From: an uncultured Lentisphaerota bacterium | GTDB taxonomy: Bacteria; Verrucomicrobiota; Lentisphaeria; Oligosphaerales; CAITYL01 | Assembly: GCA_903921725.1 (NCBI GenBank) | Contig: CAIXRA010000006.1 | Span: 115,588 to 179,587 of the forward strand | Length of the DNA: 64,000 nucleotides | Reading direction: 5' to 3' | Shown: piece after piece, positions 1-64,000 of the stretch | Numbering within the stretch: the first letter of the stretch is position 1 | How the letters are laid out: each line of letters starts with the position of its first letter | The notes under the pieces: generated by a model | The model's input: only the letters and a program-made list of their open reading frames with translations | Told to the model about the DNA's origin: nothing | The model's database searches: none | Program-made: the position numbers and the translations under genes

Positions 1-77
1 ACATTCCCCGTTTTTCCCGTTCCCTTCTGCCTTCTGCGCTCTGCATTCTTCGTTCTGCTTTCCCCAAGGATTCCCCT

Positions 78-2171
78 ATGTCGATTGAAATTTCAGGCGA
101 GACCTGCCGGGATGCGGAGGCGCTTTCCCGGCTTGAATGGCTGGAAACCGACGGGCTCGGCGGCTACGCGTCGAGCACCGTGCTCACCAGCCACACACGG
201 AAGTACCACGGGCTGCTCGTGGCCAACCTGCCGGCACCCGCCGCCGGACGGCATGTCCTGCTCTCGAAGTACGAGGAGTCGCTGCTCACGCCAAGCGGCG
301 AACGGTTCCTGACCTGCCACCATTACCCGGGCGTGCTCTTCCCCACGCCGCCCGCGTTGCCGGCCGGCTTCACGCTCGACGACGCGCCGGCCTGGGACTA
401 CCACCTCGAGAACGGCATCGCCATCCGCCGCGAAATCCTCATGCCCCAGGGCCGCGCCAGCACCCTGGTCCGCTACCTCCTGACCGGCACGGACCAGCCC
501 CTCGTCCTGCGCCTCAAGCCGCTCCTCGCCTACCGCCGCAACCACTCGCTGGGGCGCGCCTACGACGGCATCCGCCGCGACCTCGCCGTCTTCGAGAACG
601 GATTCTCCGTCGAACCGTGCGCCGGGATGCCGCCGCTGTTCATCCAGTGGCCCCCCGGTGCGGACGCCTCCCTGCGCCCGGAAAACGGCTGGTTCCGCAA
701 CTTTGAATACCACGAGGAGCGCCGCCGCGGCTTCGACTTCCAGGAAGACCTTTTCCTGCCGGCCGTCATCGAGATCACGCTGCATCCCGGCCGGCCGCTC
801 GTCGTCGCCGCGGGGACGACGCCGCTCGCCGAACCGCCCGAGGAATGCTGGAACGCCGAGACGGCGCGCCGCGAGGAGGAGCGCCGCGAAAACCTGCGCC
901 TCATCCGCGGCCGCACATCGAACCTCTCCGACATCGAGACGGCGGAACGCCTCTTCCGCGCCGCCGCCCAGCTCGCCGTCCGCCTCCCCTCCGGCCGCCC
1001 CGCCCTCCTCGCCGGCTACCACTGGTTCGAGGACTGGGGCCGCGACACGATGATCGCCCTTCCCGGCACGATGTTCCTCACCGGCCGCCTCGAGGCCGGC
1101 CTCGCCATCCTCCAGGCGTTCAGCCGGCTGGAGAAGGACGGACTCCTGCCGAACTTCATCAACCCCGACGGCACCGCCTCCTACAATTCCGTGGACGCCT
1201 CCCTCTGGTTCTTCCACACCGTCCAGCAGTACCTCCAGGCCGGCGGCGAAATCCACCACGTCCGCACCGAACTCTGGCCCGTCATGCGCCGCATCGTCGC
1301 CGCCTACGCCAGCGGCCTCGACAACCCGCCGGTGCGCATGGTCGGCAACGGCCTCCTGAACGCCGGCACCCCCGACACCCAGCTCACCTGGATGGACGCG
1401 AAGGTGGATGGCCGCCCCGTCACCCCGCGCTGGGGGCTCACCGTCGAGATCAACGCCCTCTGGTACAACGCCCTCCGATTCTGCGAGGAACTGGCCGCAA
1501 CGTTCGGCGACGGGGAGTTCTCCCTGCCCGTCGCGCCGGAAACGCTCGCCCAGAGCTTCCGCGACACCTTCTGGCTCCCCGCCGAGCACTACCTCGCCGA
1601 CTGCGTCAACACCGGCGGCGTCAACCGCGACCTGCGCCCGAACCAGATCTTCGCGGCCGCCCTGCCCCACTCGCCGCTCACGCCGCAGCAGGCCGGAGCC
1701 GTCGTCGCCGCCGTCCAGGAAAAGCTGCTGACCCCGTGCGGACTCCGCACGCTCGCGCCGGACGCCCCCGCCTACCGCCCGCGCTACGAGGGCGACGGCC
1801 GCACGCGTGACGCCGCCTACCACCAGGGCACGGTCTGGCCGTGGCTCTTCGGCCCGTTCGCCGCCGCCTACCTCAAGGTCACGCCGGGCACGCCCGGCGC
1901 CCTCGCCCGCCTCCGCGAATGGATGGGCGCCTGGCCGCATCAGCTCGCCGAAGCGGGGCTCGGCTCCCTTTCCGAAGTCGCCGACGCCGAACCGCCCCAC
2001 CGCCCCAACGGCTGCATCTCGCAGGCCTGGAGCGTCGGCGAACTCCTGCGCGCCTACCACCTGCTATGGGACGCCGAAGCCGCCGCCCGCAGGAAGAAAA
2101 AAGCCGCCCCCCGCACCGCCGCCAAACCGCGCACCCCGCGCAAACCGAAACAGCTCCTGCTCTCGCTGTAA
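78..2171 (+). CDS. Glycogen debranching enzyme / amylo-alpha-1,6-glucosidase (bacterial-archaeal type)
   Basis: N-term WLETDGLGGYASSTVLTSHTRKYHGLLVA and C-term GDE catalytic region (YHWFEDWGRDTMIALPG, GTVWPWLFGPF) typical of the family. Confidence 0.93.
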   Translation: MSIEISGETCRDAEALSRLEWLETDGLGGYASSTVLTSHTRKYHGLLVANLPAPAAGRHVLLSKYEESLLTPSGERFLTCHHYPGVLFPTPPALPAGFTLDDAPAWDYHLENGIAIRREILMPQGRASTLVRYLLTGTDQPLVLRLKPLLAYRRNHSLGRAYDGIRRDLAVFENGFSVEPCAGMPPLFIQWPPGADASLRPENGWFRNFEYHEERRRGFDFQEDLFLPAVIEITLHPGRPLVVAAGTTPLAEPPEECWNAETARREEERRENLRLIRGRTSNLSDIETAERLFRAAAQLAVRLPSGRPALLAGYHWFEDWGRDTMIALPGTMFLTGRLEAGLAILQAFSRLEKDGLLPNFINPDGTASYNSVDASLWFFHTVQQYLQAGGEIHHVRTELWPVMRRIVAAYASGLDNPPVRMVGNGLLNAGTPDTQLTWMDAKVDGRPVTPRWGLTVEINALWYNALRFCEELAATFGDGEFSLPVAPETLAQSFRDTFWLPAEHYLADCVNTGGVNRDLRPNQIFAAALPHSPLTPQQAGAVVAAVQEKLLTPCGLRTLAPDAPAYRPRYEGDGRTRDAAYHQGTVWPWLFGPFAAAYLKVTPGTPGALARLREWMGAWPHQLAEAGLGSLSEVADAEPPHRPNGCISQAWSVGELLRAYHLLWDAEAAARRKKKAAPRTAAKPRTPRKPKQLLLSL

Positions 2172-2186
2172 GAGCGGGCACAAAAC

Positions 2187-2273
2187 CTCGCGCGGAGGCG
2201 CGGAGGCGCAGAGACGGCCAAAGCTGGATTTTTCGGCACGCACATTCTCCGCACCTCTGCGCCTCTGCGCGAG
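2187..2273. repeat. Two inverted copies of dispersed repeat module A (CTCTGCGCCTCTGCGCGAG)
   Basis: 2187-2213 CTCGCGCGGAGGCGCGGAGGCGCAGAG and 2255-2273 CTCTGCGCCTCTGCGCGAG, opposite orientation, between two CDSs. Confidence 0.8.
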
Positions 2274-2341
2274 AAAAGCATGCGGCTTCCGGCTTTTTCC
2301 GCGGCGGCACCGTATATTCCCCGTATCCGGAGGATTCCAGC

Positions 2342-3994
2342 ATGAAACTTGTTTCGGTTGCGGCGATGCGGAAGCTTGAGGCGGGCGCGATGCGCGCCGG
2401 GGTCTCCGGCGAGGAGATGATGCGCCGCGCGGGGATCGGGGCCGCGGAGCTGGCGGCGGAGTTCGTCGGCCGGCGGTTCGCGCCGGAGCACCGGCGGCGC
2501 TGGGCGGTGCTCGCGGGCAAGGGGAACAACGCGGGGGACGCCTACGTCGTCGCGGCGCATCTGGCCAAAATCTCACCGCTGCCGGTCGCGGTGTTCGCCA
2601 CGACGCCGCCGGGGGAGCTTTCCGGCGCGGCGCGCTTCCATGCGGAGCGGATGCCGTCACGCATTCCGGTGCAGGTGGTTGCGGAGCTTCCGCCGGAGGC
2701 GCTGCAGCCGGGGACGATCCTGGTGGACGGCCTGCTCGGGACGGGGCTCTCCGGCGCGCCGCGGGCACCGTTCGGACGCATCACCGCGCAGGTCAACGCC
2801 TCCGGGCTGCCGGTCGTCGCGCTCGACCTCCCCTCCGGCATGGACGCCGACAGCGGCGGGGGCGGCTGCGTCGTCACGGCCGACCTGACGGTTACGATGG
2901 GACTGCCGAAGAAGGGATTATTCAGCGAAACCGGACGGCCGCGCTGCGGCTGCATCCGCTGCGTGGAGATTGGGCTGGCGGCCAAGGCCGTCGCCGGCGC
3001 CGCCAGTTCGGGCGACGCGCTTTTCGCGGAGGATGTCCGTCCGTTCTTCCCGCGGCGGCCGGCGGAGGCGCACAAGAACCGTTTCGGGCATCTCTTGGTG
3101 GCGGCGGGTTCGGCGGACTATACCGGCGCGCCGATGCTGGCGGCGGAGGCGGGACTGCGGACCGGCTGCGGTCTGGTGACCGTCGCTGTGCCGGAGGCGG
3201 CGCGGCCGCTGATGCACGCGCCGCTCGCCGCGCTTATCGTCCGTTCCATCCCCGATGGTGGCCGCGGGTTCTTCGGCGCGGAGTCCGCTGCGCCGCTGCG
3301 CAAACTTCTGGAGAAGGCGCAGGCCGTGGTGTTCGGCCCGGGCGCGGGTGCGCATGCCGGCCTGGACCGGCCGCTGAAGGCTGTGCTGGACGCGGGAATC
3401 CCGGCGGTGATCGACGCGGACGGCCTGCGGCGGCTGGCGCGGCACCCGGAGTGGCTGGCGGCAAAAGGAAAACGGAAGAACGGAAGAACGGAAGAATTCG
3501 TGCAAGATCCGCATTCCCGTGAAAACGGAAAATCGGAAGAATTCGTGCAGGATCCGCATTCCCGTGAAAACGGAGAAACGGAAAGAATCGTGCTGACTCC
3601 GCACCCCGGGGAGATGCGGGTGCTGCTGGAGGGGTTCGGGCTGGGCGACCGTTTGGACGCGCCGCGCGCCGCGCAGGCGGAGGCGCTGGCGTGCCACACC
3701 GGTGCGTGCGTCGTGCTCAAGGGCATGGGCACCATCGTGGCCGCGCCCGGCGGGCGGGTGACGGTCAATTCCGCCGGGGGCAGCGCGCTGGCGACGGCGG
3801 GCAGCGGCGACGTGCTGGCGGGGATGATCGGCGGCCTGCTGGCGCAGGATCTGCCAGCGTGGGACGCGGCGCGGGCGGCGGTTTTCCTGCACGGCTTGGC
3901 CGCGGAACTGGCGCCCTCGGAGCGCGCGCTCGTCGCGGACGATCTTCCGGACTTGACGAAAGCCGCTTTGCGGGTTATAACATCAGCCGCCTGA
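2342..3994 (+). CDS. nnr: Bifunctional NAD(P)H-hydrate epimerase / ADP-dependent dehydratase
   Basis: YjeF_N (AGKGNNAGDAYVVAAHL) plus carbohydrate kinase-like C-domain (LTPHPGEM, GSGDVLAGMIGGLLAQ). Start taken at MKLVSVAAMRKLE rather than the longer ORF. Confidence 0.93.
   Translation: MKLVSVAAMRKLEAGAMRAGVSGEEMMRRAGIGAAELAAEFVGRRFAPEHRRRWAVLAGKGNNAGDAYVVAAHLAKISPLPVAVFATTPPGELSGAARFHAERMPSRIPVQVVAELPPEALQPGTILVDGLLGTGLSGAPRAPFGRITAQVNASGLPVVALDLPSGMDADSGGGGCVVTADLTVTMGLPKKGLFSETGRPRCGCIRCVEIGLAAKAVAGAASSGDALFAEDVRPFFPRRPAEAHKNRFGHLLVAAGSADYTGAPMLAAEAGLRTGCGLVTVAVPEAARPLMHAPLAALIVRSIPDGGRGFFGAESAAPLRKLLEKAQAVVFGPGAGAHAGLDRPLKAVLDAGIPAVIDADGLRRLARHPEWLAAKGKRKNGRTEEFVQDPHSRENGKSEEFVQDPHSRENGETERIVLTPHPGEMRVLLEGFGLGDRLDAPRAAQAEALACHTGACVVLKGMGTIVAAPGGRVTVNSAGGSALATAGSGDVLAGMIGGLLAQDLPAWDAARAAVFLHGLAAELAPSERALVADDLPDLTKAALRVITSAA
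3491..3580 (+). repeat. In-frame 45-bp tandem repeat (2 copies) inside nnr
   Basis: 3491-3535 and 3536-3580; encodes EEFVQDPHSRENGKS / EEFVQDPHSRENGET immediately before the native ERIVLTPHPGEM motif. Confidence 0.9.
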
Positions 3995-4056
3995 TTTTAG
4001 GCAGAAGGCAAACGGGGTAACGGCCGTTCCAGCGTGTCCGGCCAGAGGAGTTTCGC

Positions 4057-4764
4057 ATGTCGTTTTTCCGGGAACTGATGGACAATGGCGGGCCGGTGAT
4101 GTGGTTCATCGCCGCGTGCAGCGTGGCGGCTTTCTACATCGTGATCGAGCGGCTGCTGAGCTACCACCGGGCGCAGATTGACGTGCCCGAATTCCTCCAG
4201 GGGCTCTTCAACGTCCTACGGAAAGACAACGTGGCGGAAGCGGTCTCGCTCTGCGACGAGACCCCGGGGCCGGTCGCCCGCGTCCTGCGCGCCACCATCC
4301 TGCGCGCCGACCGCGACGAGGCCGCGCTGCGCAACGCCGTCGAGGAGGCCTGCCTTTCCGAGCTGCCGCGCCTGGAGCGCCGCCTGAAGGCGCTGGCGAC
4401 GATCGCGCACATCACGCCGCTGCTCGGGCTGCTCGGAACGGTTCTGGGGATGATCGGCGCCTTCCAGGCCATGCAGGGGGCCGGCGGCGCCTTCGTCAGC
4501 ACCGGCGTGCTGGCGGGCAACATCCGGCAGGCGCTGCTGACCACGGCCGGCGGCCTGACCGTCGCCATCCCCTGCTACACCGCGTACAACTACTTGGTCA
4601 GCCGCGTGGAGAGTCTGACGCTCGACATGCAGAAGGCGGCCAACGAGATGATCTTCTTCCTCAGCCAGCATACGGTCAGCCCAGACGCCCTGCGCAGGCT
4701 GCGGGCGATTCCGGCCGGCGGCGAGGCGTCGGAACAGGCGGACGGCGGAGCGGAGACCGAATGA
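4057..4764 (+). CDS. MotA/TolQ/ExbB proton channel family protein
   Basis: MWFIAACSVAAFYIVIERLL; LLGLLGTVLGMIGAFQAM; ALLTTAGGLTVAIPCYTAYNYLV. Confidence 0.93.
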   Translation: MSFFRELMDNGGPVMWFIAACSVAAFYIVIERLLSYHRAQIDVPEFLQGLFNVLRKDNVAEAVSLCDETPGPVARVLRATILRADRDEAALRNAVEEACLSELPRLERRLKALATIAHITPLLGLLGTVLGMIGAFQAMQGAGGAFVSTGVLAGNIRQALLTTAGGLTVAIPCYTAYNYLVSRVESLTLDMQKAANEMIFFLSQHTVSPDALRRLRAIPAGGEASEQADGGAETE

Positions 4765-5255
4765 GAATCATCCGCCCAACCGCCAGGGTGTATGCGGGAC
4801 GGCTCGACCCGGTCCCGCTCATCAACGTCGTCTTCCTACTGCTGATCTTTTTCCTCATCAGCAGTTCGCTCGTGTTCCAGCCCGGCATCCCGGTGGACCT
4901 GCCGCCGGCGGTGAACCCGAACATGAACGTCACCGACAAGCTGCTCGTCACCATCAACCGCAACGGCGTCCTCTACTTCAACGACAAGCGTGTCGAGTGG
5001 GCCGAGCTGGAGCGGGAGTTGCGGGAGCTCGTGCTGGACAGCAAGGTCGCCGCCGCCAACCGCGCGGGGACGCGCATTACCGGCATCGGGGACAAGACGG
5101 TGCGGAACCCCGCCCTCATCCTCCGCGCCGACCGCAATGTGCCCTACGACCGCATCATGCAGGTCATCTCGCTGGCCCGTTCGCTGAATCTCGGCGTGTA
5201 CATGGCCACGGCCCTCCAGACGGGCGGGCCGAAGACCCCCAAAATCATGGAATAA
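4761..5255 (+). CDS. ExbD/TolR family biopolymer transport protein
   Basis: DPVPLINVVFLLLIFFLISSSLV; overlaps the TolQ-like stop by 4 nt (ATGA). Confidence 0.9.
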   Translation: MRIIRPTARVYAGRLDPVPLINVVFLLLIFFLISSSLVFQPGIPVDLPPAVNPNMNVTDKLLVTINRNGVLYFNDKRVEWAELERELRELVLDSKVAAANRAGTRITGIGDKTVRNPALILRADRNVPYDRIMQVISLARSLNLGVYMATALQTGGPKTPKIME

Positions 5256-5524
5256 GGGTGTTGGAAGTTACTACTCTACCGTTTGTCGCAGGTGCAACGC
5301 CGCCAGCGCCAAGGAATGAGGAGGGCGCATATCGAGATATGTAACTGACGAAATGACACCGGCGATGGCGGTGTTCCACCAGCGACCCGCAGGGCGGCTC
5401 ATTTTTTCGCTCGTTTTCTGCGTTGCTCCATCGTTCCATATCTTGATATGCGCCTCAGCCGCGTCTTGAAAGCGAGCGAAATAATGGGCCGCAAACGATA
5501 GATTAGTAACTTCCAACACCCTAA
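5253..5524. mobile_element. MITE-like fold-back element, ~30-bp TIRs, TAA on both flanks
   Basis: TIR 5256-5285 GGGTGTTGGAAGTTACTACTCTACCGTTTG vs reverse complement of 5492-5521 (28/30); inner inverted pair 5324-5341 / 5437-5454 (17/18); TAA direct repeat at 5253-5255 and 5522-5524. Confidence 0.72.
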
Positions 5525-5537
5525 CCCCCGACCGCCC

Positions 5538-6350
5538 ATGCCGCTGCTGCAGCCCGTCAAATCATGGTCCCGGCGCTTCCTGTGCGAAATCGCGCTGGCG
5601 GCGGCGCTGTGCCTGCACGTGCTGGTGTTCGGCCTGCTCTACGTCCGCCCGCCGCAGGCCAGAGCCGGGGAGAAGGATGCGGCGGACGACTGCATCTCGT
5701 TCCGCGCGGACAACGGCGGCCAGTGGGAGAGGCAGCTCGCCGCCCTCTGCGACCTCCGCAATCCCGCGCTGCTGGCGGAGGCGGACCCGGCCCACGGCTT
5801 CAGCATCTTCCTGAACGAGCCGCCGCCGACCCCGGTCACGCCGCTGAACCAGCCGCCGCCCGAGCCTTCCAGACAGCCCGCGCGCTTCTATCCGGTGCAT
5901 CCCGCCGCCGAATCGCTGCCGCCGATGACGGACGCCATCGGCCGGCACTGGCCCGCCACCCTGCCCGCCGAACGGAGCCCCGTGCGGAGCGCCGCCCTGC
6001 CCGCGCGCGTCCTCTGGCGCTTCGCCGACGGCACGCCGATGGCCGCGCCGCCCGCGCCCGACGAAGAGGCCGTGCGCAAGGCCGCCGCAGACAAGGCACC
6101 CACCGGACCGGTCCGCTTCGAAATCCGGCTGGCCGCGCCGCCGCTCCAGGCACGCCTGCTCCTGGTGGATTCCTGTGGAAACGCGAAGCTGGACGAACTG
6201 GCGCTCCAGGCCCTCAACCGCCGCATGTGCCGCTGGGAACGGGCCCACGTCGCGCACCTTGCGGATCCCGACCTCCCCCGGTTCACGCCGGAAAACGGCT
6301 CCACGCAAATCATCGAGGCGGAATGGCGCCTGCTCGGGCCGCCGCCGTGA
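5538..6350 (+). CDS. Hypothetical membrane-anchored, proline-rich TonB-like protein
   Basis: N-term TM (IALAAALCLHVLVFGLLYV), proline-rich region, position after tolQ/tolR-like genes. Confidence 0.55.
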   Translation: MPLLQPVKSWSRRFLCEIALAAALCLHVLVFGLLYVRPPQARAGEKDAADDCISFRADNGGQWERQLAALCDLRNPALLAEADPAHGFSIFLNEPPPTPVTPLNQPPPEPSRQPARFYPVHPAAESLPPMTDAIGRHWPATLPAERSPVRSAALPARVLWRFADGTPMAAPPAPDEEAVRKAAADKAPTGPVRFEIRLAAPPLQARLLLVDSCGNAKLDELALQALNRRMCRWERAHVAHLADPDLPRFTPENGSTQIIEAEWRLLGPPP

Positions 6351-6388
6351 CGCGGCGAAAAACCGGCAATCCATGACGGGAAGACAGC

Positions 6389-6634
6389 ATGTGGTTCGGC
6401 ATTGAATTCAAGGACGGCTTCGTCATCTACCTGGCGGTCACGCTCGGCTGCCTGTTCGGCGCCATGCTGTTCGACGAGTACCGCCGCGAACGCCGCCAGA
6501 AGTGGAAGGTCTCGGAAGACCGCCTCGGGCGCTGCCCGGACTGCGGCCAGCCGTTCATCGCCGAACGCACGCTCACCTCGGTCCTCTGCCCCCGTTGCGG
6601 CCGCCCGTGCAGCGTCCGCAAACCCCGCGCCTGA
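6389..6634 (+). CDS. Small membrane protein with C-terminal zinc ribbon
   Basis: Hydrophobic N-term; CPDCGQPF...CPRCGRPC. Confidence 0.6.
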   Translation: MWFGIEFKDGFVIYLAVTLGCLFGAMLFDEYRRERRQKWKVSEDRLGRCPDCGQPFIAERTLTSVLCPRCGRPCSVRKPRA

Positions 6635-6658
6635 ACGGCGCCCGTTCCGTGTGCGGAC

Positions 6659-7210
6659 TCAGCGCTCCCGGGCGCGGATCAGTTCCAGGAACTCCGTGCG
6701 GGTCGCCGTGGAACTGTGGAAGCTGCCGAGCATGGCGGAGGTGACCATCTCCGAGTTCTGCTTCTCCACGCCGCGCATCATCATGCAGAGGTGCTTGGCC
6801 TCAATGACCACGCCGACGCCCTCGGCGTTGATGGAGTCCTTGACGATGCGGGCGATCTGCTGGGTCAGGCGCTCCTGCACCTGGAGCCGGCGGGCGAAGC
6901 AGTCCACGAGGCGTGCGAGCTTGCTGACGCCGAACACCCGGCCCTTGGGGATATAGCCGATGTGGCAGCGCCCGAAGAACGGCAGCATGTGGTGCTCGCA
7001 GAGGCTGTACACCTCGATGTCGCGCACGATCACCATGTGGTTGCATTCTTCGTTGAAAATCGCCTCGTTGATGATCGCCGCCGGGTCCTGCGCATAGCCG
7101 GAGCAGAGGAAGCGCATGGAGCGGTCGACGCGCTCGGGCGTGTCCCGCAACCCTTCGCGATCCGGATTCTCCCCCAGCTCCACCAGCATGTCGCGGATCA
7201 ATTTTTGCAT
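6659..7210 (-). CDS. folE: GTP cyclohydrolase I
   Basis: [50 protein letters not shown]. Confidence 0.97.
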
Positions 7211-7279
7211 ATGGAATCCATTTCCCGTTCAAGCTTCATGTGTCTGTGCATGGAACCAATATAACCCCCGCCCCGGCGT

Positions 7280-8449
7280 TCAGCGTTTCCGCGCCTTCTC
7301 CGGCAGCCGCACCAGCCGGTCCGCGGCGGCGCGCAACGTCTCCTCGCGCTTGGCGAAATGGAAGCGGACGAGGTGGCGCACCGGCTCGCGGAAGAAGCTG
7401 GAGCCGGGGACGCCGGCGACGCCGACCTCGCGGGCCATCCACTCGCAGAACGCCGTGTCGTCGGTGCAGCCGAAGCCGCTCATGTCCACCATCACATAGT
7501 AGGCGCCCGCCGGCCGGGTGTAGCTCATGCCGGCGCGGTCAAGCCCGTCCAGGAAAAGGGCGCGCTTGGCGGTGTAGGCGGCGCGCAGCCCATCGTAGTA
7601 GGAATCCGGGAACTCCAGCGCGGTGACGGCGGCGGCCTGCAGCGGCGCGGCGGCGCCGACGGTGAGGAAGTCGTGGACCTTGCGCACGACGTCCACGATT
7701 TCCGGCGCGGCGATGACGGTGCCGAGGCGCCAGCCGGTGATGGAGTAGGTCTTCGACAGCGAGCCGCAGGAGATGGTGCGCCCGAACATCCCCGGCAGCG
7801 AGGCGATGTAGGTGTGGACGTGCGGGGCGTAGACGATGTGCTCGTAGACCTCGTCGGTGATGACGAACGCGTCGAACTCCACCGCGAGATCCGCGATCAG
7901 CTGCAGCTCGCCGCGGGTGAAGACCTTGCCGGAGGGGTTGGCGGGGTTGCAGAGGATGAGCGCCTTGGGGCGGTGCTCCTCAAAGGCGCGGCGCAGTTCC
8001 GCCGGATCGAAGTCGAAGGCGGGCGGGCGCAGCGGGACATAGACCGGCACCGCGCCGGTGAGGATGGTGTCGGCCGTGTAGTTCTCGTAGAACGGCGAGA
8101 AGATGACGACCCTGTCGCCGGGGTCGCAGGCGGCCATCATCGCGGCCATCATCGCCTCGGTGCCGCCGCAGGTGACGACCACGTTGGCGTCGGGGTCCAC
8201 GGGGATTCCCATGAAGCGCGACTGCTTGCGGGCGAATGCGTTGCGGAAATCGGCCGCGCCCCAGGTGACGGCGTACTGGTGCGGCCCCCGGCGCCCGGCG
8301 ACCTCCGCGGCGGCGACCAGCTCGGCCGGCGGCTCGAAGTCGGGGAACCCCTGCGAGAGGTTGATCGCGCCGCTGGCGTTGGCGACGCGGGTCATGCGGC
8401 GGATCACGGACTCGGTGAAGAAGCGGGTGCGCTGGCTGGTGGCGGGCAT
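7280..8449 (-). CDS. PLP-dependent class I/II aminotransferase
   Basis: INLSQGFPDFEPP; NPSGKVFT; SLSKTYSITGWRLG. Start at MPATSQRTRFF. Confidence 0.92.
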   Translation of the reverse strand: MPATSQRTRFFTESVIRRMTRVANASGAINLSQGFPDFEPPAELVAAAEVAGRRGPHQYAVTWGAADFRNAFARKQSRFMGIPVDPDANVVVTCGGTEAMMAAMMAACDPGDRVVIFSPFYENYTADTILTGAVPVYVPLRPPAFDFDPAELRRAFEEHRPKALILCNPANPSGKVFTRGELQLIADLAVEFDAFVITDEVYEHIVYAPHVHTYIASLPGMFGRTISCGSLSKTYSITGWRLGTVIAAPEIVDVVRKVHDFLTVGAAAPLQAAAVTALEFPDSYYDGLRAAYTAKRALFLDGLDRAGMSYTRPAGAYYVMVDMSGFGCTDDTAFCEWMAREVGVAGVPGSSFFREPVRHLVRFHFAKREETLRAAADRLVRLPEKARKR

Positions 8450-8489
8450 GGGCGGGGCTCCTTGATAAAGCCGCCTGACGGCGGGCGGG

Positions 8490-9752
8490 TCAGCGTGCTG
8501 TTTCCGGTTGCGGGACGCGAAGGAAGCGGTTCGGAAAAAGCCAGGCGGCAACGAGCGCCAGGCTCACGGCGACGGCGACGGCAAACGGCAGACTCCAGAA
8601 GAGATGGAAATTCACCGTTGCCTTGTCCATACGGCAGGCATCGAGGAACGCCCCGGCGCCCCAGCTCCCGAGAAGGCCGCCGACGCCGCTGTACGCCAGA
8701 GTGAAGAGCTGGTGGACGCCGGCGCGGGACTCGCGCTGCGTCATGCCGTCGAGCAGGATAAAGACCGTGGCGAAAAAGAAGGTGTAGGCGAAGCCGTGCA
8801 TGAGGACGCCGAGGGCGAGCGTGGCACAGGAGCCGCCGCCGAAGATGAAGAAGGCGTAGCGCGCGACGTTGAACAGGGCGCCGAGGAGCATGACCCGGAT
8901 CAGTCCCAGACGCGCCGTCATCCGGCCGAGAAAGAGCATCGCCAGAACCTCGGGAATCTGGCCAAGGCTCATCATGGGCATCACGTTCGACTCGGCCACG
9001 CCGTTCTGCTTCAGGAAGATGGCGGCGGCGTAGTAGTAGGTGCGGTCGGTGAAGTTGGCGACCAGGGTGAGGAAGGCGAGCCCCATCACCTCGGGGCGGC
9101 GCAGGACGGCGAAGGCGGCGCGGGGGAAGAACTCCGGCTTCGCGTTCCGGTCCAGCTGGACGCTGGCGGGGAGCGTGAGGGAGTAGAGGCCGAGGCCGAT
9201 CATGGAAAGCGCGCAGAGCAGCAGCGCGTCCGGCATCCGTTCCGGCATCGGCTTGCCGCCGGTTCCGCGCAGCCAGAACCAGCCGAATGCCAGCGCCACG
9301 GCAATCCAGCCGAGCGTGCCCCAGAGGCGGATGCTTCCGAACTCGCGGCGGTCGGTGACCTTGTGGAAGATGATGGCGTTAGAGAGGCTGCCCGTCGCGC
9401 CTACCGTCACGGTGTAGAGCAGGTAGAGAAGCAGGAACGGCCAGAACTCCGTGGTCCGGTAGAGCGCGCCCATCAGCACGCCGCCGCCCAGCAGGAGCAG
9501 GCTGAAGAGCCGCTCCGCCGAGATGACGCGGTCGGCGAGGAAGCTGCACACCAGCGGCGAGACCAGAGCGGAGAGCGCGGAGGCGGAGATGATCAGGCCG
9601 CTCTGCTTGCCGGTGAAGTGCAGCCGGTCCGTCAGGTACAGCCCCAAGATTGGCGTGACGGCGCCGAAGCCGAAGTACAAGAAGAAGGTGACGGCCGAAA
9701 GCCGGAAATGGGAGGGGCTGGAGGACATGTGGAGCCTGGGGGCGTCTTTCAT
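8490..9752 (-). CDS. MFS transporter (nucleoside:H+ symporter-like)
   Basis: 12-TM-like hydrophobic pattern; FFLYFGFGAVTPILGLYL...FSGKQSGLI-type N-terminus. Confidence 0.8.
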   Translation of the reverse strand: MKDAPRLHMSSSPSHFRLSAVTFFLYFGFGAVTPILGLYLTDRLHFTGKQSGLIISASALSALVSPLVCSFLADRVISAERLFSLLLLGGGVLMGALYRTTEFWPFLLLYLLYTVTVGATGSLSNAIIFHKVTDRREFGSIRLWGTLGWIAVALAFGWFWLRGTGGKPMPERMPDALLLCALSMIGLGLYSLTLPASVQLDRNAKPEFFPRAAFAVLRRPEVMGLAFLTLVANFTDRTYYYAAAIFLKQNGVAESNVMPMMSLGQIPEVLAMLFLGRMTARLGLIRVMLLGALFNVARYAFFIFGGGSCATLALGVLMHGFAYTFFFATVFILLDGMTQRESRAGVHQLFTLAYSGVGGLLGSWGAGAFLDACRMDKATVNFHLFWSLPFAVAVAVSLALVAAWLFPNRFLRVPQPETAR

Positions 9753-9967
9753 GAACGTTCAACGGTCAAGACCCAAGGGGGCCGAACGCGACAAAAGAAC
9801 GTTCAACCTTCAACGCTTTTCGCAAGCCGCCCCACAGGGGCATCACATCATAGCCTGGGGCAACGCCCCAGGAAAAAGACGCAATAACGATTTCAACCCT
9901 GAAGGGGTTGCACAGCGAACTCCGAACGGGCGGCATGCGGGGCAAAAGAACGTTCAACCTTCAAGTA
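9753..9967. repeat. Intergenic repeat island: GAACGTTCAACCTTCAA repeats flanking three consecutive hairpins
   Basis: Exact 22-nt direct repeat CAAAAGAACGTTCAACCTTCAA at 9792-9813 and 9943-9964; partial copy 9753-9769; hairpins 9829-9841, 9854-9872, 9894-9910. Confidence 0.85.
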
Positions 9968-9993
9968 GGACGGACGGGACGCCCTCCCCCGCA

Positions 9994-11310
9994 TCACAGC
10001 TTCACGAAAGCGGAATAGAGGGCGCGGACGGCATTTTCGTAGTCGGCCTCGTGAACGCCGATGATGAGGTTCATCTCGGAGGCGCCCATGTTGATGATGC
10101 GGACATTGATCTTCGCGGCGCGCAGCGCGTCGAACGCCACCGCGGCCATGCCCGGCGTGCTGACCAGCTCCTCGCCGACTACAGCGACGAGCGCCAGATC
10201 GCCGAGCAGCTCGATTTTGTCCGGGTTCACCAGCCGGCGGATTTCCTCCAGGACCTGTTCGTCCTTGCCCTCAATCTGCCGGTCCTCCAAGATGATGCTC
10301 ATGGTGTCGATGCTGGAGGGGCAGTGCTCGTAGCTGATGCCGTGGCTGCAGAGCGCGCCCAGCACCTTGTAGCCGAAGCCGATCTCCTTGTTCATCAGGC
10401 TCTTCTCGATGCAGATCATGGAGAAATGCTTCTTGCCGGCGATGCCGGCGATCTTGTACTTGCTGTCGGTGAATTTCGGCACGATCATGGTGCCGGCGTC
10501 CTCGGGGCGGTTGGTGTTCTTGATGTTGATCGGGATGCCCGCCTCATGCACCGGCAGGATCGCCTCATCGTGGAACACGCTGGCGCCCATGTAGGAGAGC
10601 TCGCGGATTTCGCGGTAGGTCACCAGATCCATGTGGCACGGATTGTCGACGATGCGCGGGTCGGACATGAGCAGGCCGGAGACGTCGGTCCAATTCTCGT
10701 ACAGGTCGGCCATCACCGCGCGCGCCGCGATGGCGCCGGAAATGTCGGAGCCGCCGCGGGAGAAGGTCTTCACCTTTCCATGGTGGTCGCGGCCGTAGAA
10801 GCCGGGCATGACGTAGAGCTTCGCGGGGTCGGACATGCGCTTCCCGAGCGCATCATAGCTGACCGGATCCACGCAGCCGCCACCGTCAATCACGACGTAG
10901 TCGGCCGGATCCACGAACTCCGCGCCGAGGAACGGGGCCATGACCAGGCCGCTGAAATATTCGCCGCGGGAGGCGATGAAGTCGCGGGGGGCGCCGGCGG
11001 CGACCTCCACGCGGAACGTTTCCATGACCGCGGCCATGCCCGTGTCGCGCCCGACGAGCTCCTTCTCGAGCTCCACGTAGCGGTCGCGGATTTGGTTGAA
11101 CGGTCCGGAGAAATCGGTGTTGGCCGCCGCCATGTCATGGCAGAGGTACAACAGGTCGGTGATCTTCGGATCCTGCTTGTTGCGCTTGCCCGGGGCGGAG
11201 GGCACGACGACGCGCCGGCGCGGATCGCTCTCCACAATCGCCTTCACCCTGCGGAACTGGCTGGCATCCGCGACGCTGGTACCACCGAACTTGCAGACAA
11301 TACGCCCCAT
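9994..11310 (-). CDS. Aspartate kinase
   Basis: MGRIVCKFGGTSVADASQF; SRGGSDISGAIAARAV; tandem ACT-like C-terminus. Confidence 0.93.
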   Translation of the reverse strand: MGRIVCKFGGTSVADASQFRRVKAIVESDPRRRVVVPSAPGKRNKQDPKITDLLYLCHDMAAANTDFSGPFNQIRDRYVELEKELVGRDTGMAAVMETFRVEVAAGAPRDFIASRGEYFSGLVMAPFLGAEFVDPADYVVIDGGGCVDPVSYDALGKRMSDPAKLYVMPGFYGRDHHGKVKTFSRGGSDISGAIAARAVMADLYENWTDVSGLLMSDPRIVDNPCHMDLVTYREIRELSYMGASVFHDEAILPVHEAGIPINIKNTNRPEDAGTMIVPKFTDSKYKIAGIAGKKHFSMICIEKSLMNKEIGFGYKVLGALCSHGISYEHCPSSIDTMSIILEDRQIEGKDEQVLEEIRRLVNPDKIELLGDLALVAVVGEELVSTPGMAAVAFDALRAAKINVRIINMGASEMNLIIGVHEADYENAVRALYSAFVKL

Positions 11311-11545
11311 GACGTCTCCGTCTCCTGCTGCTGATTGGGTTGCATGCGGGGACGACCCCGGAAAAGAAAAACCTTGTAACATATTGCGGGCTTTGCAAAA
11401 GGGAAGCCCGTTTCCCGGAGGCATTTCCGCCGCCGGTTTTTGCGGACAATTCCGCATTCACGGAGAGGGCCGCGGCGGAGGCCATGAGGCCCGCAACGGC
11501 GAATGGACACGACTTCACCGGAGGAAAGGCGCTCTCCCCCGACAC

Positions 11546-12340
11546 TTATGTCAGGTTGATGGCGTTCACCACCGCGCGGCGGCTGAGAATCCAGCGGATT
11601 TCCTTGAAGATGTTGCCGAGGCGGCGGACCTCGCGGTGGGTCATCCGGCGGCTGCTCTCCACGACGATCAGGAAGAAGTTCTCGCCGGCGAACAGCAGGC
11701 GGGGCGGATTGCCGAGCGGCAGGGCCAGGCACTCCACCTCCTCCTGCAGCACGAACAGGAGGCGGCGGCCGGTCTTGCGGTACAGCTGGGTGGTGACGGC
11801 GGCCAGGCGGGGCGCTTCCTCGCGCACGCCCTTGGTGCAGCCGATCGGAACGCCGTCCGTGCCGCTCAGCAGACAGCCGACGGCGCTGGAACCGGCGACG
11901 AGATGCTCCAGGATCATCTTCAGCGACGGGGCGCTGGCGGGCGGAACCCCCAGCATCCGGTTGAGCAGCACATAGCGGCTGCGTTCGGCGTTCAGCGTCA
12001 GGCCGGTAATCTGGCGGAACAGCTTTTCCCCGATGCCCGGCACGTTGGCCAGCGCGTAGATATTGGGGAATTTGCCGTTCGCCTCGCGGTGGGCGATGAT
12101 GTCCTGGGCGCGGCTGGCGCCGATGCCCGGAAGGCGCTGGAGGTCCGCCGCGCCGGCGGCGTTGATGTCGACGCCGTTGATGGCGGTGACCATGGAACGC
12201 TCGATGCCGTCCCACACATAGCCGCCGGCCTTCGGAGCGGCCGTGGCCGGCGCGTGGGCGGCCGGTTCAACGACCGCAATGGCTTCCACTGCCGCCTCGG
12301 CGGCATTCACAACAACTTCAGAAGGTGAATGGTTGTCCAT
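11546..12340 (-). CDS. ComEA-like helix-hairpin-helix domain fused to a Roadblock/LC7-like domain
   Basis: VDINAAGAADLQRLPGIGASRAQDIIAHREANGKFPNIYALANVPGIGEKLF followed by MILEHLVAGSSAVGCLLSGTDGVPIG...LFAGENFFLIVVESS. Confidence 0.75.
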   Translation of the reverse strand: MDNHSPSEVVVNAAEAAVEAIAVVEPAAHAPATAAPKAGGYVWDGIERSMVTAINGVDINAAGAADLQRLPGIGASRAQDIIAHREANGKFPNIYALANVPGIGEKLFRQITGLTLNAERSRYVLLNRMLGVPPASAPSLKMILEHLVAGSSAVGCLLSGTDGVPIGCTKGVREEAPRLAAVTTQLYRKTGRRLLFVLQEEVECLALPLGNPPRLLFAGENFFLIVVESSRRMTHREVRRLGNIFKEIRWILSRRAVVNAINLT

Positions 12341-12626
12341 GTTTTCCCCCATGCCATCCCGTTTCCGCGGCGGACAAGCGCGAAAAACGGGGATGCGCAC
12401 CCATGCTGCTGACACAGCCCGAAATCCGCCATTGTTGTATTTTACCTCATCCCGTCCGGATTGCCACCTGTGCGGCGGGCGTGACCGCGCATTTGGTTTC
12501 CCGGGTAACCGCCATGATGCCGTGCCGCGCATTTCCGGAACTGCCCATGCGGGATGAGCGGCACCGGCTGAGGAAACGCCACGGCCTTGCGTTGAGATCC
12601 GCATGAATGAACGGAGAGCCTGACAA

Positions 12627-15600
12627 TCACCGCGGGGTCAGCACGCCTTTCCACGTCAGGCCGGCATCGTCACTTTTGAAGATGCCATTGCGGCAGCACA
12701 GCCAGAGGAGGTCGGAGGTGGGATCGGTAGCGATGGACGTGATGCCCTGAAATGCCGTCTCGGGCTTGCGGGCGCTCCAGTCCACCGACCAGTAGTAACC
12801 AATCCGGCCGGCATACAACGAGACCGCGGTTGACGCCGAGTATGGCGCCGCGTAGAGATCGCTACGCTTGCGGGTGCCATTCGGCCGCGAGGCGATCGCC
12901 ATGTACGGGGTGTCGGCGACGACGGTATCCCTGTATTGGAAAAACAGTTCGAGATTGAAACAATAATACAAGCCGTGCGTCGTGGCGAAATACAGGTAAT
13001 TCCCGCCTTCGGCGATGCTTTCAAAGGCCACTCCATTGACGCCGAGCCCCAGCCTTTCGGCTACTTTGGTCGCCTGCGTGCCTTTGGCGCGCACAACATA
13101 GATCCGTCCGAAACGGCGCGGCTCCGGCGGCGCGACCGCCGGTTTTTCGGCGGGCGCGTCCGCCGAGGTTCCGACAATGAGCAAATCCTTCTCGCACGGA
13201 CTGAAGGCAACCACGGTAATGCGCTCTCCTTTCAGGCCCGCATACGCCCAGGTCAGGCCGCCGTCACGGCTGACATACAGGCCGCTGGCTTCGCCGCCGG
13301 CGGCAACGACGTTCGCGTCTTGCGGATCAAACGCGATGACTTCGCCGCCGAGGGCGGACGCCCCGGTGCCATCAAAATCAATGTCGCGGCAAACCACTTT
13401 CCACGTCTCGCCGCCATCATCACTTCGCCACAGGCCTCCCGTGCCGGGAAGCGTGGTGCCGCCGCCCCTGAGGAGCACCGCGGGATTGGCGGGCTGCACC
13501 GCCACGGAGCGGATGGCGTTCCCGGCTGGCGAATCCAGGCCGTTGTTCAAGGAACGCCAGACAGCGCCGCCATCGGTGGAGCCAAGCAAGCCCCCGCCCA
13601 CGGTTCGCGCATACAGCCGCCGGTTCGCCGGCACCACCGCGACAATGCGGCCTCTGACGTCGTCGCGCCCGACAATGGCGCGGGCGGCCGGATCCGGGAC
13701 AACCGGGCCCGGAACCGCCAGGGAAATCGATTCGACCGTGCCGGAGAACAGCGTTTTGTTTTTTCCGGATTCCTTGACGCGCATGTAGACCCCGACATGC
13801 AGCCGGTCGGGAAGGGTCCGGAACAGGCGGTCGATCACCGGCACCCAGTTGATGCCGTCCGTCGACGAAAACGCGCGCAGGTGATTGCCGCGCCGCACCA
13901 GCCGCACCCAAGGGCGCGTGGTGGCATTGCCCGCCGCATAGCGGCTCAGTCCCGAGGTCTCCAGATCACGGTCGCAGGCCGTGCCGCGCAGTTCCATGGT
14001 GGCCAGACTCCACAGGCCGAAATCCTCCGCAGTCCCTTGCGGCCGGGTTTGCCCACTGCACAGCAGGCCGATCAGCGAATTGCCCATGATGCCATTTTCC
14101 CGGGTGCTGCGGCTGATCGCGCTGATTTTGGCGCTCAGGTCGAAATCGCCCGCAACCGTCTGGTAGGCAAAGCTGGCACAATCGCCAAGCATCGACACCC
14201 GATCGGGCTGCGCATCAATCCCCAGCGGCAGGCCATGCTCACCCATCACCGAATGCTGCCAAGGGGCGGAGACGGCGTCCGCCACGACGCACTTGATCGG
14301 CGGCGAATCCAAGGACGCCGTCTGGTCGTACCACAGCCTGGCCCATACCGTATTGGCGCCGGAGGGCAGCAAGGCGGCATACCCGCCCGCAACGCCGGCC
14401 GGCGGCAGAACCGCAAGGCGGGTTTTTCCACAAAACAACTCCACGCGTGTCAGCACATGCCCGTTCGCCGCAGCAACCGGCGCAATGACCCCGCCAATCT
14501 CATTCCGTTGCACGCGGATGAAGGGAAGCCCGGGCGCGCTGCCGCAAACAAGATCGGACGCAGTGACCGTCCGTGCGGCAATCCCCGGCCCTTCCCAGGC
14601 AAGCCTTAGTTTGTTTTCCAGCCAATTCCCGGCTCCATCGGCCGACCTGAAATACAGCAGTTCGAACGGGTGCAGACCCCGCTGCAGCGCCATCGTCGCA
14701 TACTGGCTGTTGACGCTATGGCACCCGTCGTTGTCGACAACCGCTTTACCGTCAATCCTCAGCCTACTGCCGTCGCACGACCGCAGGTCAAACACGTAGA
14801 GGCCGTCCGCCGGCACCTTCAGGAATCCGCTGTAGCGGAACGCATACGGTGCGGACCGCCCGACGCTTACCGTGTCGTCGAGCTCGTTGAGCACGCCGCT
14901 GTACAGTGGCTGCCGCGTGTGTACCGCGGGCAGCGTTGTCCACCGCTCATCGGCGGCGGCTTCATAATACGAATACTGCACGCCCGGCCTGCACGTTGTG
15001 CCGGACTCAGCCGCCGCGACCGCCGGCACCGCCGCCACAGGCACCACCGCCACGGTCTTCTGGTCGTACACATCCGTGACCGTCAAACGGACGCTCCGCG
15101 CCGGCTCCGCCGCATCAAGACGGTGCGACCGCACGGCCGGCCCCATCCCGCGGGACTCTGCCAGCAGCCTGCCCCCGGCTTCCGGTTCGGCAAACAATTC
15201 AACGCGATAAGTCAGCTGCGGAGTGGATGTGCGTGGAATCGTCCACGACACCGCCACCTGCCCCTTGAATCCCACCGCCTGCACCTGCCCGGCCACCGGC
15301 TGGCCGAGGGAGGGTTGGTCGGGCTGGTTGGTGAGCGTGAGTTCGGTTTTTCCGGCAATGCCGTCTTTGATCGCATCCTCGGGGGTTCTCGCGGATGAAT
15401 AGCGGAACGCCGTGCCCTTGTCCACGATTTTGAAATGATGCAGAGACCCGTTGATTTCCTGAAGCGTGTCCGCCTTGCGCCAGGCGCCGTTCACGCGATG
15501 GTAGGCCAGCCGTCGCTCGATCACCCGTTCACCCGGCGGTCCGATGACCTCGCAAAAACACGCGCCGCAGTCCACGCCCGTCACCTTGGCGGGAATGGCC

Positions 15601-16151
15601 ACCACCCCCATCAAATGCCATTCATTGTTCTGCAAATCCCCAATCCACCATCCCAGATAGCCTTTCGTTTCGGGGGTCTGCGCATCCTGCCAGGTACGCA
15701 GCACCATCCGGTACCACTGGCCCGGTCGAAGAAAGGCAAGATTGCGGGTGAGGCCGGCTTGGGTCCCTTCGCCACTCATCACGCCACCGAACGTGCTCTC
15801 GCCGAGACACTCTATGCGGATGCGGTTGCCTTTGTACACCGCCTCGTTGCCCCAAAACGACCAGACAAGACTGCGGCTTGCCTTTGCCTGTGCTTCCGGC
15901 GAGCCGTCGCGTCCCGGTCCCGCCACCGCCACGCCGCCGTAGAAATACCCGCCCGCCGGGGCCGTATTCCCGTTCCACAGCGCAAAATAGGTGCCCGGCG
16001 GCCAGTATGGCCAGCGCACGTCAACGCTGACAATGTCCGGGCTGCGCTCCATGGCCGCCTTGTACCAATCCGCACGCGCCGTGGAAGGCACCACGCCCAA
16101 CCCCACCGCAAGAAAACCGGCGGCGACTGCGGTTGTGATGCGCATGGTCAT
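12627..16151 (-). CDS. Large secreted multidomain protein (DUF3472-like, PA14-like, concanavalin-like, BNR/sortilin-like propeller)
   Basis: Signal peptide; PA14-like YSGFLKVPADGLYVFDLRSCDGSRLRIDGKAVVDN; repeated SxDGGxTW boxes (SDDGGETWKVV, SRDGGLTWAYA, SDDAGLTWKGV). Confidence 0.75.
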   Translation of the reverse strand: MTMRITTAVAAGFLAVGLGVVPSTARADWYKAAMERSPDIVSVDVRWPYWPPGTYFALWNGNTAPAGGYFYGGVAVAGPGRDGSPEAQAKASRSLVWSFWGNEAVYKGNRIRIECLGESTFGGVMSGEGTQAGLTRNLAFLRPGQWYRMVLRTWQDAQTPETKGYLGWWIGDLQNNEWHLMGVVAIPAKVTGVDCGACFCEVIGPPGERVIERRLAYHRVNGAWRKADTLQEINGSLHHFKIVDKGTAFRYSSARTPEDAIKDGIAGKTELTLTNQPDQPSLGQPVAGQVQAVGFKGQVAVSWTIPRTSTPQLTYRVELFAEPEAGGRLLAESRGMGPAVRSHRLDAAEPARSVRLTVTDVYDQKTVAVVPVAAVPAVAAAESGTTCRPGVQYSYYEAAADERWTTLPAVHTRQPLYSGVLNELDDTVSVGRSAPYAFRYSGFLKVPADGLYVFDLRSCDGSRLRIDGKAVVDNDGCHSVNSQYATMALQRGLHPFELLYFRSADGAGNWLENKLRLAWEGPGIAARTVTASDLVCGSAPGLPFIRVQRNEIGGVIAPVAAANGHVLTRVELFCGKTRLAVLPPAGVAGGYAALLPSGANTVWARLWYDQTASLDSPPIKCVVADAVSAPWQHSVMGEHGLPLGIDAQPDRVSMLGDCASFAYQTVAGDFDLSAKISAISRSTRENGIMGNSLIGLLCSGQTRPQGTAEDFGLWSLATMELRGTACDRDLETSGLSRYAAGNATTRPWVRLVRRGNHLRAFSSTDGINWVPVIDRLFRTLPDRLHVGVYMRVKESGKNKTLFSGTVESISLAVPGPVVPDPAARAIVGRDDVRGRIVAVVPANRRLYARTVGGGLLGSTDGGAVWRSLNNGLDSPAGNAIRSVAVQPANPAVLLRGGGTTLPGTGGLWRSDDGGETWKVVCRDIDFDGTGASALGGEVIAFDPQDANVVAAGGEASGLYVSRDGGLTWAYAGLKGERITVVAFSPCEKDLLIVGTSADAPAEKPAVAPPEPRRFGRIYVVRAKGTQATKVAERLGLGVNGVAFESIAEGGNYLYFATTHGLYYCFNLELFFQYRDTVVADTPYMAIASRPNGTRKRSDLYAAPYSASTAVSLYAGRIGYYWSVDWSARKPETAFQGITSIATDPTSDLLWLCCRNGIFKSDDAGLTWKGVLTPR

Positions 16152-16441
16152 TCTCCCGTTCTTTCCCGAGCCTGGTGCGTTTTGTAGACAGGATAGTTAA
16201 TTTATCACACCGGCAATGCGAAAAAAGGAACAAACTCGATACTTCTATATAAAATCGTATCAATCTTGGCGGCTGATGCTTTCCACGCCGGAACGGAAAA
16301 AGCGATTCGCTCCTCCGGCACTTGGTTTTAGGACAAGCCTGCCGGGGAGTGGACCGGAATCACCCGCTGCGGCGGAAAGGATGGGCGGCGCGTCATCCGC
16401 GCTCCGGCCTGCATCCGCGAACGGTTCGGCGGTCCAATCAC

Positions 16442-16472
16442 TAAGGGTGTTGGAAGACTTCCAACACCCTAA
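16442..16472. repeat. Perfect palindrome built from the MITE ends: TAA-GGGTGTTGGAAG-A-CTTCCAACACCC-TAA
   Basis: 12-bp arms with 1-nt spacer, identical to the outermost 12 bp of the 5253-5524 element TIRs, flanked by TAA on both sides. Confidence 0.92.
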
Positions 16473-17662
16473 AGACCGACGCGGGAGCAGTACCAGAGCA
16501 TGCGCGGGTAGTGGAAGAACCCCTTCCACATGTTGCCCTTGAGGCGCACGGAGGGGGTGCCGTCGCGGTGCAGGTAGCCGTACCACTCGCCGAACTCGGG
16601 GTCGGAAAAATGCTTGAACGACCAGTCGTGCACGAGCTTGTGCCAGCCGGCATATTTGGCGTCGCCGGTCATCTCGAAGGCGAGCATGGTGGCGATGACG
16701 GCCTCGTTGTGCGGCCACCAGAACTTCATGTCCTGCCAGTATTCCTGGACCGGCTTGCCGTGCACGTCGCGGAAATAGAGGATGCCGCCGAACTCCTTGT
16801 CCCAGCCCCACTCCCACATCCAGTCGAGGATGGTCAAGCCGGTCTTCTTCAACCCTTCGTCGCCGCGCAGTTTCGCTTCGTGGAGGATGAACCAAGCGGC
16901 CTCGATGGCGTGGCCGGGGTTGAGGATGCGCCCGTCGAAGTGGTCGATGATGGAGCCATCGGGGGCGACACACTCCATGACGGCCTGCAGCTCCGGCTTC
17001 ATGAAATCCTTGCGGATCTCGGCCACGGCGCGGTCGATCCACTGCGAACAGCTGGCGCCCTCGACCGTGATGTCGCCGAGGTTGGCGCGCACTTCCTGGG
17101 CGGTGACCATGGCAATCATGAACGGGGCAAGCCCCTTGCCCGGGCGCTCCGCCTTGGCCGGGATCAGCCCGGGCGTGAAGCTGTAGCGCAGGTAGGTTGC
17201 AAAGGCGGCCTTGGCGCGCTCCGCCAGCGCGGCGTCGCCGGTGGCCTTGGACAGCGCGGCGTAGGCGATGGCGGCGAAGCTCTCGCTGTACACGTAGCGG
17301 CGCATGCGCAGCGGCTTGCCCTCGCGGGTGACGGTGAAGTACATCTTGCCGTCCGGCGCGAAGCAGTGCTTCGTCATGAACGCCTCGCCGCTGCGGGCGG
17401 CCTCCAGCCATTCGGGGCGCTTTTCGATGGTGTTGTACATCGTGGCGAACATCCAGGAGCAGCGCCCCTGGAACCAGACGGCCTTGTCGGTATCCAGGAC
17501 GGAACCGTCGCGGTCGAGCGAGGTAATGAAACCGCCGTGCTCGCGGTCGAGGGCGTTCTTCAGCCAGAACGGCGCCACGTCCTCCAGCAGCGTCCTGCCG
17601 TAGAAGTCGCGGAGCCCGGCCATTTCGGAAGCGGAATAGGCGGTCATGAAAAAGAACTCCAT
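16469..17662 (-). CDS. N-acylglucosamine 2-epimerase (AGE/RnBP family)
   Basis: (alpha/alpha)6 AGE pattern: GGFITSLDRDGS...DKAVWFQGRCSWMFATMYN...NPGHAIEAAWFILHEA. Confidence 0.9.
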   Translation of the reverse strand: MEFFFMTAYSASEMAGLRDFYGRTLLEDVAPFWLKNALDREHGGFITSLDRDGSVLDTDKAVWFQGRCSWMFATMYNTIEKRPEWLEAARSGEAFMTKHCFAPDGKMYFTVTREGKPLRMRRYVYSESFAAIAYAALSKATGDAALAERAKAAFATYLRYSFTPGLIPAKAERPGKGLAPFMIAMVTAQEVRANLGDITVEGASCSQWIDRAVAEIRKDFMKPELQAVMECVAPDGSIIDHFDGRILNPGHAIEAAWFILHEAKLRGDEGLKKTGLTILDWMWEWGWDKEFGGILYFRDVHGKPVQEYWQDMKFWWPHNEAVIATMLAFEMTGDAKYAGWHKLVHDWSFKHFSDPEFGEWYGYLHRDGTPSVRLKGNMWKGFFHYPRMLWYCSRVGL

Positions 17663-17734
17663 GTGCTGGATAGGGTTGGACCAACCCGCCGGATCCGACC
17701 GATCAGTCCAATCCGACGGATCATTTCAGCTTCA

Positions 17735-18664
17735 TCACTTGCCCAGAATCGCCTTTAGGCGGGTGGTGATGTCCTTTTTCTGCTCGGCGGTGAGCGCCTT
17801 CAGCGGCAGCCGGACGTCGCCGGCGTCGATGCCGTGGATGGCCATCATCGCCTTGCCGCCGGCCACGCCGCCGTACTGGACGAGGATGTCCACGATTTGG
17901 CAGACCTTGGCCATGCCGGCTTGGGCGGCCTTGAGGTCGCCCGTCTCGACGTTGCGCCAGATCTTCTGGTACAGCGGCGCGGCGTAATTGTAGGTCGAGC
18001 CGATGGCCGACTTGGCGCCAAGGGCGACCGCGCCGGCGAGGAACTCGTCCACGCCCCAGGTGATGTCATACTTGCCGCCGCAGGCGCGCATGCAGTTCTG
18101 GTACTCGTAGAGGTCGGGATTGTTGAACTTGATGCCGGCCAGGTTCGGGACCTTGCTGGCGGCGGCCTCCAGGAACTTGACCATCGGCAGGTTCACGCCG
18201 GACATGGTGGTGTGGTAGTAGTAAAACGGAAGCTTGGGCGCGTGGGAGGCGATGGCGCTGACGTACTCGACCAGCATGTCGACCGAGCCGGGCTTGAAGA
18301 AGTTGGCCGGAACGATCGAGGTGGCGTCGGCGCCGGCCTTCTGTGCATGCGCGGCCAGCTCCTGGGCATCGCGGATGGAAAGCGCGCCGACATGGACGAT
18401 GATGACCAGCCGGCCCTTGGCCTGCTTCACCCACTCTTCCACCACCGCCTTGCGTTCGGCGACGGAGCAGGAGATCCCCTCGCCGGTGGTGCCGCAGACG
18501 TAGGCGCCGGTGACGCCGTTCTTGACCAGCAGGGCGACCTGCTTCCTGATCTCCTTCAGGTTGACGTTGCCGGCGCGGTCAAAGGGCGTGTGCGGCGCCG
18601 CAATCAGCCCTTCCAGCTTCTTGAATTTCGGGGCGGAGCTTTTTTTCGTCGACTTGGTAGCCAT
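17735..18664 (-). CDS. nanA: N-acetylneuraminate lyase / DHDPS-family aldolase
   Basis: GLIAAPHTPFDRAGNVN; GAYVCGTTGEGISCSVAER; PFYYYHTTMSGV; LAGIKFNNPDL. Confidence 0.9.
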   Translation of the reverse strand: MATKSTKKSSAPKFKKLEGLIAAPHTPFDRAGNVNLKEIRKQVALLVKNGVTGAYVCGTTGEGISCSVAERKAVVEEWVKQAKGRLVIIVHVGALSIRDAQELAAHAQKAGADATSIVPANFFKPGSVDMLVEYVSAIASHAPKLPFYYYHTTMSGVNLPMVKFLEAAASKVPNLAGIKFNNPDLYEYQNCMRACGGKYDITWGVDEFLAGAVALGAKSAIGSTYNYAAPLYQKIWRNVETGDLKAAQAGMAKVCQIVDILVQYGGVAGGKAMMAIHGIDAGDVRLPLKALTAEQKKDITTRLKAILGK

Positions 18665-18722
18665 TGCAATGGATTCCTTTCGGGGGTAATGAATGTAATG
18701 AAAAGTGAAAAGAGGGACGATC

Positions 18723-21005
18723 CTACGCGGACTCCGCTTCGCGCCGGGGTTTGACCAGGAACAGGATGCCGCCGGCCAGTAGCAGGCCGACCGCCGCGAA
18801 CTTGAACACGATGCCTAGGTCGATCTGCTGGTCCTTGAGCATGCCGCCGACATAGATCATGATGCCGCCGGTGACGCAGCCGACCATGTTCAGCAGGCCG
18901 TAGCCGGTGGCGCGGTAGCGCGGGTCGGAAACCTGGCAGAGGATCGGCATCAGGTTGGCGTCGGAGAAGCCGCGGGCGACACCGAATACCAGCAGCCCCA
19001 CAATCGCGACGGACAGCACGGCGGTGGAGGCGGAGAGGAAGAGGAACGGCGCGGCGACGAGAAAGCCGATGGCGGGAATCAGGATGCGGCCGCGCACGTT
19101 CGTCCGGCACCACAGGTCGGCAAAGAAACCACCGAGCAGGATGCCGATGAAGGAGGCGAACTGGACATAGAAGGTCGCGTTCATGCCCGCAGCGCCCTGG
19201 CCGAGGTGAAAATGCTCCTGAAGATAGGTCGGAAGCCAGCCGTTGATCCCCCAGAACGCCATGGCCAGAAGGCTGTTGTAGACGAGGAGGAAGAGGAACG
19301 ATCCGCGGGAGAGCAGGTCGCCGAGCGCGGAGAAGAGCCGCACGTTTTCCTTCGCGGCGCCGCCGGGTGCGGACTCCGCAACCACACCGTGGTGGACATC
19401 CTTCAGCGGCCAGAAAATGACGATCGCGTAGGCGATGCCGACAAAGCCGAAGATGGTGAAGCTGGAACGCCAGCCGAACATCTCCGCGATGATGCCTCCG
19501 AGGCCGCCCATCGCGGCACCGGCGTAGAGGCCGCTCATGTGGATGCCGGTGGCCAGCGACCGGGTCGGCCCGCGGTGATAGTCGGCAATCAGCGCCAGCG
19601 CAGCCGGAATGTAGAACGCCTCGCTGATGCCCATGACGGCGCGCGCCGCCAACAGCTGGTTCAGGCTGTGGGTGTGGCCGGTGAGCCAGGTGACGACCGA
19701 CCAGACCAGGAGGCTCACGATGATGACCTTGCTGCGGCTGAAGCGGTCGGCCAGGTAGCCGCCGAACGGGCTGAAAATGGCGTAGACCCAAAGAAAGACC
19801 GTGGTCAACAGCCCGAAGTTCGCATAGGTCATCGGGTGGGAGATTTCCGGGGAACGCGTGGCGGCGCGGATTTCGCCGCTGACGACGATGTTGCGTCCCT
19901 GCCAGGCGACCATCGGGGTGGTGACGCGCGCCGCCCCCGGCATCTCGCCGATGGCCTTCCACTCGTCCTTGCGCACGTCATAGCGGACGACATCCCGGCG
20001 GAAACCGGTGCGTTTCCCGGGCGGCAGGGCCTGTTCCGAGCCGTCGTCGCCGCCGTAGAACATGAAGACGCCGTTGCCGCCCGACGCGGCGGGGGATGGC
20101 ATGCCCAGAAGCGGCCACGGCATGTCCGCCGTCCGTTTCCAGGCCGCCGAAGCCGGGTCAAACTGCCAGCTGTCCCGGAGATAGCTTTTCCGCTTCTGCT
20201 TTCCGTCCGGCCCGGCCATCAGTTCCGCTCCGCCGGCGACATGGAAGCGGCCGCGGGAAGGCGCCTGGACACCGGCCGCCGTCTTGGCGCTGTCGGGGCC
20301 AGCGGAAGCGGCCGCGCCGGCGAGGATGCGGGCCGGACCGGGGAACGCGGGCTGCGTTTTCCAGCCTTCGGCAGGCTTGTCGAGATCGAGCGCCCACAGC
20401 GCCGCGGAGGCGGCGGTGGCGCCGGGGGCCGTTTCGCCACCGGTGACGTAGAACGTGGAGCCGACGACCTTGCCGGCAAGCGTGGTGTCCACAACCGCGC
20501 CGCAGGCATTGGCGAGCGGCTGGGGAAGCGGCGGAAGGGGCTCAATCTCCACCAGGCGTTTTGCCGGGTTCCATTTCAGCAGGAACGCATCGGCGTAATG
20601 CCGGTCCGCGTCGCTGCCACCGGCGCAGACCACGCCGCCCTTGAAGGAGGCGGAGACGCCGTAGGCCAGGGGGCGGAGTAGTTTTCCGGCCTCGATCCAT
20701 GCGCCGTTGGGTTTCTCAAGGACGTAAATCTTGTCCAGCCAGACTTTTTTTCCGCCTTCCCACGGCTTGCCGTTGGGGAAGTTCGCGCCGCCGGCGACGA
20801 CCAGCGCATCGCCGGAAACCCCGGCGAACGGGGCGGCCACGCCAAGCGGATCGGGGATCGGCGCCATCTGCTCCCAGGTCGCAGATTTGATCGAGTCGCC
20901 CATGGTGGTGATCATGAGGCGGTCGAGGTAGTTGAGCATCGCGATGACCCAGAGCAGGCCGACGATCACCCAGGCGCGGGTCATGGAGGAAGGTCCGATG
21001 TTCAT
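18723..21005 (-). CDS. MFS transporter with a kelch-type sialic acid mutarotase domain inserted between TM1 and TM2
   Basis: aa 11-40 MFS TM1 (AWVIVGLLWVIAMLNYLDRLMITTMGDSIK); aa ~44-388 kelch mutarotase (VAGGANFPNGKPWEGGKKVWLDKIYVLEK...VVSGEIRAATRSPEI); aa 391-760 remaining MFS (MTYANFGLLTTVFLWVYAIFSPFGGYLADRF...). One uninterrupted 760-aa ORF. Confidence 0.93.
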   Translation of the reverse strand: MNIGPSSMTRAWVIVGLLWVIAMLNYLDRLMITTMGDSIKSATWEQMAPIPDPLGVAAPFAGVSGDALVVAGGANFPNGKPWEGGKKVWLDKIYVLEKPNGAWIEAGKLLRPLAYGVSASFKGGVVCAGGSDADRHYADAFLLKWNPAKRLVEIEPLPPLPQPLANACGAVVDTTLAGKVVGSTFYVTGGETAPGATAASAALWALDLDKPAEGWKTQPAFPGPARILAGAAASAGPDSAKTAAGVQAPSRGRFHVAGGAELMAGPDGKQKRKSYLRDSWQFDPASAAWKRTADMPWPLLGMPSPAASGGNGVFMFYGGDDGSEQALPPGKRTGFRRDVVRYDVRKDEWKAIGEMPGAARVTTPMVAWQGRNIVVSGEIRAATRSPEISHPMTYANFGLLTTVFLWVYAIFSPFGGYLADRFSRSKVIIVSLLVWSVVTWLTGHTHSLNQLLAARAVMGISEAFYIPAALALIADYHRGPTRSLATGIHMSGLYAGAAMGGLGGIIAEMFGWRSSFTIFGFVGIAYAIVIFWPLKDVHHGVVAESAPGGAAKENVRLFSALGDLLSRGSFLFLLVYNSLLAMAFWGINGWLPTYLQEHFHLGQGAAGMNATFYVQFASFIGILLGGFFADLWCRTNVRGRILIPAIGFLVAAPFLFLSASTAVLSVAIVGLLVFGVARGFSDANLMPILCQVSDPRYRATGYGLLNMVGCVTGGIMIYVGGMLKDQQIDLGIVFKFAAVGLLLAGGILFLVKPRREAESA
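19842..20876 (-). other. Inserted NanM/cyclically-permuted-mutarotase-like domain within the MFS ORF
   Basis: Subregion of 18723-21005 corresponding to aa ~44-388. Confidence 0.85.
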
Positions 21006-22615
21006 TTGCCGGTTCCCCGTTCTGCTTTTGTGGAGGCCGTATCCGGCGCAAGTTCATCAATCCTGAACGCTTGGAAAACCAACGCGGCGCGGCTGCCTTC
21101 GTAGAGGATGCCGACCGTCCTGGCGTCAATCTGCGCCATGCAGGAATAGCCGGCACTGCCCAGCTCGTCCACCAGGGTGTACCGGTTTTCAGGCCAGGTC
21201 ATGCCGTCGTCCGAGCTGACCTTAATCGTCATATGGGTGCGTCCGCCGCGGGTCGCCGGGTTTGAGAAGAGCAGCAGCCCCTTCGGGTCAAAGCGGATCA
21301 GGCTGGCCATGCAGACCGGCTCCGGCAACGCCTTCCGCGAGGTGGGGTGCTCCTCCCAGGTCGCGCCGAAATCCTTCGTGGTGTAGACTGAGCGGGAGCC
21401 GCCGCGGTTGTCGCGCATGTTCAGCATCAGCGTGCCGTCGGAAAGCTCGACGACCTGGGCTTCGGTGGTGTTGGACTTCGGTCCTTCCTGAAGCTTCCAG
21501 GTCTTGCCGCCGTCCCGGCTGCAGGCGATGGTGGAGTACGGCATCTTCTTCGCATCCCAGTACTGCGCGGGGAACACCAGCACGCCAGCCCGCGTGGTGA
21601 TTCCCATGCCCGGCCCTTGGAACACGATCTTCCATTCCCGTTGCTTGATCTGCGGCGTGATGGACTCCGGCTTGGACCACGAGCGTCCGTCGTTAGTGCT
21701 TTTCACCAGCATGAACTGGCCGGACTCCTCAGGGGTGAACCCCGGGCCGGAACCATGAATGGAGCGGTTGCCGTGGCTCCACAGCGCCGCCACCCAGGTG
21801 ACGCCGGTCTTGTGGTCCACCAGCACGGTTGGATCGCCGATGCCGTTTCCGCTGAACTTGTCGTGGTCGCCCATGTCCATGATGGTCTTCATCGGCGCCC
21901 ATGTCCGACCGCCGTCCACGCTGCGGCTCATGCCGACATCAATACGGCCCGGCAGGTCGCCTCCGTTTTTATAACGGATGTCGTACACGGCAATGAGCGT
22001 CCCCGCCTTCGTCACCGCCAGGCCGGGAATCCGGTAAGCGACGGATCCGTCATCCCCCCCTTTGCGCAGTGCGATTCCGATCCGCAAACGGCCGTCGCCC
22101 CCGTCCGTCCGCGGCTCCGGTACGGGTTTCAGCACCGTTCCACCCGCCAGACGCAGCTCCGCGACGGCGGCGCGCACGCGGTGGAACGGATCCGCCTTGT
22201 CCTGCAGCTCGCAAGAGACAACGAAGTAATGCGTGCCGGCCGCCAGTTCCAAGGGGGCGGAAAAGGTCATAGCCGCCGCCGCCGGCTGCGCCGAGCCGAA
22301 CGGCTTCAGCGGATCCAGCTTGTCCGACTGCGCCTCCAGCGCATACGGATCCTTGGCCCCGGCGTAGTACACGCGGAAGCTTTTCACGTCCTTCAGGTCA
22401 TCCGTCCCCTCCGTTTTCACCAGCAGGGAGGCGGCCTGCACGGTTTCCCGGCATTCAATCTTGATGCGGCAGAGCGGGTTATATGCCTTGCGGACCAGGA
22501 CGGGAACGGTTTTGAACGCGGAGGTGCACGCCGCATCCGCTCCAGCCGCAACGGCAGGGAGCGCCAATCCGGCGATGCCCGCAAAAATCGAAATCCGGCA
22601 AAACAGCCTGTGCAT
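21002..22615 (-). CDS. Secreted exo-alpha-sialidase (BNR repeat neuraminidase, GH33-type)
   Basis: Signal peptide; YRIPGLAVTKAGTLIAVYDIR; Asp boxes SVDGGRTW, STNDGRSW, SRDGGKTW, SSDDGMTW; stop overlaps the downstream start by ATGA. Confidence 0.94.
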   Translation of the reverse strand: MHRLFCRISIFAGIAGLALPAVAAGADAACTSAFKTVPVLVRKAYNPLCRIKIECRETVQAASLLVKTEGTDDLKDVKSFRVYYAGAKDPYALEAQSDKLDPLKPFGSAQPAAAAMTFSAPLELAAGTHYFVVSCELQDKADPFHRVRAAVAELRLAGGTVLKPVPEPRTDGGDGRLRIGIALRKGGDDGSVAYRIPGLAVTKAGTLIAVYDIRYKNGGDLPGRIDVGMSRSVDGGRTWAPMKTIMDMGDHDKFSGNGIGDPTVLVDHKTGVTWVAALWSHGNRSIHGSGPGFTPEESGQFMLVKSTNDGRSWSKPESITPQIKQREWKIVFQGPGMGITTRAGVLVFPAQYWDAKKMPYSTIACSRDGGKTWKLQEGPKSNTTEAQVVELSDGTLMLNMRDNRGGSRSVYTTKDFGATWEEHPTSRKALPEPVCMASLIRFDPKGLLLFSNPATRGGRTHMTIKVSSDDGMTWPENRYTLVDELGSAGYSCMAQIDARTVGILYEGSRAALVFQAFRIDELAPDTASTKAERGTGK

Positions 22616-22708
22616 GATTTGTCTCCTTCATTCTTTCGGAATTATTAATCCACCCCAGCTGGGATTTTTGTATTAACAACTTACATTTTCCACTTAAACA
22701 AAAGATAA

Positions 22709-22725
22709 CACCCTAAAACTTAGGT
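22709..22725. promoter_or_regulatory. Candidate operator (imperfect inverted repeat) in divergent sialidase/regulator promoter
   Basis: CACCCTAAAACTTAGGTG-type dyad in the AT-rich 22616-22821 intergenic region. Confidence 0.3.
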
Positions 22726-22821
22726 GCAAAACTACAAAAAGTTAATTTAACCCCTATATTACATCTCATATTTCACATTTCCACACTCAATCGTCGCATT
22801 GCATAAACGGAAACTCATCAC

Positions 22822-23967
22822 ATGGTCACACGGCACAAACACGTCCTGCTGGTTCTGGGCTGGTACAACCGCGGCTATTACCGCGGCATCTCCCGTTATG
22901 CCCGCGAGCACCACTGGCACGTCACGACCGACATGGTGCACAACGCCTTGGTTCCTTGGGGCTGGCAGGGAGATGGCGTACTGTCCGTACTGTCCAACCG
23001 GCGCGACTTGGCGGACTTCATGCAGACGCTCAGCGTCCCCAAGGTTGACCTGGGCCTGACCATGCCGGAACTGAACATTCCGCGCGTGACTCCGGACAAC
23101 GAGGCGATCGGACGCATGGTGGCCGAATATTTCTTGGAGCGCGGCTACCGGAATTACCTGTGCATCGACCGCTGGGACGCCGCCACCGAGCGCGAACGCC
23201 GCGCCGGCTTCGTCGAGGCATTGAACGCCAAAAAGATAGAGTCTCAGCTTCATTCGTTCACCGAACGAGGGAACCCGCGCTTCGCCAGCTGGGCGGAGCG
23301 GCAGTCCTGGCTGGCCGGCTGCATTTCGAAGCTCCCGAAGCCCCTCGCCGTGTTCGCCCAGCACGACACGCTTGCCTTCGATGTGGTCGAGGCGGCCAAC
23401 AACTGCGGCATCCGCGTCCCCGAGGAAATCGCCCTGATCGGCAGCGAAAACGACGAGATGGCCTGCGAATGCTGCGCCGTCCCCCTCTCCAGCGTGGATT
23501 GCAACATGGAGGAGGTGGCCTACCGCGGGGCCGCCCTTCTCGATCGCATGATGAATGGCGAGTCGATGCCTGCGGCACAGGTCACCCGCATCGCCCCCGT
23601 CGGGATTGTGGACCGGAAAAGCTCCAACATGCCCGCCATCCGCAACCTCAAGGCGGCCATGGCTATGAATTTTATCCGTGAAAACGGGCACAAGCCGATT
23701 GACATCACCGATGTCTGCACGCATGTGAAGCTTTCCAAGGCCGGCCTGCAGCGTGCCTTCCTCCAGGAGCTCCACCAGAGCCCCGGTGCCGTCCTCCGCG
23801 CGCACCGCCTGCTGCATATCAAGAAAATGCTGGCGGAAACGGACAAGAACCTGAACGAAATCGCGGAGGCGTCCGGCTACGGCAGCTCCATCGCCCTCTG
23901 CAACGCATTCCGCCGCGAGTTCAACTCCACGCCGGGTGAATACCGGAAACATTGCCGCGGAGAATGA
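22822..23967 (+). CDS. XylR-type transcriptional regulator (periplasmic-binding-like N-domain + AraC HTH)
   Basis: LacI/PBP-like sensor region and C-term AraC HTH (LNEIAEASGYGSSIALCNAFRREFNSTPGEYRK). Confidence 0.9.
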   Translation: MVTRHKHVLLVLGWYNRGYYRGISRYAREHHWHVTTDMVHNALVPWGWQGDGVLSVLSNRRDLADFMQTLSVPKVDLGLTMPELNIPRVTPDNEAIGRMVAEYFLERGYRNYLCIDRWDAATERERRAGFVEALNAKKIESQLHSFTERGNPRFASWAERQSWLAGCISKLPKPLAVFAQHDTLAFDVVEAANNCGIRVPEEIALIGSENDEMACECCAVPLSSVDCNMEEVAYRGAALLDRMMNGESMPAAQVTRIAPVGIVDRKSSNMPAIRNLKAAMAMNFIRENGHKPIDITDVCTHVKLSKAGLQRAFLQELHQSPGAVLRAHRLLHIKKMLAETDKNLNEIAEASGYGSSIALCNAFRREFNSTPGEYRKHCRGE

Positions 23968-24027
23968 AGCCTCCCCCGCCCCAGTCGGGGTAAGCACCCC
24001 AACCAGAAATAAAGGCGGGGTGGCGGG

Positions 24028-25689
24028 TCAGCCGTCGTATATCTTTTCCAGGATGACGGCGTCGGGTATCCGGCCTTCGGGGTTCCCGCAGATGTTCCGC
24101 AACCGGTCCGCCAAGTGCGCCAGGCGCTCCCCGGCATCCCCGGAAAGTTTCAGCATGGCCTCCTGCTCCCCGTTGATCTCCCCCAGATGGCGGGCGGCGA
24201 GCATCTGCACAGTCGTGGTGATGACGGTGAGCGGCTGGAACAGTTCCTGCACAACCTCCGCCAGCACCTCCATCAGCCGGCGCCGCGACATTTCGCGCCG
24301 CTGCTGCTGCGGATCCAGGGAATCGCCCTCCTTCGACAGTTCATCCGCGATCCGGGACAGATCGTCCAGCTTCTTTTCCGTGGCGGCCGCGGTGGCCTCC
24401 ATCAGTTCCCCAAGTTTTCCGGCGGCCTCGGCCACCTTCCGGCCGCGCTCGGCCGCATCCAGCCCCTGCGGTCGCAGCAGCCCGTCCAGCCCCTCAAGCA
24501 TTTCCGACAGGGCGGAACCGCCGACCCGACCCGACCCGGCGCCCCCCCGTTTTTTCCCCTGCCCCCGGGCCGCAGCGGCCTGAAGCACCCGCCACCCTTC
24601 CGGCGTGAGCCCCTCCGCCGCCAGCCGCTCCCTCAGCGCCTCCCCGGCGGCGGTGTTCCGTTCGGCATTCTGCTTCAGGAACTTCAGGATTTTTTTCTCC
24701 GTCGCCTCCATGGCGCTGCGTTTTTTCATGTAGTCGCCCGCCAGCGAATCCACGGCTAAATCCTCCTGCATCTCCGCAAAGGCCACCGCCACCGGCGCAA
24801 GGTTGATTTTCGTCCGCCCCTTTACCATCGCCGCCAGGCGGGGCATCAGCTCCTTTTCGAGAAGCTGCAGCATCTTGGCGATCCGTTTCCGCCCCTGCTT
24901 CGTCCGGGCCTCCGGCAGCCGGCAAATTTCCTCTACGCACCTCTGGAGCGTCTGCGCGACCGCCCCGGCCAGCGTCGCCCCGCCATCCGTCAGCGCCGCC
25001 TGCCGGATTTCCTCGGATGCCAGAATACCGTCCGCCATGCCGGATGCCTCCTGCTCCGGCGTTGTCTCCGCCGACGGCGGCGGATCGGCCGCCCCCACCC
25101 CACGTCCGGTAGCCGCCTTGAGTTTTGCCACAAGCTTTTCCAGCGCATGCGGGTCGCCGCCTGGAACCGACAATGCCAGCCCCTGCAGGAGTTCGTTCTT
25201 CTTCAGCACCACCTCGTCGTCCCCGATCTGCTGGAACGAAGCGGCACGCGCCTGGACGTGCGCCAGTCCGCGGCGGGAACAGAGGGCGATGAACCCGCCT
25301 TCCGCCTTCAGGCGCTCGGGCGGCGTGGCCAGCATCTCGAAAAACTGCATGAACTCATCGCGGGACATGCCGCCCTTCATCTCGAAATTCCCCACGCTCA
25401 TCATCGCCAGCCGCCTGATGAACGGGGCGGCCTGGGGATTGCGGGAACCGACCGGCTGGCCGTCCACCAGCAGGCTGTTGTCCACCACGGAAAAGGAGAG
25501 GCTTTCGCGGCCTTCCAGCAGCCGGCCGAGGCCGTTGTATGCCTCCTCCAGAGTCTGACGGGTTATCTTGTGCGCCGCCCCGTAAAACGTCGTGTTGTTC
25601 CACGCCTGGCCGAAAAGGCGCAGAAGCGCCTCGATCGCAGGCATGGAAGAAGGGGACACGCCTGCCGGGTCGCTCATTATTTCAGACAT
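24028..25689 (-). CDS. Hypothetical coiled-coil protein with degenerate HisKA-like C-terminus
   Basis: C-term EVVQELFQPLTVITTTVQMLAARH... resembles a DHp (SHELRTPLTVI) helix but lacks the His; no HATPase follows. Confidence 0.5.
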   Translation of the reverse strand: MSEIMSDPAGVSPSSMPAIEALLRLFGQAWNNTTFYGAAHKITRQTLEEAYNGLGRLLEGRESLSFSVVDNSLLVDGQPVGSRNPQAAPFIRRLAMMSVGNFEMKGGMSRDEFMQFFEMLATPPERLKAEGGFIALCSRRGLAHVQARAASFQQIGDDEVVLKKNELLQGLALSVPGGDPHALEKLVAKLKAATGRGVGAADPPPSAETTPEQEASGMADGILASEEIRQAALTDGGATLAGAVAQTLQRCVEEICRLPEARTKQGRKRIAKMLQLLEKELMPRLAAMVKGRTKINLAPVAVAFAEMQEDLAVDSLAGDYMKKRSAMEATEKKILKFLKQNAERNTAAGEALRERLAAEGLTPEGWRVLQAAAARGQGKKRGGAGSGRVGGSALSEMLEGLDGLLRPQGLDAAERGRKVAEAAGKLGELMEATAAATEKKLDDLSRIADELSKEGDSLDPQQQRREMSRRRLMEVLAEVVQELFQPLTVITTTVQMLAARHLGEINGEQEAMLKLSGDAGERLAHLADRLRNICGNPEGRIPDAVILEKIYDG

Positions 25690-25771
25690 GGCTGAATCCT
25701 CCCTGCCGCGGCACTGGGGCTTCTCTTCCCACAGTTGCTACTGTACCGGATTGCAACGCGGATTTCAATAG

Positions 25772-25981
25772 GGCGCCCCCATCCCACGCGAGATGACCGC
25801 GCTGGCCGGGACCTACGCGGGGAACTTGATCACAATCGGCAGCATCGCCAACCTCATCGTCATCGAACAGGCGAAGACATGCGGCATCCGCATCGGTTTT
25901 TGCGAGCACGCGCGGGCCGGCATCCCGGGGCCGCTCTTCACGCTGCTGGTGCTGCTGGCCTGGACGGCGCTGTTCGCCTGA
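25772..25981 (+). pseudogene. C-terminal remnant of ArsB/CitMHS-type anion permease
   Basis: GAPIPREMTALAGTYAGNLITIGSIANLIVIEQAKTCGIRIGFCEHARAGIPGPLFTLLVLLAWTALFA; only the last ~65-70 aa of the family are present, in-frame stop just upstream. Confidence 0.7.
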
Positions 25982-25998
25982 CCCGCGGATCCGCCCAA

Positions 25999-27027
25999 TT
26001 ACCGGACCGCGGCGGCCGACGTTTTCCGCGCGGCGCGGGCGGCGCGCACCGTCTCCAGCTCGGACAGAAGCGCCTTGTTTCTGGCGGCATCGTCAATGGA
26101 TGCCTGTTTTCCGGAGGATTTCACGCCGTCCGTGTTGACTTTTCCGGCGCCCTTGCAACTCAGGCATTTACCGTCCCCCCGGCATGTCGTGCAACCCCTC
26201 ACGCCAAACGCCGTGGAGACCTTTCCAGCCCGGCATTGCGGATTCGCGCACTTCCCCGACCCCTTGCACTTGGGACAATTGGAGGCGGCGATTGGGTTGA
26301 CGGTACCCGGCAGGCGGAACTCCGCGGAGCCCCCGCCGCCGTCCACGCAGAATTCCAGGGCATGTGCCTTCACGTACCGCAACTCCTCGCAGCCGTCCAG
26401 CAACGGTTGCACGCGCGCCAGAACGAACGGCCAGGCAAAGCGCGGAAGGGAGACCGTGCCAAACATGACCGCCTCGGGCCGGCAGCGGACGCCGCCGTCC
26501 TCCGCGGCCGCCACCTTGAAATAGCAGCTGCGGTACAAGGGCACCCCCGCCGCGCGCGACTGCAGCCGGAGGCATAGCAGGCCGGACGGCGTAACCCGGA
26601 CTTCGAGATGCTCGGGAACCAGGGTGACTCCGGAACCGTCGGGAAGCTTCACCGGCAGCCCGAGCACGCCGTCGGCCAGCGCGGTCAGCTCCGCCGCGGT
26701 GAAGGCATGCTTGGCGGCGGCCTGATACGGGGCGAAAAGCGCGTCCGTCTTCGCCTCCAGCGCTCCCCTCTCGCCGTCCGTCAGAACGGGAATGGCGGAG
26801 GCACCCGGCTGGCGGAAGAAGCCGACGAGCGTCCAGATGCAGAAGAGGATGACGCCCAGGAGAAACAGCTTCCACGCAACCCGCAGCCAGCGCAGGACAT
26901 CCGCGTTCCCGCGGGGGCGCCGCGCCAGTTCGGGCCGCACATGTTCCAGGTCGAGGCGCGCGCCGCAGGCGCTGCAGAAGAGCGTGCCAACCCCGTTGTC
27001 CGCAGCGCATTTCGGACATCGGATCAT
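25999..27027 (-). CDS. Zinc-ribbon membrane protein with DnaJ-like CxxCxGxG C-terminal motifs
   Basis: MIRCPKCAADNGVGTLFCSACGARL; TM; CPKCKGSGKCANPQCRAGKV...CTTCRGDGKCLSCKGAGKV. Confidence 0.7.
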   Translation of the reverse strand: MIRCPKCAADNGVGTLFCSACGARLDLEHVRPELARRPRGNADVLRWLRVAWKLFLLGVILFCIWTLVGFFRQPGASAIPVLTDGERGALEAKTDALFAPYQAAAKHAFTAAELTALADGVLGLPVKLPDGSGVTLVPEHLEVRVTPSGLLCLRLQSRAAGVPLYRSCYFKVAAAEDGGVRCRPEAVMFGTVSLPRFAWPFVLARVQPLLDGCEELRYVKAHALEFCVDGGGGSAEFRLPGTVNPIAASNCPKCKGSGKCANPQCRAGKVSTAFGVRGCTTCRGDGKCLSCKGAGKVNTDGVKSSGKQASIDDAARNKALLSELETVRAARAARKTSAAAVR

Positions 27028-27269
27028 GGAGAAGACCCCTTTCCAGGCTGGGTTGCTTTGGATTCCGGCGGCGTGCCGGTCTTCTTCCGGAAATCCGTGC
27101 AGTAGTAGCCGGTGCCCTTGAAGATGATGCCGGAACCGGCACCGATCAGGCGCTTCATGCGCCCGCCGCAGGACACGCACGCCACCGCCGGGTCGGCGGT
27201 TATGCCATGCATGACCTCCTGCACCTGCCCGCACTTCTTGTTCCCGCACTTGTAGTCGTAGGTCGGCAT
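27024..27269 (-). CDS. FmdB-family zinc ribbon protein
   Basis: MPTYDYKCGNKKCGQVQEVMHGITADPAVACVSCGGRMKRLIGAGSGIIFKGTGYY; ATGA overlap with 25999-27027. Confidence 0.88.
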   Translation of the reverse strand: MPTYDYKCGNKKCGQVQEVMHGITADPAVACVSCGGRMKRLIGAGSGIIFKGTGYYCTDFRKKTGTPPESKATQPGKGSSP

Positions 27270-27482
27270 GGTTCCCCGATGATCCCTGAAAAATGGACGG
27301 ACGGCGGGCCACCGGGGGCCCGGAAAACCGATTTTTAAATGTAGCCGCGCGCCCCCTCTTTGCAACCGCATAGATTTTGCGCGTGAAGCGGGTATAGTAT
27401 GCGTTTTGTTGTCCATGCGTCCGGTCCGCACGAAAGGCCGGAAATGGCTCCGCGCGAGCACAGATAAAAAAGGTATCCACAC

Positions 27483-28814
27483 GTGGAAAATGCAGCCCTG
27501 AAGATTGCCCGTGAGACCGTCGAACCGTGCCGGGTGAAGCTGACGATTGAGGTTCCGGTTCAACAGGTTGACGCCGAGTTCGCCGCCATGTCCGGCGAGT
27601 TCCACAAGTTCGGCAAGCTGGACGGTTTCCGCCCGGGCAAGGCGCCCAAGGCGATGGTGCTCCGGCAGTTCGGCGCACGCATCCGCGAGGAGGCCCGCAA
27701 GGAACTCGTCCGCAAGTCCGTCGAGGCGGCCGTCAAGCAGGAGAAGCTGACGCCCGAGACGCAGCCGCGCGTCGAGAACACCGAGCAGCTCGACCTGAAG
27801 CAGGGCGCGCCGCTGACGGTCGTCGTCACCTTCGACGTCGCCCCCGAATTCGCCCTGCCCGACTACAAGGGCTTCACGCTCCAGACCGGCAAGACCGCCG
27901 AAGTCAACGGCGAGTCGGTGGACCAGTTCATCAAGAACCTGCTCCAGCGCCGCGCCGAGTTCGTCAAGGTCGACCGCCCCGCGCAGGCCGGCGACATGCT
28001 CCGCGCCGCCTGGAAGGGCACCCTCGCCGAAGCCGTTGATACCGCCGCCATTCCCGAGCATTCCCGCTACATCCTGGAGAGCGCCGACAGCCGCCTGGTC
28101 ATGCGCACGCCGGAAATCCTCCCGGGCGCCATGGAAGCCCTGATCGGCTCCAAGGCGGGCGACAGCAAGACCTTCACCGTCAACTTCCCGGACGGCTACT
28201 TCATCAAGCCGCTCGCCGGCAAGCAGGCCTCCTACACTGTCACGGTGAACGAGGTCCAGGCGCCGGAGCTTCCCGAAATCGATGACAAGGTCGCCAAGGA
28301 TTTCGGCCACGAAACCGCCGCCGAGCTGAAGGATGCCGTCGCCAAGCACCTCGCCAACGAGGAGGAGCAGGGCCGCAAGGAACAGCTCCGCAACCAGGTC
28401 AACAATATGCTGATGGCCGCCGTGACGGAGTTCCCGCTGCCGCCGGCCATGCTGAGCCGCCAGAGCGTGGATGAATTCATCCGCCTCTTCAACGGCGAAA
28501 TCCGCAACGGCCGCAAGGAAGGCGAAGTCATGGCCGAGCAAGAGAAGCTCATGGCGCAGGCCAAGGCCAACGTCTCCTGCCAGATGCGCCGCAGCTACAT
28601 CCTCCGCGCCGTCGCGGCGATTGAGAAGGTCACGGTCCCGCACGAGGAACTCTCCAGCGCCATCACCTCCCTGGCGCAGATGCAGCAGACGACGCCGAAG
28701 ACGCTCTACAAGCGCCTGGAGGAATCCGGCCGCATCCATGAACTCTACGAGCATCTGCTGATGAACAAGACCCTCGACGTCGTCGCGGGCAAGTGCAAGG
28801 TGGTCGCGAAGTAA
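27483..28814 (+). CDS. tig: Trigger factor (GTG start)
   Basis: Ribosome-binding region GEFHKFGKLDGFRPGKAPKAMVLRQFG; upstream of clpP-clpX. Confidence 0.9.
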   Translation: MENAALKIARETVEPCRVKLTIEVPVQQVDAEFAAMSGEFHKFGKLDGFRPGKAPKAMVLRQFGARIREEARKELVRKSVEAAVKQEKLTPETQPRVENTEQLDLKQGAPLTVVVTFDVAPEFALPDYKGFTLQTGKTAEVNGESVDQFIKNLLQRRAEFVKVDRPAQAGDMLRAAWKGTLAEAVDTAAIPEHSRYILESADSRLVMRTPEILPGAMEALIGSKAGDSKTFTVNFPDGYFIKPLAGKQASYTVTVNEVQAPELPEIDDKVAKDFGHETAAELKDAVAKHLANEEEQGRKEQLRNQVNNMLMAAVTEFPLPPAMLSRQSVDEFIRLFNGEIRNGRKEGEVMAEQEKLMAQAKANVSCQMRRSYILRAVAAIEKVTVPHEELSSAITSLAQMQQTTPKTLYKRLEESGRIHELYEHLLMNKTLDVVAGKCKVVAK

Positions 28815-28934
28815 GCAGCCCCCGAAACCTTCAACATCCAGCGTCCAAAGGGGAACAGCCATCCGCCGGCCCCGATTACGTTGAGAATTGAGCGTTGAAT
28901 GTTTTCCTGAACCGATTCCCCGGAGGGATGAACC

Positions 28935-29549
28935 ATGAAAAAGACGGCCAACGCCCAATACATCCCGTACGTGGTGGAGCAGACGGCGCACGGCGAGCGC
29001 GGATACGACATCTATTCGCGCCTGCTCAAGGACCGCATCATCCTGCTCGGCACGCCGGTCGACGACCATGTTGCGAACCTGATCGTCGCCCAGTTCCTCT
29101 TCCTCCAGTCCGAGGACCCGAAGAAGGAAATCTCCGTGTACGTCAACAGCCCGGGCGGCTCCGTCACCGCCGGGCTGGCGATCTACGACACGATGCAGAT
29201 GCTGAGCTGCCCGGTCTCCACCTACTGCGTCGGCCAGGCCGCCAGCATGGGCGCCGTCCTGCTCGCCGCCGGCTCCCCCGGACGCCGCTTCGCCCTGCCC
29301 AACGCCCGGATCATGATTCACCAGCCCAGCGGCGGCAGCGAGGGCACCGCGGCCGACATCCACATCCAGGCCCAGGAAATCCTGCGCATGCGCGCCATCC
29401 TCAACGAAATCCTGTGCCGCCACACCAAGCAGGACTTGGCGCGCATCGAGAAGGATTCCGACCGCGACTTCTTCATGTCCGCCGCCGAAGCCAAAAGCTA
29501 CGGCCTGGTGGACGAGGTTCTGCTGCCCAAAGCCAAGGCGAAGGCGTAA
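28935..29549 (+). CDS. clpP: ATP-dependent Clp protease proteolytic subunit
   Basis: [44 protein letters not shown]. Confidence 0.97.
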
Positions 29550-29600
29550 AGTTCCGTGATCCTCCGCACGCATGTGACGGCGGTTCCTTTATTTGCCTTT

Positions 29601-29622
29601 CTCTTTGCGCCTCTGCGTCTTC
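29601..29622 (+). repeat. Dispersed repeat module A copy between clpP and clpX
   Basis: CTCTTTGCGCCTCTGCGTCTTC. Confidence 0.7.
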
Positions 29623-29649
29623 TGTAAAACCAGGCAAGGACATTTCCCC

Positions 29650-30969
<1,320 letters not shown>

Positions 30970-30992
30970 CACCCATTTGATTTCAAGACTGT

Positions 30993-31325
30993 CTCGCGCA
31001 GAGGCGCAGAGCCGCCAGGGAACCGGGCCACTATCCTTGGCCGGAAACGGTGGCGGCCTTTGCCGCCCTGGAAACGGCGCCGTCCCGTTTGTAGTTCCAC
31101 CTTCAGGCGGCACCGGCGGTTTCGCTTGCCGGACGGGAACCCGGCGTTCCCGTGGCTGCTGGCGTACAGGCTTCAGTCTGCATGCGCCGGGCAAGATGCC
31201 GCGGCGAAAGCGGGCGGGACGCCCACGCTCCCGTCTTCACCCCTCCAACCGTGCCGCCCGATTTTGCGCCCATTTTGCGGAACTTTGTGTACAAACCACT
31301 CCGCGCCTCTGCGCCTCTGCGCGAG
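30993..31325. repeat. Composite intergenic repeat island (modules A-, C+, B+, D+, A+)
   Basis: A- 30993-31011; C GTTTGTAGTTCCACCTTCAGGCGG about 31087-31110; B GCGGGCGGGACGCCCACGCTCCCGTC 31209-31235; D TTTTGCGCCCATTTTGCGGAA 31262-31283; A+ 31301-31325. Confidence 0.85.
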
Positions 31326-31351
31326 AACATGTCTTCGCCTGCACCGCCGGA

Positions 31352-34300
31352 TTATTTGAAGGTCTTTTCCGCGAGGCCGTCGCCGGCGAGGGCGAGGCGG
31401 CCGAAGTAGGCGGGGACGTCCTTGCCTGTGAGCGCGTCCACATAGAGCTTGGCCAGGTACTGGCTGAGCATGAACCCCTGGCCGCGCAGGCCGCCAAAGA
31501 GGCCGAGCTTGGGATCGATGATGATCCGCGGTTCGACGTAGTAGCCGGACCAGACGGCCTGGAAGCCGACTGACGAGAGGTCCGGCAGCCAGTCCACAAA
31601 GACCTCTGAGGCGATCTCCAGGAACTGCTGCGTGTTGACCTTGAGATCCTTGCCAGCCTCGGCGGGGTCGGTGAGCGGCGAGGCGCAGGCGATGATCTGG
31701 CCGGTCTCGGCGAGCTGCTGGCCGTAAACGGCAGTAAAGCCGGCGTACGGCCGGCGGTCGATCAGCATCGGCAGCGGTTCGCCGTTGACGCCCATCGGCG
31801 GCAGGCGGCGCGTGATGAAGGCCTGGTGGCGGACGGGGTAGAACCCGGTCTCGATCCCCAGCCCGGCCGCGAACTTGCCGCATTCGGCGCCGAGGGCGTT
31901 GACGAAGACGGGGGTGTGGTACTCGACGGCCTCGAACGTCTCATGGCAGCGGACGAGCACCTTGTAGAGGCCGTCCTCCTTCCGGACGTCGAGTACGCGG
32001 CTGTCCTCGAGGATCGCGCCGCCGTGGCGGATGCCGATGGTGCGCAGCAGGTCGATGACCTTGCCGGGCGTCGCCTGCCAGCAGTCGCGGGTGACGAGCG
32101 CGGCCAGGTACTTGTCCAGCGCGGGGTTGAGGCGGTCGGAAATCTCCCTGCGGAACTCCTTGGGCTCCACCAGGTAGGCGTCGGACCAGGCGCGGGAGGC
32201 GTCGAGCGCCTTGAGCATGGCCTGGTCGTGCGCGAAGGTGACGTACACGGTCTGGCGGTAGTCCACCGGCTTGAGCGCGTGCAACTCCCGGAACAGGTCG
32301 TGGTTGCGCATGGCGATGTCGGAGAGTTCCGGCACGCTGAAGCTCGGACGCCCCGCGGCGATGTTGCGCCAGGAGGAGCCGCGCTCGAAATTGACCAGCA
32401 CCGGCTTCATCCCGGCCTCTGAGAAGTAGCGGAAGAGCGAGCTGCCGGCGATGCCGCCGCCGCCGATCAGGCAGTCGACCTTCACCACGCGGCGCGTCCC
32501 GCCGTGCGCATGGGTGAGGATCTCGCCGCGGCCGGCGCCCGGATAGGTTTCGCCGAGGCGGACCTGGCTGGAGAGCGGCGCGCGCGGTGTGACCTCGCCG
32601 ACCAGCGAGATGCCGAGCGGATGCAGGAGCTGCTTGAGCCGGCGGAAGCAGCGCTTGCCGCGGCAGGCGCCCATGCCGAGGCGCGTGGTGTGCTTGACCT
32701 CGTCGACGGAGATGAATTTGCGGTTGCCGACCGCCTCCAAAATTTCGCCGAGCGTCACATCCTCGCAGTGGCAGATGTAGGACTCGGCGGCGCATTCGCC
32801 GGACTGCCCGAACGTGACCGGTTCCGGCCGGCGTTCCGGCGGGATGAAGCCGCGCACGGCCATCAGCTTCTCCGGTGCGAACTCCGGCGCGTCGATGCGC
32901 ACCAGGTGCGGCATGGCGGCCTTGCGCACGACCTTGCCGATGCGGCCGGTCCCGAGCACGCACCCCCGGTTGTCCACCAGGTCGGCCGTCCCGCCCTCCG
33001 CCGTCTCGAACTCCACCGGCAGGAAGACCTGCTTCTTCTCCAGGTCGTAGCCGAAGATCGCCAGCCCCGGGCATTTCGTCACGCAGAGCATGCAGCCGAC
33101 GCACTTGCTGAAATCCACCACCGGCACCGTGCTCGTGGAGCTCTTGGTGATGGCGCCGTGGGGGCAGGCGAAGGCGCAGGGGTTGCAGGCGAAGCCGTAG
33201 AGGCAGTCCGCCACCACGAACGGCTTGCGGCGGCGCTCGCCGGCCGGTTCGGCGGGCTTTTCGAGCACGCGCACCGGGTGCTGCTGCGAGTCGATGAACT
33301 CCTTCGAGACCTGGAGGTAGTCGTTGTAGGGGAAGCGCGCGCCCATCGCGGCCAGGATCTCGTAGGCCGCCTGCCGCCCGCGCAGCACCGCCGTGGTGCC
33401 CTCGCCGATGCGGACCGCGTCGCCGACGCCGAAGCAGTTCAAGCCGAAGACCTGCTGCCCCTTCGTCAGGAGCTGGTCGTCCGGCACCAGGCCGGTGCAG
33501 ATGTTGATCGCGTCGATCCCCTCGATCACGCGCTCCGTGCCGGGGATCGGCTTGAAATGCTTGCACTCGGCGACGACCGCGCCGGTGATGCCGTCCTTGG
33601 CCGCGTTCGGGATCGCCTTCAGCAGGATGTGCGAGGTCAGCACCGGGATGCCGAGCCGGCGGACGCGGTTGGCCTGCACCGGGAAGCCGCCCTCATGCGG
33701 CATCGCCTCGATGATCGCCTTGACGTTCGCCCCGGCCTGCGCGAGCTGGTAGGAGGTCAGGTAGCCGATGTTCCCCGCGCCGACGGTCAGCACGTTCTTC
33801 CCGAGCAGCGTGAACTCCTGGTTCATCATCTTCTGGACCACGGCGGCGGTGTACACCCCCGGGAGGTCGTCGTTCTCGAACGGCGGCATGAACGGCACCG
33901 CGCCGGCCGCCACCACCAGGTAGTCGGCATCGACGTAGAAGATCTCGTTGCTGAGGATGTTCTTGACCGCGAGCCGGCGCCCCTCGAGCACGTCCCATAC
34001 GACGGAGTTCAGCAGGATCCCCGAATGGTCGCCGCCCGCCAGCGTGCCGGCGATCTCGAATCCGCGCCGCCCGCCGAAGCGCGGCTCCTTCTCGAAGAAG
34101 AAAAACTGGTGCGTCTGCATGAGGAACTGGCCGCCGATGCTGGCGTTGCCGTCCACGACCAGATTCGGGATCTTGTGCTGGTCGAGCAGTTCGCGCGCCG
34201 CCAGGCCGGCCGGGCCCGCGCCGATGATCGCAACGCGCGTCTGGTACACCTTCGCGGGGGCACCGGACGGATGCAGCGGGATCGCCTGCGGCTGGAAGTC

Positions 34301-34585
34301 TTCCGGAATCTCGCGGACCTCGCGCACGCCGTCCACCGGGGTCACGCAGATCCGCCGGATCTGGCCGTCCACCAGCATCTCGCAGGCGCCGCACTTGCCG
34401 ATGCCGCACTCCAGGCTGCGCTTGCGCTTGTGCAGGCTGTGGCTGTGCACGGGGAAGCCCGCCTGATGCAGTGCCGCCGCGATGGTGAATCCCTGTTTCC
34501 CCTCAACGGGCCTGCCCTCGAACAGGAACGTCACGGGCGCCGCTTCGGGAACCGTCAGGATCGGATGTTTCGTCACGCCGTACAT
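31352..34585 (-). CDS. Multidomain fusion: 2Fe-2S ferredoxin + FAD/NAD(P) reductase + 4Fe-4S ferredoxin + BFD-like 2Fe-2S + DAO-family FAD oxidase (HcnABC / opine oxidase-like)
   Basis: LECGIGKCGACEMLVDGQIRRIC; VAIIGAGPAGLAARELL; CLYGFACNPCAFACPHGAI...CVGCMLCVTKCPG; ICHCEDVTLGEILEAV...RLGMGACRGKRCFRR; VDCLIGGGGIAGSSLFRYF, contiguous 1077 aa. Confidence 0.9.
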   Translation of the reverse strand: MYGVTKHPILTVPEAAPVTFLFEGRPVEGKQGFTIAAALHQAGFPVHSHSLHKRKRSLECGIGKCGACEMLVDGQIRRICVTPVDGVREVREIPEDFQPQAIPLHPSGAPAKVYQTRVAIIGAGPAGLAARELLDQHKIPNLVVDGNASIGGQFLMQTHQFFFFEKEPRFGGRRGFEIAGTLAGGDHSGILLNSVVWDVLEGRRLAVKNILSNEIFYVDADYLVVAAGAVPFMPPFENDDLPGVYTAAVVQKMMNQEFTLLGKNVLTVGAGNIGYLTSYQLAQAGANVKAIIEAMPHEGGFPVQANRVRRLGIPVLTSHILLKAIPNAAKDGITGAVVAECKHFKPIPGTERVIEGIDAINICTGLVPDDQLLTKGQQVFGLNCFGVGDAVRIGEGTTAVLRGRQAAYEILAAMGARFPYNDYLQVSKEFIDSQQHPVRVLEKPAEPAGERRRKPFVVADCLYGFACNPCAFACPHGAITKSSTSTVPVVDFSKCVGCMLCVTKCPGLAIFGYDLEKKQVFLPVEFETAEGGTADLVDNRGCVLGTGRIGKVVRKAAMPHLVRIDAPEFAPEKLMAVRGFIPPERRPEPVTFGQSGECAAESYICHCEDVTLGEILEAVGNRKFISVDEVKHTTRLGMGACRGKRCFRRLKQLLHPLGISLVGEVTPRAPLSSQVRLGETYPGAGRGEILTHAHGGTRRVVKVDCLIGGGGIAGSSLFRYFSEAGMKPVLVNFERGSSWRNIAAGRPSFSVPELSDIAMRNHDLFRELHALKPVDYRQTVYVTFAHDQAMLKALDASRAWSDAYLVEPKEFRREISDRLNPALDKYLAALVTRDCWQATPGKVIDLLRTIGIRHGGAILEDSRVLDVRKEDGLYKVLVRCHETFEAVEYHTPVFVNALGAECGKFAAGLGIETGFYPVRHQAFITRRLPPMGVNGEPLPMLIDRRPYAGFTAVYGQQLAETGQIIACASPLTDPAEAGKDLKVNTQQFLEIASEVFVDWLPDLSSVGFQAVWSGYYVEPRIIIDPKLGLFGGLRGQGFMLSQYLAKLYVDALTGKDVPAYFGRLALAGDGLAEKTFK

Positions 34586-34730
34586 CTGGCAACTCCTCCG
34601 TCATCCCGGCCCCCCGGCAAGACGTTGTGGTGAACCGCAAAAGTAACCCGCATGCGCGCCTTGGGCAAGCCGCCGCGGAGGAAAATTACCGGTTGCGGGC
34701 GGAACGCGCGGCATTCCCTGCAAAAAGACA

Positions 34731-35051
34731 GGAGCGTGGGCGTCCCGCCCGCTTTCGGCGGACATCTTGTCCGACGCACCAGAAATTTCCGGGCAGGATG
34801 CCCGGTCGAAGCGGGCGGGACGCCCACGCTCCCCTCCAGAACTGCCCGTCTTGTGCGGTTTTTCGCTCATCCCCTCTGCGGGAGAATCATGCCTTCGCAT
34901 GCGCCGGGCGGGACGCCGCGGCGGAAGCGGGCGGGACGCCCACGCTCCCGTCTTCAACCCATCAACCGATGAACCACCCAACCCCGCAGCCCTATTTTGC
35001 GTCCATTTTGCGGAATTTTTTGGTCAAGCCCCTCTGCGCCTCCGCGGGAAA
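34731..35051. repeat. Composite intergenic repeat island (modules B-, B+, B+, D+, A+)
   Basis: B- 34731-34752; B+ 34810-34836; B+ 34926-34952; D about 34994-35015; A 35031-35051. Confidence 0.85.
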
Positions 35052-35058
35052 GCACCCG

Positions 35059-36471
35059 TCAGCCCGCCGATGCCAGCCGGCGGCGCGCCCACTCCAGCGC
35101 CTCCTCCGGCGTGTGCAGCTCGCCGTTGAGCTGGAGTTCCTGCGCCTCACGAAGGAGTTCGCCGACCTTCGGGCCGGGGGCGAGCCCGAGCGCGAGCAGC
35201 TCCTTCCCGGTGACGAGCGGCGGCGGGATCGGCGGTTCACTGGCGAGCTTTTCACGCTCCAGGAGCAACCGGTCGTAGTTGGCGAGGTCCGCGTGGCTCG
35301 ACAGGCAGTCGAGCCGGTGCAGCTCCAGATCCTCAACGAAGGTCGGGCGCGCCAGGATGCGCCGAATCTTGGACGGGCGCATTCCGGTGACGTCGCCGAT
35401 CATCATGTGCGCGCCGACTACCTCCGCAACGGCTTCGCAGAGTGCGCGGGGGGCGTGGAACCGCTCCAGGATCCCGCGCGCAAGCTCCGCGCCGACGGGG
35501 GCGTGGCAGGGGAAGCGCTCGCGGCCGTCGCGGAACTCGAAGGTCGGCGGCTTGCCGACGTCGTGGAGGAGCGCGGCCCAGGCCAGCGTCTCCGACGGGT
35601 TTTCCATGAGCCCGAGCAGCTTCAGCGTGTGCTCCCAGACGTCGCCCTCCGGATGGTACTGCGGCGGCTGGGCGACGCCGCGCATGACGGCAATCTCCGG
35701 CAGGCAGACCTCCAGCAGCCCGAGGTCCGCCAGCAACCGGAACGCGCTGTCCGGATGCCGCCCGCGGAGCATGCGCGTCAGCTCCGCAAAGATGCGTTCG
35801 GGGCTGATCAGGCGCAGCCGCTCCGCCAGCGGCGGGATGGCGGCGGCGGTGGCGGGGTCGAGGGTGAAGCCGAGCTCGGCGGTGAAACGGACGGCGCGCA
35901 GGAGCCGGAGCGAGTCCTCCCGGAAACGCCCCGCCGGGTCGCCGATGGCTCGGACGACGCCCGCGCGGAGGTCTTCCAGGCCGCCCGCGAAATCATACAG
36001 CCGCTGCGCGGCAGGGTCGTAGAAGAGCGCGTTGATGGTGAAGTCGCGGCGGGAGGCGTCCTCGCGCGGCGAGGAGAAGCAGACCTGGCCGGGGTGCCGC
36101 CCGTCCACATAGCCGGACTCCGAACGGAAGGTCGCGACCTCGATGTCCACCGCCTCCGGGGCGTCCGGCGGTTCGACATGCACGATCACCACGCCAAAGG
36201 CGGCGCCCACGGCGTAGGTCTTCGGGAAGAGCGCCTGGACCTGTTCGGGAGTGGCGGAGGTCGCGATGTCCACGTCGGTCACCGGGCGCCCGAGGATGCG
36301 GTCGCGTACGCAGCCGCCGACGCGGCAGGCCGTGTGTCCGGCGCGCCGGAGCACGGCGATGACGCCGTCGCCGGCCGCCTCCTCCGCGCGGAGCGGGGGG
36401 AGCGCGAGCACCGTTTCCACCGCGCCGGAAAAATCTCCCGCGCCGTCCGCTTTTTCATGCTGCAAATTCAT
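35059..36471 (-). CDS. CCA tRNA nucleotidyltransferase with HD domain
   Basis: CRVGGCVRDRILGRPVTDVDIATSA; REDSLRLLRAVRF; LLHDVGKPP. Confidence 0.93.
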   Translation of the reverse strand: MNLQHEKADGAGDFSGAVETVLALPPLRAEEAAGDGVIAVLRRAGHTACRVGGCVRDRILGRPVTDVDIATSATPEQVQALFPKTYAVGAAFGVVIVHVEPPDAPEAVDIEVATFRSESGYVDGRHPGQVCFSSPREDASRRDFTINALFYDPAAQRLYDFAGGLEDLRAGVVRAIGDPAGRFREDSLRLLRAVRFTAELGFTLDPATAAAIPPLAERLRLISPERIFAELTRMLRGRHPDSAFRLLADLGLLEVCLPEIAVMRGVAQPPQYHPEGDVWEHTLKLLGLMENPSETLAWAALLHDVGKPPTFEFRDGRERFPCHAPVGAELARGILERFHAPRALCEAVAEVVGAHMMIGDVTGMRPSKIRRILARPTFVEDLELHRLDCLSSHADLANYDRLLLEREKLASEPPIPPPLVTGKELLALGLAPGPKVGELLREAQELQLNGELHTPEEALEWARRRLASAG

Positions 36472-36553
36472 GCTACACTATACCCAGACTGGCGCGAGGT
36501 CACAAACCGCCCCGGACGCTGTCGCATTGCGCATCGGAAAACCGGAACACACC

Positions 36554-38275
36554 ATGGAACCTGCCGGAAAAAGACGAACGCTGGTCGCGGTCTCGGTCGC
36601 GCTGTCGCTGCTGCTGCACGCCGTGCTGCTGGCGGTGCTTGCCGGCGTCCGCCTCGACCTCCACGGCCTGACGCACTCCAAGGGCGCCAGGAAGGAACCG
36701 CCGCGGCCGCTGCGCGTGCAGACGGTGGACCTGCGCAAGGTCGTCTTCGAGAGCCGCACGCACCTGGAGAAGCCCGCCTCCACGCTCGGCTTCCAGGACC
36801 CGCACAAGAACGTCCGCGCCCTGTTCGAAAAGATGGATCTCCTGCCCAAGCCGCAGCCGGTCGCCCGGCTGGAGGGTCTCGGCAAAAACGTGGTGGCGGC
36901 CGACCCGCAGCCGGCCTCCGCCCCGAGGATGCCCACTGCGCCGCCGGTCAAGATCGTGGAGATCAACGCCGCGGATTTGCAGCCCGGCCGCCTGTCCGCC
37001 GGGCGCGAGCTTTCACCCCGGATTCCGCGCCGGGAACTGGTCGGCGACCACGTCCCCGCCATCACCGGCGGCGAGGGCGGTTCCGGCGCCGACCCCGTCC
37101 GGGTCGGCATGATCCTCGGCGGCGTCCCCGATATTCCGCTGCGCCCCGGGGAACTGGACCCGTTCGCGCGCGCCGGCAGCAGCCTGCCCGGCGGCGGCAC
37201 TCCCGGCACCAGCCTGCTCTCGGGCGGTCGGGGTGCGGGGAACCTCGACGGCTTCGTGTCGGTTTCCATGAGCGTGTACGAGCCGGCGGGCAATGCCGGC
37301 GGCTTTTTCCGCATCGACATCGCGCCGAACACCGCCGCCACCAGCCTCCGCTCCATCCCCAAGGACATGCTCTTTTTGGTGGACTGCTCCGCCAGCATTT
37401 CCGCATCCAAGCTCAGCCAGTTCAAGGACGGCATCTGCAAGCTCCTGCCGCAGCTCCAGCCGGCCGACCGCTTCAACGTGGTCGCCTTCCGCGACGAGGC
37501 CGACTCGGTCTTCCCCGGTGCCGTCCCGGTCAGCACGAACACGCTCCAACACGCCGCCTTCTTTGTGAACCGGCAGGAACACGGCGGCCTCACCGATGTC
37601 TACGGCAGCCTGGAGCCGTTCGTCAAGAACAGCACGCCCGCCCCGGGCGCCGCCTACCGCCCGGTGAACATCTTTCTGCTCAGCGACGGCAAATCAACCG
37701 TGCGCGACAAGCTGGACAACGACAGCTTCATCCGCAAGGTCGCCGGCCTGCGCCGGGACAACGTCTCGATCTATTCCTTCAGCGCGGGAAATGACGCCAA
37801 TCTCTTCCTGCTGGACCTGCTCGCCTACAGCAACCGCGGCGCCAGCATGCCCGTCGCCAACATCAAGAACTTCGCGCCGGAAATGGTGGCGTTCATCCAG
37901 GCGCACGCCGACCTCATCGTCGCCGACCTCCGCTACCGCGCCACCGGCGAGCTTGCCAAGGAGATTTTTCCCCGCCAGCTCCCGCACCTCTACCGCGGCG
38001 AGACGCTCTCGGTCTACGGCAAATATCCGGCCGGCACGGAGGCCGTCGGCATCCAGATTCTCGGCCGCGACTCCGATGGCAAGGAGCAGGAGCTGGTCTT
38101 CAGCGGCGATATCCGCAGCGCCCCCCGCGGCGACGCCCGCATCGCCCAGCAGTGGGCGGCGCAGAAGGTCTTCACCCTCCTCGTCGAACGCGTGATGAAC
38201 CCCAAGGCGGCCGGCGCCACCGACGAAATCCGCCGTCTGGCCAAGGAATACGGATTCGCCGTGCCGTACATGTAA
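36554..38275 (+). CDS. Membrane-anchored von Willebrand factor A domain protein
   Basis: TonB-like N-term TM; VWA MIDAS DMLFLVDCSASISASKLSQFKDG; start at MEPAGKRRTL. Confidence 0.8.
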   Translation: MEPAGKRRTLVAVSVALSLLLHAVLLAVLAGVRLDLHGLTHSKGARKEPPRPLRVQTVDLRKVVFESRTHLEKPASTLGFQDPHKNVRALFEKMDLLPKPQPVARLEGLGKNVVAADPQPASAPRMPTAPPVKIVEINAADLQPGRLSAGRELSPRIPRRELVGDHVPAITGGEGGSGADPVRVGMILGGVPDIPLRPGELDPFARAGSSLPGGGTPGTSLLSGGRGAGNLDGFVSVSMSVYEPAGNAGGFFRIDIAPNTAATSLRSIPKDMLFLVDCSASISASKLSQFKDGICKLLPQLQPADRFNVVAFRDEADSVFPGAVPVSTNTLQHAAFFVNRQEHGGLTDVYGSLEPFVKNSTPAPGAAYRPVNIFLLSDGKSTVRDKLDNDSFIRKVAGLRRDNVSIYSFSAGNDANLFLLDLLAYSNRGASMPVANIKNFAPEMVAFIQAHADLIVADLRYRATGELAKEIFPRQLPHLYRGETLSVYGKYPAGTEAVGIQILGRDSDGKEQELVFSGDIRSAPRGDARIAQQWAAQKVFTLLVERVMNPKAAGATDEIRRLAKEYGFAVPYM

Positions 38276-39163
38276 TCAGCGGCCTTGCGCCCCCGGCAGC
38301 GACGCGGCAAACGCCTTCAGCGCCTTATTGATGCGTCGGCCGGCAACCTCTTCCATGTTGTTGTGCCCGGCACCGGCAATCCACAGGCATTGCTTCGGTT
38401 CCGGCGCGGCCTCATACACCGCCTGCCCGTGCCAGAACGGAATCACGCGGTCGGCCGTGCCGTGCATCACAAACACCGGACATTTCACGTCGCGGATGTC
38501 GCGGATGTTCCGCAGCTTGTCGAACGGATAGAGCGGCCAGTGCGTCATCACGCGGAACGTGGTGATGAACGGGCTTTCCAGGATCAGCCCGGCCGCCGGA
38601 CGCCGCGCCGCCAGGTGCACGGCAAAGCCGGAACCCACGGAGCGGCCGTAGAGGAGGATCCGCTCCGGCGGGACGTGCAGCGTTTTCACGAGGTAATCGT
38701 ACGCCGCCTCCGCGTCGAGACACGCTTTCTTCACCGAGGGCGCGCCGCCGCCGCTGGTGCCGTAGCCGCGGTAATCATAGGCAAGCACGGAAAAACCGAG
38801 ATCATGCAGTCCGGCCAGCAGCCACTGGACATCGTAGAGATCCTCCGCGTTGCCGTGGCTGTAGAGGATGGTGTAGCGCGCCTGCGCATCCGGCAGATGC
38901 ACGGCCGAGACGCTCCCGCCGTCCGCCGTCGGCACTTTCAGTACGCCCGTGGCGTCCGAGTAGCCCGGCTCATGCGGCACGAAGATCAGCCGGTCGGAGA
39001 GGAACCAAGCAAAAATGCCGACCCCGGCGTAGATCGTCGCCAGCGACACCGCCAGCCGCCGCCAGGAAATCTCTCCGACCACCCAGCGGCGCACCCACCG
39101 CTTCCATCCGCCGTCCGCCATGCCGCACCCCTTTCGTTGGGATGCAACTATGGCGCGCCTCAA
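38276..39163 (-). CDS. Alpha/beta hydrolase (BEM46/ABHD13-like)
   Basis: ILYSHGNAEDLYD; LAYDYRGYGTSGG; LLYGRSVGSGFAVHLA; start may be MADGGW at 39121. Confidence 0.88.
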   Translation of the reverse strand: MRRAIVASQRKGCGMADGGWKRWVRRWVVGEISWRRLAVSLATIYAGVGIFAWFLSDRLIFVPHEPGYSDATGVLKVPTADGGSVSAVHLPDAQARYTILYSHGNAEDLYDVQWLLAGLHDLGFSVLAYDYRGYGTSGGGAPSVKKACLDAEAAYDYLVKTLHVPPERILLYGRSVGSGFAVHLAARRPAAGLILESPFITTFRVMTHWPLYPFDKLRNIRDIRDVKCPVFVMHGTADRVIPFWHGQAVYEAAPEPKQCLWIAGAGHNNMEEVAGRRINKALKAFAASLPGAQGR

Positions 39164-39214
39164 TGGATATTCAAACCATTGTTTGCGGAAAGCGGGAGAC
39201 GGGGAATCCGGGCG

Positions 39215-40051
39215 TCACAGCAGTGGTTCCTCGGAGCGCACCGAGCCGTCAATCCCCACCACCGCCGTGCGCAGCGGCACGGAACTGCCGGTGATGGCCG
39301 CGGCCTGCTTGAGCTGGTGCACCAGCCCGCGGCAGCACGGAACCTCCATGTGCACGACCGTCACGCTCTTCACCCCGCCCTCCGCCAGCACGGCGGCGAG
39401 ACGGTCGATGTTCGCGTCCGCATCGTCGAGCTTCGGACAGGCGACAAGCACCGGCTTCCCCTTCAGGAAACGGCTGTGGAAATCGGCGCAGGCGAACGGC
39501 ACGCAGTCGCCGACCAGCAGCAGCTCCGCCCCCTGCAGGAACGGTGCGTGCGGCGGCACCAGCCGGAGCTGTACCGGCCAATGGGTGAGCTCGGAAGGGG
39601 TTTCCGCCTGCGGCTTCGGGGTTCCGGCGGCGGGCGCGGGGGATTTCTGCATCTGCCGCAGCCGGGTCCCGGGGCAGCCACCACCGGCACCTCCGCCGCC
39701 GCCCATCAGGCTGCGCATGGCGGAACCCGGACAGCCGCCGCCCGCATGCCCGTGGGAGACTGGTGCCGCGGCAGGGGCGACGTGCGCCTGCGGCGTGAAC
39801 GGCCGCCCCTGCGCGGCAAGACGCTTCTTCACCTGCTCCTCGTCAAACTCGGCCGCATCGCGAACCTCGATGCGGATGGCGTCCCGCGGACAATGCCCGA
39901 GACAGGCGCCGAGACCGTCGCAATAGACGTCGCTCACCAGCTTCGCCTTGCCGTCCACCAGCTGGATGGCGCCTTCGGCGCAGGCGGTCACACAAAGCCC
40001 GCAGCCGTCGCACTTCCCCTGGTCGATCTGCACGATGTTCCGCTTCGCCAT
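39215..40051 (-). CDS. 4Fe-4S dicluster ferredoxin-domain protein
   Basis: CDGCGLCVTACAEGAIQLV...CDGLGACLGHCPRDAI. Confidence 0.85.
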   Translation of the reverse strand: MAKRNIVQIDQGKCDGCGLCVTACAEGAIQLVDGKAKLVSDVYCDGLGACLGHCPRDAIRIEVRDAAEFDEEQVKKRLAAQGRPFTPQAHVAPAAAPVSHGHAGGGCPGSAMRSLMGGGGGAGGGCPGTRLRQMQKSPAPAAGTPKPQAETPSELTHWPVQLRLVPPHAPFLQGAELLLVGDCVPFACADFHSRFLKGKPVLVACPKLDDADANIDRLAAVLAEGGVKSVTVVHMEVPCCRGLVHQLKQAAAITGSSVPLRTAVVGIDGSVRSEEPLL

Positions 40052-40059
40052 GGCTGTCT

Positions 40060-40136
40060 CCCCTGTTTTTTGGTATATAGGTACTTATATACCTGTTTTT
40101 GTGGATTGCAACCCGGACCCATCAAAAAAACAGGGG
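40060..40136. promoter_or_regulatory. Nested inverted repeats in divergent promoter (ferredoxin / thioredoxin-like genes)
   Basis: Outer CCCCTGTTTTTT 40060-40071 / AAAAAACAGGGG 40125-40136; inner GGTATATA 40072-40079 / TATATACC 40086-40093. Confidence 0.5.
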
Positions 40137-40218
40137 ATGCAACCTTTTCCAAATCTCCCCTGTCTAAGCTTTCGGATTACTGGAAACATTCCCAAGCTAA
40201 TAAAAAAGGATACCCTCC

Positions 40219-42470
<2,252 letters not shown>

Positions 42471-42495
42471 GGCGCAAACCGCCGGCGGGTTGAAC

Positions 42496-42540
42496 AGAAG
42501 ACGCGAAGGCGCAAAGAGCGGAGAATGCTCAACCTTCAAT
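42496..42540 (-). repeat. Dispersed repeat module A copy plus CTCAACCTTCAA unit
   Basis: AGAAGACGCGAAGGCGCAAAGAG (reverse complement near-identical to 29601-29622) followed by GAATGCTCAACCTTCAAT. Confidence 0.7.
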
Positions 42541-42646
42541 GCCCGACTCTCAGGATGGTTTTTTTCAGCCCGCGCAGAGGGTGGCTTGGGCGAGCTTGAT
42601 TGCCAAGCGGCCGCTCTCCAAGCCGAAGCCACCGTCATTCCGCCGT

Positions 42647-43369
42647 TCAATCCATCCCGAAATCCCGCACAAAATCGCCGTCTTCACGGTATTTTTCCGG
42701 GGTGACGCCGAGCTGTTCCTGGACGATCGTCCGGATCTTTTCCGCAACCTGTTCGCGGGTCAGTGAAAAAGCAGCGGGGTTGATGGACGGCCAGAGCCGC
42801 GCCAGATCGCCGACTCGCTTGATCTTGACCGGCAGGTAACGCCGCTGCGGGCGTGTCAGCAGCGCCGCCAGCGGTCCCAGAACGCAGGCGGCGGCCAGCA
42901 GCACGACGACCCGCGCGCCGAACAGCCCCAGGCCGTCGGCCAGGGAAGGCAGCACGCGCGGCACCAGCACAAACGAAGCCACGATGCTGAAGAGGCAGAC
43001 CCCGTTTGCCAGGGCGCGCACCAGCCCCGGAGGACGCACCAGCCCGGGCCATCGCCACTTTTCCGCCTCGACCGTTCTACGGAGCGCCTGCCAGATGGGA
43101 TCCTTCAGATCTTTGGGCAGCAGATCGGCCAGCGGCGTTGCGGGCGTGACGGTTTTCCGCAGGGCGCCGGTCTGCGCGCAGATGGCGCGGCGGAGACGGT
43201 AGAACGCCCGCTGGCTCCGGCACGTCTCTCCCTGCGCGGCCTGGATCTTGCCGAAGACGCAGTCGACCAGGTCGCGCGGCGTCCGCAGCTTCCCTGCGTC
43301 CGCATCGGACAATTCGACGCCGAACTCCTCCTCGACCGCCATGATCAGTTCCACGCCATCCAGTCCCAT
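42647..43369 (-). CDS. ACP-like membrane protein with apparently permuted ACP halves flanking TM segments
   Basis: N-term MGLDGVELIMAVEEEFGVELSDADAGKLRTPRDLVDCVF (ACP second half); C-term REQVAEKIRTIVQEQLGVTPEKYREDGDFVRDFGMD* (ACP first half). Confidence 0.65.
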   Translation of the reverse strand: MGLDGVELIMAVEEEFGVELSDADAGKLRTPRDLVDCVFGKIQAAQGETCRSQRAFYRLRRAICAQTGALRKTVTPATPLADLLPKDLKDPIWQALRRTVEAEKWRWPGLVRPPGLVRALANGVCLFSIVASFVLVPRVLPSLADGLGLFGARVVVLLAAACVLGPLAALLTRPQRRYLPVKIKRVGDLARLWPSINPAAFSLTREQVAEKIRTIVQEQLGVTPEKYREDGDFVRDFGMD

Positions 43370-43413
43370 CGTCCACCTCCCATCATGCACACCAAAATCG
43401 AAATTGCGTCTCC

Positions 43414-44412
43414 TCACGGCACCCCGCGCAGGGCGAAGTGCCAGGCCGCAACCAGAGCGGCGGCGGCGGCGAGGGCAAGCGGCGCCTGCACCCACCACGA
43501 CAATTTCCGGTCCGCAACCGGCAGCAGCAGCAGTCCGACGCCGGCGCCGGCGGCGAACCCCCAGAAATGGCCGCGCAGGTCGGAGCCTTCGGAGACGCCG
43601 AGGAAGCCGAGCAGCGCCAGCCCGGCGAAGAGCGGCAGCCAGATCCGGCTCCAGACGGAGCGCAGGCCGGCCCACGAGCCCCAGTTCCGCCGCATCTGCA
43701 GCGTGACGAGGATGCCCAGTGCGCCGAAGGTTGCGGTGGAGGCGCCGACCGCCAGCCCCGCATCATCCGACCAGAAGGCGGGGATGAAGTTGCCGAAGAA
43801 GCCGGCCAGCAGAATGCCCAACCAGGCAAGGCCGACGCCCGCGCTGCGGCAGATGGCGAAACCGAAGGCCCACATCGTCACCACGTTGCCGAGCACGTGC
43901 GGCACGTCCGCATGCAACGTCAGTGAGGTGATGCAGCGCCACCATTCGCCGGAGCGTATCTTCGCCAAGTCCGAACCGCCGGCCAGGTGTGCGGCGAGGT
44001 CGTGATTGAACGGGCCTGTGTAGAAATAGAAGACCAGCAGCGCCCAGGCGGGCAGCAGGCTCCAGAGGCCGCCGGCGGGATAGGCGGCGGGCTCGTGCCA
44101 AAGGACGAGCGTCTTTGGCGGCCAGTTGCGGTTGGCCTCGCGCCAGGCCAGGAGTTCGCGGCGCGCGGCCTCTTCCTGCTCACGGGGGACATGCAGCTCC
44201 CAGCCGTTTTGCCCTTCCTCGAGGCGGTACGGAATCTTGGCGGAGGCGAGCACCGCCATCTGCGGCAGCGGCTTGCGGCTTGAATGACAGCGAATCACGG
44301 CCTCCGGGCTGCCGTCGTCCGCAACCGGGAGCGGCGGGAGCACGGCCCCGATGAGATCCTCCGGAGTGCCGGCGTCGGCCGGGGCGTTCGGTTGTTCGTC
44401 AGCCTGGTTCAT
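43414..44412 (-). CDS. Rhomboid family intramembrane serine protease
   Basis: GEWWRCITSLTLHADVPHVLGNVVTMWAFG; GASTATFGALG; GHFWGFAAG. Confidence 0.88.
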   Translation of the reverse strand: MNQADEQPNAPADAGTPEDLIGAVLPPLPVADDGSPEAVIRCHSSRKPLPQMAVLASAKIPYRLEEGQNGWELHVPREQEEAARRELLAWREANRNWPPKTLVLWHEPAAYPAGGLWSLLPAWALLVFYFYTGPFNHDLAAHLAGGSDLAKIRSGEWWRCITSLTLHADVPHVLGNVVTMWAFGFAICRSAGVGLAWLGILLAGFFGNFIPAFWSDDAGLAVGASTATFGALGILVTLQMRRNWGSWAGLRSVWSRIWLPLFAGLALLGFLGVSEGSDLRGHFWGFAAGAGVGLLLLPVADRKLSWWVQAPLALAAAAALVAAWHFALRGVP

Positions 44413-44667
44413 GCAGCCGGCAGTCTCTCCGGGATGGCGCACGCGGAATCCGCAGGGGCTGCTGAGGGTGCTTTCCGCATTCGTTGCGGTACTGTATCAC
44501 GTCGCCAGTCCGGAGACGACCCCTGCCCGTGATTTCAGCACGGGGGCGCGCCGGGCGCCGGTGGCATGGAACACCGGGAGCGGGGACGGTGTCCAACAAA
44601 TTCATCCGGTTTTCTTTGGGAACACCGCTGTGCGGATTCCGCAACGCCACGCCACGGAGATTCAACC

Positions 44668-46386
44668 ATGAGCCGTTCCACGTCCCTGCTCCACGCCTGC
44701 GCCCTTCTCGCCGCCGCCGCGCTGGCGGCACCGCTGCATGCCGCCGACGCCTCCGCCCCCACGGCCGCCAAACCCGCCGCCATGCAGATCAAGATCGGCT
44801 TCGACGAAAACGGGAAGATGTCACGGGAAACGTTCATCGCCGCCAATGCCGGAGAGGATGAGGCGGCCAAGGCCAAGCTCGGACAGGCATTCAACCAGCT
44901 GGACGCGAACCGCGACGGCTTTCTGGAGATGTCGGAACTCCAGCGTCTGCAGCGCGGCCCGGCCGCCAACGCGGCACCCGACGACGAGCCGGAGGCGAAC
45001 CCGCCCATGCCGTCCGTTTCCGGAACGGATTCCGGCGCCGGCGGCGGATACGCCGTGGTCATCTCCTCCACCACCGCCGCGAAACCGGAATGGAAGTCCG
45101 TCGCCGACGCGCTGGTGAAGAAGCACGACGCCAAGCTGGTCGTGTACGAAGGTTCCGTGGTCAACTGCCTGCCGGAGCTGGCGAAGCTGCACCCGCGCTT
45201 CACGGCGTTCGTCACCCGGCCGGAGGTGCTGGGCCGGATTTTCGTCGCCCGCGTCCACCGCCTCACCCGGCATTTGAACGACGATCCGTACACCGATACT
45301 GTCTGGGGCATCGTCTCCGCCGCCACGCCGGAGGCCGCGCTGCGCATGGCCAACGCCACCGGGCCGAAGACCGTCCACAGCGCCATGTCGCTGACCGGCA
45401 TCCGCAACGAGCTGTTCGACGAGGTTTACACCATCAGCGACGGCAAGAAGGGCGACTGGCTCTGGAAGCACGGCGGGAAGACCGAGACCGGCAACGCCGG
45501 AGCGGACACCGACCGCGTCCGCGAGTTCGTCGGCAAGTTCAAGGCGATCCAGCCCGAGGCGATCGTCGGTTCCGGCCACGCCACGGAGCGGAATCTGGAG
45601 ATGTGCTTCAGCAAGGGCAACACCGAGTGCGGCGGCGGCAAGTGGTACGGGCTGGCGGAGTGGCGCACGGCGCGGGAGACGCGGGTCCCGATCGAGCCGG
45701 ACGGCAAGGCACGCGTATTCGTCGGCGCCGGCAACTGCCTCATCGGCAACTTCCAGAAGCGCGCCGACAGCATGGCGCCGACGCTGATCAGCGGCTACGG
45801 CGTCACCCAGTTCGTCGGCTACACCGTGCCGACCTGGTACGGCAAGGGCGGCTGGGGCACGCTCGGGCTCTGGCAGAGCCTGCCCGGCTCCTGCTCGCTC
45901 GCCGAAGCCTGGTTCTTCAACAACCAGCTCATCACCAACGAACTGCTCATGCGCTTCCCGCAGTCCGCCGCCCGTACGCTGCCCATTTCCGAGCGCGGGC
46001 ACGGCCTTGACGAGCGGCAGGTTTTTTCCTCGGGCGTCAAGAACCAGGACGAGGCGGGCATGCTCTGGGACCGCGACGTGGTCGCGTTCTACGGCGACCC
46101 CGCCCTGCGCGTGCTGCTGGACGGCGCCAAACAGCCGGCCGGCATCACCTGCGGGCTGAAGGAAAACGGGGGCTCTTTCTCCTTCAACGTCGCCGTCGGC
46201 GCCGCCTGCACCACCAAGGAGGGCGCTGTCTGCTTCCTCTTCCCGAAGCGCATCCCCGGCAAACTCGAAATCGTCTCCGGCGGCGACTATCAGCCAATCC
46301 TTACGGAAAACTTCATCATCGTGCAGAAGCCGGACTACGCGCCGGGCAAGACATGCAGCGTCGTTTTCCGCCCCGCCAAGCCGTGA
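44668..46386 (+). CDS. Secreted EF-hand protein, putative clan CD (C25/caspase-like) peptidase fold
   Basis: Signal peptide; EF-hand-like DENGKMSRETF and DANRDGFLEMSEL; AIVGSGHATERNLEM and ARVFVGAGNCLIGN candidate His/Cys motifs. Confidence 0.5.
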   Translation: MSRSTSLLHACALLAAAALAAPLHAADASAPTAAKPAAMQIKIGFDENGKMSRETFIAANAGEDEAAKAKLGQAFNQLDANRDGFLEMSELQRLQRGPAANAAPDDEPEANPPMPSVSGTDSGAGGGYAVVISSTTAAKPEWKSVADALVKKHDAKLVVYEGSVVNCLPELAKLHPRFTAFVTRPEVLGRIFVARVHRLTRHLNDDPYTDTVWGIVSAATPEAALRMANATGPKTVHSAMSLTGIRNELFDEVYTISDGKKGDWLWKHGGKTETGNAGADTDRVREFVGKFKAIQPEAIVGSGHATERNLEMCFSKGNTECGGGKWYGLAEWRTARETRVPIEPDGKARVFVGAGNCLIGNFQKRADSMAPTLISGYGVTQFVGYTVPTWYGKGGWGTLGLWQSLPGSCSLAEAWFFNNQLITNELLMRFPQSAARTLPISERGHGLDERQVFSSGVKNQDEAGMLWDRDVVAFYGDPALRVLLDGAKQPAGITCGLKENGGSFSFNVAVGAACTTKEGAVCFLFPKRIPGKLEIVSGGDYQPILTENFIIVQKPDYAPGKTCSVVFRPAKP

Positions 46387-46562
46387 TGCGCAGTGCCGGA
46401 TGGGTTCGCATTCCGTTACCGTTTTGCGCATATTTCTAATTGCGGCGGGAACCGGCGGGAATACCTTAAAGAGAAATTGCGGGACGCCGGACCGGCAGCC
46501 GACCACGCCAGGCCGGATGCATTCCGCACGAAAATTCCAGGGAACGCAACAGGAGAATCCTC

Positions 46563-49172
46563 ATGCGCAGTCCACTCCGCGCCGCCCTCGTCCTGCTCGC
46601 CAGTCTTCCATTCGCCGCTTTTGCGGCGGAAAACAGTTCCGACGCCGGCCGCAACTACGGCGAGGGCGCGACCGCGAAGCCGCAGGAGTTCCTGTATCCG
46701 CCCAGCTATGACGAGTGCCTAGCCGCCGGAAAGCCGGTTGTCCCGCGCAAAGAAATCTATCACGACGGCTGGATCGACCTGAACAAAAACGGGAAGAAGG
46801 ACCTCTACGAGGATCCCGCCCAGCCGGTCGAAAAACGGCTCGACGACCTGATTTCGCAGATGACGCTGGAGGAGAAGAGCTGCCAGCTCGCCACGCTCTA
46901 CGGCTATGCGCGCGTCTGCCCCGAATACCTGCCGGCACCGTCGTGGAAGACGGCAATCCAGAAGGACGGCATCGCCAACATGGACGAGCACCTCAACGGC
47001 TTCTACTACTTCAAGAAAAAACTGCCCGGCGGCGAGTTCCTCTGGCCGGCCTCGAAGCACGCCTGGGCGCTGAACGAGGTGCAGCGCTTCTTCATCGAGG
47101 AGACGCGGCTTGGCATCCCGGTTGATTTCACCAACGAGGGGATTCGCGGCATTGAACATGTGCGCTCCACTAATTTCCCGACGCCTTTGGCGATGGGCTG
47201 CACCTGGGACCGCGAGATTGTGCGGAAGATGGGCGAGACCGGCGGGGCCGAGGCGCTGGCACTCGGCTACACGAACATGTACGGCCCGATCATGGACGTG
47301 ATGCGGGATCCGCGCTGGGGGCGCTGCGAGGAGTCGTTCGGCGAGTGCCCGTTCCTCGCCTCCGAGCTCGGCATCCAGGAAGTGCTCGGCATCCAATCCA
47401 AGGGCGTCGTCTCAACGTTGAAGCATTTCTGCATCTACGCCGACAACAAGGGCGCCCGCGAGAATTCGGCCCGCTGCGATCCGCAGTGCGGCTGGCGCGA
47501 GTCCGAGAACATCCACCTGTGGGCCTTCGAGCGCGTCATCAAGGCGGCGCACCCGCTCGGCATCATGAACTCCTACAACGATTACAGCGGCGAACCGGTC
47601 CAGTCGAGCCATTATTACCTGACCGAAATTCTGCGCGACCGCATGGGCTTCACCGGGTACGTGGTCAGCGACAGCAACGCGGTGGAGTGGCTCGCCTCCA
47701 AGCACCACACGGCCAAGGACCAGAAGGACGCCGTCCGCCAGTCCATCCTGGCCGGGCTCGATGTCCGCACCAACTTCAGCAAGGCCGAGGATTACATCCT
47801 GCCGCTGCGCGAGCTGGTGAAGGAGGGCGCGGTGCCGGTGTCCGTGCTGGACGAGCGCGTCCGCAACGTGCTGCGCGTCAAGTTCTGGCAGGGGCGCTTC
47901 GACCGGCCGTACCGTCCGCTGAAGGAGGCTGACGCCGCCATCCTCACACCGGAAAGCATCGCTCTGGCGAAACGCGCCGCGCTCGAATCACTGGTCCTGC
48001 TCAAGAACGACGGTGGCGTGCTCCCGCTCGACATCGCCAAGATCAAAACGCTCGCCGTCTGCGGGCCGAACGCGGACGACGCCGGGTATGCGCTCGGGCA
48101 TTACGGCGCGCTCGACGTGCCGGTCTCCACCGTGCTCGGCGGGCTGAAGGAACGCTGCGAACCCAGGGGCGTCAAGATCCTCTACGCCAAGGGCTGTGAG
48201 CGCCTCGTCAAGAACGAGCTGCGCAACGAGATCATGTGGGAGCCGCCCACCGTCGGCGAACAGGCGGAGATCGACGCGGCCGCCGCGCTGGCGAAAGAGG
48301 CCGACGCCACCGTCGTCGTGGTCGGCGACAAGAGCTACGGCGGCGACCAGGACGCAACCTCCGGCGAGAACCGCTCCCGCACCAGCATCAGTCTGACCGG
48401 GCGCCAGGACGACCTCATCCGCGCCGTCGCGGCGGCCGCCGCCGGCAAGCCCGTCATCGTGGTCGCCGTCACCGGCCGGCCGACCGCACTGAACTGGGCG
48501 GACCGCCTCTGCCCGGCGATCCTCCAGGCGTTCGCCCCCGGCATGGAAGGCGGGCGCGCCGTCGCCGAGGTGCTGTTCGGCGACTACAACCCCGGCGGCA
48601 AGCTCACCTGCACCATTCCGAAATCCACCGGTCAGCTCAAGCTCAACTTCCCCGCCCTGCCCTCCGCGGACGCCGACAGCTCGCTGCTGTACGAGCACGA
48701 GCCGCTGTGGCGCTTCGGCCACGGCCTGAGCTACACCACCTTCGCCTTCGCCAACCTTGAGATCGGCTGGCCGGGCAAGGCGGAGGGGCGCAAGCCGACA
48801 ACCGCCGACGCCGTCACCGCCTCCTGCGACGTCACCAACACCGGGAACCGGGCGGGCGATGAAGTGGTTCAGCTCTACACCCGCGACCTGGTCGGCTCCG
48901 TCATGACCTACGACAAGAATCTGCGCGGGTTCGAGCGCGTCCACCTCAGACCCGGCGAGACCAAACGCGTCAGCTTCGCCATCCCGCCCGACGGCCTGGC
49001 GCTGTGGAACCTCGAGCGCAAACGCGTCGTCGAACCCGGCGAGTTCCAGGTCATGGTCGGCAACGCCTCCGCCGACATCCGGCGCGACAAGAAGGGGAAA
49101 CTTCTGAACCCGCTCCAGCACGGCCTCTGGCTTTCCGGCAAGTTCGAGATGGTGGATCCGCCCGCGCCGTAA
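46563..49172 (+). CDS. Glycoside hydrolase family 3 (beta-glucosidase/xylosidase-like)
   Basis: GFTGYVVSDSNAVEWL; AALESLVLLKNDGGVLPL; FGHGLSYTTF; FnIII-like C-terminus. Confidence 0.93.
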   Translation: MRSPLRAALVLLASLPFAAFAAENSSDAGRNYGEGATAKPQEFLYPPSYDECLAAGKPVVPRKEIYHDGWIDLNKNGKKDLYEDPAQPVEKRLDDLISQMTLEEKSCQLATLYGYARVCPEYLPAPSWKTAIQKDGIANMDEHLNGFYYFKKKLPGGEFLWPASKHAWALNEVQRFFIEETRLGIPVDFTNEGIRGIEHVRSTNFPTPLAMGCTWDREIVRKMGETGGAEALALGYTNMYGPIMDVMRDPRWGRCEESFGECPFLASELGIQEVLGIQSKGVVSTLKHFCIYADNKGARENSARCDPQCGWRESENIHLWAFERVIKAAHPLGIMNSYNDYSGEPVQSSHYYLTEILRDRMGFTGYVVSDSNAVEWLASKHHTAKDQKDAVRQSILAGLDVRTNFSKAEDYILPLRELVKEGAVPVSVLDERVRNVLRVKFWQGRFDRPYRPLKEADAAILTPESIALAKRAALESLVLLKNDGGVLPLDIAKIKTLAVCGPNADDAGYALGHYGALDVPVSTVLGGLKERCEPRGVKILYAKGCERLVKNELRNEIMWEPPTVGEQAEIDAAAALAKEADATVVVVGDKSYGGDQDATSGENRSRTSISLTGRQDDLIRAVAAAAAGKPVIVVAVTGRPTALNWADRLCPAILQAFAPGMEGGRAVAEVLFGDYNPGGKLTCTIPKSTGQLKLNFPALPSADADSSLLYEHEPLWRFGHGLSYTTFAFANLEIGWPGKAEGRKPTTADAVTASCDVTNTGNRAGDEVVQLYTRDLVGSVMTYDKNLRGFERVHLRPGETKRVSFAIPPDGLALWNLERKRVVEPGEFQVMVGNASADIRRDKKGKLLNPLQHGLWLSGKFEMVDPPAP

Positions 49173-49280
49173 CCCGCCTGGCACACTCCGGGAACGGGCA
49201 GACACGCTCAACAATGTCCCAGCTGGTGATACCGGCATGCGGAACGCATTGCGAGGCCATGCAGTCGGGGACAAGCCGGA

Positions 49281-52214
49281 CTACTCCGCCGCCGCGGGCA
49301 TCCGTTCCTCCGCGGCTTCCTCCACCGTGACCTCAACCTCGTCACCATCCGCATCTTCGACCATGACGGTGACTTCGTCGCTGACGCTGATGGTGGTGTT
49401 TCCGGCAACGGAGGGGTCGAGCTGCGGGATGAGCTTCACCGGATAGGCGGAGCTGATGGAGGCGTGGAGTCCGCCGTCCTCCTTGCGGTGCCAGTTGACC
49501 GAAATCACGCCGTGCTGGGTGGGGATCTCAGCCTTGACCCGGTCCACCCCATGCAGGAGCGGGTTGAAGATGACGGAGGCGAAGCCGGGCGTGGCCGGGC
49601 GGATACCCGCGACCTCCAGCATCAGGAAGCTGTTCGGGTAGACGCCGTAGCCGTGGCAGAGGCTGCCCTGCCGGGGCAGGCCGGCGGGGCCTTGCGGATT
49701 GAAGAACTCCCACCAGTTCACGGCGCCGTTCTTGAGCATGCCGCCCCAGTAGTGGCGGATGACGTCCAGCGCCCAGGCGCGGTGGCCGAGGGCGAGGGCG
49801 ACCTCCAGGATGAAGCTCTTGAAGTAGGCGTTCTCCGTCTCGTCCGTCTTGAAGCGGGCATACGGTGCCTCCTTCTTGAAAAGCTCGTCGAAGATCCGGC
49901 GGTACTCGTCGCCCTGGGCCAGACCGCCGTAGAGCGCCAGGACATTGGTCTGCCAGCTGTGGGAGGTGGAGCGGACGCCGCCGCGGCAGGAGTCGGCGAA
50001 CATGCCGCTGACGGGGTCGAACGCCACGGCTCGCACGTCGTCCACGACCTCCGCGGCGCGCTCGCGCCAGTCCGCGGCCTTCTCGCCGTCCCCGACCTGC
50101 TCCGCAAGCCAGGCGGCGCTCTGGAGGGCGCGGCAGTAGAGGGCGTTGAGGCCGGTGACCATGCCGTTGCGGTCAATATTGCGGCCGTGGTCGAGGAAAC
50201 AGGGGGCGCCGAAGCGCTTGTCCAGATCCTGAAGCAAGCCGGTCGCGGGATCGGCGGCGCAGTCGAACCAGGTCATCAGCCGGCCCAGGGCCGGGAAAAG
50301 CCTTTTCAGCAGCTCCATGTCGCCGGTGTACATGTAATGGCGGAGGAGCCAGACCGGCCACAGCAGGGCGTAGTCGGGGATGTTCACGTAGTTGTCGCTG
50401 GGGCAGACGGCGGGCATCTCGCCGGTCTCGATCTGCGCCGAGGCGAATTCCTGAAGCGCGCGGGCGCTGGCGGAGAAGTCGCCGTAGACCTTGTAGGACG
50501 CAAGCGACTGGAGCATGGCGTCGGGGATATACTGCGCGGTCTCCTTGGACGGTGAGTCCATGAAGACGTCCTGCATGGTGACGTCGAGCGTGCGCCGGCC
50601 GACCTGCCAGATGCTGTTCAGAAGATCGTCGGAGCACTCGAAGAAGCCGATGGAGGAGGTGCGGCTGCGGTGGCAAAGGGTGACCTCCCGCAGGGTGACG
50701 ACCCCCGCCGCCTTGCGCACGGCGACCATGAGGTAGCGGAAGCCGCGCGGCCAGCAGCCCTGCCACTCCATGCGCCCGCCGGCGCCGAGGCTCAGCGAGT
50801 CCACGTTCTGGCGGCCGTCGGGATAAAGTTCGACGCGCCCATCCTCCAGCCGCTCGCCAAAGATGAAATCCACCTCCGCCAAGTCCGGTCCCTCGATCGC
50901 CGCCGCAGGCACGCCATAGCCGACCTGGGCCCAGTCGAAGACCACATACTCGCCCTCGCGCAGCTTCAGCTCCGCAGGGGGTTCCCGGCGGTCCTGGAGC
51001 CCGGCGTCGGGGACGAATTCATAGCTGAGGAGATGAACCGCCTCGTCCACCGGCGGCATCAGTGTGGGATGGTAGGAAAGGCAGTCCACACCCTCGAGGC
51101 TCAGCGCGGGGGTGATGCTGGCCAGCGGGGCGCGCAGCGGCCCGCCGAGGTTCCAGCCGGGAAGCGCATGCACGTCGGGCTGCCGCAGGAACTGGAGCTC
51201 GTTGGCGTTGAGGTCGGGGAAGAGAAAGGTGAATCCGGGCGCGCCGACGTCCATGAGCTGGCAGAGCACGAGGCGGTTCCAGCCTTTGCGCACATGGAAC
51301 TCGCCGCACGGATCCACCGTCTCGCCCTGGCGGCAGCAGAGGGTACCGGCCAGATCAAGATCCACGCCCGGGGGGAGCGTCAGCACGCCCTGCTCCTTGG
51401 CGATTGCGCTGTTGAAGATGCAGCGGTAGGGGTTGTCCGAATAGAGGGTGAACGCCAGCGCGCCCTCGCTCTCGGAGAAAAAGAAGGTCTCGGCGGCGTA
51501 GACGCCGGCGCCGTGCCCGTCAAAGACGGAGTCGAAGGAGACATGGGTCTCCTCCAGGGCGCGGGCGAAGGTACCCTTCCCCGCCACCGCGGCGGGCGGC
51601 TGCCAGGCCAGGATCAGGTCGTCGCCGCCCAGCAACGCCAAGTCGGCGGCCGGATTGCGGACGGGCTGGTGCCAGTCCACCAAGCGCCAGTTGTTCGCGT
51701 TGAAGCCGCGTTCCCGCCAGCCGTGGGGGTATTTGTGGCCGTCAATCCGTTCCGCGAAACCGCCCGCCACGGAGCGGCGGGGGCGGCCGGGCGCGTAGCA
51801 GTCGGCCGGAGCCATCTGCCATGTCGAATTGCTCCAGCAGGTCGGAGCGCCGCCGCAGTCGAGCTGCACGAGAAGGCCGCCCTGCTGCCGTTTGCCGGCG
51901 AAACGGTTGCAGCGCGTGTTGTGCGCCAGCACCGCAATCACGTTCGTGCCGGCCTCCAGCAGGTAGCCGATGTCGTGGCGGCACACATAGGAAACCCCCG
52001 TCAGCGGATGCGGCGGCGGGCCGAACGCGACATGCCGCCCGTTGACATAGAGATGGAACAGGCTCCTCGCCGAAATCCAGATCTCCGCGGAGGACGGCGC
52101 CGCGTCCAGCGTCACCTCTTTGCGGAAGAACAGATACGCCTCCGGTTTTTCACCGGCACCCGATCGCCAGATCCACTCCGCCCGAAAATCCTGAGGAAGC
52201 TGCTGGATTCTCAT
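49281..52214 (-). CDS. Alpha-L-rhamnosidase-like (GH78) protein
   Basis: Bac_rhamnosid pattern: QDVFMDSPSKETAQYIPDAMLQ...NYVNIPDYALLWPVWLLRHYMYTGD. Confidence 0.85.
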   Translation of the reverse strand: MRIQQLPQDFRAEWIWRSGAGEKPEAYLFFRKEVTLDAAPSSAEIWISARSLFHLYVNGRHVAFGPPPHPLTGVSYVCRHDIGYLLEAGTNVIAVLAHNTRCNRFAGKRQQGGLLVQLDCGGAPTCWSNSTWQMAPADCYAPGRPRRSVAGGFAERIDGHKYPHGWRERGFNANNWRLVDWHQPVRNPAADLALLGGDDLILAWQPPAAVAGKGTFARALEETHVSFDSVFDGHGAGVYAAETFFFSESEGALAFTLYSDNPYRCIFNSAIAKEQGVLTLPPGVDLDLAGTLCCRQGETVDPCGEFHVRKGWNRLVLCQLMDVGAPGFTFLFPDLNANELQFLRQPDVHALPGWNLGGPLRAPLASITPALSLEGVDCLSYHPTLMPPVDEAVHLLSYEFVPDAGLQDRREPPAELKLREGEYVVFDWAQVGYGVPAAAIEGPDLAEVDFIFGERLEDGRVELYPDGRQNVDSLSLGAGGRMEWQGCWPRGFRYLMVAVRKAAGVVTLREVTLCHRSRTSSIGFFECSDDLLNSIWQVGRRTLDVTMQDVFMDSPSKETAQYIPDAMLQSLASYKVYGDFSASARALQEFASAQIETGEMPAVCPSDNYVNIPDYALLWPVWLLRHYMYTGDMELLKRLFPALGRLMTWFDCAADPATGLLQDLDKRFGAPCFLDHGRNIDRNGMVTGLNALYCRALQSAAWLAEQVGDGEKAADWRERAAEVVDDVRAVAFDPVSGMFADSCRGGVRSTSHSWQTNVLALYGGLAQGDEYRRIFDELFKKEAPYARFKTDETENAYFKSFILEVALALGHRAWALDVIRHYWGGMLKNGAVNWWEFFNPQGPAGLPRQGSLCHGYGVYPNSFLMLEVAGIRPATPGFASVIFNPLLHGVDRVKAEIPTQHGVISVNWHRKEDGGLHASISSAYPVKLIPQLDPSVAGNTTISVSDEVTVMVEDADGDEVEVTVEEAAEERMPAAAE

Positions 52215-52415
52215 AAGCCTGACTCCGGTTCAAAACCCCGTGCCCCGCCATTGCCCTCGACCGCGTTCCGCCGGCAGCTGCCGGTCGGACCTGACCGCCG
52301 CCTTCACCGCAAAAGTACATGCGGATAGCCACTTTTGCGAGCACGAACCCGTCTTTTTTTTGAATTTTTTTTGCATTTGGACCATATTGCGCGCCGTCAA
52401 GATAAGTCTGGAGTC

Positions 52416-52665
52416 ATGATGTTTCTTCGCCTGTACGAACGCCTTCTGAAATACTACGGCCCACAGGGCTGGTGGCCGCTTGTGACGCATGCCGGGAGCA
52501 ACCCGACCAAGACCGGCGCCATCCGCGGCTAGCATCCGGGGGACTACAGTTTCCCGCACACCGCGGCGGAGCGCTGTCGCCCGACGCCCTTCTCGTCGAG
52601 CACGGCAAGCGCCATTACTCCGGACGCCATCCGCCGCCGGACCCGCTTCTGGACGGGAGCGCGGG
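52416..52665 (+). pseudogene. Decayed endonuclease III-like (HhH-GPD) gene: N-terminal fragment, nonsense codon, internal deletion, C-terminal fragment
   Basis: MMFLRLYERLLKYYGPQGWWPLVTHAGSNPTKTGAIRG*HPGDYSFPHTAAER then, in another frame, SPDALLVEHGKRHYSGRHPPPDPLLDG. Confidence 0.65.
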
Positions 52666-52681
52666 CGTAATCGGAATGTGT

Positions 52682-52822
52682 TTCCCGCAGAGGCGCGGAG
52701 GCGCAGAGAACGCTTTGACCACAAAATTTCACAAAATGGGCGCAAAAATAGGTTGGAGCGGTTCGTTTGTAGTTCCGCCTTCAGGCGGCCGCAGGACGGG
52801 AGCGTGGGCGTCCCGCCCGCTT
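52682..52822 (-). repeat. Composite intergenic repeat island (modules A, D, C inverted, B)
   Basis: A- 52682-52708; D- 52714-52750; C+ 52765-52788; B- 52796-52820. Confidence 0.85.
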
Positions 52823-52989
52823 CCGACGGGCATCCTGCCCGGCGGCATCAGTACCGCGGCGCTTCGGCCAGCTGGCTGAAGCGCGAAACGGCAAACGCAT
52901 GACGGTTCAAGCACCTTCCCGCGCGGCACCGGCGCGCCCGGGGAGCGCCCCGGGAATGGGCGATGGACCGGGATTTCAGGCACGCCGGC

Positions 52990-53526
52990 TTACTTCAGCA
53001 TGCCGCTCTTGCGGGCGTGCTCGAAGAGGCCGCCGTTGTCAATCACGTCCTTGGCGGCGCCGATTGGGCGGACCTGGAAGCTCTTGCCGCTGGCGGTCAG
53101 CGTCAGGGTGCCAGCCCCCATGTCGAGCACGGCCTCGTCGCCGGTTTTGGCCTCGTCGCAGATCCGGCGGTCGGACTCCACCGGGTACAGCGCACCGGTG
53201 GCGATGCAGTTGCGGAAGAAAATGCGGGCGTACGATTCGGCGACGACCGCCTTAGCACCGGCGGCGCCGATGCTGATGGGGGCGTGCTCGCGGCTGGAGC
53301 CGCAGCCGAAATTGCGTCCGCCGACGATGATGGTGTACGGTGTCTTCATCGCGCCTTCCGGCACGAAGCGGCCGAGCGCGTCCGGAAGCCCGCTCAGCGC
53401 ATGGCTGCCGAGCTGTTCCAGCTCCGACGGGTTGGTCGGGACTAGGTTCAGGTAGTGCGCCGGAATAATCTGGTCCGTGTCAATGTTGTCGCCCACCACG
53501 AAAATCTTGCCGGTGATGACGTTCAT
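52990..53526 (-). CDS. leuD: 3-isopropylmalate dehydratase small subunit
   Basis: GDNIDTDQIIPAHYLN; GGRNFGCGSSREHAPISIGAAG. Confidence 0.95.
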   Translation of the reverse strand: MNVITGKIFVVGDNIDTDQIIPAHYLNLVPTNPSELEQLGSHALSGLPDALGRFVPEGAMKTPYTIIVGGRNFGCGSSREHAPISIGAAGAKAVVAESYARIFFRNCIATGALYPVESDRRICDEAKTGDEAVLDMGAGTLTLTASGKSFQVRPIGAAKDVIDNGGLFEHARKSGMLK

Positions 53527-53592
53527 GCGTTGCTTCCCCTTGTCGTGTCCGCCGCCTTCCGCGGCCGGAACGGATGCGCCGCAGGACGCTTA

Positions 53593-54870
53593 CTATAATC
53601 CAGAAGTTTCCGGTTGTCCGGGCTTCCCCCCGCACTCCCGACCTTCCAGCGTGGCGATCCGTTCCAGGATGGCCGGATGCGAATGGTGCCAGGCGCTGTA
53701 GAGCGGAAGCGGCGTGAGGTTCTCCAGGTTCTTCTCCGCAAGGCGCAGCAGCGCGGAGGACATCGGCGCGGCGCCACCGGCGGCCGCCGCCGCAAAAGCG
53801 TCGGCCTGGAACTCGAACCGACGCTGGAGCGCGTGCAGGCACGGCCCGAGCCAGAACAGGAACGGCCCGGCGACCAGCGCGAACACGGCCAACCCGACCG
53901 CCGGCTGGCCCGCCGGCACATGGAACACCGCGCGGAACGCCTCCCATTCCAACGCGCGGCTCATGCCGAACATCACGCCGGACACCAGCACGGACATGAG
54001 CAGCAGGAGCTTCTGGATGTGCCCGCAGCGGTAATGCCCGATCTCGTGGGCGAGAACGGCGCGGAGCTCCTCCACCGTAAGCTGGCGGACCAGCGTGTCG
54101 TAGAGCACCAGGCGGCGGTTGCGTCCGAACCCGGTGAAATAGGCGTTGGAGTGCCCCGAACGCCGGGAGCCGTCCATGACGGCCACGGCCTTCACCGGAA
54201 AGCGGCAGCGCACGGCCAGCTCCTCCAGCGCCGTCTTCAGCGCCCCCTCCTCCAGCGGCTCGAATTTGTTGAACAGCGGCGCGATGAAGCGCGGGTAGAG
54301 GAAGAGCACCAGAAGCTGGAAGCCGATGAACAGCGCCGACGCCGGCAGCCACCACTCGCGGCCGGACGCCAGGAGCAGCCACAGCGCGGCAAACGCAAGC
54401 GGCAGGCAGAGCAGCGCCTTCACCAGCCAGCCCTTGAGAAGATCCGCAACGAAGGTGCCGGGCGTGGTGCGGTTGAAGCCAAACGCCGCCTCCAGGCGGA
54501 ACGTCTCATACCACTCCACCGGGACGCGGAGCAGATCCCAGGCAAAGAAGAAAAGCGCCAGCGTCAGCACACCGCCAAGCAGCGGCCGGTCAACGGCGAG
54601 CGTTCCGGCCAGGGCGCCGAACCATTCCGGTACGCCGCCAACCACGCAGGCAAGGGTCAGCGCCAGAAAAAAGCCCGACTCCGCGTGCGACAGGCGGTTC
54701 CGCGCACGCAGGTACTCCAGGACCCGCGGGTCGGAGGGCGGCGCGCCGCTGGCGGCCGGCTCCGCCTGTTTCCGGGCCGAATGCCGCTCATTCCACACAT
54801 CCAGCAGCCACTCCCACGCAAACACAGCGAGGGCCAGCCCCGCATAGATCCAGACCAATGCCGAAACCAT
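53593..54870 (-). CDS. M48 family metallopeptidase (Ste24/CAAX endopeptidase-like)
   Basis: AVLAHEIGHYRCGHI; GHSNAYFTGFGRNRRLVLYDTL; EFQADAFAA. Confidence 0.92.
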   Translation of the reverse strand: MVSALVWIYAGLALAVFAWEWLLDVWNERHSARKQAEPAASGAPPSDPRVLEYLRARNRLSHAESGFFLALTLACVVGGVPEWFGALAGTLAVDRPLLGGVLTLALFFFAWDLLRVPVEWYETFRLEAAFGFNRTTPGTFVADLLKGWLVKALLCLPLAFAALWLLLASGREWWLPASALFIGFQLLVLFLYPRFIAPLFNKFEPLEEGALKTALEELAVRCRFPVKAVAVMDGSRRSGHSNAYFTGFGRNRRLVLYDTLVRQLTVEELRAVLAHEIGHYRCGHIQKLLLLMSVLVSGVMFGMSRALEWEAFRAVFHVPAGQPAVGLAVFALVAGPFLFWLGPCLHALQRRFEFQADAFAAAAAGGAAPMSSALLRLAEKNLENLTPLPLYSAWHHSHPAILERIATLEGRECGGKPGQPETSGL

Positions 54871-55159
54871 CTCGACTCCCTCCTCCAAAATCAACACCTG
54901 CGCCCGAAACAGCCCTGCAAAGATAGTTCCGGAACACTCCCTTTCCAGCAGGAGGAAAACGGAGGGGACGGCGGCGCGCCGCCGAAATCAAGGGGATCCG
55001 CAGGCCGCCGCCCGTTGCGCCCTCCGCCTCCGGCACTATATTTGGCATTTAAACAATCATTTAACACGGGGATGCCGGCGCGCGCCGGCCGCACCATGTT
55101 TGATTTGCGGGGTGCGGGGCCGTAGTGTACCTCGTCCACCACAACGGAAGACGCCAAAG

Positions 55160-56320
55160 ATGCTGAAACACGACTCTTGGATGCCGGCGGCAAAAACCGC
55201 CATTGCGGCCGTGCTTGCGGGGCTGTGCCTGCTTGCGGCGGACGGCTGCGGGAAGAAAACGGACAAGGCCGCCGGCCCCAAACCGCCGGTACCGGTGCGC
55301 ACCGCGCTTGTGCGGAAGACTGCCATGCCGGTCGAGTTCCGCACGTTCGGAATCATCGGGGCGCACGCATCCATGGACGTGAAGTCGCAGGTCGGCGGCC
55401 TCCTCGTCGAGGAATGCGTCAAGCCGGGCCAGGCCGTTTCCGCCGGCGATGTGCTGTTCCGCATCGACCGCCGCCCGTTCGAGGCCACCCTCCGGCAGGC
55501 GCAGGCGACACTGGATCGCGACCGCGTCCAAGCAAATGAGGCGGAGCGCAAGGCGAAGATCGCCGGCGAGCTGTTCAAGGCCGGCGTCGGGCCGGAGGAG
55601 GATTTCAAGGACGCGGTGGCAACGGCGGCCGCGCTCCAGGCGCAGGCCGGCGTCTCTGCGGCCGCTGTGGAGCAGGCGAAGCTGAACCTGGAATACTGCG
55701 AGATGCACACGCCGTTCGCCGGGCATGTCGGCGACATCCTCATCCGCCGCGGCAGCGTGGTGAAGGCGAACGACCTGCCGATCACCACCGTGGTCCAGAC
55801 AAGGCCGATTTTCGTCCTGTTCGCGCTGCCGCAGACGCGCCTGCCGGAACTGCGGGCGGAGATGGCCGCCCATCCGGTCACCGTCACCGCCACGCTGCGC
55901 GGGGCCGACACTCCGGCCGGCACGGGTGCGGTGGCGTTCGTGGACAACGGGGTGGACGCCGCCAGCGGCACGATCCGGGTCAAGGCCGAATTCCCGAATG
56001 AAAACGAGGGGCTGTGGCCGGGGCAGTATGTGGACGTCGCGGTCGCGTTCCGCGACGAACCGGATGCCATCGTCGTCCCCGGCGCCGCGGTGCAGAACGG
56101 CCAACGGGGAAGCTATGTGTTCGTAATCCGCAAGAACGACACCGTCGAACTCCGCCAGGTCACGGTCGCACGCCCCGCCGGAACGCTGGCGGTAATCGGG
56201 AGCGGCCTGCAGCCTGGCGAACGCGTCGTGACCGAAGGGCATATCCGGCTCGTCCCCGGCGCGACGGTGAAGGAGCTTGAGGCCGCGCCGAAGAAACAGG
56301 AAGCTCCGGCGGCCAAATGA
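55160..56320 (+). CDS. RND efflux periplasmic adaptor subunit (HlyD/MFP)
   Basis: VGGLLVEECVKPGQAVSAGDVLFRIDRRPFEATLRQAQATL; lipoyl/beta-barrel organisation. Confidence 0.92.
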   Translation: MLKHDSWMPAAKTAIAAVLAGLCLLAADGCGKKTDKAAGPKPPVPVRTALVRKTAMPVEFRTFGIIGAHASMDVKSQVGGLLVEECVKPGQAVSAGDVLFRIDRRPFEATLRQAQATLDRDRVQANEAERKAKIAGELFKAGVGPEEDFKDAVATAAALQAQAGVSAAAVEQAKLNLEYCEMHTPFAGHVGDILIRRGSVVKANDLPITTVVQTRPIFVLFALPQTRLPELRAEMAAHPVTVTATLRGADTPAGTGAVAFVDNGVDAASGTIRVKAEFPNENEGLWPGQYVDVAVAFRDEPDAIVVPGAAVQNGQRGSYVFVIRKNDTVELRQVTVARPAGTLAVIGSGLQPGERVVTEGHIRLVPGATVKELEAAPKKQEAPAAK

Positions 56321-56412
56321 TGGACGGCGGAGACGACCGCTGCCGTTGCCTGTGTCCATAATGTCCATTTCGTTCATCGTGTCCACCGCCACCCCTCACT
56401 CAAAAGCCTCCC

Positions 56413-59400
56413 ATGAACATCTGCTCCATCTTCATCCTGCGGCCGGTGATGACCACGCTGGTCACGCTGGCGATCCTGCTGTTCGGCCTGCTGGCGTACC
56501 CGAAGCTGCCGGTCAGCGACATCCCGAATGTCGACCAGCCGACGATCCAAGTCACGGCCACCCTGCCCGGCGCCAGCCCTGAAACGATGGCCTCCGCCGT
56601 GGCGACGCCGCTGGAGAAACAGTTCTCGACCATCGCCGGCATCGATTCGATGTCCTCCACCAGCCAGCTCGGCAGCACCAGCATCACGCTGCAGTTCAGC
56701 TTGGAGCGGGACATCGACGCGGCCGCGCAGGACGTGCAGGCGGCGATCTCGCAGGCGTTGCGCCTGCTACCCCCCGACATGCCCAGCCCGCCGAGCTACA
56801 TCAAGGTCAATCCCGCGCTCGACCCGATCCTCTATCTCGCGCTGACCAGCCCGACGCTGCCGCTCTCCAAACTCGACGACTTCGGGCAGAACCTGATCGG
56901 CCAGCGCATCTCCATGGTCAGCGGCGTCGCCCAGGTCCAGGTCTTCGGCTCGCAGAAGTACGCCGTGCGCGTCTCGGTAGATCCGGCGGCGCTGGCGGCG
57001 CGCGGCATCGGCATCGACGAGGTGCAGGCGGTGATCCAGGCGGCGAACGTCAATCTTCCCTCCGGCACGCTGGACGGCACGCACCACGCCTGGACGATCC
57101 AGGCCGAAGGCCAGCTCCTGCGCGCGGAGGCGTACCGCCCCCTCATCATCGCCCAGCGCCCCGGCGGCCCGGTCCGTTTGGAGGATGTGGCGGAGGTGAC
57201 CGACAGCGTGGAGAACGACAAGGTCGCCTCCTGGTACTGCACGCAAAAGGACGGGCAGCGCCGCGCCATCGTGCTGGCCGTGCAGCGCCAGCCCGGAACC
57301 AACACCATCGAGGTCGCCAAGTCGGTCAAGGCGCTCTTCCCCCTCTTCCGCCAGCAGCTCCCCGCCTCGGTGGACATGGCCGTCATCTACGACCGCTCGC
57401 TGCCGATCGAGGAATCGTTCCGCGACGTGAAGTTCACCCTATGGCTGACGCTCTGCCTGGTCGTGCTCGTCATCTTCCTCTTCCTGCGCAACGTCCGCGC
57501 CACCGTCATCCCCAGCCTGACCCTGCCGCTCTCCATCGTCGGCACCTTCGCCGTCATGTACCTGCTCGACTACAGCCTGGACAACCTCTCGCTGATGGCG
57601 CTGACACTGGCGGTCGGCTTCGTGGTGGACGACGCGATTGTGATGCTGGAGAACATCTACCGCCATGCGGAGATGGGCAAGAGCGTCCGGCAGGCGGCGT
57701 TCGACGGCTCGAAGGAGATCGCGTTCACCATCCTCTCGATGACGCTCTCGCTGGTCGCGGTATTCATCCCCGTGCTCTTCATGGGCGGCGTGGTCGGGCG
57801 GCTGTTCCGCGAGTTCGCCGTCACCATCGGCGTCGCCGTGCTCGTCTCCGGCGTCATCTCGCTGGTGCTGACCCCCATGCTCTGCAGCCGCTTCCTCAAG
57901 CCGCACTCGCTCGGCAAAGTGGAGGAGGACGAAAAGAAGGCGGAGCACTCCAGCCTGCCGCACCTCTTCTACGGCGCCACGCTGCGCTGGACCATCCGCC
58001 ACAAGGGGATTTTCCTGCTCGGCTCCATCGGTGTCATGGGGCTGACCGTGTGGCTCTTCATGGTGATTCCCAAGGGATTCATCCCGAACGAGGACCAAGG
58101 GCGCCTCTCCGTCAGCACCGAGGCCGTGCAGGGAATTTCCTTCTCCGCCATCACCGCGCAGCAACTGGTCGTGGCCGACATCGCCCGGCAGAACCCGGAC
58201 GTCGAGGGGTTCATGTCGCGCGTCGGCGTCATCCGCGTCGGCATGGGCGGCAGCAATACCGGTGGCCTCTTCATGCGCCTGAAACCGCGTGCCGAACGCA
58301 AAAAGAACGCCGACGAGGTGATCCAGGATCTGCGCGCCGCCTTTGCCAAGGGCGTCCCCGGCATGCGCGTCGTCATCAGCGGCACGCAGCCGATCCAGAT
58401 CGGCGCCCGTTCAAGCAAGGCGCAATACCAGTACTCCCTCACCGGCGCCGACCAGGACGCCCTTTACGCCTACGCCACTCAGCTCACGGCGCTGATGGCG
58501 GCCACCCCGGAACTGCAGGACGTCTCCAGCGACCTCCAGATCGCCAACCCCGAAATCAACCTGGAAATCGACCGCGACCGCGCCGCCGCCCTCCAAGTCT
58601 CCACCGACCGCATCGAGAACGCCCTCTACAGCGCCTACGGCCCGCGCCAAATCTCCACCATCTACGCGCCGGAGGCCCAGTACAAGGTCGTCCTCAGCGT
58701 CCGGGCGGAAAACCAGACCGGCGCCGAGTGCCTCGACCAGCTCTACGTCCGCTCCGCCTCGGGCAGGCTGCTGCCATTGCGCGAACTGGTGCGGGCGAAA
58801 GAACAGGCCGGCCCCCTCTCCGTCAACCACACCGGCCAGTTCCCCTCCGTCACCGTCTCCTACAACCTCAAACCCGGCGTCGCCCTCGGCCAGGCCACGG
58901 ATGCCATCGCCGGGCTGATGCAGCGGGAACCGCCCCCCGCCGGCATCACCGGCAGCCCGCAGGGGACCGCGCAGGAGTTCAAACGCTCCTTCGCCAACAT
59001 GGGCATGCTCCTCCTGCTCACCGTCGTCATCATCTACATGGTGCTCGGCATCCTCTACGAAGATTTCATCCACCCGCTGACCATCCTCACCGCCCTGCCG
59101 TTCGCCGGCGCTGGCGCGCTGGCGACGCTCCTCTTCTTCAACGTCGAACTCTCCATGTACGCCTTCGTCGGCATCATCATGCTCGTTGGCATCGTCAAAA
59201 AGAACGGCATCATGATGATTGACTTCGCCATCGCCGCGCAGCGCGACCACAAGCTCGCGCCGGCGGAGGCAATCGTCTCCGCCTGCCTGGTCCGCTTCCG
59301 CCCGATCATGATGACGACCATGGCGGCGCTGATGGCCGGCCTGCCGATTGCGCTCGGCTTCGGCGCGGGCGCGGAGTCCCGGCGGCCGCTCGGTCTGGCC

Positions 59401-59538
59401 GTCGTCGGCGGCCTGATCTTCTCGCAGTTCCTGACGCTCTACATCACCCCCGTCTTCTACGTCTGGGTCGAGACCCTCCGCGGTCGCGGAAAGCCGCGTG
59501 GCGGGGATACCCCCAAAAAAGAGCTGGAAATCCAGTGA
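56413..59538 (+). CDS. RND efflux transporter permease (AcrB/MdtB-C family)
   Basis: FILRPVMTTLVTLAILLFGLLAYPKLPVSDIPNVDQPTIQV; full-length 1041 aa. Confidence 0.96.
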   Translation: MNICSIFILRPVMTTLVTLAILLFGLLAYPKLPVSDIPNVDQPTIQVTATLPGASPETMASAVATPLEKQFSTIAGIDSMSSTSQLGSTSITLQFSLERDIDAAAQDVQAAISQALRLLPPDMPSPPSYIKVNPALDPILYLALTSPTLPLSKLDDFGQNLIGQRISMVSGVAQVQVFGSQKYAVRVSVDPAALAARGIGIDEVQAVIQAANVNLPSGTLDGTHHAWTIQAEGQLLRAEAYRPLIIAQRPGGPVRLEDVAEVTDSVENDKVASWYCTQKDGQRRAIVLAVQRQPGTNTIEVAKSVKALFPLFRQQLPASVDMAVIYDRSLPIEESFRDVKFTLWLTLCLVVLVIFLFLRNVRATVIPSLTLPLSIVGTFAVMYLLDYSLDNLSLMALTLAVGFVVDDAIVMLENIYRHAEMGKSVRQAAFDGSKEIAFTILSMTLSLVAVFIPVLFMGGVVGRLFREFAVTIGVAVLVSGVISLVLTPMLCSRFLKPHSLGKVEEDEKKAEHSSLPHLFYGATLRWTIRHKGIFLLGSIGVMGLTVWLFMVIPKGFIPNEDQGRLSVSTEAVQGISFSAITAQQLVVADIARQNPDVEGFMSRVGVIRVGMGGSNTGGLFMRLKPRAERKKNADEVIQDLRAAFAKGVPGMRVVISGTQPIQIGARSSKAQYQYSLTGADQDALYAYATQLTALMAATPELQDVSSDLQIANPEINLEIDRDRAAALQVSTDRIENALYSAYGPRQISTIYAPEAQYKVVLSVRAENQTGAECLDQLYVRSASGRLLPLRELVRAKEQAGPLSVNHTGQFPSVTVSYNLKPGVALGQATDAIAGLMQREPPPAGITGSPQGTAQEFKRSFANMGMLLLLTVVIIYMVLGILYEDFIHPLTILTALPFAGAGALATLLFFNVELSMYAFVGIIMLVGIVKKNGIMMIDFAIAAQRDHKLAPAEAIVSACLVRFRPIMMTTMAALMAGLPIALGFGAGAESRRPLGLAVVGGLIFSQFLTLYITPVFYVWVETLRGRGKPRGGDTPKKELEIQ

Positions 59539-59696
59539 TTTTCATGGAACCATTCCGCCCTTGAACGCCTCTAATTGATGCGCCTGCCTTCCGGTCGAGC
59601 AGACGGGAACGGCGGGAAGGCGACGCGAATTGTTCAATCGTTTCAGGTGCGGGGAGTGCGCGGACTTCGTTTTTTCGCGGACGTTCGCTCCGGGCA

Positions 59697-61202
59697 GTGG
59701 ACCAGGGAAACAACAGGCTGATGGCCATCCTCCGACAACCGATGCTCCTCCTCGCCGCGCTGCTGGCCGCGGGCGCCCTCACCGCATGCAGCCGCGAAAG
59801 CGCGCCGGCAACGCCGCCGGCCGCGCCGGTGCAGCCCGCGCCCGCTCCGGCACCCGTCTGCGAAATCCGCCCCGTCCCGACCGCCGCCGCCGTCCGCATG
59901 ACGCTCACCGACTCGGTGAGGGCCGCGGGCCGGGTCGTCGCCAACCGCGACGTCGAGGTGAAATGCAAGGCCAGCGGACAGGTCGTCCAGCTCCCCCTTG
60001 AAGTGGGCGACAGCGTGAAGGCCGGTGAGATCCTCGCCCAGATCGACCCCGTGGACGAACAGCGCAAGGTGCGCCAGACGGAGATTCAGCTCACCGTCTC
60101 CAAGGCCGACCTCGCCGCCTCGAAGGAACTCCTCGCCATCGCCGAAACCAACCTGGAGATTGCGCAGCGCAAGGCGGAGGCCAACCTCAGGGCCGCTGAA
60201 TCCAACGAGGCGAACGTGCGTGAGAAGGCCAATCGCATGCGCGCCCTCCTCAACGGCAAGCTCTGCAGCCAGGAGGAATACGAAAACGCCGCCGCCGCCG
60301 CCGTTCAGGCCGCCGCAAGCTTGGAAAACACCCGCACGGGCCACGACGAGCTGAAGAACCAGGAACGGTCGCTCAACCTGAAGCGGCAGGACGTGAAACA
60401 GGCGGAGGCCGCCGTCGCCCGGGACGAGATCACGCTCGCCATCGCCCAGGACCGCCTCCGCGACACCCGCGTCACGGCCCCCCTGGACGGCGTCGTCACC
60501 AAACGCGACGTGCAGGTCGGCCAGATTATCACCTCCGCCACCAGCACCATCGGCGGCGGCACGACGATCGCCACGCTCTCCGACCTATCACGGATTTTTG
60601 TGTGCGCCTCAGTAGGGGAAACCGACATCGGCCGCCTCCGCCCGGATCTGCCCGTCGTGGTCACAACGGACGCCTTCCCCGGCCGGCCGTTCACCGGCAA
60701 ACTGGCGCGCATCGCCCCGTGCGGGGCGAACATCGCCGGCGCCGTCACCTTCGAGGCCCGAATCGAAATCCTCGACCGGAACCGGGGTTGCCTGAAACCG
60801 GAAATGTCCGCCACCGCGGAAATCATCGTCGAACAGAAAAAACACGCCGTCGCGGTTCCACAGGGCGCGCTTCTGCAGGCGGCGCCGGGAGTGTTCTGCG
60901 TCGAGGTCGTCACCAAAAAGGGTGCCGCCGTCCCCCGCGAGATCCAGACCGGCCTCCACGACGGCGCCTTCGTGGAGGTCCTCTCCGGCTTGAAGCCGGG
61001 CGAAATCGTCCGCATCCACGAGGACGCACCCGCGGCAATGCCAGTGACAACCATGGCAGCCCCCGCCCATGCGGACTCCGCAACGCCGCTTCCGGCCGCA
61101 GCCAGCGCTCCCGGGCCAATCCCCGCGCCACCCCGCGCCGCCGGGAGATCGGCGGACGGCTTGCCGGACGCACCCGCAGCCACTCATGCCGCGTCAGGAT
61201 AA
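59697..61202 (+). CDS. RND/ABC efflux periplasmic adaptor subunit, lipoprotein-like
   Basis: LLAAGALTACSRE; KASGQVVQLPLEVGDSVKAGEILAQIDPVDEQ; alternative start MAILRQ at 59721. Confidence 0.88.
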   Translation: MDQGNNRLMAILRQPMLLLAALLAAGALTACSRESAPATPPAAPVQPAPAPAPVCEIRPVPTAAAVRMTLTDSVRAAGRVVANRDVEVKCKASGQVVQLPLEVGDSVKAGEILAQIDPVDEQRKVRQTEIQLTVSKADLAASKELLAIAETNLEIAQRKAEANLRAAESNEANVREKANRMRALLNGKLCSQEEYENAAAAAVQAAASLENTRTGHDELKNQERSLNLKRQDVKQAEAAVARDEITLAIAQDRLRDTRVTAPLDGVVTKRDVQVGQIITSATSTIGGGTTIATLSDLSRIFVCASVGETDIGRLRPDLPVVVTTDAFPGRPFTGKLARIAPCGANIAGAVTFEARIEILDRNRGCLKPEMSATAEIIVEQKKHAVAVPQGALLQAAPGVFCVEVVTKKGAAVPREIQTGLHDGAFVEVLSGLKPGEIVRIHEDAPAAMPVTTMAAPAHADSATPLPAAASAPGPIPAPPRAAGRSADGLPDAPAATHAASG

Positions 61203-61329
61203 AGCCGTCAAGCGCGTTTTCAAGCAATTCAATCCGAAGTCAAAGACTCCGCACTCCAAGTTGAAACTCCTCCCTAAAAATCGCAAACCCGCTTCAACCC
61301 TGCCTGCATCTTCCCCGGAGACCTGCCCC

Positions 61330-62925
61330 ATGCCAACCCGCACTCCCATACGGCTTCTTGTTCCCGCCCTGTCGCTGGCCCTGCTCACGGCTACCGCCGC
61401 CTGCACCAGCGTGCAGGACCCGCTGCCTCCCCAGATCGGGCCGAAGGCCGCCGCGGCACCGTCCGCGGAGGGCGCCGCACCGTCCGCGCTGCTACCCGCC
61501 ACGGGCCCGCTGACGCTCACCGTCCAGGACGCCGTGCTCGCCGCGCTGGCAAACAACCAGTCGCTTGCCGTGCAGAAGATCAACCCGCAGCTCAGCCGCC
61601 TGGCGCAGGACGCCGCGCGCGCCGCCTTCGACCCCCACGTCACCGGCCAGCTATCCGGCGGCCATTCCGAAACCGGCAGCATAGTCACCAACAGCCCCGC
61701 CGCCCAGGTCGCCATCCAGGAATTCCTCCCCACCGGCACCACCATCACCCTCGGCGTCTCGGCCAACGCGACGGAATATTCCGCCCCGCCCGCCACTGTC
61801 GACAGCCACACGAACAGCGCCTCGCTCTCCGTCACCCAGTCGCTTCTGCGCGGCGCCGGAACCGACGTCAACCTCGCCACCCTCCGCCAGGCACGCCTCG
61901 ACACGCTTTCCTCTGAATACGAGCTCCGTGGCTTCGCGCAGACGCTGCTGGCCGACACGGAAAACGCCTACTGGGACTATGTCCTCGCCAAGCGCCAGCT
62001 CGAAATCGTACTCCGCTCCCTTGACCTCGCCCAGCAGCAGCGCGACGAGACACTGGAGCGCATCCGCCTCGGCAAGCTCGCCGGAAACGAGCTGGCCGCC
62101 GCCGATGCCGAAGTCGCGCTCCGCCAGGAAAACCTCATCAACGCCCGCAGCGCCCTTGCCCGGACGCGCCTCAGCCTGATCCGTCTGATCAATCCCGGCG
62201 GCGAACGGATGTGGGACCGCGAGGTCGAAACCCGGAGCGTGCCCGCGCTGGAGGAGGTCGCGCTCGACCCGGTCGAAACGCACATCACCCTCGCCGGAAA
62301 AATGCGCCCCGACCTCAACCAGGCCCGGCTCAGAATCCAGCGCGGCGAACTTGATCTGATCAAAACCAAAAACGGCCTGCTCCCCAGACTCGACCTCTTC
62401 ATGACCCTCGGCGGCACCGGGTACTCCGACTCCTTCGGGCAGCAGCCCGGACGCACCGTAAACGGAGAAAACTACTCCGCCGCCGCGGGACTCGCCTTCG
62501 ACTGGCCCGTCTTCAACCGCGCGGCCGAAGCCGCGCACAAGGGTGCCCGCCTCAACCAGCGCCAAGCCCGGGAAGCCATGGCCAACCTCTCCCAGCTCGC
62601 CGAACAGGACGTGCGTAACGCCTACCTCGAAGTCCAGCGCACCCGCGAACAGATCCGCGCCACCGCCGCCACCCGCAAGGCACAGGAGGAGAAACTCCGC
62701 GACGAGACGGAGAAATTCCGCCTCGGCAAGTCCACCGCCCTCCTGGTCGGCCAAGCTCAGCGCGACCTCCTCTCCAGCCAGATTGCCGAAGTCCAGTCCG
62801 CACTCGCCTACATGAAGTCCTTTGTCAACCTCTACCGCCTCGACGGCTCCCTGCTGGAAACCCGTGGCATCGCCGCCCCCGGCGCCGCCCCCGTAGTCCT
62901 CGACGACCCGCGCATACCGCGCTGA
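61330..62925 (+). CDS. TolC-family outer membrane efflux lipoprotein
   Basis: LALLTATAACTS lipobox; LTVQDAVLAALANNQSLAVQKI; SLLRGAGTDVNLATLRQARLD. Confidence 0.9.
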   Translation: MPTRTPIRLLVPALSLALLTATAACTSVQDPLPPQIGPKAAAAPSAEGAAPSALLPATGPLTLTVQDAVLAALANNQSLAVQKINPQLSRLAQDAARAAFDPHVTGQLSGGHSETGSIVTNSPAAQVAIQEFLPTGTTITLGVSANATEYSAPPATVDSHTNSASLSVTQSLLRGAGTDVNLATLRQARLDTLSSEYELRGFAQTLLADTENAYWDYVLAKRQLEIVLRSLDLAQQQRDETLERIRLGKLAGNELAAADAEVALRQENLINARSALARTRLSLIRLINPGGERMWDREVETRSVPALEEVALDPVETHITLAGKMRPDLNQARLRIQRGELDLIKTKNGLLPRLDLFMTLGGTGYSDSFGQQPGRTVNGENYSAAAGLAFDWPVFNRAAEAAHKGARLNQRQAREAMANLSQLAEQDVRNAYLEVQRTREQIRATAATRKAQEEKLRDETEKFRLGKSTALLVGQAQRDLLSSQIAEVQSALAYMKSFVNLYRLDGSLLETRGIAAPGAAPVVLDDPRIPR

Positions 62926-63029
62926 CATTGCAGCCCGGCTCGCCCCCCGCCGCGCCCCCGGAATCGCCCACGGCAACGACTTGCAGGCGTGGATTTATCA
63001 CTTATCGTTTCACCCTTCGCGTTTCATGC

Positions 63030-63106
63030 GCTCTGGTAGCTCAGTTGGATAGAGCAACAGTTTCCTAAACTGTGGGTCGCCGGTTCAATTCCGGCCCAGG
63101 GCGCCA
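63030..63106 (+). tRNA. tRNA-Arg (anticodon CCT)
   Basis: Cloverleaf by hand: GCTCTGG acceptor, TAGCTCAGTTGGATAGAGC D-arm, ACAGT-TTCCTAA-ACTGT anticodon arm, GCCGG-TTCAATT-CCGGC T-arm, encoded CCA. Confidence 0.96.
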
Positions 63107-63120
63107 ATTTAAGCTCAAAT

Positions 63121-63154
63121 GGCATCCCATGATACCCCATGGGATGCCTTTTTT
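63121..63154 (+). terminator. Rho-independent terminator downstream of tRNA-Arg
   Basis: GGCATCCCATG-ATACCC-CATGGGATGCC-TTTTTT, 11-bp perfect stem. Confidence 0.92.
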
Positions 63155-63172
63155 CTTCATGGCTCGCCGCGG

Positions 63173-63381
63173 ATAAAGGGTACATAAAGGGTACAGTCAT
63201 TTTCAAGCTTAAAATGTGCTCATCAACTTGACCGCAGTCGATGCAAAGACGGCACACACAAACAAGCCGAAAAATACACAATTCCGAAAAGTGCGCGGTT
63301 TTGAGCTCAAAAAACTCGCCGGCTGTGTGCGGTTTTTAGTCCCATCGGCCCGGGACTGTACCCTTTTGCTGTACCCTTTAT
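63173..63381. repeat. Inverted pair of doubled AAAGGGTACA sites downstream of tRNA-Arg
   Basis: 63173-63197 ATAAAGGGTACATAAAGGGTACAGT; 63355-63381 reverse complement ATAAAGGGTACAGCAAAAGGGTACAGT. Confidence 0.85.
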
Positions 63382-63876
63382 TTTTTCGCGCGGCCCGTGC
63401 CGACGACGGAAAAACGGCATGAAAAGAAAAATACGCCGGCCCCCTCCTCCACCCAAAACGGTCATCTTTCCATAGGCAGTAGATCGCCGGTTTGCCCACT
63501 GATCCTGCCGAAAAAAGACGTTGCCGCCCTCCCCCGCAATAAGAACGCCTCTTGGGCGCAGACGTCAACATGGATCTGCACGGACGTGGACGGCCGACCA
63601 TTAGGCACACCGCCGACTTCGTTGCCATCCGCTCGCAAAACCGTGGGATGGCGCTGGTGGAATACCCCTGTAAAAAGACAAATCCGCCCCCCAAAAAACT
63701 TGATTTTTAGCCCCCATAAAATTATATTTAAGTATCTGCGCCAGAAAGAGGGGAATTCGCGGCCCGTTGTTAAAATCTCCAACGGTCTCCCCGTTGGTTT
63801 GGGTTACTTTAGCTGACTGGTGTTAGGGTTGCAAGGTGTGTGTTTTCGGGTGTTTGGGTTTGTGCGCACGACCAGA

Positions 63877-64000
63877 TTATGCACCTATCGCGAGCTGTAA
63901 AGTGGGTAACTGCTCCCAGTTTTTGACGACCACATTTCCCGTTTCGATGAGCCATCCTTCGACGGCGAGACGCCAGGCTTGTTTCGAGTCGGCCTTGGTC
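63877..64000 (-). CDS. Partial ORF, C-terminus of a possible transposase (truncated by window end)
   Basis: Reads ...TKADSKQAWRLAVEGWLIETGNVVVKNWEQLPTLQLAIGA*; transposase call is tentative. Confidence 0.35.
   Translation of the reverse strand, partial: TKADSKQAWRLAVEGWLIETGNVVVKNWEQLPTLQLAIGA

Follow-up and report, generated by a model that had tools for sequence, protein, structure and literature searches.

A NanM-type mutarotase domain nested within an MFS transporter in a probable sialic acid catabolic locus of an uncultured Lentisphaerota bacterium

Uptake of sialic acid by E. coli is accelerated by a free periplasmic mutarotase (PMC10017367), and a cytoplasmic counterpart, YhcH, provides the open-chain sugar to the lyase (PMC8141875). 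In the route of Bacteroides fragilis, an AGE epimerase precedes phosphorylation, and a kinase encoded elsewhere phosphorylates GlcNAc (PMC10017367). The mutarotase and the sialic acid importer have so far been studied separately; no description of a mutarotase-MFS fusion was found in the open-licence literature searched. The locus analysed here is very probably a sialic acid catabolic unit of the B. fragilis type whose importer carries its own mutarotase. It shares with the B. fragilis nanL-nanE-II/RokA/NagA/NagB system a lyase and an AGE epimerase acting before phosphorylation, a kinase and nag genes elsewhere in the genome, and the lack of NanE, whereas its mutarotase and its transporter are one polypeptide and its adjacent regulator is XylR-like.

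Gene content of the locus and the catabolic route

The window is a stretch of 64,000 nucleotides of DNA from a draft genome of 3.18 Mb in 82 contigs (94.65% complete). The original prediction had recognised a sialic acid scavenging locus of five ORFs here, and all five are present where it had placed them. They are listed together with an inverted repeat:

16444..16470, minus strand: 13-bp perfect inverted repeat that overlaps the stop codon of the epimerase gene (fold z-score -4.0)
16469..17662, minus strand: AGE/RnBP-type N-acylglucosamine 2-epimerase, 397 aa (8BRY and 2GZ6 matches)
17735..18664, minus strand: N-acetylneuraminate lyase (NanA/NanL), 309 aa (match to 5AFD)
18723..21005, minus strand: mutarotase/MFS single ORF, 760 aa (domain order, excision test, AlphaFold2)
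21002..22615, minus strand: GH33 exo-α-sialidase, 537 aa (Pfam and structure matches 4FJ6/4BBW)
22822..23967, plus strand: divergent XylR-type regulator, 381 aa (4FE4/4FE7 matches)

The sialidase and mutarotase/MFS ORFs share an ATGA at 21002-21005, as had been noted before; 58 nt lie between the mutarotase/MFS ORF and the lyase, and 72 nt between the lyase and the epimerase. The inverted repeat, which has no U-tract, is likely to be the 3' end of the transcription unit. Past this hairpin, 317 nt downstream of the epimerase, the minus strand encodes a secreted protein of 1174 aa (12627-16151) in which DUF3472, PA14 and Asp-box-like repeats are recognised; it is possibly a glycan-binding or glycan-active protein in a separate unit.

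All Pfam assignments for the five ORFs exceed the gathering cut-off and agree with the identities predicted for them (sialidase, mutarotase/MFS, lyase, epimerase and XylR-type regulator). Several NCBIfam equivalog cut-offs were missed, and the proteins are therefore named at the family level. The sialidase has BNR_2/BNR_3 and BNR_assoc_N domains and a signal-like segment at its N-terminus. It aligns over its full length to the Bacteroidota GH33 structures 4FJ6 and 4BBW (419 and 409 bits), the alignment covering the RIP motif and the VYDIRY, NTTEAQV, MRDNRGGSR and GYSC blocks; the Asp boxes, the RIP motif and the catalytic Asp, Glu and Tyr blocks of a GH33 enzyme are all found in it. The lyase is a DHDPS-family protein, the closest solved structures of which are the N-acetylneuraminate lyases 5AFD (349 bits, full length) and 6H4E (341 bits). 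Its YYYH and GIKFN blocks (Schiff-base Lys) align with 5AFD. E. coli NanA is a distant match at about 130 bits, and the lyase scores below the NCBIfam equivalog cut-offs. The epimerase (GlcNAc_2-epim, PF07221) is closest to 8BRY (519 bits), followed by the AGE/RnBP structures 2GZ6 (299 bits) and 1FP3. It has the AGE/RnBP fold with both catalytic-His blocks (NPGH and FFH) aligned, and scores 375 against the NF052547 cut-off of 600. These enzyme identities bear out the scavenging function proposed for the locus.

A search for nagA, nagB and a kinase, suggested with the original prediction, was carried out over the whole genome. NagA and NagB were each found above the curated cut-off, together with a single ROK sugar kinase (325 aa, without a DNA-binding domain) of putative sugar specificity; NanE was not found in this search. 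The claim that an AGE/RnBP-type epimerase replaces NanE thus holds for this genome. The operon is not self-contained as had been supposed, since the genes for the kinase, the deacetylase (NagA) and the deaminase (NagB) sit on other contigs. A ManNAc kinase is indeed missing from the locus, as had been remarked; this is expected for the B. fragilis route, because the AGE epimerase precedes phosphorylation and the kinase encoded elsewhere acts on GlcNAc. With a lyase in the cluster, an AGE epimerase without NanE, and ROK, NagA and NagB encoded outside the locus, the route runs from the lyase through the AGE epimerase and the ROK kinase to NagA and NagB, as in B. fragilis, and is not new.

The regulator consists of a LacI-like sensor (Peripla_BP_3) and an AraC HTH, and matches the structures of the xylose operon regulatory protein 4FE4/4FE7 (E. 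coli XylR) over its full length with 118 bits. No homologue of it was found near any related locus examined, and the repeats upstream are weak ones only, so that adjacency is the one feature suggesting that it may control the unit. A promoter scan gave no candidate exceeding shuffled sequence. The regulator adjoins a gene on the minus strand (24028-25689), the 553-aa product of which matches HisKA weakly and has no further recognised domain.

Architecture of the mutarotase/MFS protein

The label mutarotase-MFS, which the second gene of the unit had received, is right in that both domains are present, but it missed the nesting of one within the other. The first MFS helix corresponds to residues 1-36 of the 760-aa ORF, the mutarotase to residues of about 44-391, and MFS helices 2-12 follow:

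20877..21005, minus strand: MFS N-terminus and TM1, residues 1-43 (aligned with the TM1 of 15 standalone MFS genes)
19833..20876, minus strand: inserted NanM-type kelch β-propeller, residues 44-391, 348 aa, 1044 bp (PF24996 and excision borders)
18723..19832, minus strand: MFS TM2-TM12, residues 392-760 (PF07690, 175 bits)

For an excision test, all possible blocks near the borders were removed and the remainder was aligned with seven separate MFS genes. The best excision was of 348 residues with all seven relatives (either 44-391 or a block displaced from it by two or three positions), after which the loop between helix 1 and helix 2 aligned gap-free in every case. By this test the MFS part gained or lost zero residues, and the mutarotase is shown, on the sequence level, to be a clean insertion between TM1 and TM2. 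The insert starts where mature mutarotases start, minus the signal peptide, and ends just past the catalytic motif, the closing strand of the propeller being shortened at the C-terminal junction. A tandem fusion, with the mutarotase before or behind the MFS, was rejected, because TM1 precedes and TM2-12 follow the propeller. In an earlier AlphaFold model built with read-through rows, TM1 was badly placed, and the prediction was rerun with TM1-aligned rows; Foldseek matched the propeller of the earlier model to kelch structures. The AlphaFold2 model with TM1-aligned rows (mean pLDDT 86, pTM 0.65) has twelve membrane helices and a β-propeller, with TM1 modelled as a helix at residues 5-35 (pLDDT up to 95); the model leaves the two linkers, 37-42 and 379-384, ill-defined, along with the placement of the two domains relative to each other.

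The propeller scores 95.9 bits with PF24996 (NANM) against a cut-off of 45, and 127.8 bits, in two stretches, with TIGR03548, short of the cut-off of 243.2. It resembles E. coli NanM/YjhT (2UVK) in the kelch propeller fold and in the Glu and Arg of the catalytic motif, and differs from it in being circularly permuted (family profile positions 136-345 align to 2UVK 3-225, and positions 19-136 to 2UVK 225-350), in having no signal peptide of its own and in being embedded in a membrane protein, while NanM is a soluble, free periplasmic homodimer. E378 and R384 correspond to E209 and R215 of 2UVK and are invariant in all 21 aligned mutarotases; both residues were reportedly found to be essential in E. 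coli NanM by Severi et al. in 2008. The 25 columns that are invariant among the 21 mutarotases, these two included, are all retained. On the other hand, at nearly invariant positions beside the catalytic pair, RPGVR reads RAATR here (the conserved Pro-Gly-Val between the two residues is changed to Ala-Ala-Thr), a substitution that would count against full mutarotase activity, and the model confidence is lowest at residues 379-384, where this motif departs. At another of these positions the conserved H of an HPGF motif is replaced by R.

The MFS part is 53-58% identical to the closest standalone MFS genes. Against the models of the E. coli sialate:H+ symporter NanT (NF003024 and TIGR00891), it scores 38.9 and 33.5 bits, below the 604 and 552.9 bits required; the closest NCBIfam model, TIGR00893, is also below its cut-off. 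Close cousins of this MFS (about 50-57% identity) occur without a neighbouring mutarotase at L121 (5110-6324), where the neighbours are an HpcH/HpaI aldolase and an FAD oxidoreductase and sialic acid genes are not obvious, and at L119 (4504-6894), where two tandem MFS genes lie near a NagA-like amidohydrolase. The MFS subfamily may have a wider substrate range. Some MFS carriers, such as those of the SLC22 family, have a large extracellular TM1-TM2 loop. A folded domain in this loop is common to them and to the present protein, whereas the SLC22 domain is neither an enzyme nor a β-propeller.

Related loci, other fusions and distribution

Fifty-three related loci were found in genome contigs; where an MFS is present, it and the mutarotase are two neighbouring genes, and the MFS retains its own TM1. 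Loci L002-L016 and L028 (Verrucomicrobiota, Planctomycetota and Bacteroidota) have a homologous mutarotase and MFS, usually with a lyase, but as separate genes, with the mutarotase upstream and bearing its own signal peptide. Two sets of candidate fusions were rejected: L002-L016, picked up by tblastn matches to residues 1-759, consist of two ORFs with TM1 in the MFS, and G067, a 974-aa open frame, consists of two ORFs with a stop in between. A lyase-family gene accompanies 14 of the 16 adjacent mutarotase-MFS pairs, and an AGE epimerase and a sialidase are often present too, in variable order. The original prediction had stressed that the genes follow the pathway steps. This is true of the present locus and is not kept in relatives (sialidase-lyase-mutarotase-MFS in L004; epimerase-mutarotase-MFS-lyase in L014), and the order carries little meaning, since relatives vary and one in 24 random four-gene orders would match.

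In MFS carriers the N-terminus is cytoplasmic and the TM1-TM2 loop faces outwards, while an SSF-type symporter starts outside. A single chain of signal peptide, mutarotase, extra TM helix and MFS is encoded by 12 genomes, all from one genus within this phylum (g83; L107, L115, L131-L140). As in the present protein, mutarotase and MFS are in one polypeptide with the enzyme predicted to be periplasmic; in contrast, the kelch domain is N-terminal, not nested, and an additional helix restores the MFS topology, as is needed, on general knowledge of that topology, for a carrier starting in the cytoplasm. In most of these 12 genomes, a second, separate mutarotase gene directly adjoins the fusion gene. 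At many other loci a mutarotase is fused ahead of a much longer membrane protein, which in the six loci checked with Pfam (L018, L023, L030, L033, L034 and L117, in Bacteroidota, Planctomycetota and Verrucomicrobiota) is a sodium:solute symporter; here the mutarotase is joined N-terminally, with the SSF in place of the MFS. At least three architectures are thus predicted to attach a mutarotase to a carrier with the enzyme outside the cytoplasm.

A second nested copy was found neither among 60 relatives nor in 198 genomes of the same class, nor in 388 phylum genomes and additional samples of 384 and 373 genomes, sets that overlap and of which the last three were all drawn within the phylum. The present genome alone among the 198 of the class gave a strong match, which suggests that the locus may have been gained from outside the class. 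In trees, the propeller and the MFS group with different neighbours, with weak to moderate support. The related loci stem largely from MAGs of lakes, groundwater and the sea, and also from a cultured Sphingobacterium and from MAGs of Tannerella, as far as isolate names tell the sample types. The host-mucin niche once proposed for this bacterium is not sustained, because similar loci occur largely in aquatic, free-living bacteria and the genes therefore do not indicate a mucosal host.

Proposed mechanism and alternatives

The analysis shows the gene identities, the retained active-site residues, the clean insertion and the presence of NagA, NagB and ROK without NanE; in the mechanism proposed here, we infer Neu5Ac as substrate, mutarotase activity, import and any kinetic gain from tethering. 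The secreted GH33 sialidase would free α-Neu5Ac; the NanM-type propeller, which MFS helices 1 and 2 would hold on the periplasmic side, would shift it towards the β-anomer, and the 12-helix MFS would take Neu5Ac into the cell. There, the lyase would yield ManNAc and pyruvate, the AGE epimerase would convert ManNAc to GlcNAc, and the ROK kinase, NagA and NagB encoded elsewhere would complete the route to fructose-6-phosphate. The distance of the MFS from the NanT models, its cousins at loci such as L121, the altered residues beside the catalytic pair and the confinement of the nested form to a single draft genome speak against this reading. That nesting couples anomer conversion to transport, with the conversion of fresh α-Neu5Ac taking place at the carrier's mouth, is put forward tentatively, at something short of an even chance; if true, fresh α-Neu5Ac would be taken up before competitors get at it.

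The insertion might be real and the tethering neutral, or the propeller might be an inactive structural or binding domain. The change of RPGVR to RAATR, the low model confidence at residues 379-384 and the shortened closing strand would all fit, while the intact reading frame, the retention of the 25 invariant columns with E378 and R384, and the fusion of mutarotase and transporter by different routes in other lineages point the other way; this reading is unlikely, though not by so much as to be set aside. A related nonulosonic acid such as KDN could be the substrate in place of Neu5Ac, given that NanM and the E. coli lyase accept KDN in vitro (PMC8141875) and that Neu5Ac is a presumed substrate of the MFS. 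The AGE epimerase and the genomic NagA and NagB suit an N-acetyl sugar, however, and a ManNAc epimerase would be of no use for KDN, which makes this substrate improbable.

The nested ORF could also be an assembly error fusing pieces of two neighbouring genes, as it is known from one draft genome of 82 contigs with no second example in the searches. Such an error would need two independent breakpoints that both preserve the frame and fall precisely on domain borders, and would have to leave the MFS residue-complete and yet drop the signal peptide and stop codon of the mutarotase; moreover, neither gene has a second copy or a remnant in the genome at E<=0.001. With both junctions in frame and at domain borders, an assembly error is very improbable. 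The preferred reading is still a B. fragilis-type unit with a mutarotase inside its importer.

The operon type is already known. Its variant with a mutarotase nested in the transporter is new, well supported as far as sequence evidence goes, and a clear case of a whole enzyme placed in a carrier with all carrier residues kept. Three modes of joining can be distinguished: insertion into an MFS, N-terminal attachment to an MFS by way of an added helix, and N-terminal attachment to a sodium symporter. That such fusions recur suggests that mutarotation may be coupled to import at the membrane. The nested form fixes a one-to-one ratio of enzyme to carrier, which would make this coupling directly testable.

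Follow-up and report, generated by a model that had tools for sequence, protein, structure and literature searches.

A mutarotase propeller within an MFS transporter gene

The window, meaning the whole stretch of 64,000 nucleotides analysed here, carries a group of sialic-acid genes, in which an open reading frame of 760 aa runs on the minus strand from an ATG at 21005 to a stop codon at 18725-18723. The initial annotation had taken this frame for a single polypeptide made of an MFS transporter and a NanM-type mutarotase; the frame proved correct, and the sequences quoted from it at the time were found in it. The features of the locus are as follows.

16469..17662 (-): N-acylglucosamine 2-epimerase (AGE) family gene; best NCBIfam match NF052547, 375 bits (cut-off 600)
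17735..18664 (-): N-acetylneuraminate lyase-like gene, DHDPS family; best NCBIfam match PRK04147, below its cut-off
18723..21005 (-): MFS transporter with inserted NanM-type mutarotase propeller, 760-aa frame (Pfam, NCBIfam, model)
18726..19838 (-): MFS TM2-TM12, residues ~390-760 (MFS_1, alignment, model, Foldseek)
19839..20882 (-): cyclically permuted mutarotase insert, residues ~42-389, boundaries +/-3 residues (PF24996, TIGR03548, model)
19854..19874 (-): catalytic-loop motif E378-x5-R384 (permuted alignment to E. coli NanM; conservation)
20901..20981 (-): MFS TM1, residues ~9-35 (alignment to relatives; helix 5-34 in the model)
21002..22615 (-): upstream sialidase gene, BNR_2/BNR_3 and BNR_assoc_N domains (Pfam), with an N-terminal signal-peptide-like segment
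22822..23967 (+): regulator gene, LacI-type sugar-binding domain and AraC-type HTH (Pfam/NCBIfam)

The stop codon of the sialidase gene overlaps the start codon of the fusion gene (ATGA), and the lyase-like and 2-epimerase genes follow downstream on the same strand, so that the adjoining sialidase, lyase and epimerase genes support the sialic-acid context in which the fusion had been interpreted. The divergent LacI/AraC-type regulator is a candidate controller of the cluster. Further downstream on the same strand (12627-16151) lies a gene for a 1174-aa protein with DUF3472, PA14 and C-terminal BNR repeats. Elsewhere in the window, a 1077-aa frame (31352-34585, minus strand) combines Fer2_4, Pyr_redox_2, 4Fe-4S, BFD-type and FAD-dependent DAO domains and resembles fused subunits of a hydroxyproline/sarcosine-type dehydrogenase.

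Profile searches found both families in the fusion frame. MFS_1 (Pfam, 175 bits) matched in two stretches, the main one spanning residues 393-715 from profile position 30, while NANM (PF24996) matched in three stretches from residue 40 (95.9 bits, cut-off 45). TIGR03548, the model for permuted mutarotases, matched with 127.8 bits, under its cut-off of 243.2; the mutarotase part scored under both curated cut-offs (TIGR03547 and TIGR03548), and a relative encoded by a separate gene (L013) also fell under that of TIGR03548 (144 bits). The PF24996 score above cut-off and the TIGR03548 match place the insert in the NanM family, as the initial annotation had it.

The insert occupies the first loop of the transporter. 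In MFS relatives a single tblastn HSP covers the first helix and TM2 without a break, and in the close relative L069 the uninterrupted TM1-TM2 loop reads NYLDRLMITTMRDPIKADIAMTDAQFGLL, whereas in the window protein NYLDRLMITTMGDSIKS is followed by ATWEQMAPIPD...VVSGEIRAATRSPEIS and then by HPMTYANFGLL, so that the propeller sits exactly in the TM1-TM2 loop. The insert (about 348 aa) runs from the first conserved Trp of the mature propeller to the RSPE[V/I] motif and lacks both the signal peptide and the C-terminal tail of the mutarotases.

Conservation, predicted fold and topology

Both parts retain the residues that characterise their families. The transporter keeps 78 of the 79 columns that reach 90% conservation or more among 62 homologues; eight of those kept lie in TM1 (W12, V15, L18, L24, N25, Y26, D28 and R29). 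Mean identity to relatives is 57% in TM1 against 47.5% in TM2-12, which argues that TM1 is not decaying. The propeller keeps 31 of the 34 columns that pass the same 90% threshold across 89 mutarotases, among them E378 and R384. In the permuted alignment these two align with E228 and R234 of the E. coli NanM precursor, which on subtraction of a 19-residue signal peptide become E209 and R215, consistent with the catalytic pair of NanM in mature numbering. The three deviations from the family are P to L at residue 110, P to A at 381 and G to A at 382. Residues 381 and 382 lie between the catalytic residues and are Pro and Gly in 98% of the 89 mutarotases, a pair that is conserved but not known to be defining for the family; as both are Ala in the window protein, catalysis is not to be assumed.

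An AlphaFold model of the full chain (mean pLDDT 91.9, pTM 0.85) folds both domains confidently, with pLDDT above 90 over most of the mutarotase domain. In the model, TM1 (5-34) is followed by a short helix (36-42) and the first strand (44-47), and the last strand (388-391) by TM2 (from 394), leaving only 1-2 residues as linker to the helix on each side. Foldseek matched the propeller to kelch structures (E ~1e-13, TMt 0.7-0.8) as a six-bladed kelch fold, and the transporter to the D-galactonate symporter DgoT (6e9n) and human sialin (8u3d); by these matches, MFS_1 and the model, it is an ACS/SLC17-like MFS protein with 12 TM helices. Together, the match scores, the invariant columns kept in both parts and the confident model exclude a chance origin of the two-domain reading.

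The topology of the chain is fixed by motif A, GGYLADRFSRSK, between TM2 and TM3. Motif A is cytoplasmic in MFS proteins, and the insert would therefore lie in the periplasm, which supports the position originally proposed for it. By the order of the kelch strands, the chain enters the propeller at strand d and leaves it at strand c, with E378 and R384 in the b-c loop. Kelch topology thus suggests that the catalytic loop points away from the membrane, on the other face of the propeller from the c-d connection, an orientation that does not support direct channelling into the transporter.

A misjoin of neighbouring mutarotase and MFS genes during assembly might be considered since the fusion is known from one genome, a draft of 82 contigs, and separate adjacent genes are the norm among relatives. 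However, it would have had to create two independent joints, both in frame and exactly at domain edges, with the signal peptide and tail removed and no conserved MFS column lost; the junctions share only a 6-base word, about chance level for microhomology, GC3 is high along the whole fusion gene (0.83-0.93), and the gene lies deep inside a long contig. In view of the in-frame joints, the intact MFS columns beside them and the high GC3, we consider a chimera highly improbable. Occurrence in one genome, with no close relative for a test of selection, would also be expected of a non-functional fusion heading for decay, yet the frame is free of stops and frameshifts, the family residues are kept in TM1, TM2-12 and propeller alike, the predicted fold is confident, and the two parts are intact even though they are at most 58% and at most 48% identical to the nearest relatives found; decay is, on this evidence, extremely improbable.

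Relatives, other fusions and origin

Insertion between TM1 and TM2 had been called unusual, and our searches agree with this: no second case was found in ~1,400 distinct genomes (1,982 genome searches, with each taxonomic group sampled and few candidates scored per genome). These included 48 genomes of the order to which the window belongs, 199 of its class, further samples of the phylum and samples of the taxonomic groups to which one Isosphaeraceae (Planctomycetota) and one Sphingobacterium (Bacteroidota) genome belong; plasmids, viral contigs and a contig scan (54 loci) likewise yielded no loop-1 insertion. Several long-frame candidates (L122, L128-L130, L137) turned out to be stretches upstream of the start codon, end fusions or separate genes.

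At the loci fetched, 41 mutarotases had genes of their own, accompanied by a related MFS gene at the same locus, 29 were fused end to end with another multi-helix transporter (by hydropathy; Pfam SSF in L035 and L041, the two tested), and three were end-fused to an MFS protein, each with one extra hydrophobic helix between the propeller and TM1. In none of these 32 other fusions does TM1 precede the propeller, and the window protein is itself not an end fusion. The tether of a mutarotase to a transporter is not in itself unique to this protein, as end fusions to SSS and, with an extra helix, to MFS transporters exist. The literature searched describes neither the loop fusion nor mutarotase end fusions, although its coverage was incomplete and such absence is weak evidence.

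End fusions of mutarotases to multi-helix transporters are widespread in Bacteroidota, Planctomycetota and Verrucomicrobiota (L002 in G009, L029, L035, L038, L041-L043, L045-L065 and others; SSF in the two tested). At three Akkermansia-type loci (L086, L087 and L093, in G263, G045 and G144), mutarotase and MFS share a frame with a single stop between them, and the MFS frame has an extra N-terminal helix; at L085, L089 and L090 that stop is absent, so that one codon separates the fused from the split state. The Akkermansia-type loci L087, L089, L090, L093 and L097 each have two mutarotases in a row. One stands alone and the other is fused to the MFS or lies next to it, and the members of such pairs occupy separate branches of the mutarotase tree.

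The closest counterparts of the two halves are adjacent gene pairs (for example L013, L017 and G050), in which the MFS protein is up to 58% identical to that of the window; there, however, the two are separate genes and the mutarotase has an N-terminal signal-peptide-like extension that the window insert lacks. In the MFS tree, the window protein neighbours a clade of Verrucomicrobiota and Bacteroidota in which the MFS genes are intact (support 86/72), and the Akkermansia-type fusions are on a separate branch; in the mutarotase tree, its propeller falls among Verrucomicrobiota mutarotases with weak support. The simplest history would be that an adjacent mutarotase gene entered the MFS loop and lost its signal peptide in the process.

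Known systems differ from the window protein as follows. E. coli NanM (YjhT, PDB 2uvk) is likewise a six-bladed kelch propeller with an E-x5-R pair in its catalytic loop, acting in the periplasm upstream of a sialic-acid transporter, but it is a soluble, non-permuted homodimer with a signal peptide, whereas the window domain is permuted and held within a transporter loop; its catalytic loop has PG where the window domain has AA. The Akkermansia-type mutarotase-TM0-MFS fusions (L085, L089, L090) unite the same two families in one chain, with the propeller before TM1 and an extra helix added to the 12-TM MFS, whereas the propeller of the window follows TM1. MFS proteins begin on the inner, cytoplasmic side, and an N-terminal periplasmic enzyme therefore needs either an extra helix or a site in an outer loop. 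The mutarotase-SSS end fusions (such as L035 and L041; PF24996 and PF00474) also combine a permuted mutarotase and a transporter, but with the mutarotase N-terminal to a sodium symporter. In the characterised SSS sialic-acid transporter SiaT the N-terminus is periplasmic (PMC5931594), so that a periplasmic enzyme can be joined there directly without a topology problem. The data thus suggest a rule of topology, by which the enzyme is attached directly to SSS transporters and through an extra helix or a loop to MFS transporters. The termini of the propeller are adjacent, an arrangement favourable to insertion into a tight loop. A domain between TM1 and TM2 is also known from SLC22 transporters such as hOCT1, where it is extracellular (PMC10940649); it shares the outer face with the window insert but has ~100 residues, is not an enzyme and belongs to a different MFS family.

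Proposed function and significance

We propose that the protein is an MFS importer of sialic acid, probably coupled to protons, and carries a periplasmic mutarotase of its own in the TM1-TM2 loop (probability about 0.7). Architecture, fold, conserved residues and gene order in this proposal come from the sequence and the model; periplasmic position, activity, substrate and proton coupling are carried over from the families. TM1 would insert with its N-terminus inside and serve, as a signal-anchor, as the export signal for a propeller devoid of a signal peptide, which would then fold in the periplasm, its neighbouring termini running straight into TM1 and TM2. GH33 sialidases are retaining, and the co-encoded sialidase, if retaining, would free alpha-Neu5Ac. 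The propeller would accelerate its conversion to beta-Neu5Ac, to be taken up by the MFS part, and the lyase followed by the 2-epimerase would turn imported Neu5Ac into GlcNAc. This scheme agrees with reports that retaining sialidases free alpha-Neu5Ac and that NanM accelerates the conversion of this anomer to the beta form, that NanM acts upstream of the transporter and may raise uptake by NanT (PMC10017367), and that the structure of a sialic-acid symporter contains beta-Neu5Ac (PMC5931594).

Rival readings concern catalysis and substrate. With P381 and G382 replaced, the propeller might have lost or changed its catalysis and act as a sialic-acid capture domain, like a substrate-binding protein, as the E/R pair could still bind sugar. 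We regard this as unlikely: E378, R384 and 29 further invariant columns are kept, other members of the family lose as many columns (3 of 37; observed range 0-6), and a genome-wide search found the fusion to be the only NANM-family protein of its genome, leaving no other mutarotase to take over. (The same genome, G000, has eight BNR_2, that is sialidase-like, matches against one mutarotase.) As to substrate, the best NCBIfam match of the MFS part is a D-galactonate transporter subfamily, far under cut-off, and the E. coli NanT family (ST1) model NF003024 gave only 38.9 bits against a cut-off of 604, as might be expected if transporter and propeller acted on a related compound (another nonulosonate, 2,7-anhydro-Neu5Ac or a hexonate) rather than Neu5Ac. 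This is very unlikely given the adjacent sialidase, lyase and AGE epimerase genes, the homologous MFS genes next to mutarotase genes in many genomes (Sphingobacterium and Prevotella among them) and the presence of human sialin among the Foldseek matches.

For a sialic-acid importer with a built-in mutarotase, the most likely benefit would be that enzyme and transporter occur in a fixed 1:1 ratio and that the enzyme stays next to the transporter at the inner membrane, rather than any channelling. It is conceivable, if distinctly unlikely, that the two very short linkers couple the enzyme mechanically to alternating access, so that mutarotation and uptake regulate each other; the enzyme would then be integrated into the MFS fold itself and not be an appended module.

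The arrangement looks like a new way to build an enzyme-transporter unit, because in all relatives found the mutarotase is separate or attached at an end. It would add a third means of keeping a periplasmic mutarotase at its transporter, beside direct end fusion to SSS proteins and the extra helix of the Akkermansia type, and the loop route requires neither an extra helix nor a signal peptide. The protein offers a natural case of an MFS loop tolerating an enzyme of ~350 residues, and it makes testable whether tethering a mutarotase to its importer improves the capture of sialic acid, earlier studied only with soluble NanM.
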